Shown here: one piece after another, positions 1-64,000 of the stretch
Numbering within the stretch: position 1 is the stretch's first letter
How the letters are laid out: each line of letters starts with the position of its first letter
Assembly (NCBI RefSeq): GCF_013033965.1
Contig: NZ_WQFE01000002.1
Location: 124,001 to 188,000, forward strand
DNA from: Ruegeria atlantica
Lineage (GTDB): Bacteria > Pseudomonadota > Alphaproteobacteria > Rhodobacterales > Rhodobacteraceae
Length of the DNA stretch: 64,000 bases
Reading direction: 5' to 3'
The notes under the pieces: model-generated
The model's database searches: none
Seen by the model: the letters and a program-made list of their open reading frames with translations, nothing else
Told to the model about the DNA's origin: nothing
Translations under genes and position numbers: made by a program

Positions 1-110
1 CGCACCATGCAGAGGACGAAGTCAGAACCGATGCCTATCGCGATGAAGTGCTGGAGCGGCTTGAGAGCATCGAACGACGCCTGACAGAACAGCAATACAT
101 CAAAAAGTGA
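1..110 (+). CDS. C-terminal end of an unidentified protein (5' end outside window)
   Basis: An open frame runs in from the left edge and stops at TGA 108-110. The visible 35 residues are highly charged and probably alpha-helical, with an acidic stretch (HAEDEV...YRDEVLERLESIERRL) ending in IKK. A short amphipathic or coiled-coil tail fits, but no family can be named from this fragment. The next gene starts 55 bases downstream on the same strand, so the two could be co-transcribed. Confidence 0.5.
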   Translation, partial: HHAEDEVRTDAYRDEVLERLESIERRLTEQQYIKK

Positions 111-165
111 TTTCAGTTTTCACGTTTTCTGGCATAATACACAAAAAAAGCAGCAGGCAGTGAAC

Positions 166-684
166 ATGGATCGTCGAGCATTTGGATTGGGCGCGATGGC
201 AACGCTGAGTCTTTCAGCGTGTGCTTCGGCAAGCCCCAGATTTCTGACTTATGATGGGCCCGAAGTGACCTCTTTGGTCATCAACAAGGGCGCGCGAAAA
301 CTATATCTTCTGCACAATGATAAGATCCTGAAAGAATATAAGGTCGATCTTGGGTTTGCACCCAACGGTACCAAAGCCAAGAAGGGCGACGGACGCACGC
401 CGGAAGGCAGCTATCTGATTGATCGCCGCAATCCCAACAGCCGCTATCATCTGTCGCTGGGGATCTCGTATCCGAACTCTGAAGATATTGCGAAAGCAAA
501 GGCCATGGGCGTCGATCCCGGAGGAGATATCTTTATCCACGGACAACCGAACCGTCGAAAAGAGCGCAAGCGCGCCAAAAAGACGCCGGATTGGACCGCG
601 GGCTGCATCGCCGTCAAGAACGACGAGATGGAAGAGATCTATGCAATGGTAAACCGCGGGACGCTGATCACTCTGCGCCCTTAA
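166..684 (+). CDS. L,D-transpeptidase (YkuD domain), probable envelope lipoprotein
   Basis: This is a small YkuD-fold L,D-transpeptidase, an enzyme type that cross-links or edits peptidoglycan using a catalytic cysteine. The N-terminus is an export signal with a twin-arginine-like RRAF and a lipobox-like LSAC, so it is probably exported and perhaps lipidated. The YkuD core covers roughly residues 35-172: IFIHG supplies the conserved His, and DWTAGCIAV supplies the catalytic Cys in the short YafK-like form of the motif. Start: ATG 166 has AGGCAG 155-160 at proper spacing; a GTG at 160, two codons upstream, is possible. Its 3' end overlaps the convergent sulfotransferase gene by 17 bases. Confidence 0.85.
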   Translation: MDRRAFGLGAMATLSLSACASASPRFLTYDGPEVTSLVINKGARKLYLLHNDKILKEYKVDLGFAPNGTKAKKGDGRTPEGSYLIDRRNPNSRYHLSLGISYPNSEDIAKAKAMGVDPGGDIFIHGQPNRRKERKRAKKTPDWTAGCIAVKNDEMEEIYAMVNRGTLITLRP

Positions 685-2113
685 CCGGTTTCCAAGCCCC
701 AAACCCGAATTGCATATAGTCGCGCTGGTACGCTTGGGCTGCCAGCGTTTCCAACTTTTCGTCATAAACCTCAGCCAGCGAGTACGGAGTATCCGCTTCG
801 CTGAGTTCAGGTAAGGGTGGTGTCTTGTGCCCCATCCTTCGCGCCAGATCGGGCAGGGCGTCAGAGATTTCCTCTTCGCGAATGATTAGGTCTGGCAAAG
901 CAAATGCCGCCATCCCCTCAAGAGCCTGCGATTGACTGCACCATGCCGCATCCACGCGTATTGCTGTTTGCAGCGAAAGGTTCTGTCGCAGGAAGGTCAG
1001 GAACGCTGAAAACGCTTCGTAATGCTGCTCAACCGGGTAGTTGCCTTCGCGCAGCTGCCCAGGGATCGGAACCTTGAGCCGGTTGCGCAGGACGTGCCGG
1101 ATTTTCGGATACGCACCGGAACCTGTGTTGAGGATATGCCGGCTAAAAGCACCATGGGCGCGGGCCAATGGATGCTGGAGCACGGTGAACTTGCGATGCC
1201 CGGGATTGGATTGAAACCACCGACGGGTCTGCTTTCTGTTCTGATTGGTCAATAGCTGATCGACATCGACATGATCCAGCGCGGCCATCCACCTTGCGAC
1301 CGGGGCTTCCATTCCTCCGCGTATCGGCATGTACATCAGCGGCGTCTTTGGCGTGGCAACATAATTGGCCACCAGAGGGCGACGACGCGGTTCAAAATTC
1401 GGTGTGCTGTGCAAGTTGAAGCTGTCGATCTGCGACAACGCCTGCTCCATCTCATCCGGGTTTGTCACCTTTGCCAGCGCAGGTTCCGGATTTTGCGGTT
1501 TGAGCGTGTCATCGATTGCCGACAGCCTGCCAGACACACCTAACCATTTGGCAAGGCCATTCAGAAGGTGCACCTGACTGAGGTCGTCATATGTAATGTA
1601 AAACGCGGTCTGCCCGCTTTGCTGCAAACGCTGTGACAGCATGAGGTGAAATTCATGCTGCCGGTTCAGATATTTTACGAACGCTTCGGCATCGAACGTG
1701 ACCTGTGCTTCGCGACGGCGCTTGATGTTTTTCAGCTGCCACTGCTTGGTTTCCCGCGCGATGTTCAACGAGATGTAGCTGTCCAACGCGTTTCGGGTCA
1801 GAATGATCTTGGCGCAGCGCGGGTCATCCAAAGCAGGCTCTAACACGCGGGGATCATGTCCCTGAAAAAAGCGAAAGCCGTTCATCTCTCCGGGCGCCTT
1901 GCGGATCGCCTCCAGCAGTGTGGATGGGTCCCGATCCCGCTCTTCCACCGAGATGCCCAGCAGAGTGTCGGATTTCAGCCGCCCAATGAAATGGGGATTG
2001 AATGCTTCGCCATGGCTGGTGATACCTTCGATGGCGTTCAGGTTCGCCTCAAGCAGATTGGAACCAGTTCGCATGGCTGCAAGAATGATAAAATAGTCAA
2101 AGTTGGGAGTCAT
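668..2113 (-). CDS. Two-part sulfotransferase
   Basis: Probable PAPS-dependent sulfotransferase of 481 residues, about twice the usual size. The first half starts with FIILAAMRTGSNLLEANL, matching the 5'-phosphosulfate-binding loop of Stf0-like enzymes, and has a 3'-phosphate-binding type stretch (IILTRNALDSYISL) near residue 105. The second half, from about residue 255, contains FTVLQHPLARAHGAF, which resembles the equivalent loop of carbohydrate sulfotransferases (Sulfotransfer_2 type). The gene is last in the cysQ-kdsB-galE-glycosyltransferase run, 6 bases after the GT14 gene, so its acceptor is probably the glycan made there. CysQ at the head of the run would remove the PAP it releases. 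Whether both halves are catalytic is unknown. Confidence 0.75.
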   Translation of the reverse strand: MTPNFDYFIILAAMRTGSNLLEANLNAIEGITSHGEAFNPHFIGRLKSDTLLGISVEERDRDPSTLLEAIRKAPGEMNGFRFFQGHDPRVLEPALDDPRCAKIILTRNALDSYISLNIARETKQWQLKNIKRRREAQVTFDAEAFVKYLNRQHEFHLMLSQRLQQSGQTAFYITYDDLSQVHLLNGLAKWLGVSGRLSAIDDTLKPQNPEPALAKVTNPDEMEQALSQIDSFNLHSTPNFEPRRRPLVANYVATPKTPLMYMPIRGGMEAPVARWMAALDHVDVDQLLTNQNRKQTRRWFQSNPGHRKFTVLQHPLARAHGAFSRHILNTGSGAYPKIRHVLRNRLKVPIPGQLREGNYPVEQHYEAFSAFLTFLRQNLSLQTAIRVDAAWCSQSQALEGMAAFALPDLIIREEEISDALPDLARRMGHKTPPLPELSEADTPYSLAEVYDEKLETLAAQAYQRDYMQFGFGAWKPVKGAE

Positions 2114-2119
2114 AGGGCT

Positions 2120-3820
2120 TTACTGCACCAGATAGGGTTTTCGGTACGGCCGTATCCGATTGGTGAAACTGTCATCCGGTGGGAAATCGCCCATAAGATA
2201 AGGATGCATGCCCTGATTCTTGAGGTTTTGCAGAAACTGGCCGAATCCGGTCAGATCCACCATTTTCGGCGCTTCGGTCAGGTGGCTGGTCTGCACGGTT
2301 CCGGCATCCTCGACCACGGCCTGCAAAGGCTCGACCGGGGATTCTACGAACTCTGCCAAAGTCCAGGTGCGCAAGCGCGCTTTGGTCCAGACAGAAGACA
2401 GGATTTCCAGCTGCTTGGTTTCGATCTGCTGCAGTCGGGCGGCCTCGGCCCGGATATCGGCAAAGTTCAAATTGGATCGAAACAGCGGGATCGCCCATGC
2501 GCCGGTAATGACAGATATCTGCGCGTTCTTGTCCCGGGCCAGGAACCAGTTGATTTCTTGCGTGTCAGCGGGGCCGAACTGAAAACACTGTTTCTCGCCT
2601 CGCGTGTTCCAGATCAGGTTCGAAACGAATGCCGTTGGGTTGTAGTCTCGCAGCTTTGCGCAATCGCTGAGGCCGCCGTTGACTATGGTCTCTCCGCCGG
2701 CGAATTCAGCCCGTTGCGGGCCAAACAGATGTCCATGCACGCGCGCGCCAGTGATATTGGCCAACCAGGGCTCGAAATCTTCGAACACTTCGGTAAAACC
2801 CTGAAAGACCGAATACGGAAATGACGTCAGGCCGTTTTCGTTGCCGTGCCTTGGAAAACGACTTTGCATATACAACCCGTCGCGCCCGCGTGTGCGCCGT
2901 TCGACCGCTTTGGAAAACACCCGGTCAATCTTGCTCGGGTTGGGTTCAGCGGGTTTCATGGCACCGGCCTGGTCGGTCAGAAAGGCCTGATACAGGCGGT
3001 TCGCGTTGGGCCAGATTTTGCGGGCTACGAAGCAATCCGACCTGCGCAGGAGCTGCAGGTGATCGTCGTAGAAAATATGCGGACGACCCTGGTAGTCGAA
3101 CTTGGACAGGGTCAGAGAGCGGCTTTCGATATGAGTGGAATACAGGCGCGTCAGCGTCTGGAAGTAACTCTCGTCAGGAATCCAGACGCGCCGGAAATAC
3201 CGATCATAGGTCGCGCGCTTCGGATCCTGCAATATGGCAGACAGCGTTTGTCGGGTCAGGCACCACCACTGGCTACCCATATGCGGCACAAGCCCTTCGG
3301 GTATATGGCGACGAATGCGCAATGCGCGTTGCAGTTTCACGTAGGCATCAAACAGCTTGCGGTTTTTGCGCCACGAGAACGGAAATCTCAGGGTAAAACG
3401 CTCTTGATCCAGGCCGCCGATAGTCCAGCTGACATCGGAGGTTGTGGCGCTTTCGATAAAATCAACGCGCGGGCGGTCAGAGAGATATGTGACCAGTTCA
3501 TCCACCGGTCGCAAGGGAAGGCAGGCCCCAGACGTCAGGAAGACATGGCGCACATCGGGAAACACCTCAAGCATCAAGGCGGCAGCAGATTGCGAGGCGG
3601 CAACTATGCCCCAACCACCCCAGTTGCAGACATGGCGTTCAGAAAAACGGATCAGCGGATCATCGGAACAGGCGGCTACGAACTCTGCATAGACCTTATC
3701 GGGAACTTTCCGGTCCACGTGGATCACCACAGGACACCCTGACGCCGTCCAGTGACGCGCCACTTGCCCGGCCCGGTTCAGTGCGGTGTGGACCAACATA
3801 ACGATGCCCAGGTTGCTCAT
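2120..3820 (-). CDS. GT14 (Branch / core-2 type) glycosyltransferase with extra C-terminal domain
   Basis: The first 270 or so residues match the Branch family (GT14: beta-1,6-N-acetylglucosaminyl- or xylosyltransferases). Visible are the N-terminal MLVHTALNRAGQVARHW strand-helix, VVIHVDRK, FLTSGACLPLRP and GSQWWCLTR, all in the usual family order. Residues of about 330-560 form a second domain (RFPRHGNENGLTSFPYSV, GAWAIPLFRSNL) of the kind seen attached to Branch enzymes in Rhodobacterales, with no known function. The start overlaps the stop of the upstream glycosyltransferase by 4 bases (ATGA), so the two are translationally coupled. There is no signal peptide or membrane helix, so it is a cytoplasmic, nucleotide-sugar-using enzyme. 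Donor and acceptor are unknown. Confidence 0.75.
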   Translation of the reverse strand: MSNLGIVMLVHTALNRAGQVARHWTASGCPVVIHVDRKVPDKVYAEFVAACSDDPLIRFSERHVCNWGGWGIVAASQSAAALMLEVFPDVRHVFLTSGACLPLRPVDELVTYLSDRPRVDFIESATTSDVSWTIGGLDQERFTLRFPFSWRKNRKLFDAYVKLQRALRIRRHIPEGLVPHMGSQWWCLTRQTLSAILQDPKRATYDRYFRRVWIPDESYFQTLTRLYSTHIESRSLTLSKFDYQGRPHIFYDDHLQLLRRSDCFVARKIWPNANRLYQAFLTDQAGAMKPAEPNPSKIDRVFSKAVERRTRGRDGLYMQSRFPRHGNENGLTSFPYSVFQGFTEVFEDFEPWLANITGARVHGHLFGPQRAEFAGGETIVNGGLSDCAKLRDYNPTAFVSNLIWNTRGEKQCFQFGPADTQEINWFLARDKNAQISVITGAWAIPLFRSNLNFADIRAEAARLQQIETKQLEILSSVWTKARLRTWTLAEFVESPVEPLQAVVEDAGTVQTSHLTEAPKMVDLTGFGQFLQNLKNQGMHPYLMGDFPPDDSFTNRIRPYRKPYLVQ

Positions 3821-4839
3821 GCCCAGTTTCCTTTCGACATGAGGCCCAGAATCTCAAGCTGCCGCCAGTTGATATAGGATTCCGATTTGTCGCACCAAAA
3901 CTCTGGCATGTCCGCCAGGTGTTTCGCATAGGCGCGATATTCGCCCGAGCTGCGGTAGTGCTGTCCGCGCTCCATCTCTTCCTGGGCTTTTTCGCCCAGC
4001 GTGCTGATGAGTTTGGCGTGCAATAGCGCACCACTTGCCTTTTCGCCCCCCCATTCATCATAGACCTGGTTCAGCCCGCGTGGCAGCAGCGCATGGGTCG
4101 AGCTGACATAGACATAGCGTTTGTCCCATTTCACCAATGGGATCTTGTTCAGCGCAGGTGCTTTTTTGGGTTCGTCCCTGAAGAAAACGCGCGCGCGGGG
4201 ACCGCCTTGGATCCAGAGATTTCCGTAAGTCGGGTTTTTCGTGATCGTGTAATTCCCCGCATCAAACCAATTGGCGATGTCGAACGGGTTTTGTCCTTCG
4301 GAATAGACTGCGTCTTCCACCGGTCCTTCAGGATACATGTCGATTAGCATCGCGCTGAAGCTGCGCACGGCGCAACCGTCCAACCAGTCGGTCAGGGCCC
4401 GGATTGGGCGTGTGTCGCAAAACGGGTAAATGAAGAATTCGTCCGGATCGACTGTCAGAACCCAGTGCCGGTGTGCAAACTTTCGCAGCAGGTAGTTTGT
4501 CCAGTCCACCCCAAATGACGCACGCCTATAGCTTGCATCGGCACGCCAGACCGACACATCGGGTTGGCCTGCCAGATACTCAAGCGACCCGTCGTCGCTG
4601 GCGTTATCAACGAACAGAAAATGGTTGATACCCAGTTGCCGGTAGTAGTCCAGAAAATACGGCAGGCGGATTTTCTCATTCCGTATCACGCTGATCAGCA
4701 GGATGTCTTTCCGTCGTATTGAATTTGTATTTACGGAAACGGGAACAAGGTCGCGCCGCTTTCGAAGGCAACGTAATATACGGCGCTTGCGCCGCAATCT
4801 CATTCGGTATGAATCCAATAGGCCCACGCGACTGCCCAA
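3817..4839 (-). CDS. Glycosyltransferase family 2-like protein, paralogue 1
   Basis: GT-A fold glycosyltransferase of the Glyco_tranf_2_4 kind. ISVIRNEKIRLPYFLDYYRQLG and FLFVDNASDDGS form the nucleotide-binding first half, and VLTVDPDEFFIYP is the DxD-like metal site. Later blocks (MYPEGPVED, GNLWIQGGPRARVFF, LNKIPLVKW) are shared almost position for position with the next gene at 4951-6057. The start is uncertain: TTG 4839, GTG 4827 and ATG 4803 are all in frame. The paralogue keeps the basic YRLRLKR segment just before the catalytic domain, so a start upstream of ATG 4803 is more likely. It overlaps the GT14 gene by 4 bases. Confidence 0.75.
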   Translation of the reverse strand: MGSRVGLLDSYRMRLRRKRRILRCLRKRRDLVPVSVNTNSIRRKDILLISVIRNEKIRLPYFLDYYRQLGINHFLFVDNASDDGSLEYLAGQPDVSVWRADASYRRASFGVDWTNYLLRKFAHRHWVLTVDPDEFFIYPFCDTRPIRALTDWLDGCAVRSFSAMLIDMYPEGPVEDAVYSEGQNPFDIANWFDAGNYTITKNPTYGNLWIQGGPRARVFFRDEPKKAPALNKIPLVKWDKRYVYVSSTHALLPRGLNQVYDEWGGEKASGALLHAKLISTLGEKAQEEMERGQHYRSSGEYRAYAKHLADMPEFWCDKSESYINWRQLEILGLMSKGNWA

Positions 4840-4950
4840 CCTTTGTTATTTACGCGAGCGTGCCCGGTGCCTGGACAAGCCAGAGTGGTGCCGGGCAATT
4901 GCCGTTTTATGCCATTCTTTCATCTTTCGAAGCAACGACTTTAAAAACCG

Positions 4951-6057
4951 TTAGTTCGAGTTGTGACCTTCCCAGTCGATCGTTCCCATCAGACCTAGTG
5001 TCTGCAAAAATCTCCAACTGGTATATAGTTTGGAATCCGGCGTCCACAAAACGGGGCGATCCATGATGCCGTCATAGTAGCCTGCAAACTGTTCGGGATC
5101 GTGAAAATGTTGCCGGCGCGCTTTCTCAATCTTTGATTTTTCCACAACTTCCGGCAGGAATTTTGTGTGCAACAATACGCCGGAAGGGGCAGTGTCGCCG
5201 GGGCCTGCGTAAGTGCTATTCAGATGGCGTGGCAACGCGGAATGGCACGAATTCACATAGGCAAAGCGCCGCGACCATCGGACCAGCGGGATTTTGTTCA
5301 GTGTGGGGGATCGGCGAGGGGTATCGGCAAAGAACATGCGTTCGCGCGCGCCGCCCTGCACCCACAGGTTGCCCATCGGGCTTTGCCGTTGTGCCCGGTA
5401 AGGACCGGCGTCAAACCAACCCACCAGTTCCGTCGGATCGGTCTGAGGGTCGTAACTTTGTTCCGCCAGCGGGCCTTCGGGATAAAGATCCAGCATCAGC
5501 GCGCCAAACGCGGCACGCTCCCGATCATCCAACCAGTCCGTCAGGTCGCGCAGGGGCCGGGTGTCATGATCAGGGTAGATCAACAGCTCATCCGCATCGA
5601 CCATCAGGGTCCAGTGGTTGTGGCCATAGCGCATTTGCAACCAGGTCAGCCAATCCAGCCCATAGCGTGACGCGCGGTAGCTGTCCGGGGTCCGCCACAG
5701 CGACACGTCCGGTTGTTCCCTGAGATACGGCACCGTGCCGTCATTGCTGCTGTTGTCGACGATCAGAAAGTGATCGACCCCCAATGCCCGATAGTGGCGC
5801 AGGAACCAGGGCAGGCGGGTGATTTCATTTCGCAGCGTGGTGAAGGCCAGAATGTCGCCGGGTTTGATGTTCCCAGTACGGTCGATCAATCCGGACAATT
5901 GATGGCGGCTGCGAAAGGATCGCCACAACAGCCGCTGTCGTTTCAGCCGCAACCGGTATCTTTGCACCCATGAAATGGGCGGAAGTGTATCTTCCTCTGT
6001 ACCAGTCACCACGGGCTCATTTTTCGTAGTTACCGTTTTGGTGCCATCGCCACGCAT
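4951..6057 (-). CDS. Glycosyltransferase family 2-like protein, paralogue 2
   Basis: Second copy of the same glycosyltransferase type. TLRNEITRLPWFLRHYRALG and FLIVDNSSNDGT make up the nucleotide-binding half, VDADELLIYP is the DxD-like site, and LDLYPEGPL, GNLWVQGGARERMFF and LNKIPLVRW follow. A basic helix precedes the domain. ATG 6057 overlaps the end of galE by 41 bases; a GTG near 6014, just after the galE stop, is an alternative start. The two paralogues are similar along their whole length yet clearly diverged. This suggests an old duplication, with each copy adding a different sugar or linkage. Confidence 0.75.
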   Translation of the reverse strand: MRGDGTKTVTTKNEPVVTGTEEDTLPPISWVQRYRLRLKRQRLLWRSFRSRHQLSGLIDRTGNIKPGDILAFTTLRNEITRLPWFLRHYRALGVDHFLIVDNSSNDGTVPYLREQPDVSLWRTPDSYRASRYGLDWLTWLQMRYGHNHWTLMVDADELLIYPDHDTRPLRDLTDWLDDRERAAFGALMLDLYPEGPLAEQSYDPQTDPTELVGWFDAGPYRAQRQSPMGNLWVQGGARERMFFADTPRRSPTLNKIPLVRWSRRFAYVNSCHSALPRHLNSTYAGPGDTAPSGVLLHTKFLPEVVEKSKIEKARRQHFHDPEQFAGYYDGIMDRPVLWTPDSKLYTSWRFLQTLGLMGTIDWEGHNSN

Positions 6058-7000
6058 CGGCAATCATCGTCTCTAACGTGGATCTTTCCGGGGACCAGCC
6101 AAGCTCGTTACCTGCACGAACAGAACCCGATACCAGCTTGGTGCAATCCCCCGCCCGGCGTGGCCCGATCGCGAAAGGCACGTCGCGGTTGGTAACGGCT
6201 TTGGAATGGCTGATCACCTCCATCACCGAAAAACCCGATCCGGTGCCAAGGTTGAAGATGCGGCTGCCTTTGCCTTGCTCCAGCCAGTTCAGCCCCAAGA
6301 CATGGGCATCGACCAGATCGCAGACGTGCACGTAGTCGCGAATGCAGGTGCCGTCCGGAGTATCGTAATCCGTCCCGAAAACAGTCAGCCCGTCGCGCTT
6401 GCCGTCGATTGCGTCCAGCATCAGGGGCACAAGGTGGGTTTCGGGGCGATGAAACTCACCAACCTCGCCATCGGGGTCCGCGCCCGCCACGTTGAAATAC
6501 CGAAAGATCACATGGTTCAGCCCGTGCGCCGCCTGAAAATCGCGCAGGATATCTTCGATGGCACGTTTTGAGGCACCATAGGCGTTCAAGGGCAGTTGCG
6601 GTGTGTCTTCGTCCAGAACGACGTTGTCATGCTCGCCATAGGTGGCGCAGGTGGACGAGAACACAAAGTTCAGACACCCGGCGGCCACCGCGGCCTCGAT
6701 CAGGTTCAATGATCCGGTAACGTTATTGGACCAATATTTGCCGGGCTCGGACATCGCCTCACCTACTTGGCTGAGGGCGGCAAAGTGCATAACGGCCTCG
6801 GGCTCGTATTTGGCAAACACCTCATCCAGCCGGGCTCGATCCAGCAAGTCGCCCTGTTCGAAGGGACCGAATTTCACCGCGTCCTGCCAGCCGGTTACCA
6901 GATTGTCGAAGGTTACGGGCGTGTACCCGGCCCGGGACAGCGCCTTGCAGGCATGAGATCCAATGTACCCGGCGCCGCCGGTGACAAGAATATTTTTCAT
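6017..7000 (-). CDS. galE: UDP-glucose 4-epimerase
   Basis: Extended short-chain dehydrogenase that interconverts UDP-glucose and UDP-galactose (or the N-acetyl forms). The N-terminal NILVTGGAGYIGSH is the NAD-binding loop; SSTCATYG and the YGASK motif (Tyr and Lys) are the catalytic residues, and FRYFNVAGAD and DGTCIRDYVHV are GalE signatures. The length of 327 residues is typical. ATG 7000 was chosen because GGAACG lies 7 bases upstream; a TTG four codons further up is less likely. It sits between kdsB and the glycosyltransferases, so it probably supplies UDP-galactose to them. Confidence 0.93.
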   Translation of the reverse strand: MKNILVTGGAGYIGSHACKALSRAGYTPVTFDNLVTGWQDAVKFGPFEQGDLLDRARLDEVFAKYEPEAVMHFAALSQVGEAMSEPGKYWSNNVTGSLNLIEAAVAAGCLNFVFSSTCATYGEHDNVVLDEDTPQLPLNAYGASKRAIEDILRDFQAAHGLNHVIFRYFNVAGADPDGEVGEFHRPETHLVPLMLDAIDGKRDGLTVFGTDYDTPDGTCIRDYVHVCDLVDAHVLGLNWLEQGKGSRIFNLGTGSGFSVMEVISHSKAVTNRDVPFAIGPRRAGDCTKLVSGSVRAGNELGWSPERSTLETMIADAWRWHQNGNYEK

Positions 7001-7069
7001 AATTCGTTCCAAATTGTGGTGCCGCGTCCAGTTAGACGTCGTCCTGACAGAAGTGCAGGGGAAAAAGGG

Positions 7070-7870
7070 TCAATCCAACCCCATCGCGGCCATCATTTCT
7101 TCGAGCTTCGGCACATCCTGCGGATTGTTCAACTCCCAGAACTGGCGCCCCTTGGCCTCGACCTCAACGCACAGAACTCTGCGACCGTTCTCCATGAAGC
7201 GTAGCTGTTCCAGCCCTTCCAGCTGCTCTAATGGTCCCACCGGCCAGGTCGAATAGGCAGCCAGAGCATCGGGGCGATAGGCGTAGACGCCGACATGGTG
7301 GAAGACCGGCGTCTCATCCTCTCCACCGTAGGTTTCGGCGGTGAACGGGACGACCTCTTTCGAAAAATACATGGCACTGTGATCAGCTGCGAAGACGGCA
7401 GTGGTGCCACCAACGCGCCCGTGCTTGCGGTCGTTCAGCAGGCTGTTCAGTGCGTCGCCATCGCAGCGCAGTACAGGTGTGGCCACGCCTGCCTCGGGGG
7501 CGGCGCGAAGGCCGGCGATCAGGTCTTCGACAAACCAATGCGGCGTCAGCGGCGCGTCGCCTTGCAGGTTCACCACGATGTCAAAGCCAGCGCCAAGGTT
7601 CGCATGCGTCTCAGCGCAACGTTCGGTGCCATTGCCGCAGCTTTCCGAGGTCATCACCACCTCGGCTCCGAACCCTTCTGCCACATCGCGGATGCGGTCG
7701 TCATCGGTGGCAACAACCACTTTGTCGACACCCGACACCGAACAGGCCGCGCGCCAGGACCGCTCGATTAAGGTCATCGCGGTGCCATTGGCTCCGGTCA
7801 GCGGAACCAGTGGTTTGCCCGGATAACGGGTCGAGGCATAGCGGGCGGGAATGGCTATCAGAACAGACAT
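7070..7870 (-). CDS. kdsB: 3-deoxy-manno-octulosonate cytidylyltransferase (CMP-Kdo synthetase)
   Basis: Activates Kdo as CMP-Kdo for LPS inner core or for the Kdo linker of capsular polysaccharides. The N-terminal IPARYASTRYPGKPL is the KdsB nucleotide-binding signature, followed by VVVATDD, CGNGTERCAE, VVNLQGDAPL and HHVGVYAYRP. In E. coli-type enzymes the motif is VQGDEP, here LQGDAP, a variant inside the nucleotide-binding site. Length 266 residues. Its start codon shares one base with the cysQ stop (TGATG), so the two are coupled. Being placed with glycosyltransferases and a KpsM-like permease suggests it serves the local glycan; a second kdsB for LPS could exist elsewhere. Confidence 0.88.
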   Translation of the reverse strand: MSVLIAIPARYASTRYPGKPLVPLTGANGTAMTLIERSWRAACSVSGVDKVVVATDDDRIRDVAEGFGAEVVMTSESCGNGTERCAETHANLGAGFDIVVNLQGDAPLTPHWFVEDLIAGLRAAPEAGVATPVLRCDGDALNSLLNDRKHGRVGGTTAVFAADHSAMYFSKEVVPFTAETYGGEDETPVFHHVGVYAYRPDALAAYSTWPVGPLEQLEGLEQLRFMENGRRVLCVEVEAKGRQFWELNNPQDVPKLEEMMAAMGLD

Positions 7871-8667
7871 CAGGCCTCCTTCAGGTCAACGCCCGGAGCG
7901 TAGGCGATAAAGAACGGGTTTGCATAGCCGTCCTTACCATATGTCAGCGGCGCGTGGTCGTCGAAGCGTACAACCTTGCCGCCTGCGCCTGCCAGAACAG
8001 CGTGGCCAGCAGCGGTGTCCCATTCCATGGTGCGACCGACGCGGGGGTAGAGGTCGGCCTCGCCGGTGGCGACCAGACAGAATTTCAACGACGAGCCTGC
8101 GCTTTTGCTGTCCTGCACCTGATACTTGTTGATGTAATCCTCAGTGGCCTGATCGCGATGTGACTTCGATGCGACGATCAAAAGTGCGGAATTGTCCGGT
8201 TTAGAAACCGAAATTGGCTCTAAATCGCCAATTTGATCCTTTTCCAGTGCGCCGGTTTCCTCGACCGATAGACCGTCCGCTTGTGTGTAGAACATACGAC
8301 CCTTTGCCGGGGCATAAACAACACCCCGCGTCGGCACACCATTTTCGACCAGTGCGATATTCACAGTGAAATCACCACGCCGGTTGATGAATTCTTTGGT
8401 GCCGTCCAAAGGATCGACGATCAGAAACGTGTCGCCCTTTTCAGAATGTGAGGCAGCCTGTTCTTCGGTCACCAGCAGAATATCCGGGAACGCTGCGCGC
8501 AAACCTGCCGAAATCAGAGCATCCGCGGCCTCATCCGCTTCGGTAACGGGGCTGGCGTCGGATTTGACTTTGACGTCGAAATCATCTGCCTCGTATATCT
8601 GCATAATCGTGTCCCCGGCTTCTAGTGCAAGACGTCTGATTACGGGAATAAGGGCGTCGTAGGTCAC
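7870..8667 (-). CDS. cysQ: 3'(2'),5'-bisphosphate nucleotidase (PAP phosphatase)
   Basis: Inositol-monophosphatase superfamily enzyme that hydrolyses 3'-phosphoadenosine 5'-phosphate. VTEADEAAD, LLVTEE, DPLDGTKEFINRRGDFTVNIAL and WDTAAGHAVL are the metal- and substrate-binding motifs of CysQ, and DGTKEF in particular marks CysQ rather than inositol phosphatases. The GTG start at 8667 is preceded by GGAG at proper distance and gives 265 residues; the open frame extends 87 codons further upstream without family-like sequence. It heads the glycan operon that ends in a sulfotransferase. PAP is a strong product inhibitor of sulfotransferases, which explains the linkage. Confidence 0.9.
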   Translation of the reverse strand: MTYDALIPVIRRLALEAGDTIMQIYEADDFDVKVKSDASPVTEADEAADALISAGLRAAFPDILLVTEEQAASHSEKGDTFLIVDPLDGTKEFINRRGDFTVNIALVENGVPTRGVVYAPAKGRMFYTQADGLSVEETGALEKDQIGDLEPISVSKPDNSALLIVASKSHRDQATEDYINKYQVQDSKSAGSSLKFCLVATGEADLYPRVGRTMEWDTAAGHAVLAGAGGKVVRFDDHAPLTYGKDGYANPFFIAYAPGVDLKEA

Positions 8668-8790
8668 AAAAATGCTCCGTTGCTGTAGTTTGTTGATCGA
8701 AATCCTTGTGGGCCTTATGCTGCGCCGGTTACGGAACGGCAAGAATTTCGTGAAAGATTGCAGGCAATTCAGCGGGAAAGAGAGCACTGA

Positions 8791-9612
8791 GTGTTTTATT
8801 TTAAGCGAAATCAGACGCTTCTGGGCGGTGCCTTCACAACTGCCGAGCTTATATATCATGCGGTCGTGCATGGGATACGATCGAGACATGCGAATGCTGT
8901 GATCGCGATCATTATAAATATCGTACAAATTCTCGCACTTGTGACCGTATTTTACTTTATCTTGTCAATGCTTGGTACCCGGGTCGCCAAGATCAGAGGG
9001 AACTTCATCCTGTTTTTGTTGTCAGGCGTTTTTCTGTTCCTGACCCACATCAAAGCTGTCGCGACTGTTGCTGGTGTCGGCACCGGGAACAACCCGATGA
9101 TGTTGCATTCTCCGATGAACATGATGGTGGCATTGTTGGCCACCGCCTTTGGGTCGCTTTACACACAATTGGTCTCAATCCTTGTGATCCTTTTCGCCTA
9201 CAGCGTTTTGGTTGAACCCCTAGAGATCCAAGACCCGGGCGGGGCATTCTACATGCTGATCCTGGCCTGGTTTACGGGATGTGCAGTGGGTGTTGTCCTT
9301 ATGGCGCTAAAGCCGTGGTTCCCTGGCACTTCTGAAATTTTGAAAAACATGTACCGGCGCATGAATATGTTGTTTTCCGGCAAGATGGTTGTCGGGAATG
9401 CGCTGGGCGGCTTCTTGCTGAGTTTTTTTGCATGGAACCCGTTGTTCCATGTGATTGATCAGTGCCGTGGTTTTGTCTTTCGGAACTACTATCCGCGAAA
9501 TTCCAGTTGGGAATATGCACTGTGGGTTGGGCTGGCTTTGCTGATGATCGGATTGCTGGGGATTTTCTACACCCGTCAGCACGTCTCGGCCAGCTGGGGT
9601 GCGCGTCGCTAG
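8791..9612 (+). CDS. ABC-2 type polysaccharide export permease, KpsM-like
   Basis: Membrane protein of 273 residues with six predicted helices (around residues 38-60, 70-90, 108-140, 152-172, 205-222 and 243-262). The last third has WNPLFHVIDQCRGFVFRNYYP, the NPLFH...R pattern typical of ABC-2 permeases that export capsular or O-antigen polysaccharide (KpsM/Wzm), followed by a final helix and a short basic tail. It starts at GTG 8791 after an AGAGAG at 8780-8785. It diverges from cysQ and the glycan operon. No ATPase partner (KpsT) or outer-membrane exporter lies in the window, so it must pair with one encoded elsewhere. Its last 4 bases overlap the alkB end. Confidence 0.65.
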   Translation: MFYFKRNQTLLGGAFTTAELIYHAVVHGIRSRHANAVIAIIINIVQILALVTVFYFILSMLGTRVAKIRGNFILFLLSGVFLFLTHIKAVATVAGVGTGNNPMMLHSPMNMMVALLATAFGSLYTQLVSILVILFAYSVLVEPLEIQDPGGAFYMLILAWFTGCAVGVVLMALKPWFPGTSEILKNMYRRMNMLFSGKMVVGNALGGFLLSFFAWNPLFHVIDQCRGFVFRNYYPRNSSWEYALWVGLALLMIGLLGIFYTRQHVSASWGARR

Positions 9613-10211
9613 TTCGCGACCCGTAAAGTCAGGTTGATCCGTCCGCCTTTGGGCAAAAGTTTGGATGACCCAAAACGGATGCGGTCCACCCCGTGATAGG
9701 TCAGGCGCGCTGGTCCGCCCATGATCACAACGTCGCCCGAGTTCAGCCAGATGGATTCCGTCTTGCCGCCGCGCGACGTGTTGCCGATGCGAAAAAGGGC
9801 ATCATCGCCCAGCGACACCGACAGCACTGGCCATGAAAAATCGGCTTCGTCCTTGTCTTGATGCAGACCCATGCGTGCGCCCTCGCCGTAGTAGTTGATC
9901 AGACAGCAATCGGGGTCGTGTTCATTGCTGGCAAGATTGCGCCAGATTTCAAGAATGGGTGCGGGAATGGCGGGCCACTCCATCCCCTTCGGATGCTGCG
10001 CCTGATATCGGTATCCCGCTTTGTCGGTAACCCAGCCAAACGCCCCGGCTGAGGTCATGCGCACGGACATTTCTTTGCCGGACGGCGTGGTGGGCCGAAA
10101 CAGGGGTGCGGATTTCAGAATCGGGCGCAAAGCCTCAATCAGCTGCGTTTGTGCCGCAACGTCCAGATAGGCTTTTCTGATATCAAATCCGCGCAAGAGC
10201 AGCCGCGCCAT
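9609..10211 (-). CDS. alkB: DNA alkylation repair dioxygenase AlkB
   Basis: Fe(II)/2-oxoglutarate dioxygenase that directly reverses N1-methyladenine and N3-methylcytosine in DNA. Visible are INYYGEGARMGLHQDKDE (iron ligands His and Asp), the third ligand His in LTYHGVDR, and the 2-oxoglutarate-binding GGRINLTLR near the C-terminus. The length of 200 residues fits bacterial AlkB. ATG 10211 was chosen because GAGGAA precedes it. It is divergent from dnaK and convergent with the KpsM-like gene. No Ada-type regulator is adjacent. Confidence 0.92.
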   Translation of the reverse strand: MARLLLRGFDIRKAYLDVAAQTQLIEALRPILKSAPLFRPTTPSGKEMSVRMTSAGAFGWVTDKAGYRYQAQHPKGMEWPAIPAPILEIWRNLASNEHDPDCCLINYYGEGARMGLHQDKDEADFSWPVLSVSLGDDALFRIGNTSRGGKTESIWLNSGDVVIMGGPARLTYHGVDRIRFGSSKLLPKGGRINLTLRVAN

Positions 10212-10285
10212 TGAAGATTCCTCAATCCTTGCCAAAACCTTGCCCAAAAAGGCCGCAGATTCCCGAAAACCTGCCTTTTAGACCG

Positions 10286-10314
10286 CTTGCAGGCTTTTGG
10301 TCTCGCCCTTATAT
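10286..10314 (+). promoter_or_regulatory. RpoH (sigma-32) type heat-shock promoter of dnaK
   Basis: CTTGCA at 10286-10291 and CCCTTATAT at 10306-10314, separated by 14 bases, match the alphaproteobacterial heat-shock consensus (CTTG, then about 14-17 bases, then CCYTATNT). The -10 element lies about 110 bases before dnaK ATG 10425, leaving a leader. No CIRCE element was seen, so sigma-32 control is the likely mechanism. This is a reading by eye, without a motif score. Confidence 0.6.
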
Positions 10315-10424
10315 ACGCCGGGACGCGCGATGGTGTAGTGCTATTGCGCAAACCAGATCGGGGCCGGATGCCATAACGGGTCCGGGCCTCGGGACATCGC
10401 CTTGAAGAGAAAGGGATTGAACAT

Positions 10425-12332
10425 ATGGGAAAAGTAATCGGTATTGACCTCGGGACCACCAACTCTTGTGTGGCCATCATGGACGGCTCGCAGCCGAAGG
10501 TCATCGAAAACGCAGAAGGGGCGCGGACCACGCCCTCGATCGTCGCCTTCACCGAAGATGAGCGACTGGTCGGTCAGCCTGCAAAACGTCAGGCGGTCAC
10601 CAACCCCGACAATACCATCTTTGGCGTCAAACGTCTGATCGGTCGTCGTGTGGATGATGCAGAAGTCGAAAAAGACAAGAAAATGGTGCCATACGCCATC
10701 GTTGATGGCGGCAATGGCGACGCGTGGGTCGAAGCCCGCGGTGAGAAATATTCTCCAAGCCAGATCTCGGCCTTCACTCTGGGCAAGATGAAAGAAACCG
10801 CCGAGAGCTATCTGGGTGAGGAAGTCACGCAGGCGGTTATCACCGTTCCTGCATATTTCAACGACGCACAGCGTCAGGCCACCAAAGACGCCGGTAAAAT
10901 CGCCGGTCTGGAAGTGCTGCGGATCATCAACGAGCCGACAGCTGCTGCGCTGGCCTATGGTCTGGACAAGGAAGAAACCCAAACCATCGCGGTTTATGAC
11001 CTTGGTGGTGGTACCTTCGACGTGACCATTCTGGAGATCGACGACGGCCTGTTCGAGGTTAAGTCGACCAACGGCGACACCTTCCTCGGTGGTGAAGACT
11101 TTGACATGCGCATCGTCAACTACCTGGCGGATGAGTTCAAAAAGGAACACGGTGTCGACCTGTCTCAGGACAAGATGGCCCTGCAGCGTCTGAAAGAAGC
11201 TGCTGAAAAAGCCAAGATCGAGCTGTCCTCGACCTCGCAGACCGAAATCAACCAGCCGTTTATCTCGATGGGTGCTAACGGACAGCCGCTGCACATGGTC
11301 ATGAAACTGACCCGTGCCAAGCTGGAATCACTGGTTGGCGACCTGATCAAGAAGTCGATGAAGCCCTGCCAGGCTGCTCTGAAAGACGCTGGTCTGTCGG
11401 CTGCTGACGTGGACGAGGTTGTTCTGGTCGGCGGTATGACCCGGATGCCGAAAGTGATCGAAGAGGTCACCAAGTTCTTCGGTAAAGAGCCGCATAAAGG
11501 TGTGAACCCGGACGAAGTTGTCGCCATGGGTGCCGCCATTCAGGCCGGTGTTCTGCAGGGTGACGTCAAAGACGTGGTTCTGCTGGACGTGACCCCGCTG
11601 TCGCTGGGCATCGAGACACTGGGTGGCGTGTTCACCCGCCTGATCGACCGCAACACCACGATCCCGACCAAGAAGTCTCAGGTCTTTTCGACCGCCGAGG
11701 ACAACCAGAACGCTGTGACCATCCGCTGTTTCCAGGGTGAGCGCGAAATGGCTGCGGACAACAAGATCTTGGGTCAGTTCAATCTTGAAGATATCCCGCC
11801 CGCACCGCGTGGCATGCCTCAGATTGAGGTGACTTTTGACATCGATGCCAACGGCATTGTCTCGGTTTCGGCCAAGGACAAAGGCACCGGTAAAGAGCAG
11901 AAGATCACCATCCAGGCATCGGGCGGTCTGTCGGACGAAGATATCGACAAGATGGTCAAGGACGCCGAAGAGAACGCGGAAGCCGACAAGGAACGCCGCG
12001 AACTGGTCGACGCCAAGAACCAGGCGGAAAGCCTGATCCACTCGACCGAAAAGTCGATGGAAGAGCATGCCGACAAGGTCGACCCGACCACCATCGAAGC
12101 CATCGAGCTGGCAATTGCCGCGCTGAAGGACGAGCTGGAAACTGAAAATGCCGACAAGATCAAGTCGGGTATTCAGAACGTCACCGAAGCGGCTATGAAG
12201 CTGGGCGAAGCCATCTACAAGGCACAAGCCGAAGAGGGTGAAGATGCACCGGCGGCCGCAGATGAAGCGCCGGGTGAAGACGATATTGTCGACGCCGAGT
12301 TCGAAGATCTGGACGACGACAAGCGTAACTAA
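10425..12332 (+). CDS. dnaK: Chaperone DnaK (Hsp70)
   Basis: ATP-dependent Hsp70 chaperone of the cytoplasm, working with DnaJ and GrpE. The nucleotide-binding domain covers about residues 1-380: [58 protein letters not shown] and [11 protein letters not shown] are the standard ATPase signatures. The linker [16 protein letters not shown] follows, then the substrate domain and a helical lid ending in an acidic tail ([13 protein letters not shown]). The 635 residues are full length. AAGGG precedes ATG 10425. It is followed by dnaJ after 74 bases containing a strong hairpin. Confidence 0.98.
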
Positions 12333-12346
12333 CGGGTAACCGGGCC

Positions 12347-12382
12347 AATTCGGGCCGGTCCGGTTGCCGGGCCGGCCCAATT
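12347..12382 (+). other. Strong hairpin in the dnaK-dnaJ gap
   Basis: A 12-bp stem with one G-U pair: GGGCCGGTCCGG 12352-12363, a 3-base loop, then CCGGGCCGGCCC 12367-12378, flanked by AATT on both sides. There is no T-run after it. It is more likely an mRNA-stability or partial-attenuation element that lowers dnaJ relative to dnaK than a full terminator. Confidence 0.55.
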
Positions 12383-12406
12383 ACGTTGAGGCAGAAGGAA
12401 ACACTG

Positions 12407-13561
12407 ATGTCCAAACGCGACTATTACGAAGTGCTCGGCGTGTCCAAGGGCGCTTCGGCGGATGAGATCAAGAAAGGCTTTCGCAAGAAAGCCAAGGAAC
12501 TGCATCCGGATCGCAACAAGGACAACCCCGACGCAGAAGCGCAGTTCAAAGAGGCGAACGAGGCCTATGATGTCCTGCGCGACGGTGACAAAAAAGCGGC
12601 TTACGACCGCTTTGGCCATGCCGCTTTCGAAAATGGCATGGGCGGCGGTGGCCGCCCCGGTGGCGGATTTGGCGGGCAGGGCGACTTCTCCAGCGCGTTC
12701 TCGGATGTGTTCGACGACCTGTTCGGCGATTTCATGGGTGGCCAACGCGGTGCGACCGGGGGTGGCCGACGCGCCGCGCGCGGATCCGACCTCCGCTATA
12801 ACCTGCGCGTAAACCTGGAAGAGGCATTCTCGGGACTGCAAAAGACGATTAGTGTACCTGCCGCCGTGGCCTGTTCGGCCTGTGACGGATCAGGTGCGGA
12901 AGGTGGGGTGGAACCCACAACCTGCCCGACCTGCTCGGGCATGGGTAAGGTTCGGGCGCAACAAGGCTTTTTCACGGTCGAACGGTCTTGCCCGACCTGT
13001 TCAGGTCTGGGTCAGATCATCAAAAACCCCTGTAAAGCCTGCGGGGGCGCCGGGCGCGTCGAAAAAGAACGTGCGTTGTCGGTCAACATTCCGGCTGGTG
13101 TCGAAACCGGAACCCGTATTCGTCTTGCCGGTGAAGGCGAGGCCGGTATGCGCGGTGGCCCTCCGGGTGATCTGTACATCTTCGTCGAAGTCTCGGACCA
13201 CAAGTTGTTCGAGCGCGACAGCGTGAACCTGTATTGCCGCGTACCGGTCAGCATGGCCAAGGCTGCGCTGGGCGGTTCGATCGAAGTGCCGACCATCGAC
13301 GGTGGTCGTGGCCGCGTGCAAATCCCGCCTGGCAGTCAATCAGGTCGTCAGATGCGCTTGCGGGGTAAAGGTATGCCTGCACTACGCGGCGGGGGTATTG
13401 GCGACATGTTCATCGAACTAGCTGTGGAAACCCCGGTCAATTTGACCAGCCGGCAGAAAGAACTGCTGCGCGAGTTTGATGATCTGGGCGAAGATAACCA
13501 CCCGGAATCGAAAAGCTTTTTCTCATCCGTCAAATCGTTTTGGGACGGCATGAAAGGCTGA
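12407..13561 (+). CDS. dnaJ: Chaperone DnaJ (Hsp40)
   Basis: Type I DnaJ that delivers substrates to DnaK and stimulates its ATPase. The order is: J domain with [10 protein letters not shown] (HPD motif, about residue 35), a G/F-rich linker ([14 protein letters not shown]), four zinc-binding CxxCxGxG repeats ([32 protein letters not shown]), then the C-terminal substrate-binding domains. 384 residues, complete. ATG 12407 follows AGAAGGA at good spacing; an upstream in-frame start seven codons earlier lacks a ribosome-binding site. Probably co-transcribed with dnaK; a terminator follows. Confidence 0.97.
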
Positions 13562-13587
13562 ACCAACACTTCGTGAACTTCTATCGC

Positions 13588-13613
13588 AAGTCGGCCCATC
13601 AAGGCCGGCTTTT
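13588..13613 (+). terminator. Rho-independent terminator after dnaJ
   Basis: AAGTCGGCC 13588-13596 pairs with GGCCGGCTT 13603-13611 (one G-U) across the loop CATCAA and runs into a short T-tract. It lies 27 bases after the dnaJ stop and separates the chaperone operon from the thiamine operon. Confidence 0.7.
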
Positions 13614-13696
13614 GCATTTCATAAGTCCAGTTTGGCCGCAATCTGCCACAAAATTGGCCCTTGATTCCCTTTTGATCCCCTGAGATTGTCCGCCCA

Positions 13697-13785
13697 ACCG
13701 TTGGGGTGCCCTGCTTGGGGCTGAGAGGCGTGAATGCGCTAACCCATCGAACCTGATCCGGGCAATACCGGCGTAGGGAACGGTC
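13697..13785 (+). promoter_or_regulatory. TPP riboswitch (THI element)
   Basis: The conserved core is easily read: TTGGGGTGCC near 13701, GGGGCTGAGAGG near 13717-13728 (the CTGAGA pyrimidine-sensing bulge), then ACCTGATCCGGGCAATACC and GGCGTAGGGAA around 13751-13780. These are the signature blocks of the aptamer that binds thiamine pyrophosphate. It lies directly upstream of thiD and would shut the ten-gene operon down when TPP is plentiful. Confidence 0.96.
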
Positions 13786-13813
13786 TTATAGTGCTTAGAC
13801 GTTTTCCATGCCC

Positions 13814-13840
13814 CGTTGCCCATTTTGAACCGGAGCAACG
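13814..13840 (+). promoter_or_regulatory. Candidate expression-platform hairpin over the thiD ribosome-binding site
   Basis: CGTTGC 13814-13819 is complementary to GCAACG 13835-13840. The thiD Shine-Dalgarno GGAG (13832-13835) sits at the base of this stem. No T-run follows, so the riboswitch output is more likely block of translation start than termination. The stem is only 6 bp, so this is tentative. Confidence 0.4.
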
Positions 13841-13842
13841 AC

Positions 13843-14646
13843 ATGGCACCTATCGCCTTAACAATCGCAGGATCTGACAGCGGCGGAGGGGCCGGAATTC
13901 AGGCGGACATCAAGGCGATGTCGGCGCTGGGCGTCTACGGGGCCAGCGTGATCACTGCGGTGACGGCTCAGAACACGCGCGCGGTAACGGCGGTGCATGG
14001 CATCCCGCTAGACGTGATTTCGGCCCAAATCGAGGCTGTTCTTACCGATCTGGACGTTCGCGCGATCAAGATCGGAATGCTGGCGACCCCAGAGATCATC
14101 CACAACGTCGCTGAAAGCATCGCGGGTTTTGATGGGCCGGTAGTTCTGGACCCGGTCATGATTGCAAAATCCGGCGATGCGCTGCTGGTGGCAGAGGCCG
14201 TGCAGACTTTGCGCGATGTTTTGCTGCCGCGTGCTGCCGTGTTGACGCCAAACCTGCCCGAAGCAGCTTGTCTGCTGGGCGTTGAACCGGCGGACAGTCT
14301 TGATCAAATGGCCGCACAGGGACACGACCTGTGCGCGATGGGTTCGGGTGCGGTTCTGATGAAGGGCGGTCACGGCAAGGGCGACATTTGCCACGACATC
14401 CTTGTTTCCGCTTCGGGCGTTGTTAGTGAGTTTCAAGCGCCGCGCCAGCGGACGCGCAACACGCATGGAACCGGTTGCACCTTGTCCTCTGCCACCGCCG
14501 CCGGTTTGGCCAAGGACCTGCCGCTGACCGAGGCCGTCACCCAGGCGCATGGGTATCTGCAGGGGGCGATCTTACAGGCTGATGCTTTGAATATCGGACA
14601 GGGTCACGGGCCGGTGCACCACTTCCATCAGGTATGGCCCCTATGA
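13843..14646 (+). CDS. thiD: Hydroxymethylpyrimidine/phosphomethylpyrimidine kinase
   Basis: Ribokinase-fold enzyme that phosphorylates HMP and then HMP-P to HMP-PP, the pyrimidine half of thiamine. TIAGSDSGGGAGIQADIK at the N-terminus is the ThiD substrate/phosphate loop, VLDPVMIAKSGDALL and LTPNLPEA are typical, and NTHGTGCTLSSA is the catalytic anion hole with its GTGC. 267 residues. ATG 13843 follows GGAG at 7 bases; the frame is open 9 codons further up without support. First gene of the TPP-riboswitch operon; its stop overlaps the thiO start (ATGA). Confidence 0.95.
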   Translation: MAPIALTIAGSDSGGGAGIQADIKAMSALGVYGASVITAVTAQNTRAVTAVHGIPLDVISAQIEAVLTDLDVRAIKIGMLATPEIIHNVAESIAGFDGPVVLDPVMIAKSGDALLVAEAVQTLRDVLLPRAAVLTPNLPEAACLLGVEPADSLDQMAAQGHDLCAMGSGAVLMKGGHGKGDICHDILVSASGVVSEFQAPRQRTRNTHGTGCTLSSATAAGLAKDLPLTEAVTQAHGYLQGAILQADALNIGQGHGPVHHFHQVWPL

Positions 14647-15620
14647 CCGTCTGGTCAGTCATAGGGGCCGGCGTCGCCGGTTTGGCCGTCGCGTCCGAGC
14701 TTGTCTCGCGCGGGGCAAGGGTACGGGTATTTGATCCTGGCGGTCCGCCGGGACCGCATGGCTGTTCCTGGTGGGCGGGCGGAATGCTGGCCCCCTGGTG
14801 TGAGTACGAAAATGCAGAAGAGCCGGTTTTGCGCCTTGGTCAGATGGCAATTGATTGGTGGGCTGAGCGCACAAAGGTTCACAAGCGCGGTACGTTGGTC
14901 GTTGCCAACCCGCGGGACTTTCCGGACCTTCGCCGCTTCGCTCGCCGCACAGAGGGTTTCTCCGAAGTCAATAAGCGAGAAATTCCCCGATTAGAGCCTG
15001 ATTTACAAGATTTCAGCAAAGGTCTCTACTTCGGTGCCGAAGCGCACCTGGATCCACGTCAGACTTTGCAAAACCTGACCTGTCAGCTTCGCGATCAGGG
15101 GGTCCAGTTCCACAATACGCTAGCGCCGCCGAACTTGGAAAACGCCATCGATTGCCGTGGCTTGCGTGCGCGCGATGACCTGCATGATCTGCGTGGTGTG
15201 AAGGGTGAGATGCTGGTGATCCGGTGCCCGGACGTTACCTTGACCCGACCCGTTCGGCTGCTTCATCCACGGATGCCGCTGTACATCGTGCCACGCGGCG
15301 ACGGCGTATACATGCTGGGCGCAACGATGATCGAATCCGAGGACAGCAGCCGCATCACCGCACGATCGATGCTGGAACTTCTCAGCGCTGCCTATGCACT
15401 GAACCCCGCCTTTGGTGAGGCCGAAGTTCTGGAAATCGGTGTCGATCTGCGCCCTGCTTTTCCGGACAATCTGCCGCGCATCCGTCGTTTGAGACGGACG
15501 ATTTACGCCAATGGCCTCTACCGCCATGGCTACCTGCTGGCCCCCGCGCTGGCAAAAGGCGTGGCTGATCTGGCGTTGGACAACAAACATTCGGAGATGG
15601 TCGATGAAGATCGTGCTTAA
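14643..15620 (+). CDS. thiO: Glycine oxidase ThiO (thiazole synthesis)
   Basis: FAD-dependent D-amino-acid oxidase family protein that oxidises glycine to dehydroglycine (iminoglycine) for the thiazole ring. The N-terminal SVIGAGVAGLAVASELVSRG is the Rossmann FAD-binding site, GCSWWAGGMLAPWCE is the family's second FAD/substrate loop, and IVPRGDGVYMLGATM and RHGYLLAPALAKGVADL are C-terminal signatures. 325 residues. ATG 14643 gives a 4-base overlap with thiD; the alternative ATG 14634 leaves no room for a ribosome-binding site. Use of ThiO rather than ThiH means the oxygen-dependent route. Confidence 0.9.
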   Translation: MTVWSVIGAGVAGLAVASELVSRGARVRVFDPGGPPGPHGCSWWAGGMLAPWCEYENAEEPVLRLGQMAIDWWAERTKVHKRGTLVVANPRDFPDLRRFARRTEGFSEVNKREIPRLEPDLQDFSKGLYFGAEAHLDPRQTLQNLTCQLRDQGVQFHNTLAPPNLENAIDCRGLRARDDLHDLRGVKGEMLVIRCPDVTLTRPVRLLHPRMPLYIVPRGDGVYMLGATMIESEDSSRITARSMLELLSAAYALNPAFGEAEVLEIGVDLRPAFPDNLPRIRRLRRTIYANGLYRHGYLLAPALAKGVADLALDNKHSEMVDEDRA

Positions 15621-15798
15621 TGGCGAACCGCGTGACGTGAGCGCTGAAACTCTTGCCGACCTTTTGTTGGAATGCGGGTTTTCCGGACGGGTGGCGACGG
15701 CTGTGAACGAGGATTTTGTGCCCTCTGGCCTGCGCATATCCCAAACACTCAATGAGGGTGACAGGGTCGAAGTCCTGGCCCCGATGCAAGGGGGCTGA
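15604..15798 (+). CDS. thiS: Sulfur-carrier protein ThiS
   Basis: Ubiquitin-like sulfur carrier of 64 residues that is adenylated by ThiF at its C-terminus and then loaded as a thiocarboxylate. It begins MKIVLNGEPRDV and ends in the obligatory Gly-Gly (LAPMQGG), with VNEDFVP and GDRVEVL as typical beta-grasp segments. ATG 15604 lies inside the thiO end (17-base overlap). Three bases separate it from thiG. Confidence 0.95.
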   Translation: MKIVLNGEPRDVSAETLADLLLECGFSGRVATAVNEDFVPSGLRISQTLNEGDRVEVLAPMQGG

Positions 15799-15801
15799 AG
15801 G

Positions 15802-16566
15802 ATGAAGACGTTCTACGGCACTCAACTGCCCAATCCCCTGATGTTGGGTACCGCGCAATATCCCAGCCCGGCAATTCTGGAACAGGCGTTTCGGGATAGT
15901 GGGGCAGGGGTCGCCACAGTGTCGTTGCGGCGCGAATCTGGTGCCGGGCAGACCTTCTGGCAGATGATCCGTGAATTGGGTGTGCTGGTTCTGCCGAACA
16001 CGGCAGGCTGCCACACGGTGAAAGAAGCCGTGACCACCGCCCATATGGCGCGCGAGGTGTTTGACACCAAATGGATCAAGCTGGAACTGATCGGACATAC
16101 CGACAGCCTGCAACCTGACGTGTTCCAACTGGTCGAAGCCGCGCGGATTCTGACCGACGACGGGTTCGAGGTGTTTCCATATACCACGGACGACCTGATC
16201 GTGGGCGAACGCCTGCTGACGGCGGGGTGTGAGGTTCTGATGCCATGGGGGGCTCCGATTGGTTCGGGCCGCGGGCTGAACAACGAATACGCCCTGCGTG
16301 CAATGCGGGCCGAGTTTCCGGATGTCCCATTGGTGATCGACGCTGGTATCGGCCTGTCCAGCCATGCTGCGCACGCGATGGAGCTGGGATTTGACGCCGT
16401 TCTTTTGAACACCGCCGTGGCACGGGCCGGCGATCCTGTCGTCATGGCCAAAGCGATGATGCAGGCCGTCATGGCGGGGCAACTGGCCCATCAGGCCGAC
16501 CCGATCGAAGCGCGCGATATGGCCGAACCTTCGACCCCTGTTATCGGAAAGGCGTTTTTGTCATGA
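15802..16566 (+). CDS. thiG: Thiazole synthase ThiG
   Basis: TIM-barrel enzyme that assembles thiazole phosphate from deoxyxylulose 5-phosphate, dehydroglycine and ThiS thiocarboxylate. The Schiff-base lysine is in [51 protein letters not shown] and [19 protein letters not shown] are conserved substrate- and phosphate-binding stretches. The 254 residues are typical. Its stop overlaps the thiE start by 4 bases. Confidence 0.96.
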
Positions 16567-17159
16567 GCCTCGACCGGTTTTACCCAATTTTTGATCATTC
16601 CGACTGGCTGCGCCGGATTCTGCCTTTGGGCGTAAAACTGGTGCAGTTGCGGATCAAGGACCAGACGGACGCAGTCGTGCGTGAACAGATCACGGCTTCG
16701 CGGAATTTGTGCCGCAAATATGGGGCTGTTCTGGTGGTGAATGACTATTGGCAGGCGGCCATCGACTCAGGTTGTGACTGGATTCATCTGGGACAGGAAG
16801 ACTTGGATGAAGCGGATCTGAAAGCCATCCGACGGGCAGGGTTGAAACTGGGTGTTTCAACCCATGACGATGACGAGCTCGAGCGTGTGTTGGCTATGAG
16901 CCCCGATTATGTCGCGCTGGGGCCGGTCTACCCAACGATCCTGAAGAAGATGAAATGGGAACAGCAGGGCCTTCCTCGTGTCACCGAATGGAAAGCGCGG
17001 GTAGGTAACATCCCGTTGGTCGGTATCGGCGGGATGACCGTCGAGCGTGCGTCAGGCGTTCTACAGGCCGGGGCGGACATCGTTTCGGTCGTGACGGACA
17101 TAACGCTGAATGCCGACCCAGAGGCTCGCGTGCGTGCCTGGATCGAGGTCACCAGATGA
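16563..17159 (+). CDS. thiE: Thiamine-phosphate synthase
   Basis: Joins HMP-PP and thiazole phosphate to thiamine phosphate. Family motifs in order: [35 protein letters not shown] (pyrophosphate/Mg site), [26 protein letters not shown] and [29 protein letters not shown]. 198 residues, slightly shorter than the E. coli enzyme. Coupled to thiG and thiF by 4-base overlaps on both sides. Confidence 0.93.
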
Positions 17160-18118
17160 ACCGCTATGCCCGTCAGACAATCCTGCCCGAGGTCGGCGAT
17201 CACGGTCAGGCCCGCTTGTCAGACGCACGAGTTCTGGTTGTGGGGGCCGGTGGCTTGGCAGCGCCCGTTCTGCCGTTGTTGGCCGGTGCCGGGATCGGAC
17301 ATCTGACTATCGTGGACCCCGATGAGGTCGCCCTGTCGAACCTGCATCGCCAGACATTGTTTACCGAGCGGGATTGCGGTCGTCCCAAAGCCCAAGTCGC
17401 TGCCGAACGGAGCCGAGCTCTAAACGCCGAAGTTACAATTTCGGTCCAAAAAATGACTCTAACAAGTGCGAATTCTCAGGACATTGTCGCCGACGCCGAC
17501 GTCATCCTCGATTGCGCAGACAGTTACGCGGCAACTTATATGCTGTCGGATACCTGCCGTGCGCTGGGCAAGCCGTTGATAAGTGCCTCGGTGCTGGGGA
17601 TGTCGGGGTATGTTGGCGGTTTCTGTGGCGGTGCGCCTTCATTGCGGGCGATCTTTCCCGATGCGCCGGACAGCGGGGCAAGCTGTTCGACGGCCGGAGT
17701 TCTGGGTCCGGTTGTCGCAATAATTGGGGCGATGCAGGCGCAAATGGCGCTCGGTCTGATCTTGGGGCTGAGCCCTTCACCGCTGGGGCAGATGGTTCAA
17801 TTCGACGCCCGCACGATGCGCAGCACAACATTCCGCTTTGAAAATGCGCCTGAGCCTACTCATCATTTCCCATTCGTATCGGCATGCCAACTGAACCAGG
17901 ATGATCTGATCATCGAATTGCGCGGCCCTGAAGAAGCCCCCGAACCCATACATCCCAAGGCGCTCCGCAGGCCTCTCGATTCGCTTAGTATAGAGCCTAA
18001 CAAAGGCATAAGACTGGCTCTTTGCTGTGCCACCGGGCTGCGCGCGTGGCGTGCTGCTGAACAATTGAAACCAAATTGGCCGGGCGAGATTGTCCTCGTC
18101 GCGGCCTCAACCTCGTGA
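17156..18118 (+). CDS. thiF: ThiF/MoeB-type adenylyltransferase with C-terminal rhodanese-like domain
   Basis: E1-like enzyme that adenylates the ThiS C-terminus. The Rossmann ATP site VLVVGAGGLAAPVLPLLAGAG and IVDPDEVALSNLHRQTLF are clear, and DCADSYAATYMLSD and CSTAGVLGPVVAIIGAMQA follow. The paired CxxC zinc ligands of most ThiF/MoeB proteins are not seen. From about residue 240 a compact rhodanese-like domain follows (LIIELRGPEEAPE...HPKALRRPLDSL...), with a CATGLR loop that fits the active CxxGxR pattern. The domain order resembles MOCS3-type fusions, so this protein may both activate ThiS and pass sulfur to it. It overlaps thiE by 4 bases. Confidence 0.85.
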   Translation: MNRYARQTILPEVGDHGQARLSDARVLVVGAGGLAAPVLPLLAGAGIGHLTIVDPDEVALSNLHRQTLFTERDCGRPKAQVAAERSRALNAEVTISVQKMTLTSANSQDIVADADVILDCADSYAATYMLSDTCRALGKPLISASVLGMSGYVGGFCGGAPSLRAIFPDAPDSGASCSTAGVLGPVVAIIGAMQAQMALGLILGLSPSPLGQMVQFDARTMRSTTFRFENAPEPTHHFPFVSACQLNQDDLIIELRGPEEAPEPIHPKALRRPLDSLSIEPNKGIRLALCCATGLRAWRAAEQLKPNWPGEIVLVAASTS

Positions 18119-18138
18119 ACGAAAAGGATACGCGATAC

Positions 18139-19074
18139 ATGAAAAAGCTGATAACCGCGATTGCCCTGCTGGCCGCCGCGCCTGCCTGGGCCGAGGACAA
18201 GATGACCGTTCTTCTGGACTGGTTCGTCAACCCCGACCACGGGCCAATCATTGTGGCACAAGAAAACGGCTATTTCGCCGATGAAGGACTGGAGATTGAG
18301 ATCGTGCCGCCCGCCGATCCGTCCGCTCCTCCGCGTCTGGTTGCTGCCGGTCAAGCCGATCTGGCAGTGTCCTATCAACCGCAATTGCACCTGCAAATCC
18401 ATGAGGGCCTGCCGCTAAAGCGCGTTGGTACGCTGGTCGCTACGCCGTTGAACTGTCTGCTGGTTTTAAAGGACGGCCCGATCGAAACGCTTGCCGATCT
18501 GAAAGGCAAAAAGGTGGGCTTTTCAGTCGCGGGTGTCGAAGAGGCCGTGCTGGGCGCCATGCTGAAGGCCCATGGTGTCGCGTTGGGCGATATTGAGATG
18601 GTCAACGTCAACTTCTCGCTGTCGCCATCGTTGATGACCGGGCAGGTGGATGCGGTGATCGGCGCCTTTAGGAACTTCGAGTTGAATCAGATGGACATCG
18701 AAGGCGTTGCAGGTCGCTGCTTTTACATCGAAGAAGAAGGCGTGCCGTCTTATGATGAGCTGATCTATGTCGCAAATCCCGACACAATGGATGCGGACAA
18801 GGTTGCCCGTTTCCTGGCCGCCACTGAAAAAGCGACCCAGTTCATCGTCAACAACCCCGAAAAAAGCTGGGAAATCTTCGCCGCTACTTCACCCGAATTG
18901 CAGGACGAGCTGAACGCGCGCGCATGGGTGGATACACTGCCTCGTTTCGCGCTGCGCCCGGCGGGGTTTGATGCGGGTCGCTATGCCCGTTTCGAAGCGT
19001 TCCTAAAAGACAGCGGCATGATCGACAGCATCAACCCGGTCAGCGACATCTCAGTCGACGTGACCGTGCAATGA
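18139..19074 (+). CDS. thiY: Periplasmic pyrimidine-precursor binding protein ThiY
   Basis: NMT1/THI5-like ABC binding protein. A signal peptide (MKKLITAIALLAAAPAWA, cleavage after AWA) precedes the mature domain, which begins MTVLLDWFVNPDHGPIIVAQENGYFADEGL, the usual start of ThiY proteins. In characterised relatives the ligand is N-formyl-aminopyrimidine (FAMP) or HMP. ATG 18139 follows AAAAGG; the frame is open upstream into thiF without signal-like sequence. It works with ThiX (permease) and ThiZ (ATPase) in the same operon, and TenA between them would process the imported pyrimidine. Confidence 0.9.
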   Translation: MKKLITAIALLAAAPAWAEDKMTVLLDWFVNPDHGPIIVAQENGYFADEGLEIEIVPPADPSAPPRLVAAGQADLAVSYQPQLHLQIHEGLPLKRVGTLVATPLNCLLVLKDGPIETLADLKGKKVGFSVAGVEEAVLGAMLKAHGVALGDIEMVNVNFSLSPSLMTGQVDAVIGAFRNFELNQMDIEGVAGRCFYIEEEGVPSYDELIYVANPDTMDADKVARFLAATEKATQFIVNNPEKSWEIFAATSPELQDELNARAWVDTLPRFALRPAGFDAGRYARFEAFLKDSGMIDSINPVSDISVDVTVQ

Positions 19075-19745
19075 GCGACTATGGCAAAGCATTCGCGCTT
19101 ATGCGCGATTCCGCGCAGGGGCCATGGCGGGATTACACCCGCCACGCCTTTGTCGAAGGGATGAGAGATGGCTCGCTGCCGCGAGAGGCATTTCTGCACT
19201 ATCTGCGGCAGGACTATGTGTTTCTGATTCATTTCTCTCGTGCATGGGCGCTTGCGGTCGTGAAATCGGAAACGCATGAGGAAATGTTGGCAGCCTCACG
19301 CACCGTGAACGGGTTGATCAGCGAAGAGATGAAGCTGCATATCGGGATCTGCGAGGCCGAAGGCATCCTGCAGGATCAGTTGTTTGCGACCCCGGAGCGG
19401 GCTGAGAACCTCGCCTATACGCGGTTCGTGCTTGAGGCTGGGTACAGCGGTGATTTGCTCGACCTTCTAGCGGCGTTGGTGCCTTGTGTGATGGGCTATG
19501 GTGAGATCGGCACAAGGCTAGCGGCTGAGGCGACGTCAGACACCTATTGCGATTGGATCACCACTTATGCCAGCGATGACTATCAGGGCGCCTGTGCGGC
19601 GGTTGGGGAACTGCTTGATTCGGCTCTAACACGACGTATTGGAGCAGATTTCCAGGCATCTCCGCGTTGGAACCGCCTGTGCCAAACATTCCGCACTGCA
19701 ACCGAACTTGAAGTCAATTTCTGGCAAATGGGTCTGACCCCATGA
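19071..19745 (+). CDS. tenA: Aminopyrimidine aminohydrolase / thiaminase II TenA
   Basis: All-helical TenA-family enzyme that hydrolyses aminopyrimidines from degraded thiamine to HMP. LRQDYVFLIHFSRAWALAV near residue 45, the catalytic Cys in PCVMGYGEIG (about residue 138) and the C-terminal Glu in ATELEVNFW are in place, which supports an active TenA_C type enzyme. 224 residues. It overlaps both thiY and thiZ by 4 bases. Its place inside the transporter genes points to salvage of imported pyrimidine. Confidence 0.93.
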   Translation: MSDYGKAFALMRDSAQGPWRDYTRHAFVEGMRDGSLPREAFLHYLRQDYVFLIHFSRAWALAVVKSETHEEMLAASRTVNGLISEEMKLHIGICEAEGILQDQLFATPERAENLAYTRFVLEAGYSGDLLDLLAALVPCVMGYGEIGTRLAAEATSDTYCDWITTYASDDYQGACAAVGELLDSALTRRIGADFQASPRWNRLCQTFRTATELEVNFWQMGLTP

Positions 19746-20470
19746 TCCTGGCCCCCGATCTGACCATCAGCGGGTCCGCCGCGATAGGCGACGCGACATT
19801 GTTCGCGCCGCTGATTTTGACCCTTTCGGCTGGGCAGTGGACGTGTTTGTTGGGCGGATCGGGGGTCGGAAAAACCACCATACTGCGCCTGATTGCAGGC
19901 TTGGAAACCGGCGCAGAATTCACCGGTCAGATCACGGCCAGCGACGGGCAATCCGTGCGGGAACGGGTGGCATATATGGCGCAGGACGATCTGCTGTTGC
20001 CTTGGGCCTCCGTAGCGCAGAACGTCACGCTGGGTGCGCGATTGCGCGGGGAGAAGCCGGATTTGGACCGGCGCGACCGGCTGATCGAAGGGATGCGCCT
20101 GCTGGATCATATGGATAAGAAGCCCGGCGAACTCTCTGGCGGGCAACGTCAGCGCGTGGCCCTAGCCCGCACGTTGATGGAAAATCGCCCCATTGTGCTG
20201 CTGGATGAACCATTCTCAGCACTTGATGCACGCACCCGGGCAGATATGCAGGATCTGGCCGCCGAGGCGTTGCAGGGCCGGACCGTTCTTCTGGTCACAC
20301 ATGACCCGGGCGAGGCTGCTCGGTTGGGTCAATCCATCGTGGTCATGGCGCAGACGGGGATAACGCCTTGCCAGCCTCCCCATGCGCCGGCCCCGCGCAA
20401 GGTCGACGATCTGGAAACGCTGGAAACGCAGGGCGCGTTGCTGCGTCTGCTACGTGAGGAAGCGGCATGA
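19742..20470 (+). CDS. thiZ: ABC transporter ATP-binding protein ThiZ
   Basis: Nucleotide-binding subunit of the thiamine-precursor importer. Walker A GGSGVGKTT, Q-loop in YMAQDDLLLPWASV, signature LSGGQRQRVALAR, Walker B VLLDEPFSALD and the switch His in LLVTHDPGEAARLG are all intact. 242 residues, cytoplasmic. It overlaps tenA and thiX by 4 bases. Confidence 0.9.
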   Translation: MILAPDLTISGSAAIGDATLFAPLILTLSAGQWTCLLGGSGVGKTTILRLIAGLETGAEFTGQITASDGQSVRERVAYMAQDDLLLPWASVAQNVTLGARLRGEKPDLDRRDRLIEGMRLLDHMDKKPGELSGGQRQRVALARTLMENRPIVLLDEPFSALDARTRADMQDLAAEALQGRTVLLVTHDPGEAARLGQSIVVMAQTGITPCQPPHAPAPRKVDDLETLETQGALLRLLREEAA

Positions 20471-21201
20471 AGCTGCTGTCGGCCCTTGCCGCATCGGTGT
20501 TTGCGTTGGCGATCTGGCAGGGGATCGTATCCCTGACCGGTCTGCCGAAATTTATCCTTCCTGGCCCGGCTTTGGTGGCTGAGACCTGGTGGCAGAACCG
20601 CTGGGTTATCGCTGAACACACATGGGTCACTGCGGTTGAGGTTGTAATCGGCTTCGCCTGCGGAACAGTTCTGGGAGTCGTCACCGCGCTACAGTTGGCT
20701 AATTCCCGCGTCGCGCGCGTGTTGATACAGCCGATGCTGGTGTTCACACAGGCGTTGCCGGTCTTCGCATTGGCACCTCTGTTAACCCTTTGGTTGGGTT
20801 ATGGGCTGTGGTCCAAGGTCGCAATGGCAGTGCTGATCATCTATTTCCCGATTACCTCGTCTTTCTTCGATGGCTTGATGCGGACCCCATCTGGATATCT
20901 GGACCTTGCGCGCACGATGCAGGCCAGTCCGCGCGCCGTGCTTTGGCACATTCGTGTCCCTGCAGCCTTACCCTCGCTGGCGTCGGGCATGCGGCTGGCG
21001 GCTGTCTATGCGCCGATCGGGGCAGTGATCGGCGAATGGGTCGGGTCGTCGCAAGGGTTGGGATACCTGATGTTGCTGGCCAACGGGCGGGCCAAAACCG
21101 ATCTGATGTTTGCTGCAATGCTGACGCTGGGGGTGTTTTCGATCCTGTTGCACCTGATTGTTCGACGGGCAACGGCACGCATTGCGGGTGAGACGCGTTA
21201 A
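20467..21201 (+). CDS. thiX: ABC transporter permease ThiX
   Basis: Membrane subunit of the ThiXYZ importer, in the SsuC/TauC-like permease family. 244 residues with about six helices. It has the family's VIGFACGTVLGVVTAL segment, TQALPVFALAPLLTLWLGYG, and the ATPase-contacting loop around LRVPAALPSLASGMRLAAVYAPIGAVIGEW (visible from WHIRVPAALPSL). Last gene of the operon; no T-rich terminator was seen before radC 35 bases later. Confidence 0.9.
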   Translation: MKLLSALAASVFALAIWQGIVSLTGLPKFILPGPALVAETWWQNRWVIAEHTWVTAVEVVIGFACGTVLGVVTALQLANSRVARVLIQPMLVFTQALPVFALAPLLTLWLGYGLWSKVAMAVLIIYFPITSSFFDGLMRTPSGYLDLARTMQASPRAVLWHIRVPAALPSLASGMRLAAVYAPIGAVIGEWVGSSQGLGYLMLLANGRAKTDLMFAAMLTLGVFSILLHLIVRRATARIAGETR

Positions 21202-21236
21202 CCATTCAGAAACCGATTCTGCGTCACGATGGTGTT

Positions 21237-21992
21237 ATGACACAGGATGCCTTTGCCGAAGCCCCGATGCTGTTTGAAACGGACGAAGCCCCGGTTCAGC
21301 CGCTGCCGACGGGTCGCTTGCCGTCGTACATCAAAGATCATCGCAAACGCCTGCGTGAGCGGTTCATGTCAGGCGGATCGGCGGCGATGCCGGATTACGA
21401 GTTGCTGGAACTTGTCCTGTTCCGATCTATCCCACGGCAGGATGTAAAGCCTCTGGCGCGCGCGCTTATGGATACGTTTGGTGATTTTAACCGTGTTTTG
21501 ACCGCGCCGGAGGAGCGGCTGCGGCAAATCAAAGGCGTCGGCGATACGGTGATCACCGACTTGAAAATCCTTGAGGCCTGCGCGCACCGGATGGCCCGCG
21601 CCCGGGTGATGCAGCGGCATGTGATTTCCGGCTGGGACGCGCTTTTGGATTATTGCCACACTACGATGGCACATCGCGAGACAGAGCAGTTCCGCGTCTT
21701 CTACCTGGATCGCAAGAACGTGCTGATCGCGGATGAGGAACAGGCCAAAGGGACAGTAGATCACGTACCGGTTTACCCACGTGAGGTTGCAAAGCGTGCG
21801 CTGGAACTGAACGCGTCAGCGCTGATTCTGGTGCACAACCACCCGTCGGGCGATCCCACCCCATCACAATCGGATATCGACATGACCAATCGAATTCAGG
21901 ATGCCTGCGTCGCGCTGGGTCTGACCCTGCATGACCATCTGATCATCGGTAAATCGAATGAGCTCAGCTTTCGGTCCGAGGGTTATTTGTAA
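21237..21992 (+). CDS. radC: RadC-family JAB/MPN domain protein
   Basis: RadC homologue of 251 residues. The N-terminal half has a helix-hairpin-helix region (DYELLELVLFRSIPRQDVKPLA, IKGVGDTV). The C-terminal half has the JAMM metal-binding motif HNHPSGDPTPSQSD with upstream Glu in FYLDRKN and HVPVYPREV. Despite the name, a DNA repair role is not established; a metal-dependent deubiquitinase-like hydrolase or nuclease role has been proposed. Convergent with the next gene, with stops only 3 bases apart. Confidence 0.92.
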   Translation: MTQDAFAEAPMLFETDEAPVQPLPTGRLPSYIKDHRKRLRERFMSGGSAAMPDYELLELVLFRSIPRQDVKPLARALMDTFGDFNRVLTAPEERLRQIKGVGDTVITDLKILEACAHRMARARVMQRHVISGWDALLDYCHTTMAHRETEQFRVFYLDRKNVLIADEEQAKGTVDHVPVYPREVAKRALELNASALILVHNHPSGDPTPSQSDIDMTNRIQDACVALGLTLHDHLIIGKSNELSFRSEGYL

Positions 21993-21995
21993 CGG

Positions 21996-23552
21996 TTACT
22001 GAACCCAGACCTCGACCCTGCGGTTGACCTTGCGGCCCCAGTCCGTGTCATCGCAGGCCATGGGCATCGCTTCTCCAAATGCATCCACCGCAATTTCGAC
22101 ACTGTCCGGAATGGCCGTTTCTACGGCTGATAGAACCGCGTTGCGCACGGTTTTTGCCCGCAGCAATGCGATCCGGGCATTTGTTGAGGCTGCGCCGTCG
22201 CCGTCGCTAAAGCCTACAAAAGTCAGTTTGCGGGCATCAAGCGCTCCGGTTTCCAGCGCCTGGGCCAATTGCCGGATGTTCGACCGCGATTGCGCATCAG
22301 GTCTTGAGGAACCGGCCTCGAACCGGAACGACAGCGACAGGCGCGATTGTGGGCGCAGCGTGTCGATCATGCGCTGCAACTCTTCCAGCCCGACCTCGGC
22401 ACCCCCGGAAACCACAGCATTGGCCAGACGATCCCCTTGCAGCCCGATCCGCATCGTTTCCGGTGTTTGATCCACAAATCCCGCATCGCGGATCGCCATC
22501 TGCGCTTCGCCGCTTTGCGAATAGGCCAGAAACTTCCGTGCAATGCGGGGCAGGCGGATTTCTGGCAGGTACAGGAACATAGGCGACGTCAGCGGGTAGT
22601 CTTCGGTCTTGATGGATTGCCGCGTGGCAGTCAGCGCATGACCGCAACCGCCGGTCAGAGGCAGGCCCCGAGCCGATCCGATCTCGGCATGGCTGGCGAT
22701 ACCGATCGCAAACGGGTCAGCGGCGACAGCGCGCACCAGATCACTGCTTCGGGTGTGACGGGTAACGTCCTCGGCGAGCGTCGACTGCGCTGGAACCAAC
22801 AGCCGATCCTCGACTCCTTGCGCCAAACCTGAGCCGGCGTCTGGCAAGTGCAGGGAAACGGGGGCATCTGCCCCCCCTAGTTCAGACCAGTTTCTGATTT
22901 CGCCGGAAAACACACGCACCAACTCAGCGGGCGAAATTTGTCGCACCGGATTGTCTTGGGCCACAATTGGCACCAGCGCGTCCAGTGCGATGACCCGGGA
23001 CCGCCTTGCATCAGCCAGATCGCCCAGTCCGGCGTTCGCTACGGCCTCGTGTTCCGTTGGCCGAATTTCACGCAAGGCCATGACGATATCGGTCTCATCT
23101 GCGATCAGATTCGCAAAGCCGCCGCCTGTATTGCTTGGGTTGAAAAAGAACCGTGCCAATGGGGCATCGCGCCCTGTCTTGTACAGTTCATAGGTGAACT
23201 CCCCTGAATCCAATCGCTGTGGAGTCGCGGATAACCCCTCTTGCTTGGCGAATCCGACGAGCAAAGCTGGCAGCACCTTTTCCGCCATCACGGACGAGCC
23301 CGAAAACCGGACCTCGGCGACAAAATCTGTCAGATTGGGGCAGGCGGGGCCTTCGCAGGTGACACCCGACCCGTCCACGGTCAGCTCGCCGAATTGTGTG
23401 TCGACGCGATAGAACTCGCCGTCAAAGCTCAGCAGATTGCCGGTGACCTCGACCTTTCCGTCCTGCGAGGTCAGCGTGATGTCCTGTGCGTTAACCTGCG
23501 ACGCAAGGGTCGCTGAAATCAGTGTGGCCGCTGCCACACGAAAGAATGTCAT
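21996..23552 (-). CDS. Phosphate-binding-protein-like / OmpA fusion, exported
   Basis: Exported protein of 518 residues. A signal peptide (ATLISATLASQVNA) is followed by a small beta region and a periplasmic binding domain of the PstS kind (FSGSSVMAEKVLPALLVGFA, FSGEIRNWSELGG, DAGSGL). From about residue 400 there is an OmpA-like peptidoglycan-binding domain (LSFRFEAGSSRPDAQSRSNIRQLAQAL, FVGFSDGDGAASTNARIALLRAKTVRNAVL, NRRVEVWVQ). A ligand sensor anchored to the cell wall is a reasonable inference. No pst genes are near. Downstream of an unknown gene with a 24-base gap, so probably one operon. Confidence 0.8.
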   Translation of the reverse strand: MTFFRVAAATLISATLASQVNAQDITLTSQDGKVEVTGNLLSFDGEFYRVDTQFGELTVDGSGVTCEGPACPNLTDFVAEVRFSGSSVMAEKVLPALLVGFAKQEGLSATPQRLDSGEFTYELYKTGRDAPLARFFFNPSNTGGGFANLIADETDIVMALREIRPTEHEAVANAGLGDLADARRSRVIALDALVPIVAQDNPVRQISPAELVRVFSGEIRNWSELGGADAPVSLHLPDAGSGLAQGVEDRLLVPAQSTLAEDVTRHTRSSDLVRAVAADPFAIGIASHAEIGSARGLPLTGGCGHALTATRQSIKTEDYPLTSPMFLYLPEIRLPRIARKFLAYSQSGEAQMAIRDAGFVDQTPETMRIGLQGDRLANAVVSGGAEVGLEELQRMIDTLRPQSRLSLSFRFEAGSSRPDAQSRSNIRQLAQALETGALDARKLTFVGFSDGDGAASTNARIALLRAKTVRNAVLSAVETAIPDSVEIAVDAFGEAMPMACDDTDWGRKVNRRVEVWVQ

Positions 23553-23576
23553 AAGAAAGTCGAGCCTGCCTGCGGG

Positions 23577-24503
23577 TTAGTTTGCCGCGATTGTCAGGTC
23601 TTGGAGCAGATTATTCAACACCAGAAACTCACCGGCCTGCGCGCAATCGGGCATGGGCAGCGACAAGTCGCGTGACCGCAACCGGCGATCACCACGCAGT
23701 TCCAGTGATTGTACGGCCAAATCCCGGCCGCAATTTGCCGCAGTCACTTCAGCTTCGACCGTCAGTTCGATCGAGCCGGTCTGGTTGGTTTCACCCACGG
23801 GGAAAGAATAAACTTCGATATTCTGTGCGTCGCCAAATGCCCCTTGGCCCAGGTGCATGACGTTGCCCGCACCCTGTGCATTGGAATCCGACGATACATG
23901 CCCTGCCGTGCCATAGCTGGCCCCAAATTCCAGCGCATGAATCTGCAGGTCTGTCTCGCCCTGCCATTGCAGGGCGATGCGGTTGTAGTTGGCCAGGTCG
24001 GGGATGTGAGTGGTGGCTACGGTCCCGGTCTGATCGTCTACCGAGATCAGAAAGATCGCATATTCCGACAAGGCCGGGATCGTCAGATCCAAGGCACCAT
24101 TTTTGTCCGTTCTTTGAGTAACTGTCAGTCCGCTGTGATGAATTTCGATCCGTTCGTCTTGGTGGCAGGGGGCTTTTATAGACAGTCGGGCTGCGGCACC
24201 CGGCACTGCCCTGGCGCGGGCGCTCAGGGAACAGTTTGCCAGATCAGAGGGGGCTGATCGGTTGGGCTGGAGTGCCCGCTGCGGTGTTTTGATGTCGGCG
24301 GTTGCTTCAGCAGCTGGAAGCGAGGAGGTCAGGACAATTCCCTCCAGCCCGGCAATCACCGAGGATTGATTGGCGGAAGCCAAAGCTTCAGCAGCCTGCG
24401 CATCTTCCGATTGCGCTGGCGATCCATATTGCATCAGGTAACCAATGGCCAAGGCACAAGCGACAGTGCCGCCAGTGGTCACGTAATTTTTTATTACAAA
24501 CAA
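23577..24503 (-). CDS. Unknown membrane-anchored protein, partner of the PstS-like/OmpA gene
   Basis: About 308 residues. An N-terminal hydrophobic segment (GGTVACALAIGYLM) can act as signal anchor; the rest is periplasmic-type, with paired cysteines (ANCSL, APCHQDE, ANCGRDL, PDCAQAG) and a beta-rich pattern (TVTQRTDKNGALDLTIPAL). I do not recognise a family with known function; similar proteins occur in Rhodobacterales. The TTG start at 24503 is supported by a strong GGGGAGGG just upstream, while the GTG at 24536 has none. It precedes the binding-protein/OmpA gene by 24 bases. Confidence 0.6.
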   Translation of the reverse strand: MFVIKNYVTTGGTVACALAIGYLMQYGSPAQSEDAQAAEALASANQSSVIAGLEGIVLTSSLPAAEATADIKTPQRALQPNRSAPSDLANCSLSARARAVPGAAARLSIKAPCHQDERIEIHHSGLTVTQRTDKNGALDLTIPALSEYAIFLISVDDQTGTVATTHIPDLANYNRIALQWQGETDLQIHALEFGASYGTAGHVSSDSNAQGAGNVMHLGQGAFGDAQNIEVYSFPVGETNQTGSIELTVEAEVTAANCGRDLAVQSLELRGDRRLRSRDLSLPMPDCAQAGEFLVLNNLLQDLTIAAN

Positions 24504-24548
24504 AACACCCTCCCCAGTTGAAGGAGCGAGTCGCACATTGGTGTTGAA

Positions 24549-24571
24549 TCACGGCCAATATGTGGCCGTGA
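24549..24571. other. 9-bp perfect hairpin between secA and the unknown anchored gene
   Basis: TCACGGCCA 24549-24557 and TGGCCGTGA 24563-24571 form a perfect inverted repeat with a 5-base loop. It lies 33 bases past the secA stop and just before the downstream gene's start region. No T-run follows on the minus strand. It could end or stabilise the secA transcript, or serve as an operator for the next operon. Confidence 0.45.
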
Positions 24572-24603
24572 GACGGACTCAATGTGTTTTGATTAGGGTG
24601 ACG

Positions 24604-27321
24604 TCAGGTCAGCCGGCCGTGGCAATGTTTGAATTTCTTGCCCGATCCACAGGGGCACAGATCGTTGCGCGACGGGTTCCCCCAGGTCGAAGGATCGTCT
24701 TCAACAAACCCGGGTCGCGCGTCGCCGGAAGCCTGGGCTTCGGCCACCGCTTCGGCCCTGTCAGCGGCCTGATCCACCGCCTGTTGCGCCTGTGCCTGCT
24801 GCGCCTGCATCTGGGCCAGCATCTCGCGCTGTTCCTCTTCGGTCAGCGGACGGACCCGCGACAATTGCTGAGTGACGGTCTCACGCAGACTGTCCAACAT
24901 CCCTTCGAACAGCTGGAAGCTCTCGTTCTTGTATTCGTTCAGTGGATCGCGCTGGGCGTAACCGCGGAACCCAACGACCGAGCGCAGATGTTCCAGCGTC
25001 AGCAGGTGCTCGCGCCATTTGCTGTCGATTGTCTGCAGCAGAACCTGCTTTTCGATGTTGCGCATGTTCTCGGGACCAAAGGCCGCTGCTTTTTGCGCCA
25101 TCATCTCATCGGCCGCATTGACCAGGCGCTCACGCACCTGCTCATCATCCACACCTTCTTCGGCGGCCCAGTCCTGTACGGGCGCGTCTATGGTCAGCTT
25201 TTCCTTGATCGCCTCGTGCAGGCCATCGGTGTCCCACTGATCGGCATAGGTTTTCGGCGGCATGTATTCGTCGATCAGATCGTCGATCACCTGTTCGCGC
25301 ATGTCCGAGACGATTTCGGACAGGTCATCGGTCGACATGATCTCGCGCCGTTGGCTGAACACCACCTTCCGTTGATCGTTCATCACGTCGTCGAATTTCA
25401 GGACGTTCTTGCGCATGTCAAAGTTGCGGCCTTCGACCTTGGACTGCGCGCGTTCCAGCGACTTGTTCACCCAAGGGTGCACGATCGCCTCGCCCTCTTT
25501 CATGCCCAGCGTGGTCAGAACCTTGTCCAACCGCTCGGAACCAAAGATGCGCATCAGGTCGTCTTCGAGGCTCAGGTAGAACACGGTACGGCCCGGGTCA
25601 CCCTGACGGCCCGAACGGCCACGCAGCTGGTTGTCAATCCGGCGGCTTTCGTGACGCTCGGACGCCATGACGTACAGACCACCTGCAGCCAGAACCTTTT
25701 CTTTTTCTTCTGCGTGGCGCGCTTCTTCCTTGGCGCGCAGCTCGACCGGGTCGGCCTCGGGATTTTCGGCCAGCGCCTGCAGAACCTTCATCTCGACATT
25801 GCCGCCCAGCTGAATGTCGGTTCCGCGACCGGCCATGTTGGTGGCAATGGTCACCGCACCATATCGGCCAGCATCTGCCACGATCTGCGCCTCTTGCTCG
25901 TGCTGGCGGGCGTTCAGAACGTTGTGTTCGATGCCTTCTTTTTGCAGCAGCTGGCTTAGCAGTTCTGATTTCTCGATCGAGGTCGTTCCGAGCAGAACCG
26001 GCTGACCCTTTTCCTGCGCCTCTTTAGTCTCACTGATCATCGCGCCGTATTTTTCACCTGCGGTGCGATAGACCTGATCGTCTTCGTCCAGACGAGCAAT
26101 CGGCTTGTTTGTCGGAACTTCGACCACACCCAAGCCATAGATTTCCTGGAATTCCTCAGCTTCGGTCAGTGCGGTGCCGGTCATGCCGCCCAGCTTGTCA
26201 TACAGGCGGAAATAGTTCTGGAAGGTCACGCTGGCCAGCGTCACGTTTTCTGGCTGAATCTGTACGCCTTCTTTGGCTTCGATGGCCTGATGCAGACCTT
26301 CGGACAGACGGCGTCCCGGCATCATCCGGCCTGTAAACTCGTCAATCAGAACGACGTTTCCGTCACGGACGATGTAGTCTTTGTCACGTGTAAACAGCTT
26401 GTGCGCGCGCAGGCCTTGATTGACGTGGTGTACTACCGTGGTGCTTTCGGGGTCATACAGCGAATGGCCTTCTGGGATCAGACCGTTGGCGATCAACCGT
26501 TGCTCCAGGAACTCGTTGCCCTCATCGGTGAAGGTCACGTTCCGGGACTTTTCATCCAGCGTAAAGTGATCATCGCTCAGCGACGGAATCAGGGCGTCGA
26601 TGGTGGTATACAGGTCCGAGCGGTCCTCGGACGGGCCCGAGATGATCAGCGGAGTTCGCGCCTCGTCAATCAGGATCGAGTCGACTTCGTCCACAATCGC
26701 GAAATTGTGGTATTTCTGGTAGATTTGATCCAAATCCGCCTTCATGTTGTCGCGCAGATAGTCAAACCCCAGCTCATTATTGGTGGCATAGGTGACGTCG
26801 CAGGCATAGGCGGCTTTTTTCTCGGCATCTGGCTGACCCGACCAGATCACGCCGATGGTCATACCAAGGGCTCCGAACACTTTGCCCATCCACTCGGCGT
26901 CACGCTTGGCCAGGTATTCGTTTACCGTGACCACGTGTACGCCCTTGCCGGTCAGCGCGTTCAGATAGGCGGGGAAGGTGGCAACCAGGGTTTTGCCCTC
27001 ACCCGTCTTCATTTCCGAGATGTTGCCCTGATGCAGGAATGCACCGCCCATCAGCTGCACGTCAAAGGCCCGCAGACCCAGCGCGCGCTTGGCGCCCTCG
27101 CGGACGTTGGCAAAGGCTTCGGGCAGCAGGTCGTCCAGCGCTTCGCCATCCAGTGCACGCTTGCGCAGCTCGGCGGTCTTTTCGATCAGGCCCTCATCGG
27201 ACAGTTTCTCGAACTCAGGTTCCAGCGCATTGATCTTTTCGACCAGCGGGCGGGTCGCCTTGATCTTGCGGTCGTTCGGTGTTCCGAACACCTTTTTGGC
27301 GAGCGTTCCGAGTCCCAGCAT
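24604..27321 (-). CDS. secA: Preprotein translocase ATPase SecA
   Basis: Motor ATPase of the Sec export pathway at the inner membrane. DEAD-type motor: [17 protein letters not shown] (Walker A), [20 protein letters not shown] (Walker B), then [14 protein letters not shown] and [10 protein letters not shown] in the second motor domain. The C-terminal linker is Gln/Ala-rich, followed by the zinc-binding SEC-C motif ([14 protein letters not shown]) that contacts SecB. 905 residues. ATG 27321 was chosen because TGGAGTG precedes it; the frame is open 22 codons further up. Divergent from the parvulin gene. Confidence 0.98.
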
Positions 27322-27497
27322 GTTCACTCCAGCGGATCTGTTCTTGTCTTGGTTGCGACAGGCTTGCCCACCTTGCTTGCAACCCATAGATACGGGGAAT
27401 GAAAGGCGGCCCTGTCCAAGGCTTCAAAGCGATGTAAGCGGCAGGTCCCAGAGTGTCAACGCCACGCCCTGTCGCGGCAAAGAAATAGGATGATTCC

Positions 27498-28346
27498 ATG
27501 CCCAAAGGCCTCACTTTTCTGCCATCGCTGGCTTTGGCTGCCGTGATGGCGATGCCGCTTGCCGCCGAAACCAAGCCGGACGCGGATACGGTCGTCGCCA
27601 ATGTGAACGGGGATGAAATCACATTGGGTCACGTTATCGCATCCGTTGCGGCGCTGCCGCCGAACTACGCCGAGATCGAAGATGACGTTCTGTATGAATT
27701 CATCATCGAGCAGTTGATCCAGCAACAGTTGCTTGCGCAGCAGCAGGACGACCTGAACCGGCTGAACCAACTGGGGCTGGAAAACGAAGGCCGGTCCATG
27801 CGGGCAGTACAAACTGTCAATGCGTTGCTGGGCGATGTCGTGACCGACGAGGCGATCCAGGCTGCCTATGATGCGGAATTCAGCAACTTTCAGGGCGAAG
27901 ATGAGTTTGACGCCAGCCATATTCTTGTAGCGTCCGAAGACGAGGCCAAGGAAATCAAAACCTTGCTGGATGACGGCGCCGATTTTGCCGAGATGGCCAA
28001 AGAAAAGTCAACCGGCCCATCGGGTCCAAATGGCGGGTCATTGGGATGGTTCGGCAAAGGTCAAATGGTGCCGGAATTTGAAAACGCCGTTGTTGGGCTG
28101 GAAAAGGGTCAGATCTCGGACCCGGTGCAGACGCAATTCGGCTGGCACCTGATCATTCTCAACAACATGCGAAAGACCGAAGCGCCGGCGCTTGATGCCG
28201 TTCGCGATCAACTGGCCCAGTCCATTCAGCAGGAGGCGGTTCAAGCCAAGATCGACGAATTGACGCAACAGGCACAGATCGAACGCCCTGCATTGGATGG
28301 CGTTGGCCCAGAGGTCATCCGTCAGATCGACTTGGTTCAGGAGTAA
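27498..28346 (+). CDS. Periplasmic parvulin-type peptidyl-prolyl isomerase
   Basis: 282 residues with an N-terminal signal peptide (LTFLPSLALAAVMAMPLAAE). An N-terminal chaperone-like helical region is followed by a parvulin domain at about residues 135-225 (FDASHILVASEDEAKEI, GADFAEMAKEKSTGPSGPNGGSLGWFGKGQMVPEFE, QTQFGWHLIIL). It is a helper for folding exported proteins, similar to PrsA/SurA-type isomerases. Divergent from secA, a sensible neighbour. Followed 5 bases later by argJ, so perhaps co-transcribed. Confidence 0.9.
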   Translation: MPKGLTFLPSLALAAVMAMPLAAETKPDADTVVANVNGDEITLGHVIASVAALPPNYAEIEDDVLYEFIIEQLIQQQLLAQQQDDLNRLNQLGLENEGRSMRAVQTVNALLGDVVTDEAIQAAYDAEFSNFQGEDEFDASHILVASEDEAKEIKTLLDDGADFAEMAKEKSTGPSGPNGGSLGWFGKGQMVPEFENAVVGLEKGQISDPVQTQFGWHLIILNNMRKTEAPALDAVRDQLAQSIQQEAVQAKIDELTQQAQIERPALDGVGPEVIRQIDLVQE

Positions 28347-28351
28347 CTCCA

Positions 28352-29578
28352 GTGGCCACCATCACCAAGGTTTCGCCGCTGGCCCCAGCGGCCTTCCCCG
28401 ATTTGCCGGCCATCGACGGTGTGCGTTTCGCCACCGTCGAGGCGGGCGTCCGCTATCAGGGCCGCACTGATGTGATGCTGGCGGTGCTGGACCCCGGCAC
28501 ATCCGTGGCTGGGGTGTTCACCCGGTCCGCCACTCGCGCCGCTCCGGTTCTGGACTGTCAGAAGAAAATCGGTGGCCCCAGTGACGGGCCTGCGGCGATT
28601 TTGGTGAACTCGGGCAATGCAAATGCCTTTACGGGGCATTACGGCCAGACCTCGGTGGTCGAAGTCATACAAGCCGTATCCGCCGCGACCGATGTGGCGG
28701 CGGAGCGGGTGTTCACCTCGTCCACCGGCGTGATTGGTGAGCCGCTGCCCCACGACCGTATTGTGGCACAGCTTGAGGCGCTCAAGGCGGGGCTCAGTCG
28801 CCATGCGATCGAGGACGCAGCGCGCGCCATCATGACCACCGACACGTTTCCGAAAGGGGCCAGTGCGCAGGTCGAGATTGCGGGCAAAACAGTCTCTATT
28901 GCGGGGATTGCCAAGGGCTCAGGTATGATCGCGCCGGATATGGCGACGATGCTGGTTTACATCTTCACCGACGCACAGGTGGAACAGTCTGCCCTTCAGG
29001 CGATGCTGGGCGCTCAGACCGACCGCACGTTCAACTGCATCACTGTAGACAGCGATACGTCGACTTCGGACAGCCTGCTGTTGTGTGCAACCGGGGCCTC
29101 GGGGGTCGATGCCACCGGTAATACGGCGTTTGCCGAGGCACTGGAAAGCGTCATGCTGGATCTGTCACAGCAAGTTGTACGTGACGGTGAGGGGGCCACA
29201 AAATTCGTAGAAATTCGTGTAACCGGAGCGGCCTCGGATGCTGACGCCAAGGTGCATGGTCTGGCCATCGCCAACTCACCGCTGGTGAAAACCGCGATTG
29301 CGGGCGAGGACCCGAACTGGGGCCGCGTGGTCATGGCTATCGGTAAGTCCGGTGCCGCAGCCGATCGCGACCTGCTGAGCATTTCTTTCGGCGACATTCT
29401 GGTGGCCGAGAAAGGCTGGGTCAGCCCCGATTACCGCGAAGAAGACGCCGCCGCCTATATGAAAGGTCAGGATTTGGTGATTGCCGTCGATCTGGGGTTG
29501 GGCGCGGGCAAATCCACCGTCTGGACCTGCGATCTGACCCATGGATATATCGAGATCAACGCGGATTACCGGTCGTGA
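28352..29578 (+). CDS. argJ: Bifunctional glutamate N-acetyltransferase / ornithine acetyltransferase
   Basis: Catalyses transacetylation from N-acetylornithine to glutamate in the cyclic arginine pathway. The self-cleavage site is visible in PDMATMLVYIFTD (cleavage between Ala and Thr, giving the nucleophilic Thr). ILVNSGNANAFTG, FTSSTGVIGEPLP, TTDTFPK and GEDPNWGRVVMAIGKSG are conserved family stretches. 408 residues. GTG start 28352 after GGAG 28340-28343. Overlaps the Nudix gene by 4 bases (GTGA). Confidence 0.95.
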   Translation: MATITKVSPLAPAAFPDLPAIDGVRFATVEAGVRYQGRTDVMLAVLDPGTSVAGVFTRSATRAAPVLDCQKKIGGPSDGPAAILVNSGNANAFTGHYGQTSVVEVIQAVSAATDVAAERVFTSSTGVIGEPLPHDRIVAQLEALKAGLSRHAIEDAARAIMTTDTFPKGASAQVEIAGKTVSIAGIAKGSGMIAPDMATMLVYIFTDAQVEQSALQAMLGAQTDRTFNCITVDSDTSTSDSLLLCATGASGVDATGNTAFAEALESVMLDLSQQVVRDGEGATKFVEIRVTGAASDADAKVHGLAIANSPLVKTAIAGEDPNWGRVVMAIGKSGAAADRDLLSISFGDILVAEKGWVSPDYREEDAAAYMKGQDLVIAVDLGLGAGKSTVWTCDLTHGYIEINADYRS

Positions 29579-29973
29579 AAACGGTTCTGGTATCTGCGGT
29601 CGCCCTGATCGACATCGAGGGCCGCGTCTTGCTGGCCCAACGCCCCGAAGGCAAATCCATGGCCGGTCTCTGGGAATTTCCCGGCGGCAAGATCGAACCC
29701 GGCGAAACCCCCGAGGCCGCCCTGATCCGCGAATTGCATGAGGAACTGGGAATAGACACCTGGGCTTCATGCCTCGCGCCTCTGACTTTTGCCAGCCACA
29801 GTTATGACGATTTTCATCTGCTGATGCCGCTGTTTGCTTGTCGCAAGTGGGAGGGGATTCCGCAGTCGAAAGAAGGTCAGGCGCTGAAATGGGTGCGGGC
29901 GAATGAGTTGCGCAATTATCCGATGCCTGCGGCGGACGTGCCGCTGATCCCGATCCTGCGGGATTGGTTGTAG
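29575..29973 (+). CDS. mutT: MutT-family Nudix hydrolase (8-oxo-dGTP diphosphatase type)
   Basis: 132 residues with a complete Nudix box, GGKIEPGETPEAALIRELHEELGI, spanning about residues 37-60 (given here in two parts: GGKIEPGETPEAAL and RELHEELGI). LWEFPGG before the box and the overall length match MutT, which sanitises oxidised dGTP. GTG start 29575 overlaps the argJ stop. The argJ-mutT order is common in Rhodobacterales. Confidence 0.88.
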   Translation: MKTVLVSAVALIDIEGRVLLAQRPEGKSMAGLWEFPGGKIEPGETPEAALIRELHEELGIDTWASCLAPLTFASHSYDDFHLLMPLFACRKWEGIPQSKEGQALKWVRANELRNYPMPAADVPLIPILRDWL

Positions 29974-30087
29974 TGGTTGCTATTCAGATGTCGCTTCAGA
30001 CAAATGAAGGATAACTTGATGTGTCATACTCTTTTCAGCTTAAGCCTGTGTTGCAGCAAGTGCATAAACATAGAAGTATGAGATTCA

Positions 30088-30549
30088 ATGAAGTGGGTAT
30101 CTATTGCTGGCTCAATTGCAATCCTAGGGATAGCCGCGGCGGCGCAAGCTCGTGACGATTGCCCCGATGCCAACTACAATTTAAGGGGCGAATGGTTTAA
30201 TCCAATCAATTCGGATGAACCTGTGAATGAATTCCAACTTGTGTTCGATACACTCGATGATGGCGCATATGGCTGTTACTGGGTTCGGCAAATGTACTTT
30301 GACGATGCTAAGCCCGGTGAGGTTTTTCTTGCATTTTTAGCTGGTCAAACTGAAGAGAGCCTTTCCGTTGTAATTGCTGCGCCTGACGGCAGGATTACGA
30401 CGCCCGATGGCCGCCCTAGTGTAAGCCGGGATTCGTTTATTTATTCTTTTGGAATATCAAAAACGGGTCTTACAAAAACCACCTTCGAACACGCCACCTT
30501 CAACCTTCGCGTGCGAGGCAGACCGCGCTCCCACACCCAGATCGAATAG
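30088..30549 (+). CDS. Exported protein of unknown function
   Basis: 153 residues with a clear signal peptide (WVSIAGSIAILGIAAAAQA, cleavage before RDD). The mature part has two cysteines (DDCPDANY and YGCYWV) that could form a disulfide, and a beta-rich composition. I do not recognise the family. The gene and its flanks (about 29975-30600) are noticeably more A/T-rich than the neighbours, and it stands alone with over 100 bases on each side. A recent acquisition or loosely constrained accessory gene is possible. Confidence 0.6.
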   Translation: MKWVSIAGSIAILGIAAAAQARDDCPDANYNLRGEWFNPINSDEPVNEFQLVFDTLDDGAYGCYWVRQMYFDDAKPGEVFLAFLAGQTEESLSVVIAAPDGRITTPDGRPSVSRDSFIYSFGISKTGLTKTTFEHATFNLRVRGRPRSHTQIE

Positions 30550-30682
30550 CTTGTTACAATTCGTAAGAATTGAGAAAACATCAGGCAAAACTTGACGCTG
30601 ATCTTTCCTGCGTCCCTTATCGGGGCGTTGGCGCTCGGGGTTGATCCCCGGTCCGCCGTTTCCGGCCCGGAGGAGGGATCGG

Positions 30683-32674
30683 ATGGGGAGGAGAAAGAGA
30701 TTGGCTCAGACGCAGTCGGGCGCTGAAGGGATGCACTCTCTTCCGGCGCTGCTACACCGCAATGCGACCCAGTTCGGGGACGCCCCGGCCTACCGGGAAA
30801 AGGAATTCGGAATCTGGCAATGCTGGACCTGGGCCGAGGCAGCCGCAGAGATCCGCGCGATTGCTTTGGGATTTCTGGAACTTGGTGTAGCACAAGGCGA
30901 CCACATCGCCGTGATCGGACGCAACCGCCCGGCGCATTACTGGTCGATGGTCGCGGCCCAGATGGTGGGCGCAATTCCTGTCCCGCTATATCAGGACGCT
31001 GTGGCCGAAGAGATGGCCTATGTGCTGGAACACTGTGGCGCGAAATACGTCGTCTGCGGTGATCAGGAGCAGGTCGACAAGGTCATCGAGATTCAGGAGA
31101 ACCTGCATCAGGTCAAACACATCCTCTATACCGATAAGCGGGGGATGCGGAAATACGACCACAGCCAGATGAACGCGCTGGAAGACTTGATGGCTGAGGG
31201 CAGCGCCGGCCACGCGCGTTTTGACGCGGAACTGGACCGTCGGATTACCGGGATCGGATATGACGATACATGTGTGATGCTGTATACGTCGGGCACCACC
31301 GGCAAACCCAAGGGCGTGGTGCTGTCGAACCGCAACGTAATTGAAAGCGCCAAAAACTCGGCCGATTTCGATCACCTGACCCGGAACGAGGACATCCTGT
31401 CTTACCTGCCGATGGCCTGGGTAGGCGATTTCATCTTTTCCATCGGTCAGGCCTATTGGTGCGGGTTTTGTGTGAACTGCCCCGAAAGCGCTGACACGAT
31501 GATGACCGACCTGCGCGAGATCGGGCCGACCTACTTCTTCGCCCCACCGCGCGTGTTCGAGACCCAGCTGACCAATGTGATGATCCGGATGGAGGACGCC
31601 GGCAAGCTGAAGCAGCGCATGTTCCACCACTTCATGGCGCACGCGAAAAAGGTGGGTGGTTTGCTGCTGGACGGCAAGCCCGTCGGTTTCGGCGATCGGA
31701 TGAAATACGCGCTGGGCAATATGTTGGTCTATGGGCCGCTCAAGGATACGCTGGGTTATGGCCGCTTTCGCGTGGGTTACACTGCGGGTGAGGCGATCGG
31801 GCCGGAGATTTTCGATTTTTACCGCTCGCTCGGCATCAACCTGAAACAACTTTACGGTCAGACCGAAGCGACGGTTTTCATCACCGTTCAGCCGGATGGT
31901 GAGGTGCGCGCCGACACGGTTGGCGTTCCAGCGCCCGATGTTGAGCTGAAAATCGACGACAGTGGTGAGATCCACTACCGCTCGCCCGGTGTATTTGTCG
32001 AGTACTATAACAACCCGGATTCCACGGCCTCGACCAAAGATGCCGAGGGCTGGGTTGCCACAGGCGATGCCGGGTTCATTGAGGAAAGCTCGGGCCATTT
32101 GCGGATCATCGACCGGGCCAAGGATGTTGGCAAAATGGCCGATGGGTCGATGTTTGCCCCCAAGTATGTTGAGAACAAACTAAAGTTCTACCCAGATATT
32201 CTTGAGGTTGTTCTTTTCGGTAACGGCAAGGACCGTTGTGTGGCCTTTATCAACATTGACCTGACGGCGGTGGGCAATTGGGCGGAACGCAACAATGTAG
32301 CTTACGCATCTTACCAGGAACTAACGGCAAATCCACGTGTGTTAGAGACAATTCGTGGTCATGTCGAAGAGGTGAACAAATCCGTGGCCGCGGATGAGAT
32401 GTTATCGGGCTGTCAGGTGCATCGCTTTGTGGTGTTGCACAAGGAATTGGATGCGGATGATGGTGAGATGACGCGCACGCGGAAGGTACGCCGCGGGTTT
32501 GTCGAGGATAAATTCAGCGACATCATCGATGCGCTTTATGATGGGTCTTCGAGTGTCTCGACCACGACCGAAGTGACCTATGAAGACGGCCGCAAGGGCT
32601 CGATCAGCGCGACGCTTGAGATTGTCGACGCGCCGGTTGTCCCGGTCGCGCAGCACAAGGTGGCGGCGGAATGA
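30683..32674 (+). CDS. AMP-forming acyl/aryl-CoA ligase, long-chain type
   Basis: ANL-superfamily ligase of 663 residues that activates a carboxylic acid with ATP and CoA. Key motifs: the phosphate loop YTSGTTGKPKG, YGQTEATVFITVQ (A5), TGDAGFIEESSGHLRIIDRAKD (A7-A8), and a C-terminal region near ERNNVAYASY. The length and lid resemble long-chain acyl-CoA synthetases (FadD15-like), with no insertion or fusion. ATG 30683 follows a very strong GGAGGAGGG. First gene of a cluster with a branched-chain-type ABC importer and a phenylacetate-CoA-ligase-like gene, so the substrate is probably what that importer brings in. Confidence 0.85.
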   Translation: MGRRKRLAQTQSGAEGMHSLPALLHRNATQFGDAPAYREKEFGIWQCWTWAEAAAEIRAIALGFLELGVAQGDHIAVIGRNRPAHYWSMVAAQMVGAIPVPLYQDAVAEEMAYVLEHCGAKYVVCGDQEQVDKVIEIQENLHQVKHILYTDKRGMRKYDHSQMNALEDLMAEGSAGHARFDAELDRRITGIGYDDTCVMLYTSGTTGKPKGVVLSNRNVIESAKNSADFDHLTRNEDILSYLPMAWVGDFIFSIGQAYWCGFCVNCPESADTMMTDLREIGPTYFFAPPRVFETQLTNVMIRMEDAGKLKQRMFHHFMAHAKKVGGLLLDGKPVGFGDRMKYALGNMLVYGPLKDTLGYGRFRVGYTAGEAIGPEIFDFYRSLGINLKQLYGQTEATVFITVQPDGEVRADTVGVPAPDVELKIDDSGEIHYRSPGVFVEYYNNPDSTASTKDAEGWVATGDAGFIEESSGHLRIIDRAKDVGKMADGSMFAPKYVENKLKFYPDILEVVLFGNGKDRCVAFINIDLTAVGNWAERNNVAYASYQELTANPRVLETIRGHVEEVNKSVAADEMLSGCQVHRFVVLHKELDADDGEMTRTRKVRRGFVEDKFSDIIDALYDGSSSVSTTTEVTYEDGRKGSISATLEIVDAPVVPVAQHKVAAE

Positions 32675-32752
32675 GGGCCGGTCGTGCGCCGCTCGACCTG
32701 CGGTCATCGCCCCGCCCGCCGTCCCGTTTTTCCGCAAGTCTGGGAGTGACTG

Positions 32753-33571
32753 ATGCTGGATAGCTCCGAAGGATATGTCACCGAAGACGGCCGCAAGATC
32801 GGCGGAGTGGTGATGGAGATGAAGAATATCACCCTGCGATTTGGCGGTGTGGTGGCGATCAAGGATATCTCGTTCGATATCCGTGAGGGCGAGATCCGCG
32901 CCATCATCGGTCCGAACGGGGCGGGTAAATCCTCAATGCTGAACGTGATTTCCGGGTTCTATGTCCCTCAGGACGGTGAGGTTTGGTTCCATGGATCGAA
33001 ACGCCCACCGATGCGGCCTTATGAGGTTGCGCGGCAAGGCATTGCTCGGACATTCCAGAACATCGCCCTGTTTGAGGGCATGAGCGTGCTGGACAACGTC
33101 ATGACCGGGCGGCTGAACTATATGAAGACAAACCTGTTTCAGCAGGCCATGTGGAAGGGCAAGGCTGAGGCGGAAGAGGTCGAGAACCGTGAGGCGGTCG
33201 AGAAGATCATCGATTTTCTTGAGATTCAGCACATCCGCAAAACTCCGGTCTCGCGCCTGCCATACGGCTTGAAAAAGCGGGTCGAACTGGCCCGCGCGCT
33301 GGCGGCGGAACCCAAGCTGCTGCTGCTGGATGAACCGATGGCCGGGATGAATGTCGAAGAGAAAGAGGACATGAGCCGCTTTATCCTCGACGTGAATGAC
33401 GAGTTCGGCACCACCATTGCACTGATCGAACATGACATGGGCGTGGTGATGGACCTGAGCGACCGGGTGGTCGTGATGGATTATGGCCGCAAGATCGGCG
33501 ACGGTACGCCTGACGAGGTGCGCAGCAATCAGGAAGTCATCGACGCCTATCTGGGGGTGAGCCATGACTAA
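32753..33571 (+). CDS. Branched-chain-type ABC transporter ATP-binding protein (LivG-like)
   Basis: 272 residues. Walker A GPNGAGKSSMLNVISG, Q-loop QGIARTFQNIALFEGMSV, a signature in the degenerate form LPYGLKKRVELARALA (typical of LivG), Walker B LLLLDEPMAGMN and switch His in ALIEHDMGVVM. The first 20 residues form a short extension. GGGAGTGA precedes ATG 32753. One of two ATPases of the importer encoded by 32753-38193. Confidence 0.88.
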   Translation: MLDSSEGYVTEDGRKIGGVVMEMKNITLRFGGVVAIKDISFDIREGEIRAIIGPNGAGKSSMLNVISGFYVPQDGEVWFHGSKRPPMRPYEVARQGIARTFQNIALFEGMSVLDNVMTGRLNYMKTNLFQQAMWKGKAEAEEVENREAVEKIIDFLEIQHIRKTPVSRLPYGLKKRVELARALAAEPKLLLLDEPMAGMNVEEKEDMSRFILDVNDEFGTTIALIEHDMGVVMDLSDRVVVMDYGRKIGDGTPDEVRSNQEVIDAYLGVSHD

Positions 33572-33600
33572 GCAACTGACAGACATGAGGGGAGGCATAC

Positions 33601-34587
33601 ATGCCTGATCAGCTGATTTTTGCGATGGAGGTCATCCTCAACGGTCTGATGGCCGGGGTTCTTTACGCTCTGGTCGCTTTGGGCTTTGTGCTGATCTACA
33701 AGGCGTCCGGAATTTTCAACTATGCCCAAGGGGTTATGGCGCTGTTCGCCGCCATGACGCTGGTGGGCATCATGAATGGACAAGTGCCGTTTGCCCATCT
33801 GATCAACGCGACCTTCGGGACGCATATCCACAAGTTCGGGTGGAACGTGCCTGCGTTTGTGGCGATTATCATGACGATGGCGGTCATGGTTTTGCTGGCC
33901 TGGGCGGTTCAGCGTTTTGTCATGCGGCATCTGGTCGGGCAGGAGCCGATCATCCTGTTCATGGCCACCATTGGTCTGGCCTACTTCCTTGAGGGTGTGG
34001 CCGACCTGATGTGGGGGTCCGAGATCAAGGCGTTGGATGTGGGCCTGCCGCAGGGCATCAACCTGTGGATCGATGAGACCACGTTCAACATCTTCGGCTA
34101 CGGCTTCTTTATCGACAATCTGGACATTGTGGCGACGGTGATTGCCGCGCTGCTAGTAACCGCGCTGGTCGCGTTCAGCCAATATACCAAGCAGGGCCGG
34201 GCCATGCGCGCGGTGGCGGATGACCATCAGGCCGCGCTGTCGGTGGGGATTTCACTGAACTTTATCTGGATCATGGTGTGGTCGGTGGCCGGGTTCGTGG
34301 CATTGGTCGCTGGCATCATGTGGGGCACCAAGTCGGGCGTTCAGTTCTCGCTGTCGCTGATCGCACTCAAGGCGCTGCCGGTGCTGATGCTGGGCGGGTT
34401 CACCTCGATCCCCGGCGCCATCGTTGGTGGCCTGATCATCGGTGTGGGTGAGAAACTGTTCGAGTTTGCCATCGGCCCGCTGGTCGGCGGCGCGACCGAG
34501 AACTGGTTCGCCTATGTTCTGGCGCTGATCTTCCTCGTGTTCCGGCCGCAGGGCCTGTTCGGTGAGAAGATCATCGAGAGGGTATAG
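33601..34587 (+). CDS. Branched-chain-type ABC transporter permease (LivH-like)
   Basis: 328 residues with about eight helices. ILNGLMAGVLYALVALGFVLIYKASGIFNYAQG at the N-terminus is the LivH signature (shown here by its first parts), and RAVADDHQAALSVGISL is the cytoplasmic ATPase-contact loop. PGAIVGGLIIGVGE near the end is typical. GGAGGC precedes ATG 33601. Followed 4 bases later by a small membrane gene. Confidence 0.88.
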   Translation: MPDQLIFAMEVILNGLMAGVLYALVALGFVLIYKASGIFNYAQGVMALFAAMTLVGIMNGQVPFAHLINATFGTHIHKFGWNVPAFVAIIMTMAVMVLLAWAVQRFVMRHLVGQEPIILFMATIGLAYFLEGVADLMWGSEIKALDVGLPQGINLWIDETTFNIFGYGFFIDNLDIVATVIAALLVTALVAFSQYTKQGRAMRAVADDHQAALSVGISLNFIWIMVWSVAGFVALVAGIMWGTKSGVQFSLSLIALKALPVLMLGGFTSIPGAIVGGLIIGVGEKLFEFAIGPLVGGATENWFAYVLALIFLVFRPQGLFGEKIIERV

Positions 34588-34591
34588 CCGA

Positions 34592-34849
34592 ATGACCAAG
34601 CTGATCGCTGTCATCAACATCATCGCGTGGGCCGGCTTCTGGGCGTTTGGCTATATCGCCCTGACCTCAGACGATCTGACGGAAGGCCAACTGGTGATTG
34701 CAGCGATCCTGGCGTTTGCCGGGCTGGTCATGGGGATCCTGGCCTACATGAAACTGGTGCGCGCCTCAGAGGCGAGCGGATATGCAAAAGGCTCCAAACA
34801 ACTGGACGCCGAGGCCCGCAACCGGGCGCAGGAAGAATGGGGAAAGTAA
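34592..34849 (+). CDS. Small two-helix membrane protein between importer permeases
   Basis: 85 residues: two hydrophobic helices (VINIIAWAGFWAFGYIAL and LVIAAILAFAGLVMGILAYM) linked by an acidic loop, then a charged cytoplasmic-type tail (DAEARNRAQEEWGK). ATG 34592 is preceded by GAGAGGG and lies 4 bases after livH; livM starts 3 bases after it. The tight packing implies co-expression with the permeases. I know of no described function; it may be an accessory subunit of this importer. Confidence 0.7.
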   Translation: MTKLIAVINIIAWAGFWAFGYIALTSDDLTEGQLVIAAILAFAGLVMGILAYMKLVRASEASGYAKGSKQLDAEARNRAQEEWGK

Positions 34850-34852
34850 GAC

Positions 34853-35929
34853 ATGTTTTATCGTGAGGCCGGGGATTTCAAAACCTCCTACACAGATGAC
34901 AGCCAGACCTTTCCGATCAAGTTCGACCGGTATCGGTATTATGTCGTGCTGGCGGTGGCCTTCGGGATCATTCCCTTCGTGATCAATGACTACTGGGCCA
35001 ATGCGCTGCTGCTGCCCTTTCTAATCTATGCGATTGCGGCGATCGGGCTGAACATCCTTGTGGGGTATTGCGGGCAGGTATCCTTGGGTACTGGTGGTTT
35101 CATGGCCGTGGGTGCCTATGCCTGTTACAAACTGATGACCTCTTTCCCGGATGTCAGCATGTTCATCCATGTCATTCTGGCGGGCGGCATTACAGCCATA
35201 GTGGGCGTGCTGTTTGGCTTGCCCAGCCTTCGTATCAAGGGGTTCTATCTGGCGGTGGCCACGTTAGCGGCACAGTTCTTCCTTGTGTGGCTCTTCAACC
35301 GGGTGCCGTGGTTCTACAACTATTCTGCCTCGGGTCAGATCAACGCACCGGAACGGGATGTGTTTGGCATCATCATCACCGGCCCAAATGCCCCTGCTTG
35401 GGCCACCTATATGTTCTGCCTGATTTTCCTGGCCGTCAGCGCCCTGATCGCGCGCAACCTGACGCGCGGCACGACGGGCCGGACATGGATGGCGATCCGT
35501 GACATGGACATCGCGGCCGAGATCATCGGGGTGAACCCGCTGAAGGCCAAGATGAGCGCCTTTGCTGTCAGCTCGTTCTTCATCGGCATCGCAGGAGCGC
35601 TGTTCTTTGCAGTCTATCTGGGCGCGGTCGAGGTCGGCGAAGTCTTCGGCATCCAGAAATCGTTTCTGGTGTTGTTCATGATCATTATCGGCGGGTTAGG
35701 GTCTATTTTCGGATCGTTCGCCGGTGCTGCTTTCCTTGTTTTGCTGCCGGTGGTCCTGAAAGTGGTGGGCGTCGACGTTCTAGGCTGGCCCACGGATATC
35801 GTGGCGCATCTGCAGTTGGTGATCGTGGGCGCGCTCATCATCATGTTCCTGATCCTCGAACCGCACGGGCTGGCGCAGCTGTGGCGCGTGGCGAAAGAGA
35901 AACTGAGACTATGGCCGTTCCCGCACTAA
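34853..35929 (+). CDS. Branched-chain-type ABC transporter permease (LivM-like)
   Basis: 358 residues with an N-terminal soluble extension of about 35 residues (FYREAGDFKTSYTDDSQTF) before the helices, then the LivM core: ALIYAIAAIGLNILVGYCGQVSLGTGGFMAVGAYA (first part), FGLPSLRIKGFYLAVATLAAQ, IRDMDIAAEIIGVN and IIGGLGSIFGSFAGAAF. Pairs with the LivH-like permease. The extension is unusual for LivM but common in this cluster type. Confidence 0.88.
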   Translation: MFYREAGDFKTSYTDDSQTFPIKFDRYRYYVVLAVAFGIIPFVINDYWANALLLPFLIYAIAAIGLNILVGYCGQVSLGTGGFMAVGAYACYKLMTSFPDVSMFIHVILAGGITAIVGVLFGLPSLRIKGFYLAVATLAAQFFLVWLFNRVPWFYNYSASGQINAPERDVFGIIITGPNAPAWATYMFCLIFLAVSALIARNLTRGTTGRTWMAIRDMDIAAEIIGVNPLKAKMSAFAVSSFFIGIAGALFFAVYLGAVEVGEVFGIQKSFLVLFMIIIGGLGSIFGSFAGAAFLVLLPVVLKVVGVDVLGWPTDIVAHLQLVIVGALIIMFLILEPHGLAQLWRVAKEKLRLWPFPH

Positions 35930-36004
35930 GGGATCGGCCCAATGAAAAAACGGGCGGCACAAGCCTGAACGCAACATCGGACTAACCAAGGGAGGAGACA
36001 CCCG

Positions 36005-37285
36005 ATGAAATTGAAACTGGCAACCGTGGCGCTGAGCGCCCTGATGGCCGCAGGTCCGGCTTTGGCGGATCTCGTAATCCCCGATCTGAGCTATCGCACC
36101 GGGCCTTACGCCGCTGGCGGCATTCCGTTCTCGGATGGCTATAACGACTATTTCACGCTGCTGAATGAACGCGATGGCGGCATCGGTGGTGTTCCGATCC
36201 GGATGGTCGAATGCGAAACCGGCTACAACACCGAAAAAGGCGTTGAATGCTATGAAGCCACCAAGGGCGAAGGCGCTTTGGTGTATCAGCCACTGTCGAC
36301 AGGCATCACCTATCAGCTGATCCCGAAAGTTACTGCGGATGACATTCCGCTGCACACGATGGGATATGGCCGGACCTCGGCCAAGAATGGCGATGTGTTC
36401 AGCCACACCTTCAACTATCCGGCCAACTATTGGGACGGAGCCTCGGGCGCGATAAACTATCTGCTCGAGGAAAACGGTGGCGATCTGAGCGGCAAGAAAA
36501 TCGCGCTGGTCTACCACAACTCGGCCTACGGCAAGGAACCGATCCGCACACTTGAAGAGCTGTCCAAGAAGCACGGCTTTGAGCTGGTCGCGCTGCCGGT
36601 CGATCATCCAGGTCAGGAACAGAAGTCACAATGGCTGCAAATCCGTCGTGATCGTCCCGACTATGTGCTGATGTGGGGCTGGGGGGTCATGAACCAGGTT
36701 GCCGTGCAAGAGGCCGCCAACATCCGGTTCCCGATGGAAAACTTTATCGGTATCTGGTGGTCCGGTTCTGAAAACGATGTGTTGCCAGCGGGCGAAGCCG
36801 CCAATGGCTACAAGGCACTGACTTTCCACAACGTAGGCACGGATTTCCCGGTCTTTGAGGATCTGCAGAAGCACGTTGTCGATGCGGGCAAGGCCGCTGG
36901 CGCGGGCGATCAGGTCGGTACAGTTCTGTACAACCGAGGTCTCTATGCGGCCGTTCTTGCCGCCGAGGCCATCAAGAAGGCACAGGAAATCTCGGGCAAT
37001 GCGGAAATCACCCCGTCCGAGATGCGCGCCGGCATGGAAGCGCTGGAGATGACCGAAGAGAAAATGGCCGAACTCGGCCTGGCGAACTTTGGTCCGACCT
37101 TCTCGGTCTCGTGTGAAAACCACGGCGGTGACGCCCTGGTTGGTGTGACCCAGTGGGACGCAGCGAACAAAACCTGGACGCTGATCTCGGACTTCAAGCC
37201 AACTGATGGCGACGTGATCGGTGCGCTGATCGACGAAGACTCCGCAGCATATGCCGCGGAAAACAACATTGAAGGGCGCTGCTGA
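36005..37285 (+). CDS. Periplasmic substrate-binding protein of the importer
   Basis: 426 residues, Peripla_BP_6 family (leucine/isoleucine/valine-binding fold). The signal peptide MKLKLATVALSALMAAGPALA is cleaved before DLVIPDL. Conserved stretches include YRTGPYAAGGIPFSDGYNDY, VECYEATKGEGALVYQP, KKIALVYHNSAYGKEP and PDYVLMWGWGVMNQVAVQEA. It is longer than LivJ, typical of binding proteins for other carboxylates. A strong GGGAGGAG sits before ATG 36005, and a stable hairpin follows, both consistent with high expression. Confidence 0.85.
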   Translation: MKLKLATVALSALMAAGPALADLVIPDLSYRTGPYAAGGIPFSDGYNDYFTLLNERDGGIGGVPIRMVECETGYNTEKGVECYEATKGEGALVYQPLSTGITYQLIPKVTADDIPLHTMGYGRTSAKNGDVFSHTFNYPANYWDGASGAINYLLEENGGDLSGKKIALVYHNSAYGKEPIRTLEELSKKHGFELVALPVDHPGQEQKSQWLQIRRDRPDYVLMWGWGVMNQVAVQEAANIRFPMENFIGIWWSGSENDVLPAGEAANGYKALTFHNVGTDFPVFEDLQKHVVDAGKAAGAGDQVGTVLYNRGLYAAVLAAEAIKKAQEISGNAEITPSEMRAGMEALEMTEEKMAELGLANFGPTFSVSCENHGGDALVGVTQWDAANKTWTLISDFKPTDGDVIGALIDEDSAAYAAENNIEGRC

Positions 37286-37303
37286 TACGGCGCTTTGAAC
37301 TAA

Positions 37304-37329
37304 CGGGGCGGCGGCAGACCGCCGCCCCG
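37304..37329 (+). other. Stable GC-rich hairpin after the binding-protein gene
   Basis: CGGGGCGGCGG 37304-37314 pairs perfectly with CCGCCGCCCCG 37319-37329 around a 4-base loop (CAGA); there is no T-run. It lies 18 bases past the stop of the binding-protein gene. Such hairpins often protect the binding-protein mRNA and raise its level over the membrane parts of an importer. Confidence 0.65.
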
Positions 37330-37359
37330 AAGCCCACACTCGCTTAAGGACACGCGCAG

Positions 37360-38193
37360 ATGCTGGATGCGGCTCAAACCACTGACGTAAAGGCGGAAAC
37401 CCTGCTTGAGGTCAACAATATCGAGGTGATCTACAATCACGTGATCCTCGTCCTGAAAGGCGTCAGCCTGACCGTACCCAAGGGTGGTATCACGGCCCTG
37501 CTGGGCGGCAACGGGGCGGGTAAGACGACAACTCTCAAGGCGGTGTCGAACCTGCTGCATTCGGAACGCGGTGAGGTCACCAAAGGGACGATCGAATATC
37601 GCGGCACCAGCGTGCATGAAAGTGACCCCGCCGATCTGGTGGAAAAAGGCGTCATCCAGGTGATGGAAGGCCGCCATTGTTTCGAACACCTGACTGTTGA
37701 GGAAAATCTGCTGACGGGCGCCTATACCCGCAAGGATGGCAAAGCCGCGATCCAGCAGGACCTTGAACTGGTCTACACGTATTTCCCCCGCCTCAAGGAA
37801 CGCCGCCGGTCGCAGGCAGGCTATACTTCGGGTGGTGAGCAACAGATGGTTGCGATGGGTCGGGCCCTTATGTCGCGACCCGAGACGATCCTGCTGGACG
37901 AACCCTCGATGGGTTTGGCGCCTCAGCTGGTCGAAGAGATTTTCGGCATCGTGAAGGACCTGAACGAGAAAGAGGGTGTATCTTTCCTGCTGGCCGAACA
38001 GAACACCAATGTGGCTCTAAGGTTTGCGCATTACGGCTATATCCTTGAATCCGGGCGTGTCGTGATGGACGGTCCCGCCGCTGATCTGCGCGAAAATCCG
38101 GATGTGAAAGAATTCTATCTGGGCATGTCCGACGAAGGCCGCAAAAGCTTCCGCGACGTGCGATCTTACCGCCGCCGCAAGAGGTGGCTGTAA
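37360..38193 (+). CDS. Branched-chain-type ABC transporter ATP-binding protein (LivF-like)
   Basis: 277 residues. Walker A GGNGAGKTTTLKAVSNLL, signature TSGGEQQMVAMGRALMSRP, Walker B ILLDEPSMGLAPQLVEEIF and switch His in EQNTNVALRFAHYG-type position (here with the LivF EQN motif in place of the usual His-Asp). A 25-residue C-terminal tail rich in Arg/Lys is present. Together with the LivG-like protein it powers the importer. Confidence 0.87.
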   Translation: MLDAAQTTDVKAETLLEVNNIEVIYNHVILVLKGVSLTVPKGGITALLGGNGAGKTTTLKAVSNLLHSERGEVTKGTIEYRGTSVHESDPADLVEKGVIQVMEGRHCFEHLTVEENLLTGAYTRKDGKAAIQQDLELVYTYFPRLKERRRSQAGYTSGGEQQMVAMGRALMSRPETILLDEPSMGLAPQLVEEIFGIVKDLNEKEGVSFLLAEQNTNVALRFAHYGYILESGRVVMDGPAADLRENPDVKEFYLGMSDEGRKSFRDVRSYRRRKRWL

Positions 38194-38212
38194 GGGAATG
38201 GAGGATCTGGCG

Positions 38213-39430
38213 ATGACCTATTACGACGCTCTCGAAACCCGATCAGCCGACGAACGTGCCGCCGATCACGCCCAGGCGCTGCGCACTCAGATGACCCGAG
38301 CCTTGTCGGCCCCCGGCTTTGCAGCGCATCTGGCTGATGCGGACACTGGTGCTGTTAACTCTGCCGAAGATCTGGTCAAATTGCCGGTATTGCGGAAGTC
38401 CGATCTGGCAGCGGCGCAAGCGTCACGCCCGCCATTCGGCGGGTTCACCGTCAAACCCGCGCGGCATTTTCATCATGTGTTCCAGTCGCCCGGCCCAATA
38501 TACGAACCCGGCAGCACGGATCATGACTGGTGGCGCATGGGACGGTTCCTGCATGCGGCAGGCGTAGGCCCCGGAGATATCGTTCAAAACTGTTTCGGGT
38601 ATCACCTGACGCCAGCAGGGATGATCTTTGAAAACGGTGCCCGTGCAGTTGGCGCGGCTGTACTGCCAGCTGGGACCGGACAGACGGAACTGCAGGTGAC
38701 AGCAGCGCGCGATGTTGAATGCACGGCTTATGCGGGCACGCCCGACTATCTGAAAGTCATTCTGGACAAGGCGGACGAGATGGGCGTGGCCCTGAATATC
38801 TCTAAGGCCGCTGTTGGCGGCGGGGCGCTGTTCCCCTCGTTGCGTCAGGACTACGCCGACCGCGGCATTTCCTGCCTGCAATGCTATGCCACGGCTGATC
38901 TTGGCAACATCGCCTATGAAAGCCCCGCGATGGAGGGGATGATCATCGACGAACATGTCATCGTCGAGATTGTTACCCCGGGCACTGGAACACCGGTGGC
39001 GCCCGGTGACGTGGGTGAGGTTGTGGTAACCTCTCTGAATCCTGATTACCCGCTGATCCGATTTGCCACCGGTGACCTGTCGGCGATCATGCCGGGCGTG
39101 TCGCCTTGCGGGCGGACCAATCTGCGGATCAAAGGCTGGATGGGGCGCGCGGACCAGACCACTAAGATCAAGGGCATGTTTGTGCGGCCCGAACAGGTGG
39201 CGGCGCTGGTCGACAAGCACGAGGAAATCGTCAAAGCCCGTGTCATTGCCGCCCGACAGGGTGAGATGGATACGATGACCGTTCAGATCGAAAGCCCGGG
39301 CGGTGACGACGTGACCTATGCCAGAACCGTGGTCGAGGTACTGAAACTGAAGGGCGCGATCGAGGTTGTGGCCCCCGGATCGCTACCTAAGGACGGGCTG
39401 GTGATCGAGGATCAGCGCGTCTACGAGTGA
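38213..39430 (+). CDS. Phenylacetate-CoA-ligase-like AMP-forming enzyme
   Basis: 405 residues, the size and layout of PaaK: AGFAAHLADADTG region, FGGFTVKPARHFHHVFQSPG in place of the usual SSGTTG loop, QCYATADLGNIAYES, VIVEIVTPGTGTPVAPGDVGEVVVT and RTNLRIKGWMGRADQTTKIKGMFVRPEQ (A8-like). It is PaaK family, but the phosphate loop FQSPGPI is unlike the standard one, so the ATP-binding mode or substrate may differ. ATG 38213 follows GGAGG 38200-38204. Last gene of the cluster, 19 bases after livF; a terminator follows. Confidence 0.75.
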   Translation: MTYYDALETRSADERAADHAQALRTQMTRALSAPGFAAHLADADTGAVNSAEDLVKLPVLRKSDLAAAQASRPPFGGFTVKPARHFHHVFQSPGPIYEPGSTDHDWWRMGRFLHAAGVGPGDIVQNCFGYHLTPAGMIFENGARAVGAAVLPAGTGQTELQVTAARDVECTAYAGTPDYLKVILDKADEMGVALNISKAAVGGGALFPSLRQDYADRGISCLQCYATADLGNIAYESPAMEGMIIDEHVIVEIVTPGTGTPVAPGDVGEVVVTSLNPDYPLIRFATGDLSAIMPGVSPCGRTNLRIKGWMGRADQTTKIKGMFVRPEQVAALVDKHEEIVKARVIAARQGEMDTMTVQIESPGGDDVTYARTVVEVLKLKGAIEVVAPGSLPKDGLVIEDQRVYE

Positions 39431-39442
39431 TCGGATCGCATG

Positions 39443-39469
39443 TCTGCGGCAGTATGTGCCGCAGATTTG
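39443..39469 (+). terminator. Terminator after the CoA-ligase/ABC cluster
   Basis: TCTGCGGCA 39443-39451 pairs perfectly with TGCCGCAGA 39457-39465 across the loop GTATG, followed by TTTGT. It lies 12 bases after the PaaK-like gene stop and separates it from the permease gene. Confidence 0.65.
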
Positions 39470-39550
39470 TGCGCCCCCACACTGGTGTTTCTTAGCATTT
39501 TGGTCGATTAAAGGCTGATCAATAGCCAACGGCAGTCACAACCCGGATCC

Positions 39551-41215
39551 ATGGCCGAAATCGACTATTCAGAACACGGAACGCGCAATCGCGGTGCGCT
39601 AGGCACCCGGTTGGTGGCATCTGTGGCCTATCTGGTGGCGGCGGCTTGCCTGTTGCCGATGGTTGCAGTTGTTCTGGCTGCGGTGACGGGCGGTACGGAT
39701 ACAGTCTCGCATTTGGTCGAGACGGTTCTGCCTGGTTATGCGCTGACGACCGTGATCCTCGTCGTTCTGGTGGCCGCGGGCACGTTCTCGATCGGGGTCG
39801 GCGCGGCTTGGCTGGTGACGATGACGCGCTTTCCGGGCGTGCGCTTTCTTGAGATCGCGCTGGTCTTGCCGCTGGCCTTCCCGGCTTATGTTCTGGCCTA
39901 TGCCTATACCTTCATTCTGGATCATCCCGGTATCGTGCAGACCACGCTGCGCGATGTGACGGGGTGGGGGCCGCGCGACTATTGGTTCCCCGAAATCCGC
40001 TCGACCGAGGGCGCGGCGGTGATGCTGATCCTGGTGCTTTATCCTTATGTCTATTTGCTGGCGCGCGCGGCGTTTCTGCAGCAAAGCGCCACCGCCTTTC
40101 TCGCCGCCCGCGCGCTGGGTAAAAGCCCGTGGCTGGCGTTCTGGCACGTGTCTTTGCCGATGGCCCGCCCGGCGATTGCCGGGGGTGTTTTGCTGGCCAT
40201 TATGGAAACCATCGCTGATTTCGGCACGGTCGCCTATTTCGGCGTTCAGACCTTCGCCACGGGTATTTACACAAGCTGGTTCTCGATCGGGGACCGCGCC
40301 GCCGCTGCGCAGTTGGCCCTGTGCCTGTTGGGTTTCGCGCTGGTCATGGCTGTGGCGGAACGGATGCAGCGCGGCAAGGCAAAGTACTATCAGGCGGGCA
40401 AAAGCCATGCATCCCTGCCTTCGGCGCAGCTTAAGGGCTGGCAATCTGCGGCAGCAATAACACTATGTGCAATTCCAGTTGTGCTGGGTTTTTTGCTGCC
40501 GGTGTTCATCCTGATCCAGATGGGCCTGACTTCGGAACAAAACCTGCTATCACGGCGCTACATCGGGTTCATTCAAAACTCACTGACACTTGCAGGCGTG
40601 GCCGCCGTGGTAACAGTCTGCGCCGCGATCTGTATCGGCTTCTTTCAGCGTCTTCGCCCGGGTCGAGGATCATCGACCACAGGTTATCTGGCGCGGTTGG
40701 GTTATGCGGTGCCCGGCGGAGTGATCGCCGTTGGTTTGATGGTGCCTTTTGCCAGATTCGACAACGCGCTGGATTCGTGGATGCGTCAGACATTCGACAT
40801 CTCGACAGGACTGTTGGTGACGGGTTCGATCTGGCTGTTGGTGGCGGCCTATATGGTGCGCTTTCTGGCAGCGGCGCTCAGCGCATATGAAGGCGGGCAG
40901 AGTACAGTGCATGCCAATATGGATGCCGCTTCCCGGTCTTTGGGCCAATCGCCATTGGGCACCTTACGCCGTGTGCATTTGCCGATCCTGACACCTTCAT
41001 TGCTGACGGCCTTGTTGATCGTGTTTGTCGACGTGATGAAAGAGCTGCCCGCAACCCTGATTATGCGCCCTTTCAACTTTGATACGCTTGCGGTGCAAGC
41101 CTATCGTCTGGCCTCGGACGAGCGGTTGGAGGGGGCGGCGGTGCCGTCGCTTGTGATCCTGGCAGTCGGGCTTTTACCGGTGATTTTGATCTGCCGGCAA
41201 GTTGGTCGGCGCTAG
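39551..41215 (+). CDS. Fused two-domain ABC permease, iron(III)-importer type (FbpB-like)
   Basis: 554 residues with two permease halves of about six helices each. Each half has the family loop: TAFLAARALGKSPWLAFWHVSLPMARPAIAGG (about residue 190) and DAASRSLGQSPLGTLRRVHLPILTPSL (about residue 460), quoted here only in part. This duplicated architecture is typical of Fbp/Sfu iron(III) permeases and of ThiP. The end overlaps the frame just before DUF2794. No binding protein or ATPase gene is adjacent, so it must pair with subunits elsewhere. Confidence 0.8.
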   Translation: MAEIDYSEHGTRNRGALGTRLVASVAYLVAAACLLPMVAVVLAAVTGGTDTVSHLVETVLPGYALTTVILVVLVAAGTFSIGVGAAWLVTMTRFPGVRFLEIALVLPLAFPAYVLAYAYTFILDHPGIVQTTLRDVTGWGPRDYWFPEIRSTEGAAVMLILVLYPYVYLLARAAFLQQSATAFLAARALGKSPWLAFWHVSLPMARPAIAGGVLLAIMETIADFGTVAYFGVQTFATGIYTSWFSIGDRAAAAQLALCLLGFALVMAVAERMQRGKAKYYQAGKSHASLPSAQLKGWQSAAAITLCAIPVVLGFLLPVFILIQMGLTSEQNLLSRRYIGFIQNSLTLAGVAAVVTVCAAICIGFFQRLRPGRGSSTTGYLARLGYAVPGGVIAVGLMVPFARFDNALDSWMRQTFDISTGLLVTGSIWLLVAAYMVRFLAAALSAYEGGQSTVHANMDAASRSLGQSPLGTLRRVHLPILTPSLLTALLIVFVDVMKELPATLIMRPFNFDTLAVQAYRLASDERLEGAAVPSLVILAVGLLPVILICRQVGRR

Positions 41216-41297
41216 GACACAGCGGTCCAAAAATACCACACCTATTGGCATCGGGCTTGATTCAAACGCGTTTTCCGGCAAGGCTGAGGGTATGAAC

Positions 41298-41642
41298 ATG
41301 CAGCCTCCCAGCCGGTTTTCTGCAAACTCGGCCCAGATGCCCGTCGCGTTCGACCGGCGCGAGATGTCACATATTCTGTCCGTCTACGGCAAGATGGTAG
41401 CCGCCGGAGAATGGCGCGACTACGGCATTTCCAACCTGCGTGACATCGCAGTGTTTTCCATATTTCGGCGCACGGCAGAGCATCCGATTTACCGGGTCGA
41501 AAAACACCCCCGGCTGCGGTCAAAACAGGGAATGTACTCGGTGGTTGGCATGGATGGGCGCATCCTGAAGCGGGGCCATGACCTGCGCACGGTGTTGCGC
41601 GTGTTGGAGCGAAAACTGATCCGGTCTGTTGACCTTGATTAG
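41298..41642 (+). CDS. DUF2794 domain protein
   Basis: 114 residues, matching the alphaproteobacterial DUF2794 family along its length: FDRREMSHILSVYGKMVAAGEWRDY, IAVFSIFRRTAEHP, YRVEKHPRLRSKQGMYSVVG and GRILKRGHDLRTVLRVLERKLIR (cited in pieces). The function is unknown. ATG 41298 follows GAGGG at 7 bases; ATG 41292 is possible but too close. Convergent with the NlpC/P60 gene with a 4-base overlap. The family is strongly conserved in alphaproteobacteria. Confidence 0.85.
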   Translation: MQPPSRFSANSAQMPVAFDRREMSHILSVYGKMVAAGEWRDYGISNLRDIAVFSIFRRTAEHPIYRVEKHPRLRSKQGMYSVVGMDGRILKRGHDLRTVLRVLERKLIRSVDLD

Positions 41643-42376
41643 AGCCTTTTGTGGGATGTAACTGGCCCGTCGCCCTGCTCCAGAATCCGTGTGATTGCTT
41701 GATCCATCGGCTCGAATGTCACATCCATGTGGTAGGCGTTGGCATGTAGCAGCATATTTTCGCCATAGATCCAGGCCACGTGGCCCTTCCAGAACAGCAG
41801 ATCCCCCCGCTTTGGCTCTGTCCCGGCGGGTAACGGCTTGCCCAATTCGCGCTCCTGATCCCCACTATCACCGGGGCAGGGAGTGCCGCAGGCCAGCAAA
41901 CCGGCCTGAACCAGCCCGGAGCAATCAATACCGAAGCGACTGTTGCCGCCCCACAGGTACGGCGTGCCCAGAAACAGTTCGGCCACGGCAACCGGATCGG
42001 TTAGCCGTGTTTCGCTGAGCTTGGCGTGAATCGCAGGAATGAACCCCAGTTCCGTCTCAAGAAACTTCCCATGTTCCGACAGCACGTTCAGTTTGCTGCC
42101 GAAACTCAGAGTTGCCCGGTCGGGGCTTTTCATGTCCGGCTGCTCATAGGCATGTGTTGCTGGCGCTGTAACCCAGTGGGTCCCGGCTGTTTCAGGCCCA
42201 AGTTGATCGGAAGAAACCCAACCGGGATAGCCATCCTTTTTTGCGGTAACCCGGGCCCACCCGTCGGAGGTTTCGAAAACATCGACCTCATCGCCAAACA
42301 ATAGCTGCCGGTCCCGAGGGCCGTCGGGATTGCGCAGCAGATCGACAACCGGCTTTATGATGCGCTTGCGGGTCAT
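41639..42376 (-). CDS. NlpC/P60 family cell-wall peptidase with SH3 domains
   Basis: 245 residues. N-terminal bacterial SH3-like repeats (LFGDEVDVFETSDGWARVTAKKDGYPGWV; LSFGSKLNVLSEHGKFLETELGF) precede an NlpC/P60 domain at about residue 125 on. The catalytic Cys is in FGIDCSGLVQ and the His in GHVAWIYGENMLLH. No signal peptide is seen, so it may act on cytoplasmic recycled peptides, in keeping with its coupling to the leucyl aminopeptidase (ATGA overlap). Confidence 0.88.
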   Translation of the reverse strand: MTRKRIIKPVVDLLRNPDGPRDRQLLFGDEVDVFETSDGWARVTAKKDGYPGWVSSDQLGPETAGTHWVTAPATHAYEQPDMKSPDRATLSFGSKLNVLSEHGKFLETELGFIPAIHAKLSETRLTDPVAVAELFLGTPYLWGGNSRFGIDCSGLVQAGLLACGTPCPGDSGDQERELGKPLPAGTEPKRGDLLFWKGHVAWIYGENMLLHANAYHMDVTFEPMDQAITRILEQGDGPVTSHKRL

Positions 42377-43755
42377 AGGCCCAGGATCTCAGGCAGCGCG
42401 GTCAGCAAGGCGCGCGGCCCTTGACCCAGCCCCCCCTTACTGCGTCCGGGGGCCTTGTTGGGCTGCCAGGAATAAATGTCGAAATGCATATAGCGGCTTT
42501 CCCCGACGAAACGACGCAGGAACAGCGCAGCAGTGATTGATCCCGCGAACCCTCCCGGAGGTGCATTGTCCAGATCAGCGATGCCGGGTTCAATCATCGC
42601 CTCGTAGGGTTCGTGAAAGGGCATCCGCCAGACCGGGTCGGCGGCATTCTTACCCGCTCGTGCCAGCGCCTCGGCCGCTTGGTCGTCATCGGTGTAGAAA
42701 GGCGCCAGATCGGGACCAACGGCCACTCGCGCGGCTCCGGTCAGCGTCGCCATCGAGATGATCATGTCCGGATCACCTTCATCCGCAAGCGCCAAGGCAT
42801 CGGCCAGAACCAGCCGTCCTTCGGCGTCGGTGTTGTTAATCTCGACCGTCAAACCCTTTCGGGAAGTCAGGATATCCCCCGGCCGGAAGGCATTGCCGGC
42901 AACCGAGTTTTCGACTGCCGGGATCAACACACGCAGTTGGACAGGCAGGTTCAGGGCCATGATCATCCGTGCCAGTCCCAGCACATTGGCCGCGCCGCCC
43001 ATGTCCTTTTTCATCAGGGACATCGAATTCCCGGGTTTCAGGTTCAACCCGCCGGTGTCAAAGCACACACCTTTGCCGACCAGTGTCAGTTTGGGTCCGG
43101 TTTTGCCCCAGTTCATCTCGATCAGGCGTGGAGCTTGTGCGGCTGCCCGGCCGACCGTGTGGATCATCGGGAAATTCTGATCCAGCAGAGCGTCACCATG
43201 AACCGTTTTGCACGTCGCGCCGAATTCCTGCGCCAAATCTTCGGCTGCGGCCTGCAGCTGATCTGGTCCCATGTCGGAGGTCGGTGTGTTGACCAGATCG
43301 CGGGTCAGCGCCTCGGCATTGGCCAGCGCTTCAATCCGCGTGGCATCGATATCTTCCGGAGCAACGAGTCGCGCCTTGGCAGGAGATTGGTTGGCATAGC
43401 GGTCAAAGGCATATCCGGTCAGCAGCCAGCCCAGGCATTCCGAACTTAACGCATCAGCGGGTACGCCGGACGCAATGTGATAGGATCCTTTCCGCAAGGC
43501 TTCGGCCGCCGCGGCCAGTGGGAATCGTTTGCGCGCGCGGCCGTTGCTTTTTCCGTAACCAGCCAAGGCCATTTCCGGTGTGCCATCCGATTGCGGGATC
43601 AGCAGCGCCTGTCCCAGGGCCCCGGTGAACCCGCTGGCCTCGACCCAGGACGTAACGCTGTTTGGCTGGTCTTTCAGCCAATCGTCCAGATCAGGTTGCG
43701 CAATGACATGCAGCGGCACGGAAGGCTCTGAAGGTGAAGCGAAGGACAGGGTCAT
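42373..43755 (-). CDS. Leucyl aminopeptidase family protein (M17)
   Basis: 460 residues, dizinc M17 aminopeptidase. The signature NTDAEGRLVLADAL is intact, with GKGVCFDTGGLNLKPG (metal-binding Asp and Lys), MKKDMGGAA and MATLTGAARVAVG. The N-terminal domain is short and less conserved. ATG 43755 was taken because it starts the aligned region; the frame is open 19 codons upstream without support. Coupled to the NlpC/P60 gene, it suggests peptide breakdown or murein-peptide recycling. Confidence 0.88.
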   Translation of the reverse strand: MTLSFASPSEPSVPLHVIAQPDLDDWLKDQPNSVTSWVEASGFTGALGQALLIPQSDGTPEMALAGYGKSNGRARKRFPLAAAAEALRKGSYHIASGVPADALSSECLGWLLTGYAFDRYANQSPAKARLVAPEDIDATRIEALANAEALTRDLVNTPTSDMGPDQLQAAAEDLAQEFGATCKTVHGDALLDQNFPMIHTVGRAAAQAPRLIEMNWGKTGPKLTLVGKGVCFDTGGLNLKPGNSMSLMKKDMGGAANVLGLARMIMALNLPVQLRVLIPAVENSVAGNAFRPGDILTSRKGLTVEINNTDAEGRLVLADALALADEGDPDMIISMATLTGAARVAVGPDLAPFYTDDDQAAEALARAGKNAADPVWRMPFHEPYEAMIEPGIADLDNAPPGGFAGSITAALFLRRFVGESRYMHFDIYSWQPNKAPGRSKGGLGQGPRALLTALPEILGL

Positions 43756-43818
43756 GGGTATCTCGACTGGTTCGGGTTGTGCCCAGCCTATCCGCCCACA
43801 CTCCGTCCGCAAGCCCCG

Positions 43819-44202
43819 TCAGACGGAAAGATCCTGCTGATCCCAGATCACTGTCAGCGATTTCTCACCGACCCGGATCAGGCGGGACAGCGTAGCCCCG
43901 GTTGCGACCGCATCCCCGGCATCGACGTTTTGCGCCACGTCACCAGCGACACGGGCCAGTGCGGTCATGCCGATTTGTTCGGCTATTGCCACCAGAGACC
44001 GCGCGCATTTGCGCAGCCCGGCCCAGTCGCGTTGACGCCAATACCGTTCACAGTTCGACAGGCGCACGGCCAGTTCCTCGACCGTGCGACACAGAACATC
44101 CAGAGCGTTCTTGTCACCCAGTTGCCGGTACAACCCGTTCAGACGGTCCAAATCCAGTCGAACCGTTTCCTTTTGTTCAAGCGTGACTATTTTATCCACC
44201 AC
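43819..44202 (-). CDS. Small all-helical protein, Hpt-like
   Basis: 127 residues, predicted wholly helical. The C-terminal part (LRKCARSLVAIAEQIGMTALARVAGDV) is reminiscent of a histidine-phosphotransfer four-helix bundle, but the phosphorylatable His position reads Cys-Ala-Arg-Ser, so phosphotransfer is doubtful. GTG start 44202 is preceded by GGGG. It lies 63 bases upstream of the leucyl aminopeptidase on the same strand. Function unknown. Confidence 0.6.
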   Translation of the reverse strand: MVDKIVTLEQKETVRLDLDRLNGLYRQLGDKNALDVLCRTVEELAVRLSNCERYWRQRDWAGLRKCARSLVAIAEQIGMTALARVAGDVAQNVDAGDAVATGATLSRLIRVGEKSLTVIWDQQDLSV

Positions 44203-44352
44203 ATCTACCCCAATTCTCTACGCCCCCACGGCATAGCTGGACTTTGGCGGTAGAAACCTTTGCAAATCCTTGCGTCGATGCTGGAAAATGGCTCGAATTT
44301 TTTGCGAATTCAGGTTACAGCAGCCGACAGAGACAAGAACAGGGACATGAGA

Positions 44353-45003
44353 ATGGACTTAGCCAAACCTCTGCCGACCTATCTGGTCAAGCGGTACCAC
44401 GGATGGAAAGCCACCACCTATTCGGAAAACCAGGTCTGGTATCGCCGTCTGGCCACCGAAGGACAGCGTCCGCGTGCGATGGTGATTTCGTGCTGTGACA
44501 GCCGGGTTCACGTGACATCGATCTTTGGTGCTGACCAGGGCGAGTTTTTCATTCACCGCAACATTGCCAACCTTGTACCGCCATACGCCCCCGATGGGGA
44601 TCACCACGGCACAAGTGCTGCCATTGAGTACGCGGTAACGGCGCTGAAAGTGGCGCATCTGATCGTGCTGGGCCATTCGCAATGCGGTGGCGTTCAGGGC
44701 TGCATCGACATGTGCAAGGGCAAGGCGCCGCAACTGGAAGCAAAAGAAAGCTTTGTTGGCCGCTGGATGGATATCCTTAAACCGAAATACGATCTGGTCG
44801 CCGATGTCGAGGACAGCGTCGAACAGGCGCGACAGTTTGAACGGCAGGCGGTTGTGGCCTCGCTGGAAAACCTGATGACCTTCCCGTTTGTGTCCTCTGC
44901 GGTTGAGGATGGCTCGCTCAGCCTGCATGGGCTGTGGACCGACATCGGGGAAGGTGGGCTGCAATGCTATGACCCGGCAGAGAAGAAATTCGTGGTCGTC
45001 TAA
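44353..45003 (+). CDS. Beta-carbonic anhydrase
   Basis: Zinc enzyme that interconverts CO2 and bicarbonate. Zinc ligands: Cys and Asp in CCDSRVH, His and Cys in GHSQCGGVQG. FFIHRNIANLVPPY and the C-terminal LHGLWTDIGEGGLQCYD are typical. 216 residues. ATG 44353 has AGGGA at 7 bases upstream; ATG 44347 is too close to it. Followed by a strong terminator. Confidence 0.93.
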   Translation: MDLAKPLPTYLVKRYHGWKATTYSENQVWYRRLATEGQRPRAMVISCCDSRVHVTSIFGADQGEFFIHRNIANLVPPYAPDGDHHGTSAAIEYAVTALKVAHLIVLGHSQCGGVQGCIDMCKGKAPQLEAKESFVGRWMDILKPKYDLVADVEDSVEQARQFERQAVVASLENLMTFPFVSSAVEDGSLSLHGLWTDIGEGGLQCYDPAEKKFVVV

Positions 45004-45027
45004 GCGAGCTGACATCTGAAGAATTCG

Positions 45028-45066
45028 AATGGCGCGGATCAGGTCTCTGATTTCGCGCCATTTTTT
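45028..45066 (+). terminator. Rho-independent terminator after carbonic anhydrase
   Basis: AATGGCGCG 45028-45036 pairs perfectly with CGCGCCATT 45054-45062, then runs into T's through 45066. Loop of 17 bases, partly foldable (GATCAGG/TCTGATT). Confidence 0.85.
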
Positions 45067-45106
45067 GTTATGATCAAAACCACATCTTTTCGATCAGGAG
45101 CGCGTC

Positions 45107-45643
45107 ATGCGATTCATTAAACGTATTCTCGTCACTCTGCTTGTTCTCATTCTGGTTCTTGTCGGCGTGTCCTATCTGCTGCCCAGTAAGGCGGAAGTGT
45201 CCCGCAGCATCACGATCGACGCACCTGCCAGCGCGATCTTTCCTTACGTGAACTCGATGCAGGAAACCGAAAAATGGTCGCCCTGGCTGTCGCGTGATCC
45301 TGAAACGCAACTGTCCTATAGCGGACCTGAGGCGGGCGTCGGCAACACTCTGAACTGGGCATCAGACCACCCGCAGGTGGGCACCGGCTCGCAAGAAATC
45401 GTCGAAAGCGTGCCGGACCAGACGGTTAAGACGGCGCTGGATTTCGGCCCGATGGGGCAAGCGACGGCATCCTTCGATCTGACGCCCGAGGGAGAACAGA
45501 CACAGGTGACCTGGGGGTTCGAATCCGATCTTGGCATGAACCCGATGTCGCGTTGGATGGGTCTGATGATGGATAACTGGGTCGGCGGAGACTATGAGCG
45601 GGGTCTGACCAACCTCAAGGCGCTGGTTGAAGGACAGGGGTGA
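45107..45643 (+). CDS. SRPBCC (polyketide cyclase/START-like) protein with N-terminal anchor
   Basis: 178 residues. An N-terminal hydrophobic helix (ILVTLLVLILVLVGVSYLLP) anchors it in the membrane. The rest is an SRPBCC domain: VSRSITIDAPASAIFPYVNSMQETEKWSPW and EGEQTQVTWGFES are typical of the polyketide_cyc2 group. These domains bind hydrophobic ligands; no substrate can be named. GGAG precedes ATG 45107. Confidence 0.8.
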   Translation: MRFIKRILVTLLVLILVLVGVSYLLPSKAEVSRSITIDAPASAIFPYVNSMQETEKWSPWLSRDPETQLSYSGPEAGVGNTLNWASDHPQVGTGSQEIVESVPDQTVKTALDFGPMGQATASFDLTPEGEQTQVTWGFESDLGMNPMSRWMGLMMDNWVGGDYERGLTNLKALVEGQG

Positions 45644-45704
45644 TTTTCCGCAGCTCAACAAGTTGTAAAATACCCGATTTGCTACCTCAGGAGAGAAGCT
45701 GTTG

Positions 45705-46850
45705 ATGTTTGCCACGAGGATGCAAGAGTTTCAGGATCATATGTCTGAGGCCGGAATAGACGTTGCTCTCATCACCGACGATGACAACGTCTATTATTTG
45801 ACCGGGTATTATGACTTCCTCCATATGGAGTTCGGCAGACCTACGATACTGGTCGTGCACCGCAGCGGCGAAAGTCTGTTGATCACACCCACGATCGATC
45901 TGAACGCGGCCATTTCGGCGGCCAAGGTTGATCGCATCGCTGCGTGGAACGATGGCATGGGTGATGAGTGGCGGGCCGAGCTTCCTGCCGCAGTAAAGGG
46001 TGCACAAAGTGTCGGGGTTGAACCCGATCATATGCCACCGATTGTTCGTGCCTATATGGATACGATTGTTCCTGCGCAGCGGATGGTTAGCGTCACGCCA
46101 ATACTTGCTGAAATGCGCATGATTAAGTCCGCCGAAGAACTCAAGCTTGCCCGCTATGCTGGTCAGGTGGCTATGGCGATGATGGAAGCCGGGCGCAGTG
46201 CCATCGGGCACGGGGTGCCGGAATATGAAGTCGCCTTGGCGACGTCTCAGGCGGGAACACGAAAAGCCGCGGACCTGCTAGCTGCGCATTACGATGATGC
46301 GGATATGTCCCCGAACACTCATTTTCTGCAGATCATGGCCTCGGGCGACACCATCACCAAAACGCATCACCGCGCGACCACCCGGATCATGAAACGGGGC
46401 GAGCCGGTGTTTCTGTGTTTCTGCGGGATGACCAATTTTCACCGTTTCAAACTGGGGTTCGACCGCACATTCTGGATCGGCGAAGTAATGGATAAGCGGC
46501 AAGAGAGCGTCTACGAGGTTGCTGTGGCCAGTCAAGCGGCTGCGTTAGATGCGTTGCGTCCTGGCGTGACCGCCGAAAGCGTACATGCCGCCTATGCCGA
46601 AGTCATTCAGGCCGCAGGCTATGAATATCCGTTCCGATGTGGCCGTGCGACCGGATTTAGCTATTTGGAGAAACCGCAGCTAGTTACGGGCGACAAGACC
46701 GTCTTGCAGCCTGGCATGGTATTTGCCGTCGATGGATCGGTATCAGTGGATACGTTCCGCGCACAGGTGGGCGACAGTTTCATCATTAACGAGGATGGCT
46801 GGGAAGCTGTCACCGAGCATCCGAAAACATTGGATGCCGTCATTCTCTGA
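45705..46850 (+). CDS. M24-fold creatinase-like hydrolase
   Basis: 381 residues with the pita-bread M24 fold: N-terminal creatinase_N domain (ITDDDNVYYLTGYYDF) and C-terminal domain from about residue 150. The region ITKTHHRATTRIMKRGEPVF lines up with the catalytic His of creatinase. The usual metal-binding Asp and His of M24 peptidases are replaced (CFCGMTNFHRF; GRATGFSYLEKP). So it is probably a metal-free creatinase/ectoine-hydrolase-like enzyme, not an Xaa-Pro peptidase. AGGAGAG precedes ATG 45705. Confidence 0.75.
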   Translation: MFATRMQEFQDHMSEAGIDVALITDDDNVYYLTGYYDFLHMEFGRPTILVVHRSGESLLITPTIDLNAAISAAKVDRIAAWNDGMGDEWRAELPAAVKGAQSVGVEPDHMPPIVRAYMDTIVPAQRMVSVTPILAEMRMIKSAEELKLARYAGQVAMAMMEAGRSAIGHGVPEYEVALATSQAGTRKAADLLAAHYDDADMSPNTHFLQIMASGDTITKTHHRATTRIMKRGEPVFLCFCGMTNFHRFKLGFDRTFWIGEVMDKRQESVYEVAVASQAAALDALRPGVTAESVHAAYAEVIQAAGYEYPFRCGRATGFSYLEKPQLVTGDKTVLQPGMVFAVDGSVSVDTFRAQVGDSFIINEDGWEAVTEHPKTLDAVIL

Positions 46851-46906
46851 ATGTTTTGACTGGTTAAGTCCTCCGACGAGTCCCAAAAAAACAGGCATTT
46901 GCAAAA

Positions 46907-46935
46907 AAAGAACCCGCCGGATTGGCGGGTTCTTT
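46907..46935. terminator. Bidirectional terminator between the creatinase-like gene and asd
   Basis: AAAGAACCCGCC 46907-46918 pairs perfectly (12 bp) with GGCGGGTTCTTT 46924-46935, with a 5-base loop. A-runs precede and T-runs follow, so it works for both converging transcripts. Confidence 0.9.
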
Positions 46936-46960
46936 GGAAAATGCGTTTTGGGTTGAAAGA

Positions 46961-47983
46961 TCAGCCTTTCTTCAGAACCTCACGGCCCAGCAGTTCGGCG
47001 ATTTGAACGGCATTCAGTGCCGCACCCTTGCGCAGGTTGTCAGAGACGCACCACAGGTTGATACCATTCTCAATCGTCGAATCCTGACGGATGCGGCTGA
47101 TAAAGGTGGCAAAATCACCTGCGCATTCAACTGGCGAGACGTAACCGCCGGGTTCGCGCTTGTCGATCACCATGATGCCCGGTGCCTCGCGTAGGATGTC
47201 GCGGGCTTCGTCTTCGTCCAGGAATTCTTCGAACTCGATGTTTACGGCCTCGGAGTGGCCGACGAAGACCGGGACGCGGACGCAGGTGGCTGTAACCTTG
47301 ATCGACGGATCGACGATCTTTTTGGTTTCCACAACCATCTTCCATTCTTCCTTGGTCGAGCCGTCTTCCATGAAGACGTCGATTTGCGGAATGACGTTGA
47401 AGGCGATCTGCTTCTGGAATTTGTTCGGCGGAACGTCCGTGGTGGGGTTGTAGACCGCTTTGGTCTGATCCCACAGCTCGTCCATGCCTTCCTTACCGGC
47501 ACCCGAAACCGACTGATAGGTCGACACGACAACGCGCTTGATCTTGGCGCGGTCATGTAGCGGCTTCAGCGCGACAACCATCTGCGCGGTCGAGCAGTTG
47601 GGGTTGGCGATGATGTTCTTGTTTTTGTAGTCGTGGATCGCCTGCGGGTTACATTCCGGCACGATTAGCGGAATGTCCGGGTCATAGCGATACAGCGACG
47701 AGTTATCGATCACCACGCAGCCGGCGGCCGCCGCCTTGGGGGCGTACACTTTAGTCGCCTCGGAACCCACGGCAAACAGTGCCATGTCCCAGCCGGTGAA
47801 GTCGAACGTATCCAGGTCCTTGGTAGTGAGTGTCGTGTCGCCAAAGCTTACTTCGGTGCCCAGCGAACGACGGCTTGCCAGAACAGCAAGTTCATCGACG
47901 GGGAACTGGCGTTCAGCCAGAATGTTCAGCATTTCGCGGCCCACGTTACCCGTGGCGCCGACGACTACGACGCGATAGCCCAT
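46961..47983 (-). CDS. asd: Aspartate-semialdehyde dehydrogenase
   Basis: NADP-dependent enzyme of lysine, threonine, methionine and diaminopimelate synthesis. VVVGATGNVGREMLNIL is the Rossmann loop; NPNCSTAQMVVALKPL holds the catalytic Cys, RVPVFVGHSEAV the catalytic His, and STYQSVSGAGKEGMDEL is conserved. 340 residues. GGAG precedes ATG 47983. Ends at a bidirectional terminator. Confidence 0.97.
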   Translation of the reverse strand: MGYRVVVVGATGNVGREMLNILAERQFPVDELAVLASRRSLGTEVSFGDTTLTTKDLDTFDFTGWDMALFAVGSEATKVYAPKAAAAGCVVIDNSSLYRYDPDIPLIVPECNPQAIHDYKNKNIIANPNCSTAQMVVALKPLHDRAKIKRVVVSTYQSVSGAGKEGMDELWDQTKAVYNPTTDVPPNKFQKQIAFNVIPQIDVFMEDGSTKEEWKMVVETKKIVDPSIKVTATCVRVPVFVGHSEAVNIEFEEFLDEDEARDILREAPGIMVIDKREPGGYVSPVECAGDFATFISRIRQDSTIENGINLWCVSDNLRKGAALNAVQIAELLGREVLKKG

Positions 47984-48094
47984 ATCATGTCTCCAAAGTT
48001 AAGGACGCGCGTTCATAGCTGCGTTGCGGCAAAGAAAAAAGAGTATTCGGGGCCTAATTGACGCAATAACGCCGATTTTACGCGGCGCATCGCC

Positions 48095-49129
48095 TCAGGT
48101 GTCGGTCAAAAGACGTTCGTAGAGGGCTACAAGCGTTCTTGCCTCGTCATTGATGTCGAAATTTTGTTCGACATGCGTGCGGGCAGCCCCACCGGAACGC
48201 GCAAGGGATTCGCGGTCAGACAGCAATTCGGCAGCGGCGTCGGCCAGCGCCGGTACATCGCCCGGCTCGACCACGCGGCCCAGCGACGGGTCGGTGACGA
48301 TTTCGGAGAACGCTCCCACATCCGTAGCAACAACCGGGACTCCGCAAGCCATTGCTTCCAGCGGCGTCAAGCCAAACCCTTCCCACCGTTGTGGGGCAAT
48401 GAACAGATCCAGCACCTGATACCATTCGGCGATCTGATCAACCGTGACTTCGGGCTTGAACAGGATGCGGTCGGACAGACCCGCCTTGACAACCTTGTCT
48501 TTCAGCTCAGCCAGAAAACTGGTGTGTTTTTCCGTGGCCCGGCCCATGACGATGCCATGGACGTCATCAAAGCGACCGCACAGATCGATCATCGCGTTGA
48601 CAAAAGCATCGGTGCCTTTTTGGTGCCGGATGCGGCCATAACACCCCAGCAGCAGCCCGTCAGGTAAACCCAGCCGGTCGCGGATGGCAGCCTTATCTTC
48701 CGGCGGCGTGAAGTCTTGCAGGTTGATGCCGTGCATGATCACCTGCGCGTCGCGCTCCAGATACCCGGCGGTTTTGCGCGAGGTGGCGACCACGGCGTCC
48801 ATCTTGTCGATCAGCCATTTTGTATAGCCGCTATGGGCGCGCTGGGAGGCGCTGGTGAACAATAGTTTCAACCGCAGCCGCAGGACGTTGCGGAGGATCA
48901 GGCCCAGCAACATCTCGGTATTGCGGCGCGCGTGCCAGACGCGCAGCGTTTTGCGCGACAAAAAAGGCAGTCGGCCCAGCGGGATATGCGGGATGTCATC
49001 CGGCAAGCCCGGCCCGGTTGCGGCGATATCGATCCATTGCACTTGTAGCGGCACCAAGCGGGCAATCGTCGCGGTTACGCCTGACAGCCTGCGTTTGAGG
49101 TTGGGGGCAATGACGCGGGGGTCTGACAC
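48095..49129 (-). CDS. LPS-core glycosyltransferase, LpcC-type GT4
   Basis: 344 residues, GT-B fold family 4. The N-terminus RVIAPNLKRRLSGVTATIARLVPLQ matches the LpcC/LPS-core mannosyltransferase group of alphaproteobacteria (cited in part: APNLKRRLSGVTATI). The C-terminal domain has GCYGRIRHQKGTD, and PQRWEGFGLTPLEAMACGVPVVATDVG is the GT4 donor-binding signature. The start is GTG 49129 with AGGAG upstream. It follows the MFS gene by 25 bases. Confidence 0.82.
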   Translation of the reverse strand: MSDPRVIAPNLKRRLSGVTATIARLVPLQVQWIDIAATGPGLPDDIPHIPLGRLPFLSRKTLRVWHARRNTEMLLGLILRNVLRLRLKLLFTSASQRAHSGYTKWLIDKMDAVVATSRKTAGYLERDAQVIMHGINLQDFTPPEDKAAIRDRLGLPDGLLLGCYGRIRHQKGTDAFVNAMIDLCGRFDDVHGIVMGRATEKHTSFLAELKDKVVKAGLSDRILFKPEVTVDQIAEWYQVLDLFIAPQRWEGFGLTPLEAMACGVPVVATDVGAFSEIVTDPSLGRVVEPGDVPALADAAAELLSDRESLARSGGAARTHVEQNFDINDEARTLVALYERLLTDT

Positions 49130-49154
49130 TGGGATACTCCTGGCGGTTCTAGCG

Positions 49155-50327
49155 TCAGTCGACGCTGTCGCGGCTGAACAGATAGATCACGCATCCGATG
49201 GTCAGCGTGACCGCAAAAAAGCCGAATATCGCTGTGTAGGGCGCGGTTGGGCTGATGTCCACCGTGGCGGCGTGAATGCGCCCGGTGACGAATTGCGCCA
49301 GCCCAACGCCGCCGATGCCGAACAGATTCAACAGGGTCATGCCGCGCCCGACCAGATGCGGCGGCACAAAGGCACGGCCATGGGCCATGATGACCGGAAA
49401 GCTGGCCCCCAGAAATCCGATCGCTGCCATCAGAATAACCGACAGCCAAACCGCGTTGTCGATCCACAGGCACATCAGGACCAAACCCGCCACAGCCAGC
49501 GCGTTGCCGCCGAAAACCACCCATTTTCGTGTACCCAACATTCTGTCCAGTGGGCCGTATGCAAAAGTTCCAGCAATCATCGCTGCGCCCATGATCAGGG
49601 TCGCCGTCCCGATCTGGGTGGTGCTGAGGCCGAAGATATCGCTTAGGTACGGTCCTGCCCAAAGGCCGCGCGTTGCTGCCGACGGGGCATAGGCCACCAG
49701 CATCAATGGCAGTATCGCCCATAACGCGGGCTCTTTCAGCAGGTCCAGCACTGATCCCTTGTGTTCGGTCTCGACACGCTTGGGATCATGCACGCTGACC
49801 CAGATACCCAACGCGATGGCCGCAGAAAATCCGGCCAGCGTCCCCATCGTGGCCCGCCATCCCATCAACTCAACCGCCAATGCCGTAGGGTACGAGGCGA
49901 CCAGATTGCCAACTGACCCAACGCCAAGCATGACCGCGGCCAAAGTGGCGAACCGGGCAGGGGGGTACTCGCGCGCGAAGATGTAGTACGACGCCATCAG
50001 AACCGGTGAGCAGCCAACCCCGATCAGCCCCATGGCGATGGCGACATGAAAGGGAGTGCTGGATACCGCAAACAACGCCGCACCGCCCGCACCACCTGCC
50101 AGCAGCAAGACCGCCGCTGTCAGGCGCGGGCCGACCCGGTCCAGCGCCCAGCCCACCGGCAATTGCATCGCCGCAAAGATCAGAAACCAAAGACCGGACG
50201 CAAAGGCCAAATCCTCGGGCGTGGCGCCGATATCGCGCCCCAGATCGACGCTGAGAACCGCGAGAAAGGCGCGAAAGAACTGACTGAGCACATAGCCCAG
50301 ACACAACACCACCAGACCTGTCTTCAT
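49155..50327 (-). CDS. MFS transporter
   Basis: 390 residues, 12 predicted helices. The MFS loop motif between helices 2 and 3 is LPVGWALDRVGPRLT. The start ATG 50327 is preceded by a strong GGGGAGAGG; the frame is open 19 codons further up. Substrate unknown. Probably co-transcribed with the GT4 gene 25 bases downstream, but the two functions are not obviously related. Divergent from DUF3095. Confidence 0.82.
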   Translation of the reverse strand: MKTGLVVLCLGYVLSQFFRAFLAVLSVDLGRDIGATPEDLAFASGLWFLIFAAMQLPVGWALDRVGPRLTAAVLLLAGGAGGAALFAVSSTPFHVAIAMGLIGVGCSPVLMASYYIFAREYPPARFATLAAVMLGVGSVGNLVASYPTALAVELMGWRATMGTLAGFSAAIALGIWVSVHDPKRVETEHKGSVLDLLKEPALWAILPLMLVAYAPSAATRGLWAGPYLSDIFGLSTTQIGTATLIMGAAMIAGTFAYGPLDRMLGTRKWVVFGGNALAVAGLVLMCLWIDNAVWLSVILMAAIGFLGASFPVIMAHGRAFVPPHLVGRGMTLLNLFGIGGVGLAQFVTGRIHAATVDISPTAPYTAIFGFFAVTLTIGCVIYLFSRDSVD

Positions 50328-50465
50328 GAAAAGCCTCTCCCCGCACCAGCGGAGAAATGCTTGGCACGTCACGGTGCCATGCACAAGCGCGTGTGCTATA
50401 CTGTTTTCACCGGACAGTGATCACATTCGGGCTATTCTTGTCCTTACCGAGTATTCGAGGTGCCC

Positions 50466-51608
50466 ATGAAAGACGCCCAGGCCGCATTCTATGACAGCCT
50501 TCCCCTGTTGCGGGAGTTTACACGATTGGTGGATCCGGCGCGGTTTTCCGCTGTCCCGGGCGATTGGGCGTTGGGCGTGGCCGATATTGTTGATTCCACC
50601 GGTGAGATTGCAAAAGGACGATACAAAACGGTGAACATGGTCGGTGCCGCTGTGATTTCGGCCATGATCAATGCGCTTCGGGGCAAAGAGTTTCCTTACG
50701 TTTTTGGCGGCGATGGCGCCGGATTTGCCGTGCCCGCAAGTGAGATTGACACCGCCAACGCGGTGTTGGCGGATCTCAGGCGCTGGGCGGAAGAAGAGTT
50801 CTCGATCTCATTGCGCGCGGCGTTGGTTTCGGTTGCTGAAATCCGGACAGCTGGCAAAGACCTGCGAGTTGCGCGCTATGCGCCATCTGATGGGGTGGAC
50901 TATGCCATGTTTTCGGGTGGTGGGTTAGCCTGGGCCGAAGCTCAGATGAAGGCAGGCAAATTCACGGTGGCACCCGCAGAACCGGGCGCGCAGCCGGACC
51001 TGACCGGATTGTCCTGCCGGTGGTCCAACAGCAAGGCACGCAATGGTCAGATCGTCTCGGTCGTGATTCAGCCGACGGCAAATGCAACCGAGAGCGATTT
51101 TGCGGATCTCGCCCGCTCGGTCTTGTCGGCCTCTGAAGAATTGGAGCGTTCGGGGCATCCGGTGCCGGAAAACGGCCCGCCGATCAGTTGGCCGCCCCCG
51201 GATGTTGGTCTGGATGCCCGCGTATCGCGTGCTGGGCGCAACCTGTTGGTGCAGCGGATCAAACTGCTGGGGCAGAACTTTTTGATCGCTCTGTTATTCG
51301 CATCGGGCAAACGGTTGGGCAATTTCGAACCCGAGCATTACAAGCGTATGGTCAGCCGCAATGCTGACTACCGAAAATTCGATGACGGGCTTAAAATGAC
51401 CCTGGATTGCGACCCGACCACTCTGTCGCAAATCCAGATGATGCTTGAACAAGCACGCGGGCAGGGCAAGATTCGCTATGGGTTGCATGCGCAGGATGAG
51501 GCGATGATGACCTGTATCGTTCCTTCGGCGACGCGCGACGATCACGTTCACTTTGTCGATGGTGCCTCGGGTGGTTATGCGCAAGCCGCCGCCGCCATGC
51601 ACGCCTGA
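50466..51608 (+). CDS. DUF3095 protein (nucleotide-cyclase-like)
   Basis: 380 residues, DUF3095 family along its length. LGVADIVDSTGEIAKGRYKTVNMVGAAVISAMIN and YVFGGDGAGFAVPA resemble the metal-binding and nucleotide-binding stretches of class III cyclases (cited in pieces), and GWAIDYAMFSGGG-type segment is family-specific. The C-terminal half contains conserved Cys/Asp motifs (LDCDPTTLSQIQ). Enzymatic activity is unproven. ATG 50466 follows GAGG. Confidence 0.8.
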   Translation: MKDAQAAFYDSLPLLREFTRLVDPARFSAVPGDWALGVADIVDSTGEIAKGRYKTVNMVGAAVISAMINALRGKEFPYVFGGDGAGFAVPASEIDTANAVLADLRRWAEEEFSISLRAALVSVAEIRTAGKDLRVARYAPSDGVDYAMFSGGGLAWAEAQMKAGKFTVAPAEPGAQPDLTGLSCRWSNSKARNGQIVSVVIQPTANATESDFADLARSVLSASEELERSGHPVPENGPPISWPPPDVGLDARVSRAGRNLLVQRIKLLGQNFLIALLFASGKRLGNFEPEHYKRMVSRNADYRKFDDGLKMTLDCDPTTLSQIQMMLEQARGQGKIRYGLHAQDEAMMTCIVPSATRDDHVHFVDGASGGYAQAAAAMHA

Positions 51609-51612
51609 CGCG

Positions 51613-52383
51613 CTATTTCGCTTTCCATTTGGCTGCCAGAGCCCGCGATGTCTGGGCCAGCAACATCACATCAATGCCGACCGCAAGAAACTGCGCCCCC
51701 ATTTCAAAATAGGCCTGGCTGGCCTCGTCATTGGTGCCCAAGATGCCAGGGGCTTTGCCCGCGGCCTTGATACGCGTTATAGCATCTGCAATGACGGCAC
51801 GCACTTCGGGTGCTGCGCTGTTTCCTTGATAGCCCATGTCGGTGGACAGGTCCGCCGGGCCAATGAACACCCCGTCGATCCCCTCGACTTTCAGAATGTC
51901 ATCCAAGGCAGCCATTCCGGCGCGGTTTTCCACCTGCACCAGCAGGCAGATTTGATCGTCGGCGGATTGGATGTACTCGGGAATCGAACCGTACATTGTC
52001 GCCCGGGCCGCACCTGCCCCAACGCCGCGCGCACCCGTTGGTGGATAGCGGCAGTCTCGCACCAGTTGCCGCGCCTGATCGGCGGTTTCGACCATCGGCA
52101 CCAGGACAGTTTGCGCCCCTGCATCCAGCGCCATCTTGATCACTGCCGTATCTCCGACTGGAACGCGGACGACCGGGTGCGAGGGGCTAGCCGCCAGCGC
52201 CATCAACTGATCCCGGATCGAGCGGATATGGTTCGGCGCGTGTTCACCATCAATGACCAGCCAGTCGAAACCGGCCGTACCCATGATCTCGGCGGTGATG
52301 GATTCAGCAAAGCTCATCCAGCAACCGATCTGACGATCTCCCTGTTTTAGAGCCTGTTTGAAGCCGTTCTGTGGGACTGGCAT
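51613..52383 (-). CDS. HpcH/HpaI-family aldolase
   Basis: 256 residues, class II pyruvate aldolase that cleaves 4-hydroxy-2-oxo acids. WLVIDGEHAPN, VRVPVGDTAVIKMALDAGAQTVLVPMVETADQA (in part), RGVGAGAARAT and VQVENRAGMAALDDIL, FIGPADLSTDMG are the metal- and substrate-binding blocks. AGGAGG precedes ATG 52383. It lies 15 bases after the decarboxylase gene. The true substrate (HpaI-like heptanedioate or other) is unknown. Confidence 0.85.
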   Translation of the reverse strand: MPVPQNGFKQALKQGDRQIGCWMSFAESITAEIMGTAGFDWLVIDGEHAPNHIRSIRDQLMALAASPSHPVVRVPVGDTAVIKMALDAGAQTVLVPMVETADQARQLVRDCRYPPTGARGVGAGAARATMYGSIPEYIQSADDQICLLVQVENRAGMAALDDILKVEGIDGVFIGPADLSTDMGYQGNSAAPEVRAVIADAITRIKAAGKAPGILGTNDEASQAYFEMGAQFLAVGIDVMLLAQTSRALAAKWKAK

Positions 52384-52398
52384 GGCCGGGCCTCCTGT

Positions 52399-53811
52399 CT
52401 AAGTCAATGAGCGGGCGATTTCAGTAATGACGTCAAAGGCCATTCGAACATCCTCTTCGGTGGTTTCGAACTGACCGGCCTGGAACCGGATCACCAGATC
52501 GCCGTCAACGCGTGTTTGCGTCAGATAGATGCGACCATCGTCATTGATGGCGTTCACCAGACGCAGATTCAATTCGTCCAGATCCATATGACCAGCCGGT
52601 GCATAGCGGAATGTCCATAGCGACCACATGGGCTGGGTGACTATCTGGAAATCCGCCTCGCTCGCGAGCCGATCATGCAGCGCCACGGACCAGTTCACGT
52701 GATTACGCAGCCGCGCGCGCAGTCCTTCCAACCCATACGCCCGGATAACGAACCACAGTTTGAGCGCCCGGAACCGACGGCCCAATGGCACCGACCACTC
52801 GGAGTAGTTGATGATTCCATCTTTGCCGTGGGTCTTGAGGTATTCGGGACTGATCGCCAGCGTCTGCACCAGATCGTCGGGGTCTTTCAGGAAATGCGCG
52901 CAGCAATCGAACTGCACGCCCAGCCATTTATGCGGGTTGAAGACGATGCTGTCAGCCTGATCCACGCCGGGCCAGTAATGGCGGTATTCCGGGCAGATCA
53001 TGGCCGATCCCGCCCAGGCCGCATCCACATGGGAATAAAGCCCGTACTTTCGCGCGATTTTCAGGCAATCATCTACAGGGTCGGTGGCCCCTGTTCCCGT
53101 GCCACCAACGCAGAGAACAACGCCCGCTGGATGCAAACCAGAGTCTAAATCGGCTTGAATCGCTGCTTCCAACGCCTCGGGGTCCATGCCGCGCCAACCG
53201 CCCTTGATTGGAATCCGCACCAGATTGTCCTGTCCGATCCCCGCAACCCAAATGGCACGATCAACCGAGGTGTGTACCTCGGCCGAACAATAGACACGCA
53301 GCGGTTTTTGTCCGAACAGACCTTGCTGATTACCCCTCCATTTCAACGCTTTCTCGCGCATCGTAAGAACAGCAGCCAGAGTCGCGGACGACGCTGAATC
53401 CTGAATGACGCCAGCGAAACCCTCGGGCAGGTCCAGCGCATGACGCAACCAGTCCATCATCCGCGTTTCCATCTCGGTCGCAGCAGGTGAGGTCTGCCAC
53501 AGCATGCATTGCGGCGCGATGGCGCTGGCCAGAAACTCGGCTAGAACCGATGGGGCCGAGGCGTTCGAATTGAAATAGGCAAAGAACCTTGGATGTTGCC
53601 AATGGGTGATACCGGGCATTACGATCTGTTCGAAGTCCCGAAACACATCCTCGATCGGCTGCGCCGCCTCGGGTGGTCGCGCCGGTAGGGCGTTCAGGAT
53701 ATCCCCTGGCTCGGTCCTGGCGCGGACGGGTTTGTCACCGACAGTCAGGTGGTAATCCTGCGTCCACTCGGCAATTCGTTTGCCCCAGTCCGAAAACTCA
53801 TCCCACTTCAT
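52399..53811 (-). CDS. Group II PLP-dependent decarboxylase (aromatic amino acid type)
   Basis: 470 residues. The PLP lysine is in FNPHKWLGVQFDC; HVDAAWAGSAM has the ring-stacking His and the Asp; EVHTSVDRAIWVAGIG and VLCVGGTGTGATDPVDD are typical of DOPA/tyrosine/tryptophan decarboxylases. It would release CO2 from an aromatic L-amino acid to give the amine. ATG 53811 follows CGAGG at 6 bases; the open frame extends 52 codons up without family sequence. It heads an operon with the aldolase and diverges from a MarR-type regulator. Confidence 0.85.
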   Translation of the reverse strand: MKWDEFSDWGKRIAEWTQDYHLTVGDKPVRARTEPGDILNALPARPPEAAQPIEDVFRDFEQIVMPGITHWQHPRFFAYFNSNASAPSVLAEFLASAIAPQCMLWQTSPAATEMETRMMDWLRHALDLPEGFAGVIQDSASSATLAAVLTMREKALKWRGNQQGLFGQKPLRVYCSAEVHTSVDRAIWVAGIGQDNLVRIPIKGGWRGMDPEALEAAIQADLDSGLHPAGVVLCVGGTGTGATDPVDDCLKIARKYGLYSHVDAAWAGSAMICPEYRHYWPGVDQADSIVFNPHKWLGVQFDCCAHFLKDPDDLVQTLAISPEYLKTHGKDGIINYSEWSVPLGRRFRALKLWFVIRAYGLEGLRARLRNHVNWSVALHDRLASEADFQIVTQPMWSLWTFRYAPAGHMDLDELNLRLVNAINDDGRIYLTQTRVDGDLVIRFQAGQFETTEEDVRMAFDVITEIARSLT

Positions 53812-53970
53812 GTCAACCTCGGATCTCTGCCAACCCGGGATAAGGCCGGGTTTAAATTTCTTCATGCGTCCAGTGATGGTCATTTTAAGGAAAACGTCAA
53901 TATTAATTGCTTTGTTTACTAATTTTGACACTCCCAAAATACTGGGCGGCACTGGAAAAGGTGACATCCA

Positions 53971-54015
53971 AACTGGTCAACTTGCTGATATCATGAATAA
54001 AATTCTTGACCAGTT
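53971..54015. promoter_or_regulatory. Perfect inverted repeat in the decarboxylase-marR divergent promoter region
   Basis: AACTGGTCAA 53971-53980 is repeated as its exact complement TTGACCAGTT 54006-54015, 25 bases apart, 34 bases before the MarR start. The surroundings are A/T-rich (about 53890-54048). It is a good candidate operator for the adjacent MarR-family protein acting on both transcripts. Confidence 0.6.
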
Positions 54016-54048
54016 GAATTTCGACCCAATTTCGGCAAAAATTCATTT

Positions 54049-54483
54049 ATGACCAGCGACTTACCTAGGACGTCCCGCTCATTGCCGATTGCATTGCTGC
54101 GGGCGCGTGAAAGGGTCATGGGACCCATTCGGAATATGCTGGCTGATGCGGGTGTTACGGAACAACAATGGCGCGTTCTGCGTGTTCTGAAAGAAGAAGG
54201 TCCGCAAGAGCCGACGCATATCGCGGATCGTGCGTGCCTTTTGCTGCCCAGTCTGACGCGCATTCTGCAAAAACTGGAAGCCAAGGGTTTGATCGGGCGC
54301 CGGACCCATTCCGAAGACAAGCGCCGTCAGATCGTTGAGATCACGGCCACAGGCGAAAAGATCATCGAAGATAATATGCAGGTGACGCTGCACTTGGCCG
54401 AAGAGATCAAAACGCAACTTGGCCCTGACCGGCACGAAGCCCTTCTGGACCTGCTGAATGATCTGCATGATCTAAAAACCTGA
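54049..54483 (+). CDS. hpaR: HpaR-type MarR-family regulator
   Basis: 144 residues. SLPIALLRARERVMGPIRNML and VTEQQWRVLRVLKEEGPQEPTHIADRACLLLPSLTRILQKLEAKGLIGRR follow the homoprotocatechuate regulator HpaR closely (cited in part), including the winged HTH and DKRRQIVEITATG wing. MarR proteins repress until an aromatic ligand binds. It lies next to an HpaI-like aldolase and an aromatic decarboxylase, in keeping with an aromatic-compound trigger. The inverted repeat upstream is a likely binding site. Confidence 0.8.
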   Translation: MTSDLPRTSRSLPIALLRARERVMGPIRNMLADAGVTEQQWRVLRVLKEEGPQEPTHIADRACLLLPSLTRILQKLEAKGLIGRRTHSEDKRRQIVEITATGEKIIEDNMQVTLHLAEEIKTQLGPDRHEALLDLLNDLHDLKT

Positions 54484-54986
54484 ACTTGCGTTTTGCATGC
54501 TATGTGCATTGTCCCCGCCAGAGAAGCATGGGTATCCTCCGGCGGGGTGGCCAGACTTTGACTGGACTGCATGTCTGGCCTGCGGCCAGATGTTCAGGTT
54601 TCCCTTAGCACCCGGCTCACACCTCAGAGAAGCAGCCGCCTGAAAATTGGCGGACATCCGAACGCAAAGATCGTGTGGGGGGTACAGATCTTTGGCCGTC
54701 GTTCTCTGATTCAGTTGCACCTGCCTGCAAGCAAAGCGCTTGATCAGCGGCAGGTGGGTTAAGGTCTTCGCCATCGCGTGGCTGTCCTGAACGTTGATAG
54801 CAGGACCCTTATTGCAACCAAAGGTAGCTCAAGTCCGGTTCATTCCAAGGCGAAACCGGGAATTGTGAACAGCCCGACGCCAGGGCATGTTCGCGTAATG
54901 GTGATGGTAGGTGCGTTCCGGCATGGCTTGTCCATGTGGCGCTGCCAACATAGAAGTAAGCTGTCAGTTACAGTTAGGGGGCTTTG
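54484..54986. other. Gene-free stretch of about 500 bases with inverted repeats
   Basis: No credible gene is seen: the small frames lack ribosome-binding sites and family sequence. Right after the marR stop, GGCCAGAC 54549-54556 is repeated as GTCTGGCC 54573-54580, and CCGCC near 54518 pairs with GGCGG near 54541, giving hairpins that may end the marR transcript. The rest, to the FAH gene, is unexplained and may be decayed sequence. Confidence 0.5.
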
Positions 54987-55679
54987 ATGCCGGACGACCT
55001 GTTTTCCTTACCCGAACCGATCTCAATCCCGGTCGAGGGCGAAGAGTCGACATATCCTGTGGGACGTATTTTCTGCGTTGGCCGCAATTATGCGGCCCAT
55101 GCGGCGGAAATGGGCGACGAGCTTGACCGAGAGGCCCCGTTCTACTTTACAAAATCAGCCCCGAACGCTGTTCTGTCAGGTGCGACCGTGCCCTATCCTC
55201 CGGGAACTGAGAACTTCCACCACGAGATGGAGCTGGCAGTTGCGATCGGCAAACCTGTTTTCCGCGCAACTAAGGCCGAGGCGCTGGATGCGGTCTTTGC
55301 CTATGGCTGCGCGCTGGACATGACGCGCCGTGACCTGCAAATCCGTGAACGGAACAAGCAGCGGCCCTGGGATCTGGGCAAGGATCTTGAAAACGGTACC
55401 GTGCTTGCGCCGTTGGCCCGCGCGACCGATTGGTCTCCGGACGACAACAAGCGCATCTATCTGAACGTGAACGGGGAAACCCGGCAGGATGCGACGCTGG
55501 AGGAATTGATCTGGAAGATTGATGAGATCATCTGCCACCTGTCCGGGTACTATCACCTGCGACCCGGCGATCTGATCCTGACGGGAACGCCGGCTGGGGT
55601 AAGCCCGGTCGAGGCAGGTGATGTACTGGACGGAGGGATTGACGGGCTACAGCCGATTCACCTGAAGTTGGCCCAATAA
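54987..55679 (+). CDS. Fumarylacetoacetate hydrolase family protein
   Basis: 230 residues, the short FAH type (fumarylpyruvate/acylpyruvase). FCVGRNYAAHAAEMGDEL, FYFTKSAPNAVL, FHHEMELAVAIGK (metal Glu), YGCALDMTRRDLQ (metal Asp) and LILTGTPAGVSPVEAGD are conserved. ATG 54987 follows AGGGGG; TTG 54984 is less likely. It hydrolyses a C-C bond of a 2,4-dioxo acid; the pathway is unknown, but HpaI and HpaR types nearby suggest aromatic breakdown. Confidence 0.88.
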   Translation: MPDDLFSLPEPISIPVEGEESTYPVGRIFCVGRNYAAHAAEMGDELDREAPFYFTKSAPNAVLSGATVPYPPGTENFHHEMELAVAIGKPVFRATKAEALDAVFAYGCALDMTRRDLQIRERNKQRPWDLGKDLENGTVLAPLARATDWSPDDNKRIYLNVNGETRQDATLEELIWKIDEIICHLSGYYHLRPGDLILTGTPAGVSPVEAGDVLDGGIDGLQPIHLKLAQ

Positions 55680-55686
55680 GCCGACT

Positions 55687-56901
55687 CTATCTTGGGGCTT
55701 TCAGCCACTCACGGTCGAATTCCACACTGTCCAATCCGGCAAATCGGCGGACACGCTCAAGCTCTGACTGCAATCTGTTGGTCCTGGCGTCGGACCAGCG
55801 CACGGATCGTTCAGGCCATAGAGCGCTGACCTGTAGCACGCCGCGATCCCGGTTGGCCTTCATGTCAATCCGCCCGATCATTCGGTCGCCCTCTAACAAG
55901 GGGAATACATAGTATCCGTATGTTCGTTTGGCGGCAGGGACAAAGACCTCAATGCGGTAATGAAAGCCGAACAGTCGCTGGGCACGGGTACGGTCGCGCA
56001 GCATCGGGTCAAACGGGCTTAGGACGCGGATGCGACCCGAAGGGCGGGGCACGGCCCCTGCGTCTTCGACAATGTTTGGGCGTGCGAATACCTTGCGCAG
56101 TTTTCCATCCGCGCAGGCAATTTCGACTTCTTCAAGTATTCCCTGTGTTAGACCCTGTTCACACCAGTGTTTGGCCTCACTGACCGACACTGTGTCCCAG
56201 AACGCAGCCAGTTCGCCCGAGGTTGCAAAGCCTAGCCGATCCAAGGCTGCGTTGCACAGCCAGTCTACGGTTGCTTCTTCGTCACAAGGCATGTTCCCGG
56301 GGCATAGATGCGTTTCAATCACGCGCTCGGTCAGATCATAGCGCTTTTGGAAACCTTGCCGTCCAATGACTGTCAAAGCGCCAGAGCGCCACAGAAACTC
56401 CAACGCCGTTTTCGACGGATGCCAGTCCCACCAACCGCCAGACCCCTTCTTCTCGTCCTTGCCAACATCGGACGAAGAAACCGGCCCGTGGTCCCGAATA
56501 TGCTGCAGGACAGTGGCAAACCGCTGCTCGAACCCATCGCGGCGCCAGTTTTTCCATCGGGATTTCAGCAATTCCGCATCGCGTTGGAACCGCAAGTGCC
56601 AGTGCTGGTAGAACTCCATCGGAATGACGGCAGCGTCATGGGTCCAGTGTTCGAAAAGCGCTCGGTCGCGTTCGTACAGGCGTTTGAGGTTGTTGGCGCG
56701 GTAGGAGGGCCTACGCGAATACAGGATCATGTCGTGCGCGCGCGCGACCGTGTTGATGCTGTCCAATTGCACAAAGCCAAGTCGATGGATCAGCTCAAGC
56801 AAGTCGGTGCCTTTTGCACCGCCGGAAGGCGGCTCAGCCAGCGCATGGCGATCCATGAACAGCGCGCGGGCTGCCCGGTTGTCCAGCCGCTGCAGCGCCA
56901 T
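55687..56901 (-). CDS. Winged-helix DNA glycosylase of the YcaQ/AlkX family
   Basis: 404 residues, HTH_42 family. FVQLDSINTVARAHDMILYSR near residue 43 carries the QxD motif essential in E. coli YcaQ, which unhooks interstrand crosslinks and removes alkylated bases. WWDWHPSKTALEFLWRSGAL and YGYYVFPLLEGDRMIGRIDMKANRDRG (in part) are family stretches. ATG 56901; stops convergent with the FAH gene. 4 bases after the LacI gene, so co-transcribed with it. Confidence 0.82.
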   Translation of the reverse strand: MALQRLDNRAARALFMDRHALAEPPSGGAKGTDLLELIHRLGFVQLDSINTVARAHDMILYSRRPSYRANNLKRLYERDRALFEHWTHDAAVIPMEFYQHWHLRFQRDAELLKSRWKNWRRDGFEQRFATVLQHIRDHGPVSSSDVGKDEKKGSGGWWDWHPSKTALEFLWRSGALTVIGRQGFQKRYDLTERVIETHLCPGNMPCDEEATVDWLCNAALDRLGFATSGELAAFWDTVSVSEAKHWCEQGLTQGILEEVEIACADGKLRKVFARPNIVEDAGAVPRPSGRIRVLSPFDPMLRDRTRAQRLFGFHYRIEVFVPAAKRTYGYYVFPLLEGDRMIGRIDMKANRDRGVLQVSALWPERSVRWSDARTNRLQSELERVRRFAGLDSVEFDREWLKAPR

Positions 56902-56905
56902 GTTT

Positions 56906-57931
56906 TCAACGCCGCTTTAGCGTGTCGCCATAGCTGATCTTGGGGGTCAGGGTCACACGTGTGTCAACCTCGGCTGTGGGATCGGCCAGTTGCGCCGCAA
57001 TGATTTCTGCCGCTTTCCGGCCAATTTCTAACCGGCAGGCGTCCATTGTGGCCAGCTTGCGTGGCAGGCCCTGCAAAAGCTCGACATTGTTGAATCCGGC
57101 CAAACCGATCTGCCCTGGCACATCAATTCCCTGATCAAGCAGGTACAACAACCCACCGGCACCGATCATGTCGTTGGAATAATACAGGAAATCCAGATCG
57201 GGCGATCGTTCCAGCATGGCCTGCGTCATCTCACGCCCTTTGGCCAGGGCCGAACCGCCAGAGTAGAATTCGCGATCTTCGATCTCGATCCCATGCTTGC
57301 CCAGAATTTCGGTGAAACCTTCGAAACGTTTGCGGGCCCGGTGATCCAGCGGCATTTTGGTGCCCATAAAACCAATATGCTCATATCCTGCCTTCAGGAT
57401 TGCCTGCGCCATTTCGCGACCTGCCCGACGATGCGAAATCCCAACCATCGCATCCACTGGCTTGCCGTCGGTGTCCATGATCTCGACCACTGGAATACCG
57501 GCCGAGTCCAGCATCGCCCGCGCCGCGTCCGTGTGCTCCAGTCCGGCGATGATCACGCCTGACGGCCGCCACGAAAGCATCTCGTACAGCACTTTCTCTT
57601 CTTTTTCTGGCATATAGTCGGTGACGCCGACAACAGGCTGCAGTTCGGTATCTTCCAACACCTGATTGATGCCGGTCAGAACCTCTGGGAAAACCATGTT
57701 CGACAGCGAGGGAATGATCACCGCCACCAGATTCACCCGGCTGGACGCCAGCGCGCCCGCGATCTTGTTGGGCACGTAACCAAGTTCTTTTGCCGCAGCC
57801 AGAACACGCGTGCGTGTGGCATCCGAGACGTCGCCCCTGTTTCGCAAAACCCGACTAACCGTCATTTCTGACACTCCGGACGCTTCCGAGACATCACGAA
57901 GGGTAAGTGGGCGTTTGGTTTCTGTTGTCAC
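56906..57931 (-). CDS. LacI-family transcriptional regulator (GntR-like)
   Basis: 341 residues. N-terminal LacI HTH: LTLRDVSEASGVSEMTVSRVLRNRGDVS, with hinge ELGYVPNKIAGALAS; the rest is a periplasmic-binding-like sensor domain (VAVIIPSLSNMVFPEVLTGI). It resembles GntR, the gluconate regulator of the LacI family. GTG 57931 follows AGGTG and gives the usual N-terminus; the frame is open 27 codons further up. No sugar genes are adjacent; its partner is the YcaQ-like glycosylase, so targets are unknown. Confidence 0.85.
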   Translation of the reverse strand: MTTETKRPLTLRDVSEASGVSEMTVSRVLRNRGDVSDATRTRVLAAAKELGYVPNKIAGALASSRVNLVAVIIPSLSNMVFPEVLTGINQVLEDTELQPVVGVTDYMPEKEEKVLYEMLSWRPSGVIIAGLEHTDAARAMLDSAGIPVVEIMDTDGKPVDAMVGISHRRAGREMAQAILKAGYEHIGFMGTKMPLDHRARKRFEGFTEILGKHGIEIEDREFYSGGSALAKGREMTQAMLERSPDLDFLYYSNDMIGAGGLLYLLDQGIDVPGQIGLAGFNNVELLQGLPRKLATMDACRLEIGRKAAEIIAAQLADPTAEVDTRVTLTPKISYGDTLKRR

Positions 57932-58045
57932 TGGGGCACCTGCGATGTTGTTTTGCCCGATGGTAGCGTGAACAGCGCAAGATTTACAACTGTTGTGCAA
58001 AGGCCATGACAACCTGGAAAAACCCGTCTACAGAGGGCCATGCGC

Positions 58046-58122
58046 GGCCCCGTGGCTCAACTGGATAGAGCAGCCCCCTCCTAAGGGGCAGGTTGCAGGT
58101 TCGAATCCTGCCGGGGTCGCCA
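58046..58122 (+). tRNA. tRNA-Arg (anticodon CCT)
   Basis: Complete 77-base cloverleaf with CCA encoded at 58120-58122. Acceptor stem GGCCCCG / CGGGGTC (one G-U), D arm GCTC...GAGC, anticodon stem GCCCC / GGGGC around loop CTCCTAA with anticodon CCT, T arm with GGTTCGAATCC. It reads the rare AGG codon. tRNA-Arg(CCT) is a common integration site for mobile elements. Confidence 0.95.
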
Positions 58123-58428
58123 GGCCAGGCTCCAATCTTGCGCTTTTGTCAGGTGCCAATGGTTGCAAAAAGTGAGGACCGGGCGTTCTACCCCGCTAGT
58201 GGCTCGTCAATAGTTACTGAAAACGCTTCCGCAAAACCCAGGTCGCACCTGCCGTCAAAAACTCAGAGCTGATATCTTTGCAGGCATGCGCATCATTTTC
58301 CGGCTAGATCGTCCTCCGACACAATTCCTGTGGCGGAAACGCTCCGACCGCCAGAATCAGGCTGGCTATTACCGCCCTTTCTACGATAAAGAGCGGGCAA
58401 TATCGTTTCCAAAAAAGGCTGCGTTTCT
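58123..58428. other. Gene-free stretch after tRNA-Arg
   Basis: About 300 bases between the tRNA and the HAD-like gene. No integrase fragment, direct repeat of the tRNA end, or clear promoter was seen. Base composition shifts toward A/T from here on. Confidence 0.4.
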
Positions 58429-60375
58429 TTGTTCGCGACAGACACCAATATCACCCACTTTTCAGTGGACATATTTGACACGCTAGTATTTCGATTAACA
58501 AAAACGCCTGTCGACGTATTTGTCGGAATGGAGGCGGATCCTGAAGTGAAGCGCATCATTGACAACTTCACGGATTATAGGGTTCACGGTGAATCACTTG
58601 CGCGTCGAATGGCTGCAACCGATGGCCGCGAAGAAACCTCGCTGGATGAGATATATGAATGCCTGAGTCTGCTTGCTCGCTGCAGCGAGGAAGATGCGCG
58701 GGTTTTGAAGGCAAAAGAAATCGCTGCCGAAAAGCGTGCAATCAAGCTCTCGGTATTCGGTCGAGAATTCCTGGACCACATCAAGAAAACTGGCGCGCGG
58801 TACGTGGTGACTTCGGATATGTACCTTCCGCGTGACGTCATTGACGATATTCTCGAGAACGTTGGCATTACTGGTTACGAAAAGCTGTTCCTGTCCAGCG
58901 AAACACAGAAGTCCAAGCACCACGGTACAGCATACGACCTGGTTGTGGACCATTTTAAAGTTGCTCCGACCGAGATTATGCATATCGGCGACAACTGGTA
59001 CCCAGACGTTCGCATGGCAGAGTTGAGGGGGTTCAGGACACATCACCTAACGCCGTCCAACTCACTTATGCATCGCGTCAAACGGGCCAAGGACAACACC
59101 TTTGCTTATTATGGCGGCCATGCGCTGTCTCAAGCATTTATTGCCCGTTTCCTGGAGGAAGAGTGCTATAAGCGCGCAACTGCAGATGTCACCGAGCTGA
59201 GTGAAGAAAAGTACTTTGAAGCCATTGGTGCGACTATACTTGCGCCATTTGTGACGGCTTTCAGCATTTGGCTGGCGGAAAATGCCAGCAAGCATGGCGT
59301 TCAAAAAATGGCGTTCCTGGCTCGGGACGGCCAGTTTATGCAAAAGGTCTTCGATCTTTTGCATCCAGAGTGGGAAACATCATATGTCGCTGCGTCCCGG
59401 CGCCTTACAACCTTGCCATTTACGCTTTTGCGACCGGAAGTTGTAAAGAACTTCTTACACACGACTTTAGAAAACTCAGAAACCATTTCAGAGTTTTTTG
59501 TCAAGTTGCGCGTGGCGGAATCGATAAAAGCACATATGCAATCTTTGGGTTTCGACCCTGATGCGAAACTTGATCGCAGATCGCGAAAGAAGTTCTTGCA
59601 CGGGCTGTCCGAGAATTCCGGTCCGCTGCTACGCGCGTTCGGAGCAGAGCGCGAAGCCGTTGTTGCTTATTATGAACGGGAGTTCCCAGAAGGTCAAAAA
59701 TCCGGCCTGGTTGATTTGGGCTGGCGCGGCAGCCTGCAAGCGGCAATCGAAGAATGCCTAAACGGCAAAAGAGACATCGTCGGCTTTTATGCCGGAACCA
59801 GTTGGGATGCGATCGACATTCTTGAGCGCCGGGGTTTTCCGCACGAAGCCTTTACCTGCATGAATGGTATGGGGTCGTACCAAGCTGAAATGACTGGCCG
59901 GTATCGCGACATTCTTGAGTTCTTTTTTTCCGCTGATCACGGCAGCGTCTATTCTGTTGTGAAGGAAAATGACGAATACACCTGGCTCAAGTTTGATGTT
60001 TCCGAAGCAGAACATTCCGCTATGCAAAGGGCGCGGTACATTCAAAACGGTGCCTTCAAAGCAATTGAAGACCTTACCGAAAAACTGTCGTATGACGATA
60101 TCAAGGTACTCACTCAAGGCTATGATGCCTCGGATGCTTGGCAATTCATGCAAACTCCATCACGGCATGATGCACATCGTTTTTCTTCCGTCAGAGTTTT
60201 TTCGGGGATTGGGGACGAAATTGGCGAGAGCCTAACAATGATTGGTGAAAAGAACTCTCACCAGAGAAATCTAAAGCGTAGTCGTTGGCCCGAGGCTTAC
60301 GCGGCGACACTGGGCAAGTTGACCCGTGCCAGAGTCAACTATGTCCGCAAGAAAAAGAAACTCTCTAAAGTTTGA
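58429..60375 (+). CDS. Large HAD-superfamily two-domain protein
   Basis: 648 residues. The N-terminal HAD domain has VDIFDTLVFR (motif I, Asp nucleophile), VVTSDMYLP (motif II), and IGDNWYPDVRMAELRG (motif IV). A second half (about 260-520) has FLARDGQFMQKVF and VDLGWRGSLQAAIEE, typical of the COG5610-like predicted hydrolases found with polysaccharide genes. The C-terminus is basic (VRKKKKLSK). TTG start 58429 is needed to include motif I; the site before it is weak (AAAAAAGG). Function unproven; probably glycan processing. Confidence 0.7.
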   Translation: MFATDTNITHFSVDIFDTLVFRLTKTPVDVFVGMEADPEVKRIIDNFTDYRVHGESLARRMAATDGREETSLDEIYECLSLLARCSEEDARVLKAKEIAAEKRAIKLSVFGREFLDHIKKTGARYVVTSDMYLPRDVIDDILENVGITGYEKLFLSSETQKSKHHGTAYDLVVDHFKVAPTEIMHIGDNWYPDVRMAELRGFRTHHLTPSNSLMHRVKRAKDNTFAYYGGHALSQAFIARFLEEECYKRATADVTELSEEKYFEAIGATILAPFVTAFSIWLAENASKHGVQKMAFLARDGQFMQKVFDLLHPEWETSYVAASRRLTTLPFTLLRPEVVKNFLHTTLENSETISEFFVKLRVAESIKAHMQSLGFDPDAKLDRRSRKKFLHGLSENSGPLLRAFGAEREAVVAYYEREFPEGQKSGLVDLGWRGSLQAAIEECLNGKRDIVGFYAGTSWDAIDILERRGFPHEAFTCMNGMGSYQAEMTGRYRDILEFFFSADHGSVYSVVKENDEYTWLKFDVSEAEHSAMQRARYIQNGAFKAIEDLTEKLSYDDIKVLTQGYDASDAWQFMQTPSRHDAHRFSSVRVFSGIGDEIGESLTMIGEKNSHQRNLKRSRWPEAYAATLGKLTRARVNYVRKKKKLSKV

Positions 60376-60389
60376 AGACCGGAGCGAAT

Positions 60390-61628
60390 ATGAAAGTAGC
60401 TGTAGTCAGCAAAAGCGATGTGCGCGGCGGCGGTGCAAGCGCAGTCGCGGCCGATGTTACCCGGTATCTGCAGAAGTTCGGGCATACAGCCGTCCATTTC
60501 AACGCTGATGACGATTCACAACACCCAATTTACGGTGGTGCCGGCCCTGTTATACGGGCATTGAAGAACCTTGAGGGAAAGCGCGGTTACCGTGATCACA
60601 ACCCTTTCGAGTTGTTATCTTCCACGGTACGGAGCCTGCGACAGGACTTCGACATCGTCCACATGCACGATCTGTCCACGACACTCTCACATGAGGCCGT
60701 GAATTGGATCTCGCAAAAAACTCCGGTTTTGTGGACACTCCACGATTGCTCTCCGTTTACGGCCGGCTGCCTTTACCCAACCAATTGCACGCAGTTTCAA
60801 TCGACATGTGAGTTTTGCCCGCAGTTGGGAAACTGGCCTATGCAGACCAGAAAGAACCGGGTCAAAACCTTGCATACTCGGCGTAAGAAGTTGCAGCAGG
60901 AAAACGTCCATTTTTCTGCGCCGAGCCGCTGGATGATCGAGCAATACAAGTCCGCGGGCTGGCCTGCCGACAAAGCGCATTTTATCACCAATGGGGTGGA
61001 CCTCGAGGGTTTCCGTCTTCGCAACGTCAGCGAGATGAGAAAAAAGCACGATATTCCAGACGATGGCCGCCCAGTTTACCTGTTTTCCGCCAGCCACCTT
61101 GGGGACTCGCGTAAAGGACCTAACAAAGTCGCCGAAATTGCGCGGATTATGGAAGACAAAGACCCCGTAATTGTTCTTGTCGGGCGCTATTCTGAATTGG
61201 CAGCTGACCTGTTTGAAGGTTTGTCCGTAGTCCACGCCGGCTTTGTAAAAGACCAAGAGACACGCGCGGAACTATACAGCCTTTGTGATACCGCCTTTGT
61301 GTTTTCGGAAGAAGAAAACTGCCCTCTTATTGTTCTGGAATGCTTAGCATCTGGTACACCGATTGCTGGTTTTGCAAACGGAGGCATTCCTGAGTTGGTG
61401 GATAACGGAGTCACCGGTATCCTGACAAAGAACAAGATCGAGCCCATCGTGGAGTTTTTGCGCGAACTCACACCAGAAAAACTGACCGATATCCGAAAAT
61501 CTTGCCGCGAGGCCGCGACAAGCGGGCATAACTATGAGGACATTTGCAACTCGTATATAAAGTTGTATCAACAGATCCTCGGAGGAACAGTTTCAGGCGC
61601 GTCGCAGCCTGCGACCGCTGGTGCTTAG
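60390..61628 (+). CDS. Glycosyltransferase family 4
   Basis: 412 residues, GT-B fold. The N-terminus VAVVSKSDVRGGGASAVAADV is typical; TLHDCSPFTAGCLYP with Cys-rich region (TCEFCPQLGNWP) matches WcaC-like colanic-acid-type transferases; FSEEENCPLIVLECLASGTPIAGFANGGIPE is the GT4 donor motif. ATG 60390 follows GGAG at 6 bases, 14 bases after the HAD gene. Likely part of an exopolysaccharide or glycan assembly. Confidence 0.85.
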   Translation: MKVAVVSKSDVRGGGASAVAADVTRYLQKFGHTAVHFNADDDSQHPIYGGAGPVIRALKNLEGKRGYRDHNPFELLSSTVRSLRQDFDIVHMHDLSTTLSHEAVNWISQKTPVLWTLHDCSPFTAGCLYPTNCTQFQSTCEFCPQLGNWPMQTRKNRVKTLHTRRKKLQQENVHFSAPSRWMIEQYKSAGWPADKAHFITNGVDLEGFRLRNVSEMRKKHDIPDDGRPVYLFSASHLGDSRKGPNKVAEIARIMEDKDPVIVLVGRYSELAADLFEGLSVVHAGFVKDQETRAELYSLCDTAFVFSEEENCPLIVLECLASGTPIAGFANGGIPELVDNGVTGILTKNKIEPIVEFLRELTPEKLTDIRKSCREAATSGHNYEDICNSYIKLYQQILGGTVSGASQPATAGA

Positions 61629-61715
61629 TAATTTGTGAACAATCGGTTAGTCACGAGGACGCATTTGCTACAAGTTTCGTCTGCAGTCATGCGTGCCACT
61701 TGAAAAGAAAAACAC

Positions 61716-62591
61716 GTGGAACAAGAGAGCAAACCAGTCGTGAGCCAAGAATTAACCAGCTGCAACTGCTGCAACTCTGAGGATGTGGTCCCAATCCTCA
61801 AAGCGCCGGACTTCGAAATGGCCCCGGTTCAAATCTTCCATTGCAAGAATTGTGCCGCGTTGTGTCCCGATTATCCTGAAGTCGTCGAAGACGAAATTTC
61901 TAGGCAGACATCTTTCCATGAGGAGTTTTGGAAGGATGAAACGCCGGAATCCTTGGCCGAATTGGTTGCTGGCATGGAAGCCGTTGTTGATTTTTACGAG
62001 GGAATCATAAAGGCACCGGGCGAAAACACTATCGCTTATGATATTGGATCAGGTCGCGGCAACCTTTTGGCCGCATTGCTTGCCAAAGGTTATGATGCCT
62101 ACGGATGTGAACCATCGGCCGAGTTAAGTCATCGTGCGCGCGCAGCTTTTGATCTGCCGGGTGATCGATTGATAACGACCTCGGCTTTGGATTTTCTGGC
62201 GCAGCGCTCTGAAGAACAGGGACGCGTGAACATTATCTTCCTTTGGCATGTCATCGAGCACTTTGAGAATCCGATGGAAATCCTAAGGGAAGCCGTTAAG
62301 TCTCTTGCTCCGGATGGCGTGCTTATCTGTCAGGGCCCGATGCTTTCGCCTGGTTATGTGTATCCGGCGCACCGGTTCTTCCATAGCGAGTCCAATATAG
62401 CGTGGATTGCACGTGAGCTTGGACTGAAGGTCATCTTTTTGGATGGTTTCACGAAAGAGAGATTTATCTCGTTTGCGCTGGCTAAAGAAGAGCATCCTAA
62501 GCCAGGGATCGATACTGTTTTTCTGACATCTCCGGAAGATGCCGTCGGCAGCTTGTACTATACGCTTTCGAAAGCGCTGGCGAATAACTAA
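61716..62591 (+). CDS. Zinc-ribbon SAM-dependent methyltransferase
   Basis: 291 residues. N-terminal zinc-finger-like region (CNCCNSED...FHCKNCAALCPD, four Cys), then a class I methyltransferase: AYDIGSGRGNLLAALLAKGYDAYGCEPS (SAM loop), IIFLWHVIEHFENPMEILREAVKSL, GVLICQGPM. Resembles Methyltransf_23 sugar or glycan methyltransferases (C-methyl type). GTG 61716 or GTG 61740 are possible starts, both with weak sites. Followed by a strong terminator. Confidence 0.8.
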   Translation: MEQESKPVVSQELTSCNCCNSEDVVPILKAPDFEMAPVQIFHCKNCAALCPDYPEVVEDEISRQTSFHEEFWKDETPESLAELVAGMEAVVDFYEGIIKAPGENTIAYDIGSGRGNLLAALLAKGYDAYGCEPSAELSHRARAAFDLPGDRLITTSALDFLAQRSEEQGRVNIIFLWHVIEHFENPMEILREAVKSLAPDGVLICQGPMLSPGYVYPAHRFFHSESNIAWIARELGLKVIFLDGFTKERFISFALAKEEHPKPGIDTVFLTSPEDAVGSLYYTLSKALANN

Positions 62592-62612
62592 GTTTTGACG
62601 GCAAGAATGAAC

Positions 62613-62649
62613 TAAAATGGCGGAATGCACTTTTCGTTCCGCCATTTTT
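62613..62649 (+). terminator. Strong terminator after the methyltransferase gene
   Basis: AAAATGGCGGAA 62613-62624 pairs perfectly (12 bp) with TTCCGCCATTTT and continues in T's to 62649. Its A-rich left side lets it also end the converging repeat-protein gene. Confidence 0.9.
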
Positions 62650-62691
62650 TCGACCTATGGCAATGTTGGGATCCTGCTGGGCCCTTGCGCA

Positions 62692-64000
62692 TCACAGCCA
62701 GAAAGCGTCCTCCTCGAGCAAGCTTTCAAGGATAACCTCTTCCGGCATCATTTCCTGATCAATACCGGCGCTGCCATTGGCGGCAACACGGAGCGCTTCA
62801 TGCGGGGCGCTGATCAGAACATCAAGATCGCCGGCTTCAGCCCTTTCGGAGGAATTGGAATTTGCCAGTCTTTCCATTGATTCCGCGTGGAATTGGAAGT
62901 CGTCTTCATCGTCATTCCCGGGCAAGGATGCCTGACGCCCTTCCGCGATTTTGGACTTCTGATTGTCGCTCGGCTGTAGCGCCAGTCTAGGCTCATTGAA
63001 CCCGACAGTTCCGCTCCCGTCGATATCATATCCATAAAAGCTCTCGACACTTACAACGTCGTCCACTTGAGCGTGGCTTACGTAATTGCCGTCGCCATCA
63101 AGGGTCCATTCAGTGTAGTTACGGTCGCCATCTTTCCACAGGACACGGTAGCCGCCTGCGGTAGCCTCGACGTGAATGGCGACCCAGCCTTCAAAACTGC
63201 TGGGGCTGACGTCTTGACCGTTAAATTTGATCCGTGTCGCGCCATCAATCAGGTAGAAACCCTGACGCGCAATTGCCAATGACGTTGATCCGTTTGTCTC
63301 GACCGTGGTGGTTTCATACCCAGTTGTCCCATTGTCATTCAGATCAACGCCGAAGAGAATTTCAGCATCTTCAATGACTCCGACGGGAGCATGAGACACA
63401 TACTCACCGTCGCCGTTCAGGGTCCAATCCGTGTATTCACCAGCTTCGTTCTTCCAGAGAACGCGGTACCCGCCATCCTTGGCTTCGACCTGTACGGCCT
63501 GCCAGCCAGCAAAGCTGCTTGGTCCGACATCTTCATCGTTGAACTTGATCCGTGTATCCGCGCCAATCAGGTAATACCCGTGGGTCGATTCCGACAGGGT
63601 TGTAGATCCGTTTGACTCGATGGTTCTGGTGGTATGGCCGATCGTACCATCGTTGTTAAAATCGACGTCGAACACGGTTTCAACATCAACAATGTTGTCG
63701 ACAGTCGTATGACTTACATATGAACCGCTTCCGTCCACGGTCCAATCCGTGTATTCCCCCGCGCCGTTTGTCCACAGAACCCGGTAACCATCGCCATCGG
63801 CCTCAACGTGAGTGGCTTTCCAGCCGGCAAAGCTGTTGGGTCCGACATCCTGACCGTTGAATTTGATCCGGGTATCCGTGCCGATCAAGTAGTACCCTTG
63901 AGTGGCTTCGCGGAGATTGGTCGAGCCATCTGTTTCGACGATGTTGATCGTGTGCCCGATTGTCCCGTCATCGTTCAGATCAGCATTAAAAAAGGTTTCC
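62692..64000 (-). CDS. C-terminal part of a large tandem-repeat surface or secreted protein (5' end outside window)
   Basis: The frame is open to the right edge and stops at 62692. It is built of 106-residue repeats, three complete in view, each with a calcium-loop-like DxNxDGTIG start, GSTxL, GYYLI, TRIKFNxxDVGPxSFxGW and GYRVLWxxxxxEYTxWTxDxxGxYVSH. This pattern resembles repeats in large secreted or adhesin-like proteins of alphaproteobacteria and cyanobacteria. After the partial fourth repeat, a 100-residue acidic tail (GNDDEDDFQFHAESMERL; ending EEDAFWL) could be a type I secretion signal. No secretion genes lie in the window. Confidence 0.75.
   Translation of the reverse strand, partial: ETFFNADLNDDGTIGHTINIVETDGSTNLREATQGYYLIGTDTRIKFNGQDVGPNSFAGWKATHVEADGDGYRVLWTNGAGEYTDWTVDGSGSYVSHTTVDNIVDVETVFDVDFNNDGTIGHTTRTIESNGSTTLSESTHGYYLIGADTRIKFNDEDVGPSSFAGWQAVQVEAKDGGYRVLWKNEAGEYTDWTLNGDGEYVSHAPVGVIEDAEILFGVDLNDNGTTGYETTTVETNGSTSLAIARQGFYLIDGATRIKFNGQDVSPSSFEGWVAIHVEATAGGYRVLWKDGDRNYTEWTLDGDGNYVSHAQVDDVVSVESFYGYDIDGSGTVGFNEPRLALQPSDNQKSKIAEGRQASLPGNDDEDDFQFHAESMERLANSNSSERAEAGDLDVLISAPHEALRVAANGSAGIDQEMMPEEVILESLLEEDAFWL
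63037..63990 (-). repeat. Three tandem 318-bp protein-coding repeats
   Basis: Units at 63673-63990, 63355-63672 and 63037-63354 (each 106 codons), with a truncated fourth unit from 63036 down. Order and spacing of conserved residues are identical; differences are substitutions only. The repeat number beyond the window edge is unknown. Confidence 0.85.

Follow-up and report, generated by a model that had tools for sequence, protein, structure and literature searches.

A gene locus of Ruegeria atlantica with a two-domain sulfotransferase probably belongs to a Kdo-linked capsule system of the Rhodobacteraceae

The window, a stretch of 64,000 nucleotides of Ruegeria atlantica, contains a locus which we consider to be, with fair confidence, the part of a capsule system that builds the chain, decorates it and exports it through the inner membrane. 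The capsule would be of the ABC-dependent, Kdo-linker (group-2-like) type, sulfated by the N-terminal domain of a sulfotransferase (ST) and widespread in Rhodobacteraceae; the place of cysQ in the locus would be older than, or independent of, the sulfation. This reading starts from what was observed at the level of sequence: which genes are there and in what order, which of them occur together, the motifs, and the fold class found for the N-terminal domain.

Profile searches and a reading of the window have shown seven tightly packed, co-directional genes between 668 and 8667, all on the minus strand. An earlier note had described this run from cysQ to the sulfotransferase; the genes are real and their order is kept in relatives. 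The run is headed by cysQ (7870-8667), coding for the 3'(2'),5'-bisphosphate nucleotidase that removes PAP (TIGR01331, 271.8 bits, cut-off 228.8), followed by the CMP-Kdo synthetase gene kdsB (7070-7870), which is above the cut-off for NF003950 (346.9 bits) and below it for TIGR00466 (139.1 bits, cut-off 155.2), and the UDP-glucose 4-epimerase gene galE (about 6017-7000; TIGR01179, 418.5 bits, cut-off 262.3). Then come two glycosyltransferases with PF13704 matches, GT2a (about 4951-6012) and GT2b (about 3817-4827), which are 46% identical across 312 residues, a GT14 (Branch) domain fused to DUF5927 (2120-3820; PF02485 and PF19349), and finally ST (668-2113), assigned from profile, motif and fold evidence. 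Note that the starts of galE, GT2a and GT2b were chosen among in-frame candidates: for galE we took the ATG at 7000 (the listed ORF begins at 7012), and for GT2a the GTG at 6012 is likely.

Most junctions are indeed overlaps or short gaps, as had been claimed: cysQ and kdsB overlap by 1 base, GT2b and GT14 by 4 bases, and the gaps are 4 bases between galE and GT2a and 6 bases between GT14 and ST. The exceptions are kdsB-galE (69 bases) and GT2a-GT2b (about 123 bases), and since these gaps are so long, given the chosen starts, both junctions are loose enough to hold internal promoters. Promoter and terminator scans gave a signal at or below chance. No sigma-70-like site was found by the promoter scan in the intergenic region upstream of cysQ (8668-8790), where the promoters are presumed to lie. 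On the other side of this region, on the plus strand and divergent from cysQ, there is a gene for a KpsM-like ABC-2 polysaccharide exporter permease (8791-9612, start codon uncertain). Its matches to the NCBIfam models VexB (E 1.5e-9) and KpsM (E 4.1e-7) are weak, both far below the cut-off, and no Pfam match was found at E<=0.001. This gene, the DUF5927 part of the GT14 protein and the second domain of ST are additions to the earlier description. No match to an APS kinase or an ATP sulfurylase (E<=0.001) was found in a scan of ten frames between 160 and 10247.

The gene run is not a product of chance, since its order is conserved in relatives. GT2b and GT14 accompany ST in all 100 loci of relatives, and ST follows GT14 at a gap of at most 14 bases wherever this could be measured (82/82). 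Among the 86 ST loci with at least 9.5 kb of upstream DNA, 85 have both cysQ and kpsM, kpsM is always divergent, and there are no strand exceptions; in the remaining locus (L059) both genes are missing despite enough upstream DNA. A search for this order in other Rhodobacterales, which had been suggested as a check, thus gave a positive answer. In many relatives a GT4 takes the position of GT2a, and many have GalU as well. One of the relatives with the locus is R. pomeroyi SZCCDBG043 (L075). DUF5927 occurs in 26 of 26 genomes with ST and in 2 of 23 without it. In these two, G171 and G057, the capsule glycosyltransferases and cysQ are present and ST is missing, so sulfation is not essential to the capsule system.

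Genes of the KpsC/KpsS family (PF05159) were found in all 46 genomes with ST that were tested. Among the 23 genomes without ST there were 6 with strong matches, or 10 at E<=0.001 with weak matches counted. With kinship ignored, Fisher's test gives p = 1.7e-11 for strong matches and p = 3.0e-8 with weak ones included; tree-aware pair tests of ST against KpsC/S did not reach significance, with too few supported pairs. PF05159 alone is no marker of this capsule, since three genomes (G083, G094 and G101) carry strong matches without ST or DUF5927. In the R. atlantica genome itself, KpsS, an OPX/KpsD-like gene and KpsC lie at C1:12060-16569; the PF05159 matches (C1:12303-16419) fall into one KpsS-sized and one KpsC-sized frame, the KpsS reaching 232 bits with the equivalog NF050054, below its cut-off of 600, and the OPX/KpsD-like protein exceeds the PF02563 cut-off. 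KpsT-KpsE-like genes lie at C1:363092-365372. The best match of the KpsT-like ATPase is VexC (98.2 bits against 313), and the KpsE-like protein has 178.9 bits with TIGR01010 (cut-off 437.5), both well below the cut-off. The genome therefore has frames for both Kdo transferases of a KpsC/KpsS-dependent capsule, and the run itself has, with kdsB, a gene for the supply of CMP-Kdo. The co-occurrence of KpsC/KpsS-family genes with ST suggests a capsule with a Kdo linker and export by an ABC transporter. The earlier idea of a locus for a surface glycan, with a sulfotransferase that probably uses PAPS, was supported, and can be refined to a capsule of this Kdo-linker, ABC-transporter type.

We then looked at loci without ST. 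In 12 of 22 such loci that hold cysQ, the gene adjoins kdsB, galU and/or galE, and no kpsM, GT2b, GT14 or ST was found at E<=0.01 with 7 KpsM, 2 GT2b, 2 GT14 and 2 ST queries. Some of the 12 have room for a divergent kpsM that might have been missed; this looser search found none. For example, G051 lies within a clade of the rpoB tree (support 100/100) together with the ST-bearing G150, G121 and G034, and G063 is paired at 95/95 with the ST-bearing G007. Both keep cysQ-kdsB-galU at the locus, and in both kpsM, GT2b, GT14 and ST were not found there. In several of the loci without ST, lptB and kdsD border on the region.

The last observation would fit a reading in which ST acts on another surface molecule, the LPS core or O-chain or a lipid, with the capsule genes as mere neighbours. 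Kdo is a sugar of LPS as well, and the one solved sequence relative that we found for ST is named LPS sulfotransferase NodH. However, the tight coupling of ST to GT14, the presence of KpsC/KpsS in every genome with ST and the joint absence of kpsM, GT2b, GT14 and ST from the 12 loci all speak against it, and we regard it as unlikely.

Slightly less probable still is an operon dedicated to sulfation, with cysQ brought to its head in order to remove PAP as ST makes it. The position of cysQ with its overlap into kdsB, the near-constant company of cysQ, kpsM and ST, and the cysQ inside the sulfated-capsule cluster of Cobetia marina (available text of PMC11766843) are all in its favour. The ST-less loci that keep cysQ beside kdsB, galU or galE weaken the idea that cysQ serves ST, as do G171 and G057; moreover, cysQ is matched in three genomes (G029, G048 and G125; 97-99% complete) without an APS kinase match. 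As the only gene above the CysQ cut-off (TIGR01331) among the five Inositol_P genes of the genome, cysQ probably serves every source of PAP. We were thus not able to support the claim that cysQ is built in for ST; it looks rather like an older housekeeping neighbour than like part of a dedicated sulfation kit. Nor is the arrangement as little described as had been thought, considering the Cobetia cluster just mentioned. APS kinase was rejected as a discriminating partner of ST, since it is nearly universal (own genome and 184 of 198 genomes); half of the 14 genomes without a match still match ST, a point against the sulfated-capsule reading, all seven being less than 97% complete, two of them at 96%.

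Judged by its sequence, ST is a fusion of two sulfotransferase-related domains. For the copy in the window there is no Pfam match at E<=0.001; its N-terminal half scores 18.9 bits with PF00685 (cut-off 22) and 17.2 with PF13469 (cut-off 27), both under. The N-terminal domain (residues 1-234; 1412-2113, minus strand) has MRTGSN, R107 and S115 invariant in 100 of 100 copies, which we take to be the PAPS loop and the 3'-phosphate motif. It was found to have the sulfotransferase fold, in a fold search that covers residues 4-239 only and says little on the C-terminal half. In summary, this domain is probably a NodH/Stf0-like, predicted PAPS sulfotransferase. It has the PAPS loop, the 3'-phosphate motif and the fold in common with the enzymes of PDB 9vki and 1tex; their chains of about 240-265 residues, however, match the N-terminal half only, whereas ST adds a degenerate Sulfotransfer_2-related domain.

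This C-terminal domain (residues 250-475; 689-1366, minus strand) is, by profile comparison, a homologue of Sulfotransfer_2 (PF03567). At E<=1 the model matches the ST of 26 of 34 relatives, with 2.1e-10 as the best value, though not the window copy, and five of seven full-length relatives exceed its 22-bit cut-off; hhalign against PF03567 proteins gives 98.4% (E 7e-15) for the C-terminal half and 6.5% for the N-terminal half. We do not file it as an active member because the PAPS loop lysine and the 3'-phosphate serine, K16 and S82, invariant in 14 PF03567 proteins, are not kept. In 100 ST domains the lysine column, placed by eye in a loop region outside the hhalign alignment, holds I, V, L, M, A or T (in 23 a K follows at the next position), the loop seldom ends in S or T (1 and 3 of 100), and the serine column holds S in 21. 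No sequence match was found for the C-terminal profile in the PDB. An origin of both ST halves by simple duplication is unsupported (hhalign of C against N halves, 22.5% over 48 columns). DUF5927 as a further sulfotransferase was rejected too (GT14-DUF5927 against PF03567 proteins, 0.3%), and it found no sequence match among solved structures. The genome has three further PF13469 and one PF03567 sulfotransferase genes, which counts against the main reading. That the whole of ST is a pseudoenzyme with a structural or regulatory part in the capsule machine, as the lost PAPS-binding residues of the C-terminal domain and the failure to pass any Pfam model could suggest, is very improbable, since a dead enzyme needs none of the N-terminal residues that are fixed in all copies.

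For the sulfated Kdo-linker capsule, what we infer about its product, sulfation and acceptor, and about the part played by the C-terminal domain, is as follows. KdsB would supply the CMP-Kdo for the linker, to be made by KpsS and KpsC, whose genes lie elsewhere; UDP-galactose would come from GalE, with GalU in many relatives. The chain would be made in the cytoplasm by GT2a or GT4, GT2b and the GT14-DUF5927 enzyme, and sulfated there from PAPS via the N-terminal domain of ST, while the degenerate C-terminal domain probably binds the acceptor or stabilises the fold. Export would need KpsM from the window and KpsT, KpsE and KpsD from elsewhere, and CysQ would hydrolyse cellular PAP, including that derived from ST.

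In E. coli, group 2 capsules (kps) combine KpsM/T/E/D-like export and KpsS/KpsC linker enzymes in one contiguous cluster, whereas in Ruegeria they are spread over three sites and the gene of the inner-membrane permease is next to cysQ. Cobetia marina KMM 1449, for which a sulfated capsule was demonstrated chemically, likewise has Kps export genes, KpsS/KpsC, glycosyltransferases, a sulfotransferase and cysQ, but all in one cluster and with the PAPS synthesis genes cysN/C and cysD between the kps operons, whereas the Ruegeria locus has none; that cluster is reported from strains of three Cobetia species (available text of PMC11766843), while the Ruegeria-type locus is found across many genera of a single family. 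Vibrio sp. KMM 8419 also has an ABC-exported sulfated capsule with a sulfotransferase and nucleotide-sugar genes, but its cluster includes cysNDC and lacks kpsC; its authors saw nothing similar in public genomes (available text of PMC11641403). The capsule that serves as receptor of the R. capsulatus gene transfer agent was considered and dropped: its genes (rcc01081-01086, wza/wzb/wzc) are described as a different set (available text of PMC10218006), and we found no link.

A broader claim seems to us attractive but somewhat short of an even chance: that most Rhodobacteraceae share one sulfated Kdo-linked capsule, made with a lineage-specific chimeric ST (an active NodH-like domain and a dead Sulfotransfer_2 acceptor binder), and that capsule, linker and export genes disappear jointly from several sites, leaving cysQ-kdsB-galU in place. 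The architecture of ST with its twin domains is directly testable. The relatives without ST are a warning that cysQ and a neighbouring sulfotransferase need not form a dedicated pair. The Rhodobacteraceae, or roseobacters, live on surfaces in the sea and are abundant there; a family-wide sulfated capsule, if true, would bear on the adsorption of phages and gene transfer agents, on attachment to algae and on the marine pool of sulfated glycans.

The seven genes that the earlier note had read as one minus-strand run are indeed found together, from 8667 down to 668. The products of cysQ, galE and kdsB (the last with a subfamily model) exceed curated cut-offs, and the two PF13704 glycosyltransferases, GT2a and GT2b, share 46% identity across 312 residues. 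The GT14 protein is a fusion of a Branch domain with DUF5927 (2120-3022, minus strand), for which a search of solved-structure sequences gave no match. The sulfotransferase (ST, 668-2113, minus strand) shares 89% identity with its counterpart in R. atlantica CECT 4292. As read from the sequence, cysQ and kdsB overlap by 1 base and GT2b and GT14 by 4 bases; the gaps are 69 (kdsB-galE), 4 (galE-GT2a), about 123 (GT2a-GT2b) and 6 bases (GT14-ST). A divergent KpsM-like gene with weak VexB/KpsM similarity (8791-9612, plus strand) had been overlooked. Its 3' end overlaps by 4 bases with an AlkB-family 2OG-Fe(II) oxygenase gene (9609-10247, minus strand). At the other end, a convergent YkuD (L,D-transpeptidase-like) gene (160-684, plus strand) overlaps the 3' end of ST by 17 bases, with a relative downstream in 21 of 80 named loci.

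ST matches were found in 163 of 198 family genomes (E <= 0.001), 156 of them strong and seven weaker than 1e-60. Note that the label Rhodobacteraceae for this group was taken from the named loci, and that NCBI uses Roseobacteraceae or Paracoccaceae. A class-wide sample of 289 genomes gave 6 matches at E <= 1e-15: four full-length ones from the same family, and two from other families that cover the N-terminal half only. Gene order was read in 100 ST loci, that is, the best 80 named of 578 found and 20 picked for low identity. The search in relatives that the earlier note had proposed shows that the order is conserved: GT14 and GT2b occur with ST in all 100 loci, and the GT14-ST gap is at most 14 bases wherever it was measurable (82/82). 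Of the 86 loci whose sequence extends 9.5 kb or more upstream, all have GT2a or a GT4, 85 have cysQ and kpsM (the exception being L059), 67 kdsB, 65 galU and 62 galE, with zero strand exceptions. Two loci from records named Nocardioides marinus (L061) and Cytophagaceae bacterium (L110) carry the same Rhodobacteraceae locus; the L061 cysQ places beside Leisingera, and both records are probably mislabelled or contaminated.

We searched for PF05159 (KpsC/KpsS) in 26 hand-picked, well-assembled genomes with ST and in 23 without it (all 35 such genomes less 12 below 97% completeness). The domain is present in 26 of 26 and in 20 of 20 further low-identity genomes with ST (46/46), versus strong matches in six of the 23 (G057, G069, G171, G083, G094, G101) and weak ones in four more (G017, G063, G090, G125). 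With kinship not corrected, Fisher p is 1.7e-11 for strong matches and 3.0e-8 with weak matches added; tree-aware tests had 2-5 usable pairs, zero of them opposite in direction, too few for significance. DUF5927 occurs in 26/26 and 2/23 genomes, respectively, the two being G171 and G057, which have the capsule locus without ST. G069 has a KpsS-KpsD-KpsC set and no close cysQ match, so its locus may be absent from the assembly. The other three genomes with strong PF05159 matches, G083, G094 and G101, lack both ST and DUF5927, which speaks against a strict link. In the window's own genome, KpsS, OPX/KpsD-like and KpsC genes lie together (C1:12060-16569), as do KpsT-like ATPase and KpsE-like genes (C1:363092-365372).

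Mapped on an rpoB tree covering 29 genomes, the ST label must have changed 8 times or more, and well-supported branches force 4 of these changes; 67 of 500 shuffles were equally low, so that the label's clustering does not go beyond that of many shuffles. G051, without ST, falls within a 100/100 clade with three ST-bearing genomes, and G063, also without ST, pairs with the ST-bearing G007 at 95/95; both keep cysQ-kdsB-galU.

The reading of cysQ as a PAP-removal gene built in for ST was not borne out. In 12 of 22 cysQ-bearing loci lacking ST (L127-L134, L136, L137, L139, L173), cysQ still lies beside kdsB, galU and/or galE, and frequently the set is flanked by dnaK/alkB at one end and by HPF-lptB-kdsD at the other. 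None of the 12 has a match to kpsM, GT2b, GT14 or ST (E <= 0.01, several queries). Some stretches stop at contig ends (L134 just past galE, L139 at galU, L132 about 2 kb beyond cysQ), so the evidence that ST and DUF5927 are missing from those sides comes from whole-genome searches. L121 and L122 have capsule genes and cysQ without ST, and in the remaining eight cysQ lies elsewhere or at a contig end. Three genomes that are 97-99% complete (G029, G048, G125) have a cysQ match of 51-70% identity and no APS kinase match. Because these three keep cysQ, and because those 12 ST-less loci as well as G051 and G063 keep its neighbours, the position of cysQ is independent of ST. In five ST-less genomes (G054, G017, G083, G090, G174; L138, L140, L141, L174, L175), the cysQ relative instead stands no more than about 3 kb from the APS kinase gene.

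Most likely, CysQ clears PAP cell-wide. The own genome has five Inositol_P genes, cysQ alone passing the CysQ cut-off, and four sulfotransferase-family genes besides ST; holo-ACP synthase is also a producer of PAP. Three of the four other sulfotransferase-family genes belong to PF13469 and lie on the window's own contig (C12:286528-291803 and C12:386805). Another, L180 (C4:120336-121064), is a single-domain Sulfotransfer_2 gene with an intact PAPS loop; it has strong matches (E <= 1.3e-33) in 20 of 20 Rhodobacteraceae genomes tested (L179-L198), 79-91% identical in the six aligned, and judged by sequence it is another conserved sulfotransferase.

Sulfated capsules with Kps genes have been published for Cobetia (PMC11766843) and Vibrio (PMC11641403), the Cobetia cluster being one that contains cysQ; a Tritonibacter genome has kpsS, wza and a kdsB gene named (PMC11225332); and for an R. 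pomeroyi kpsS gene (SPO1757) a slight change in fitness (-0.18) is given from a single mixed culture (PMC10041152). We infer that SPO1757 is the partner of the present locus. A search of the literature, mostly outside subscription journals and by title or abstract opening, gave nothing among the papers listed on the present locus, DUF5927 or the fused sulfotransferase.

In the mechanism that we propose, the chain would be built in the cytoplasm on a Kdo linker from UDP-galactose/glucose, ST would then sulfate it with PAPS as the donor, and KpsMTED would export the sulfated chain. The earlier proposal of a sulfated surface glycan pathway is partly supported, without its purpose-built PAP removal and in a narrower form, the probable product of the locus being a sulfated capsule tied to KpsC/KpsS. 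Relatives differ in GT2a, GT4, an additional GT2 and galE/galU, so the polymer itself is probably not the same in every species, with GT2b, GT14-DUF5927 and ST as the constant part.
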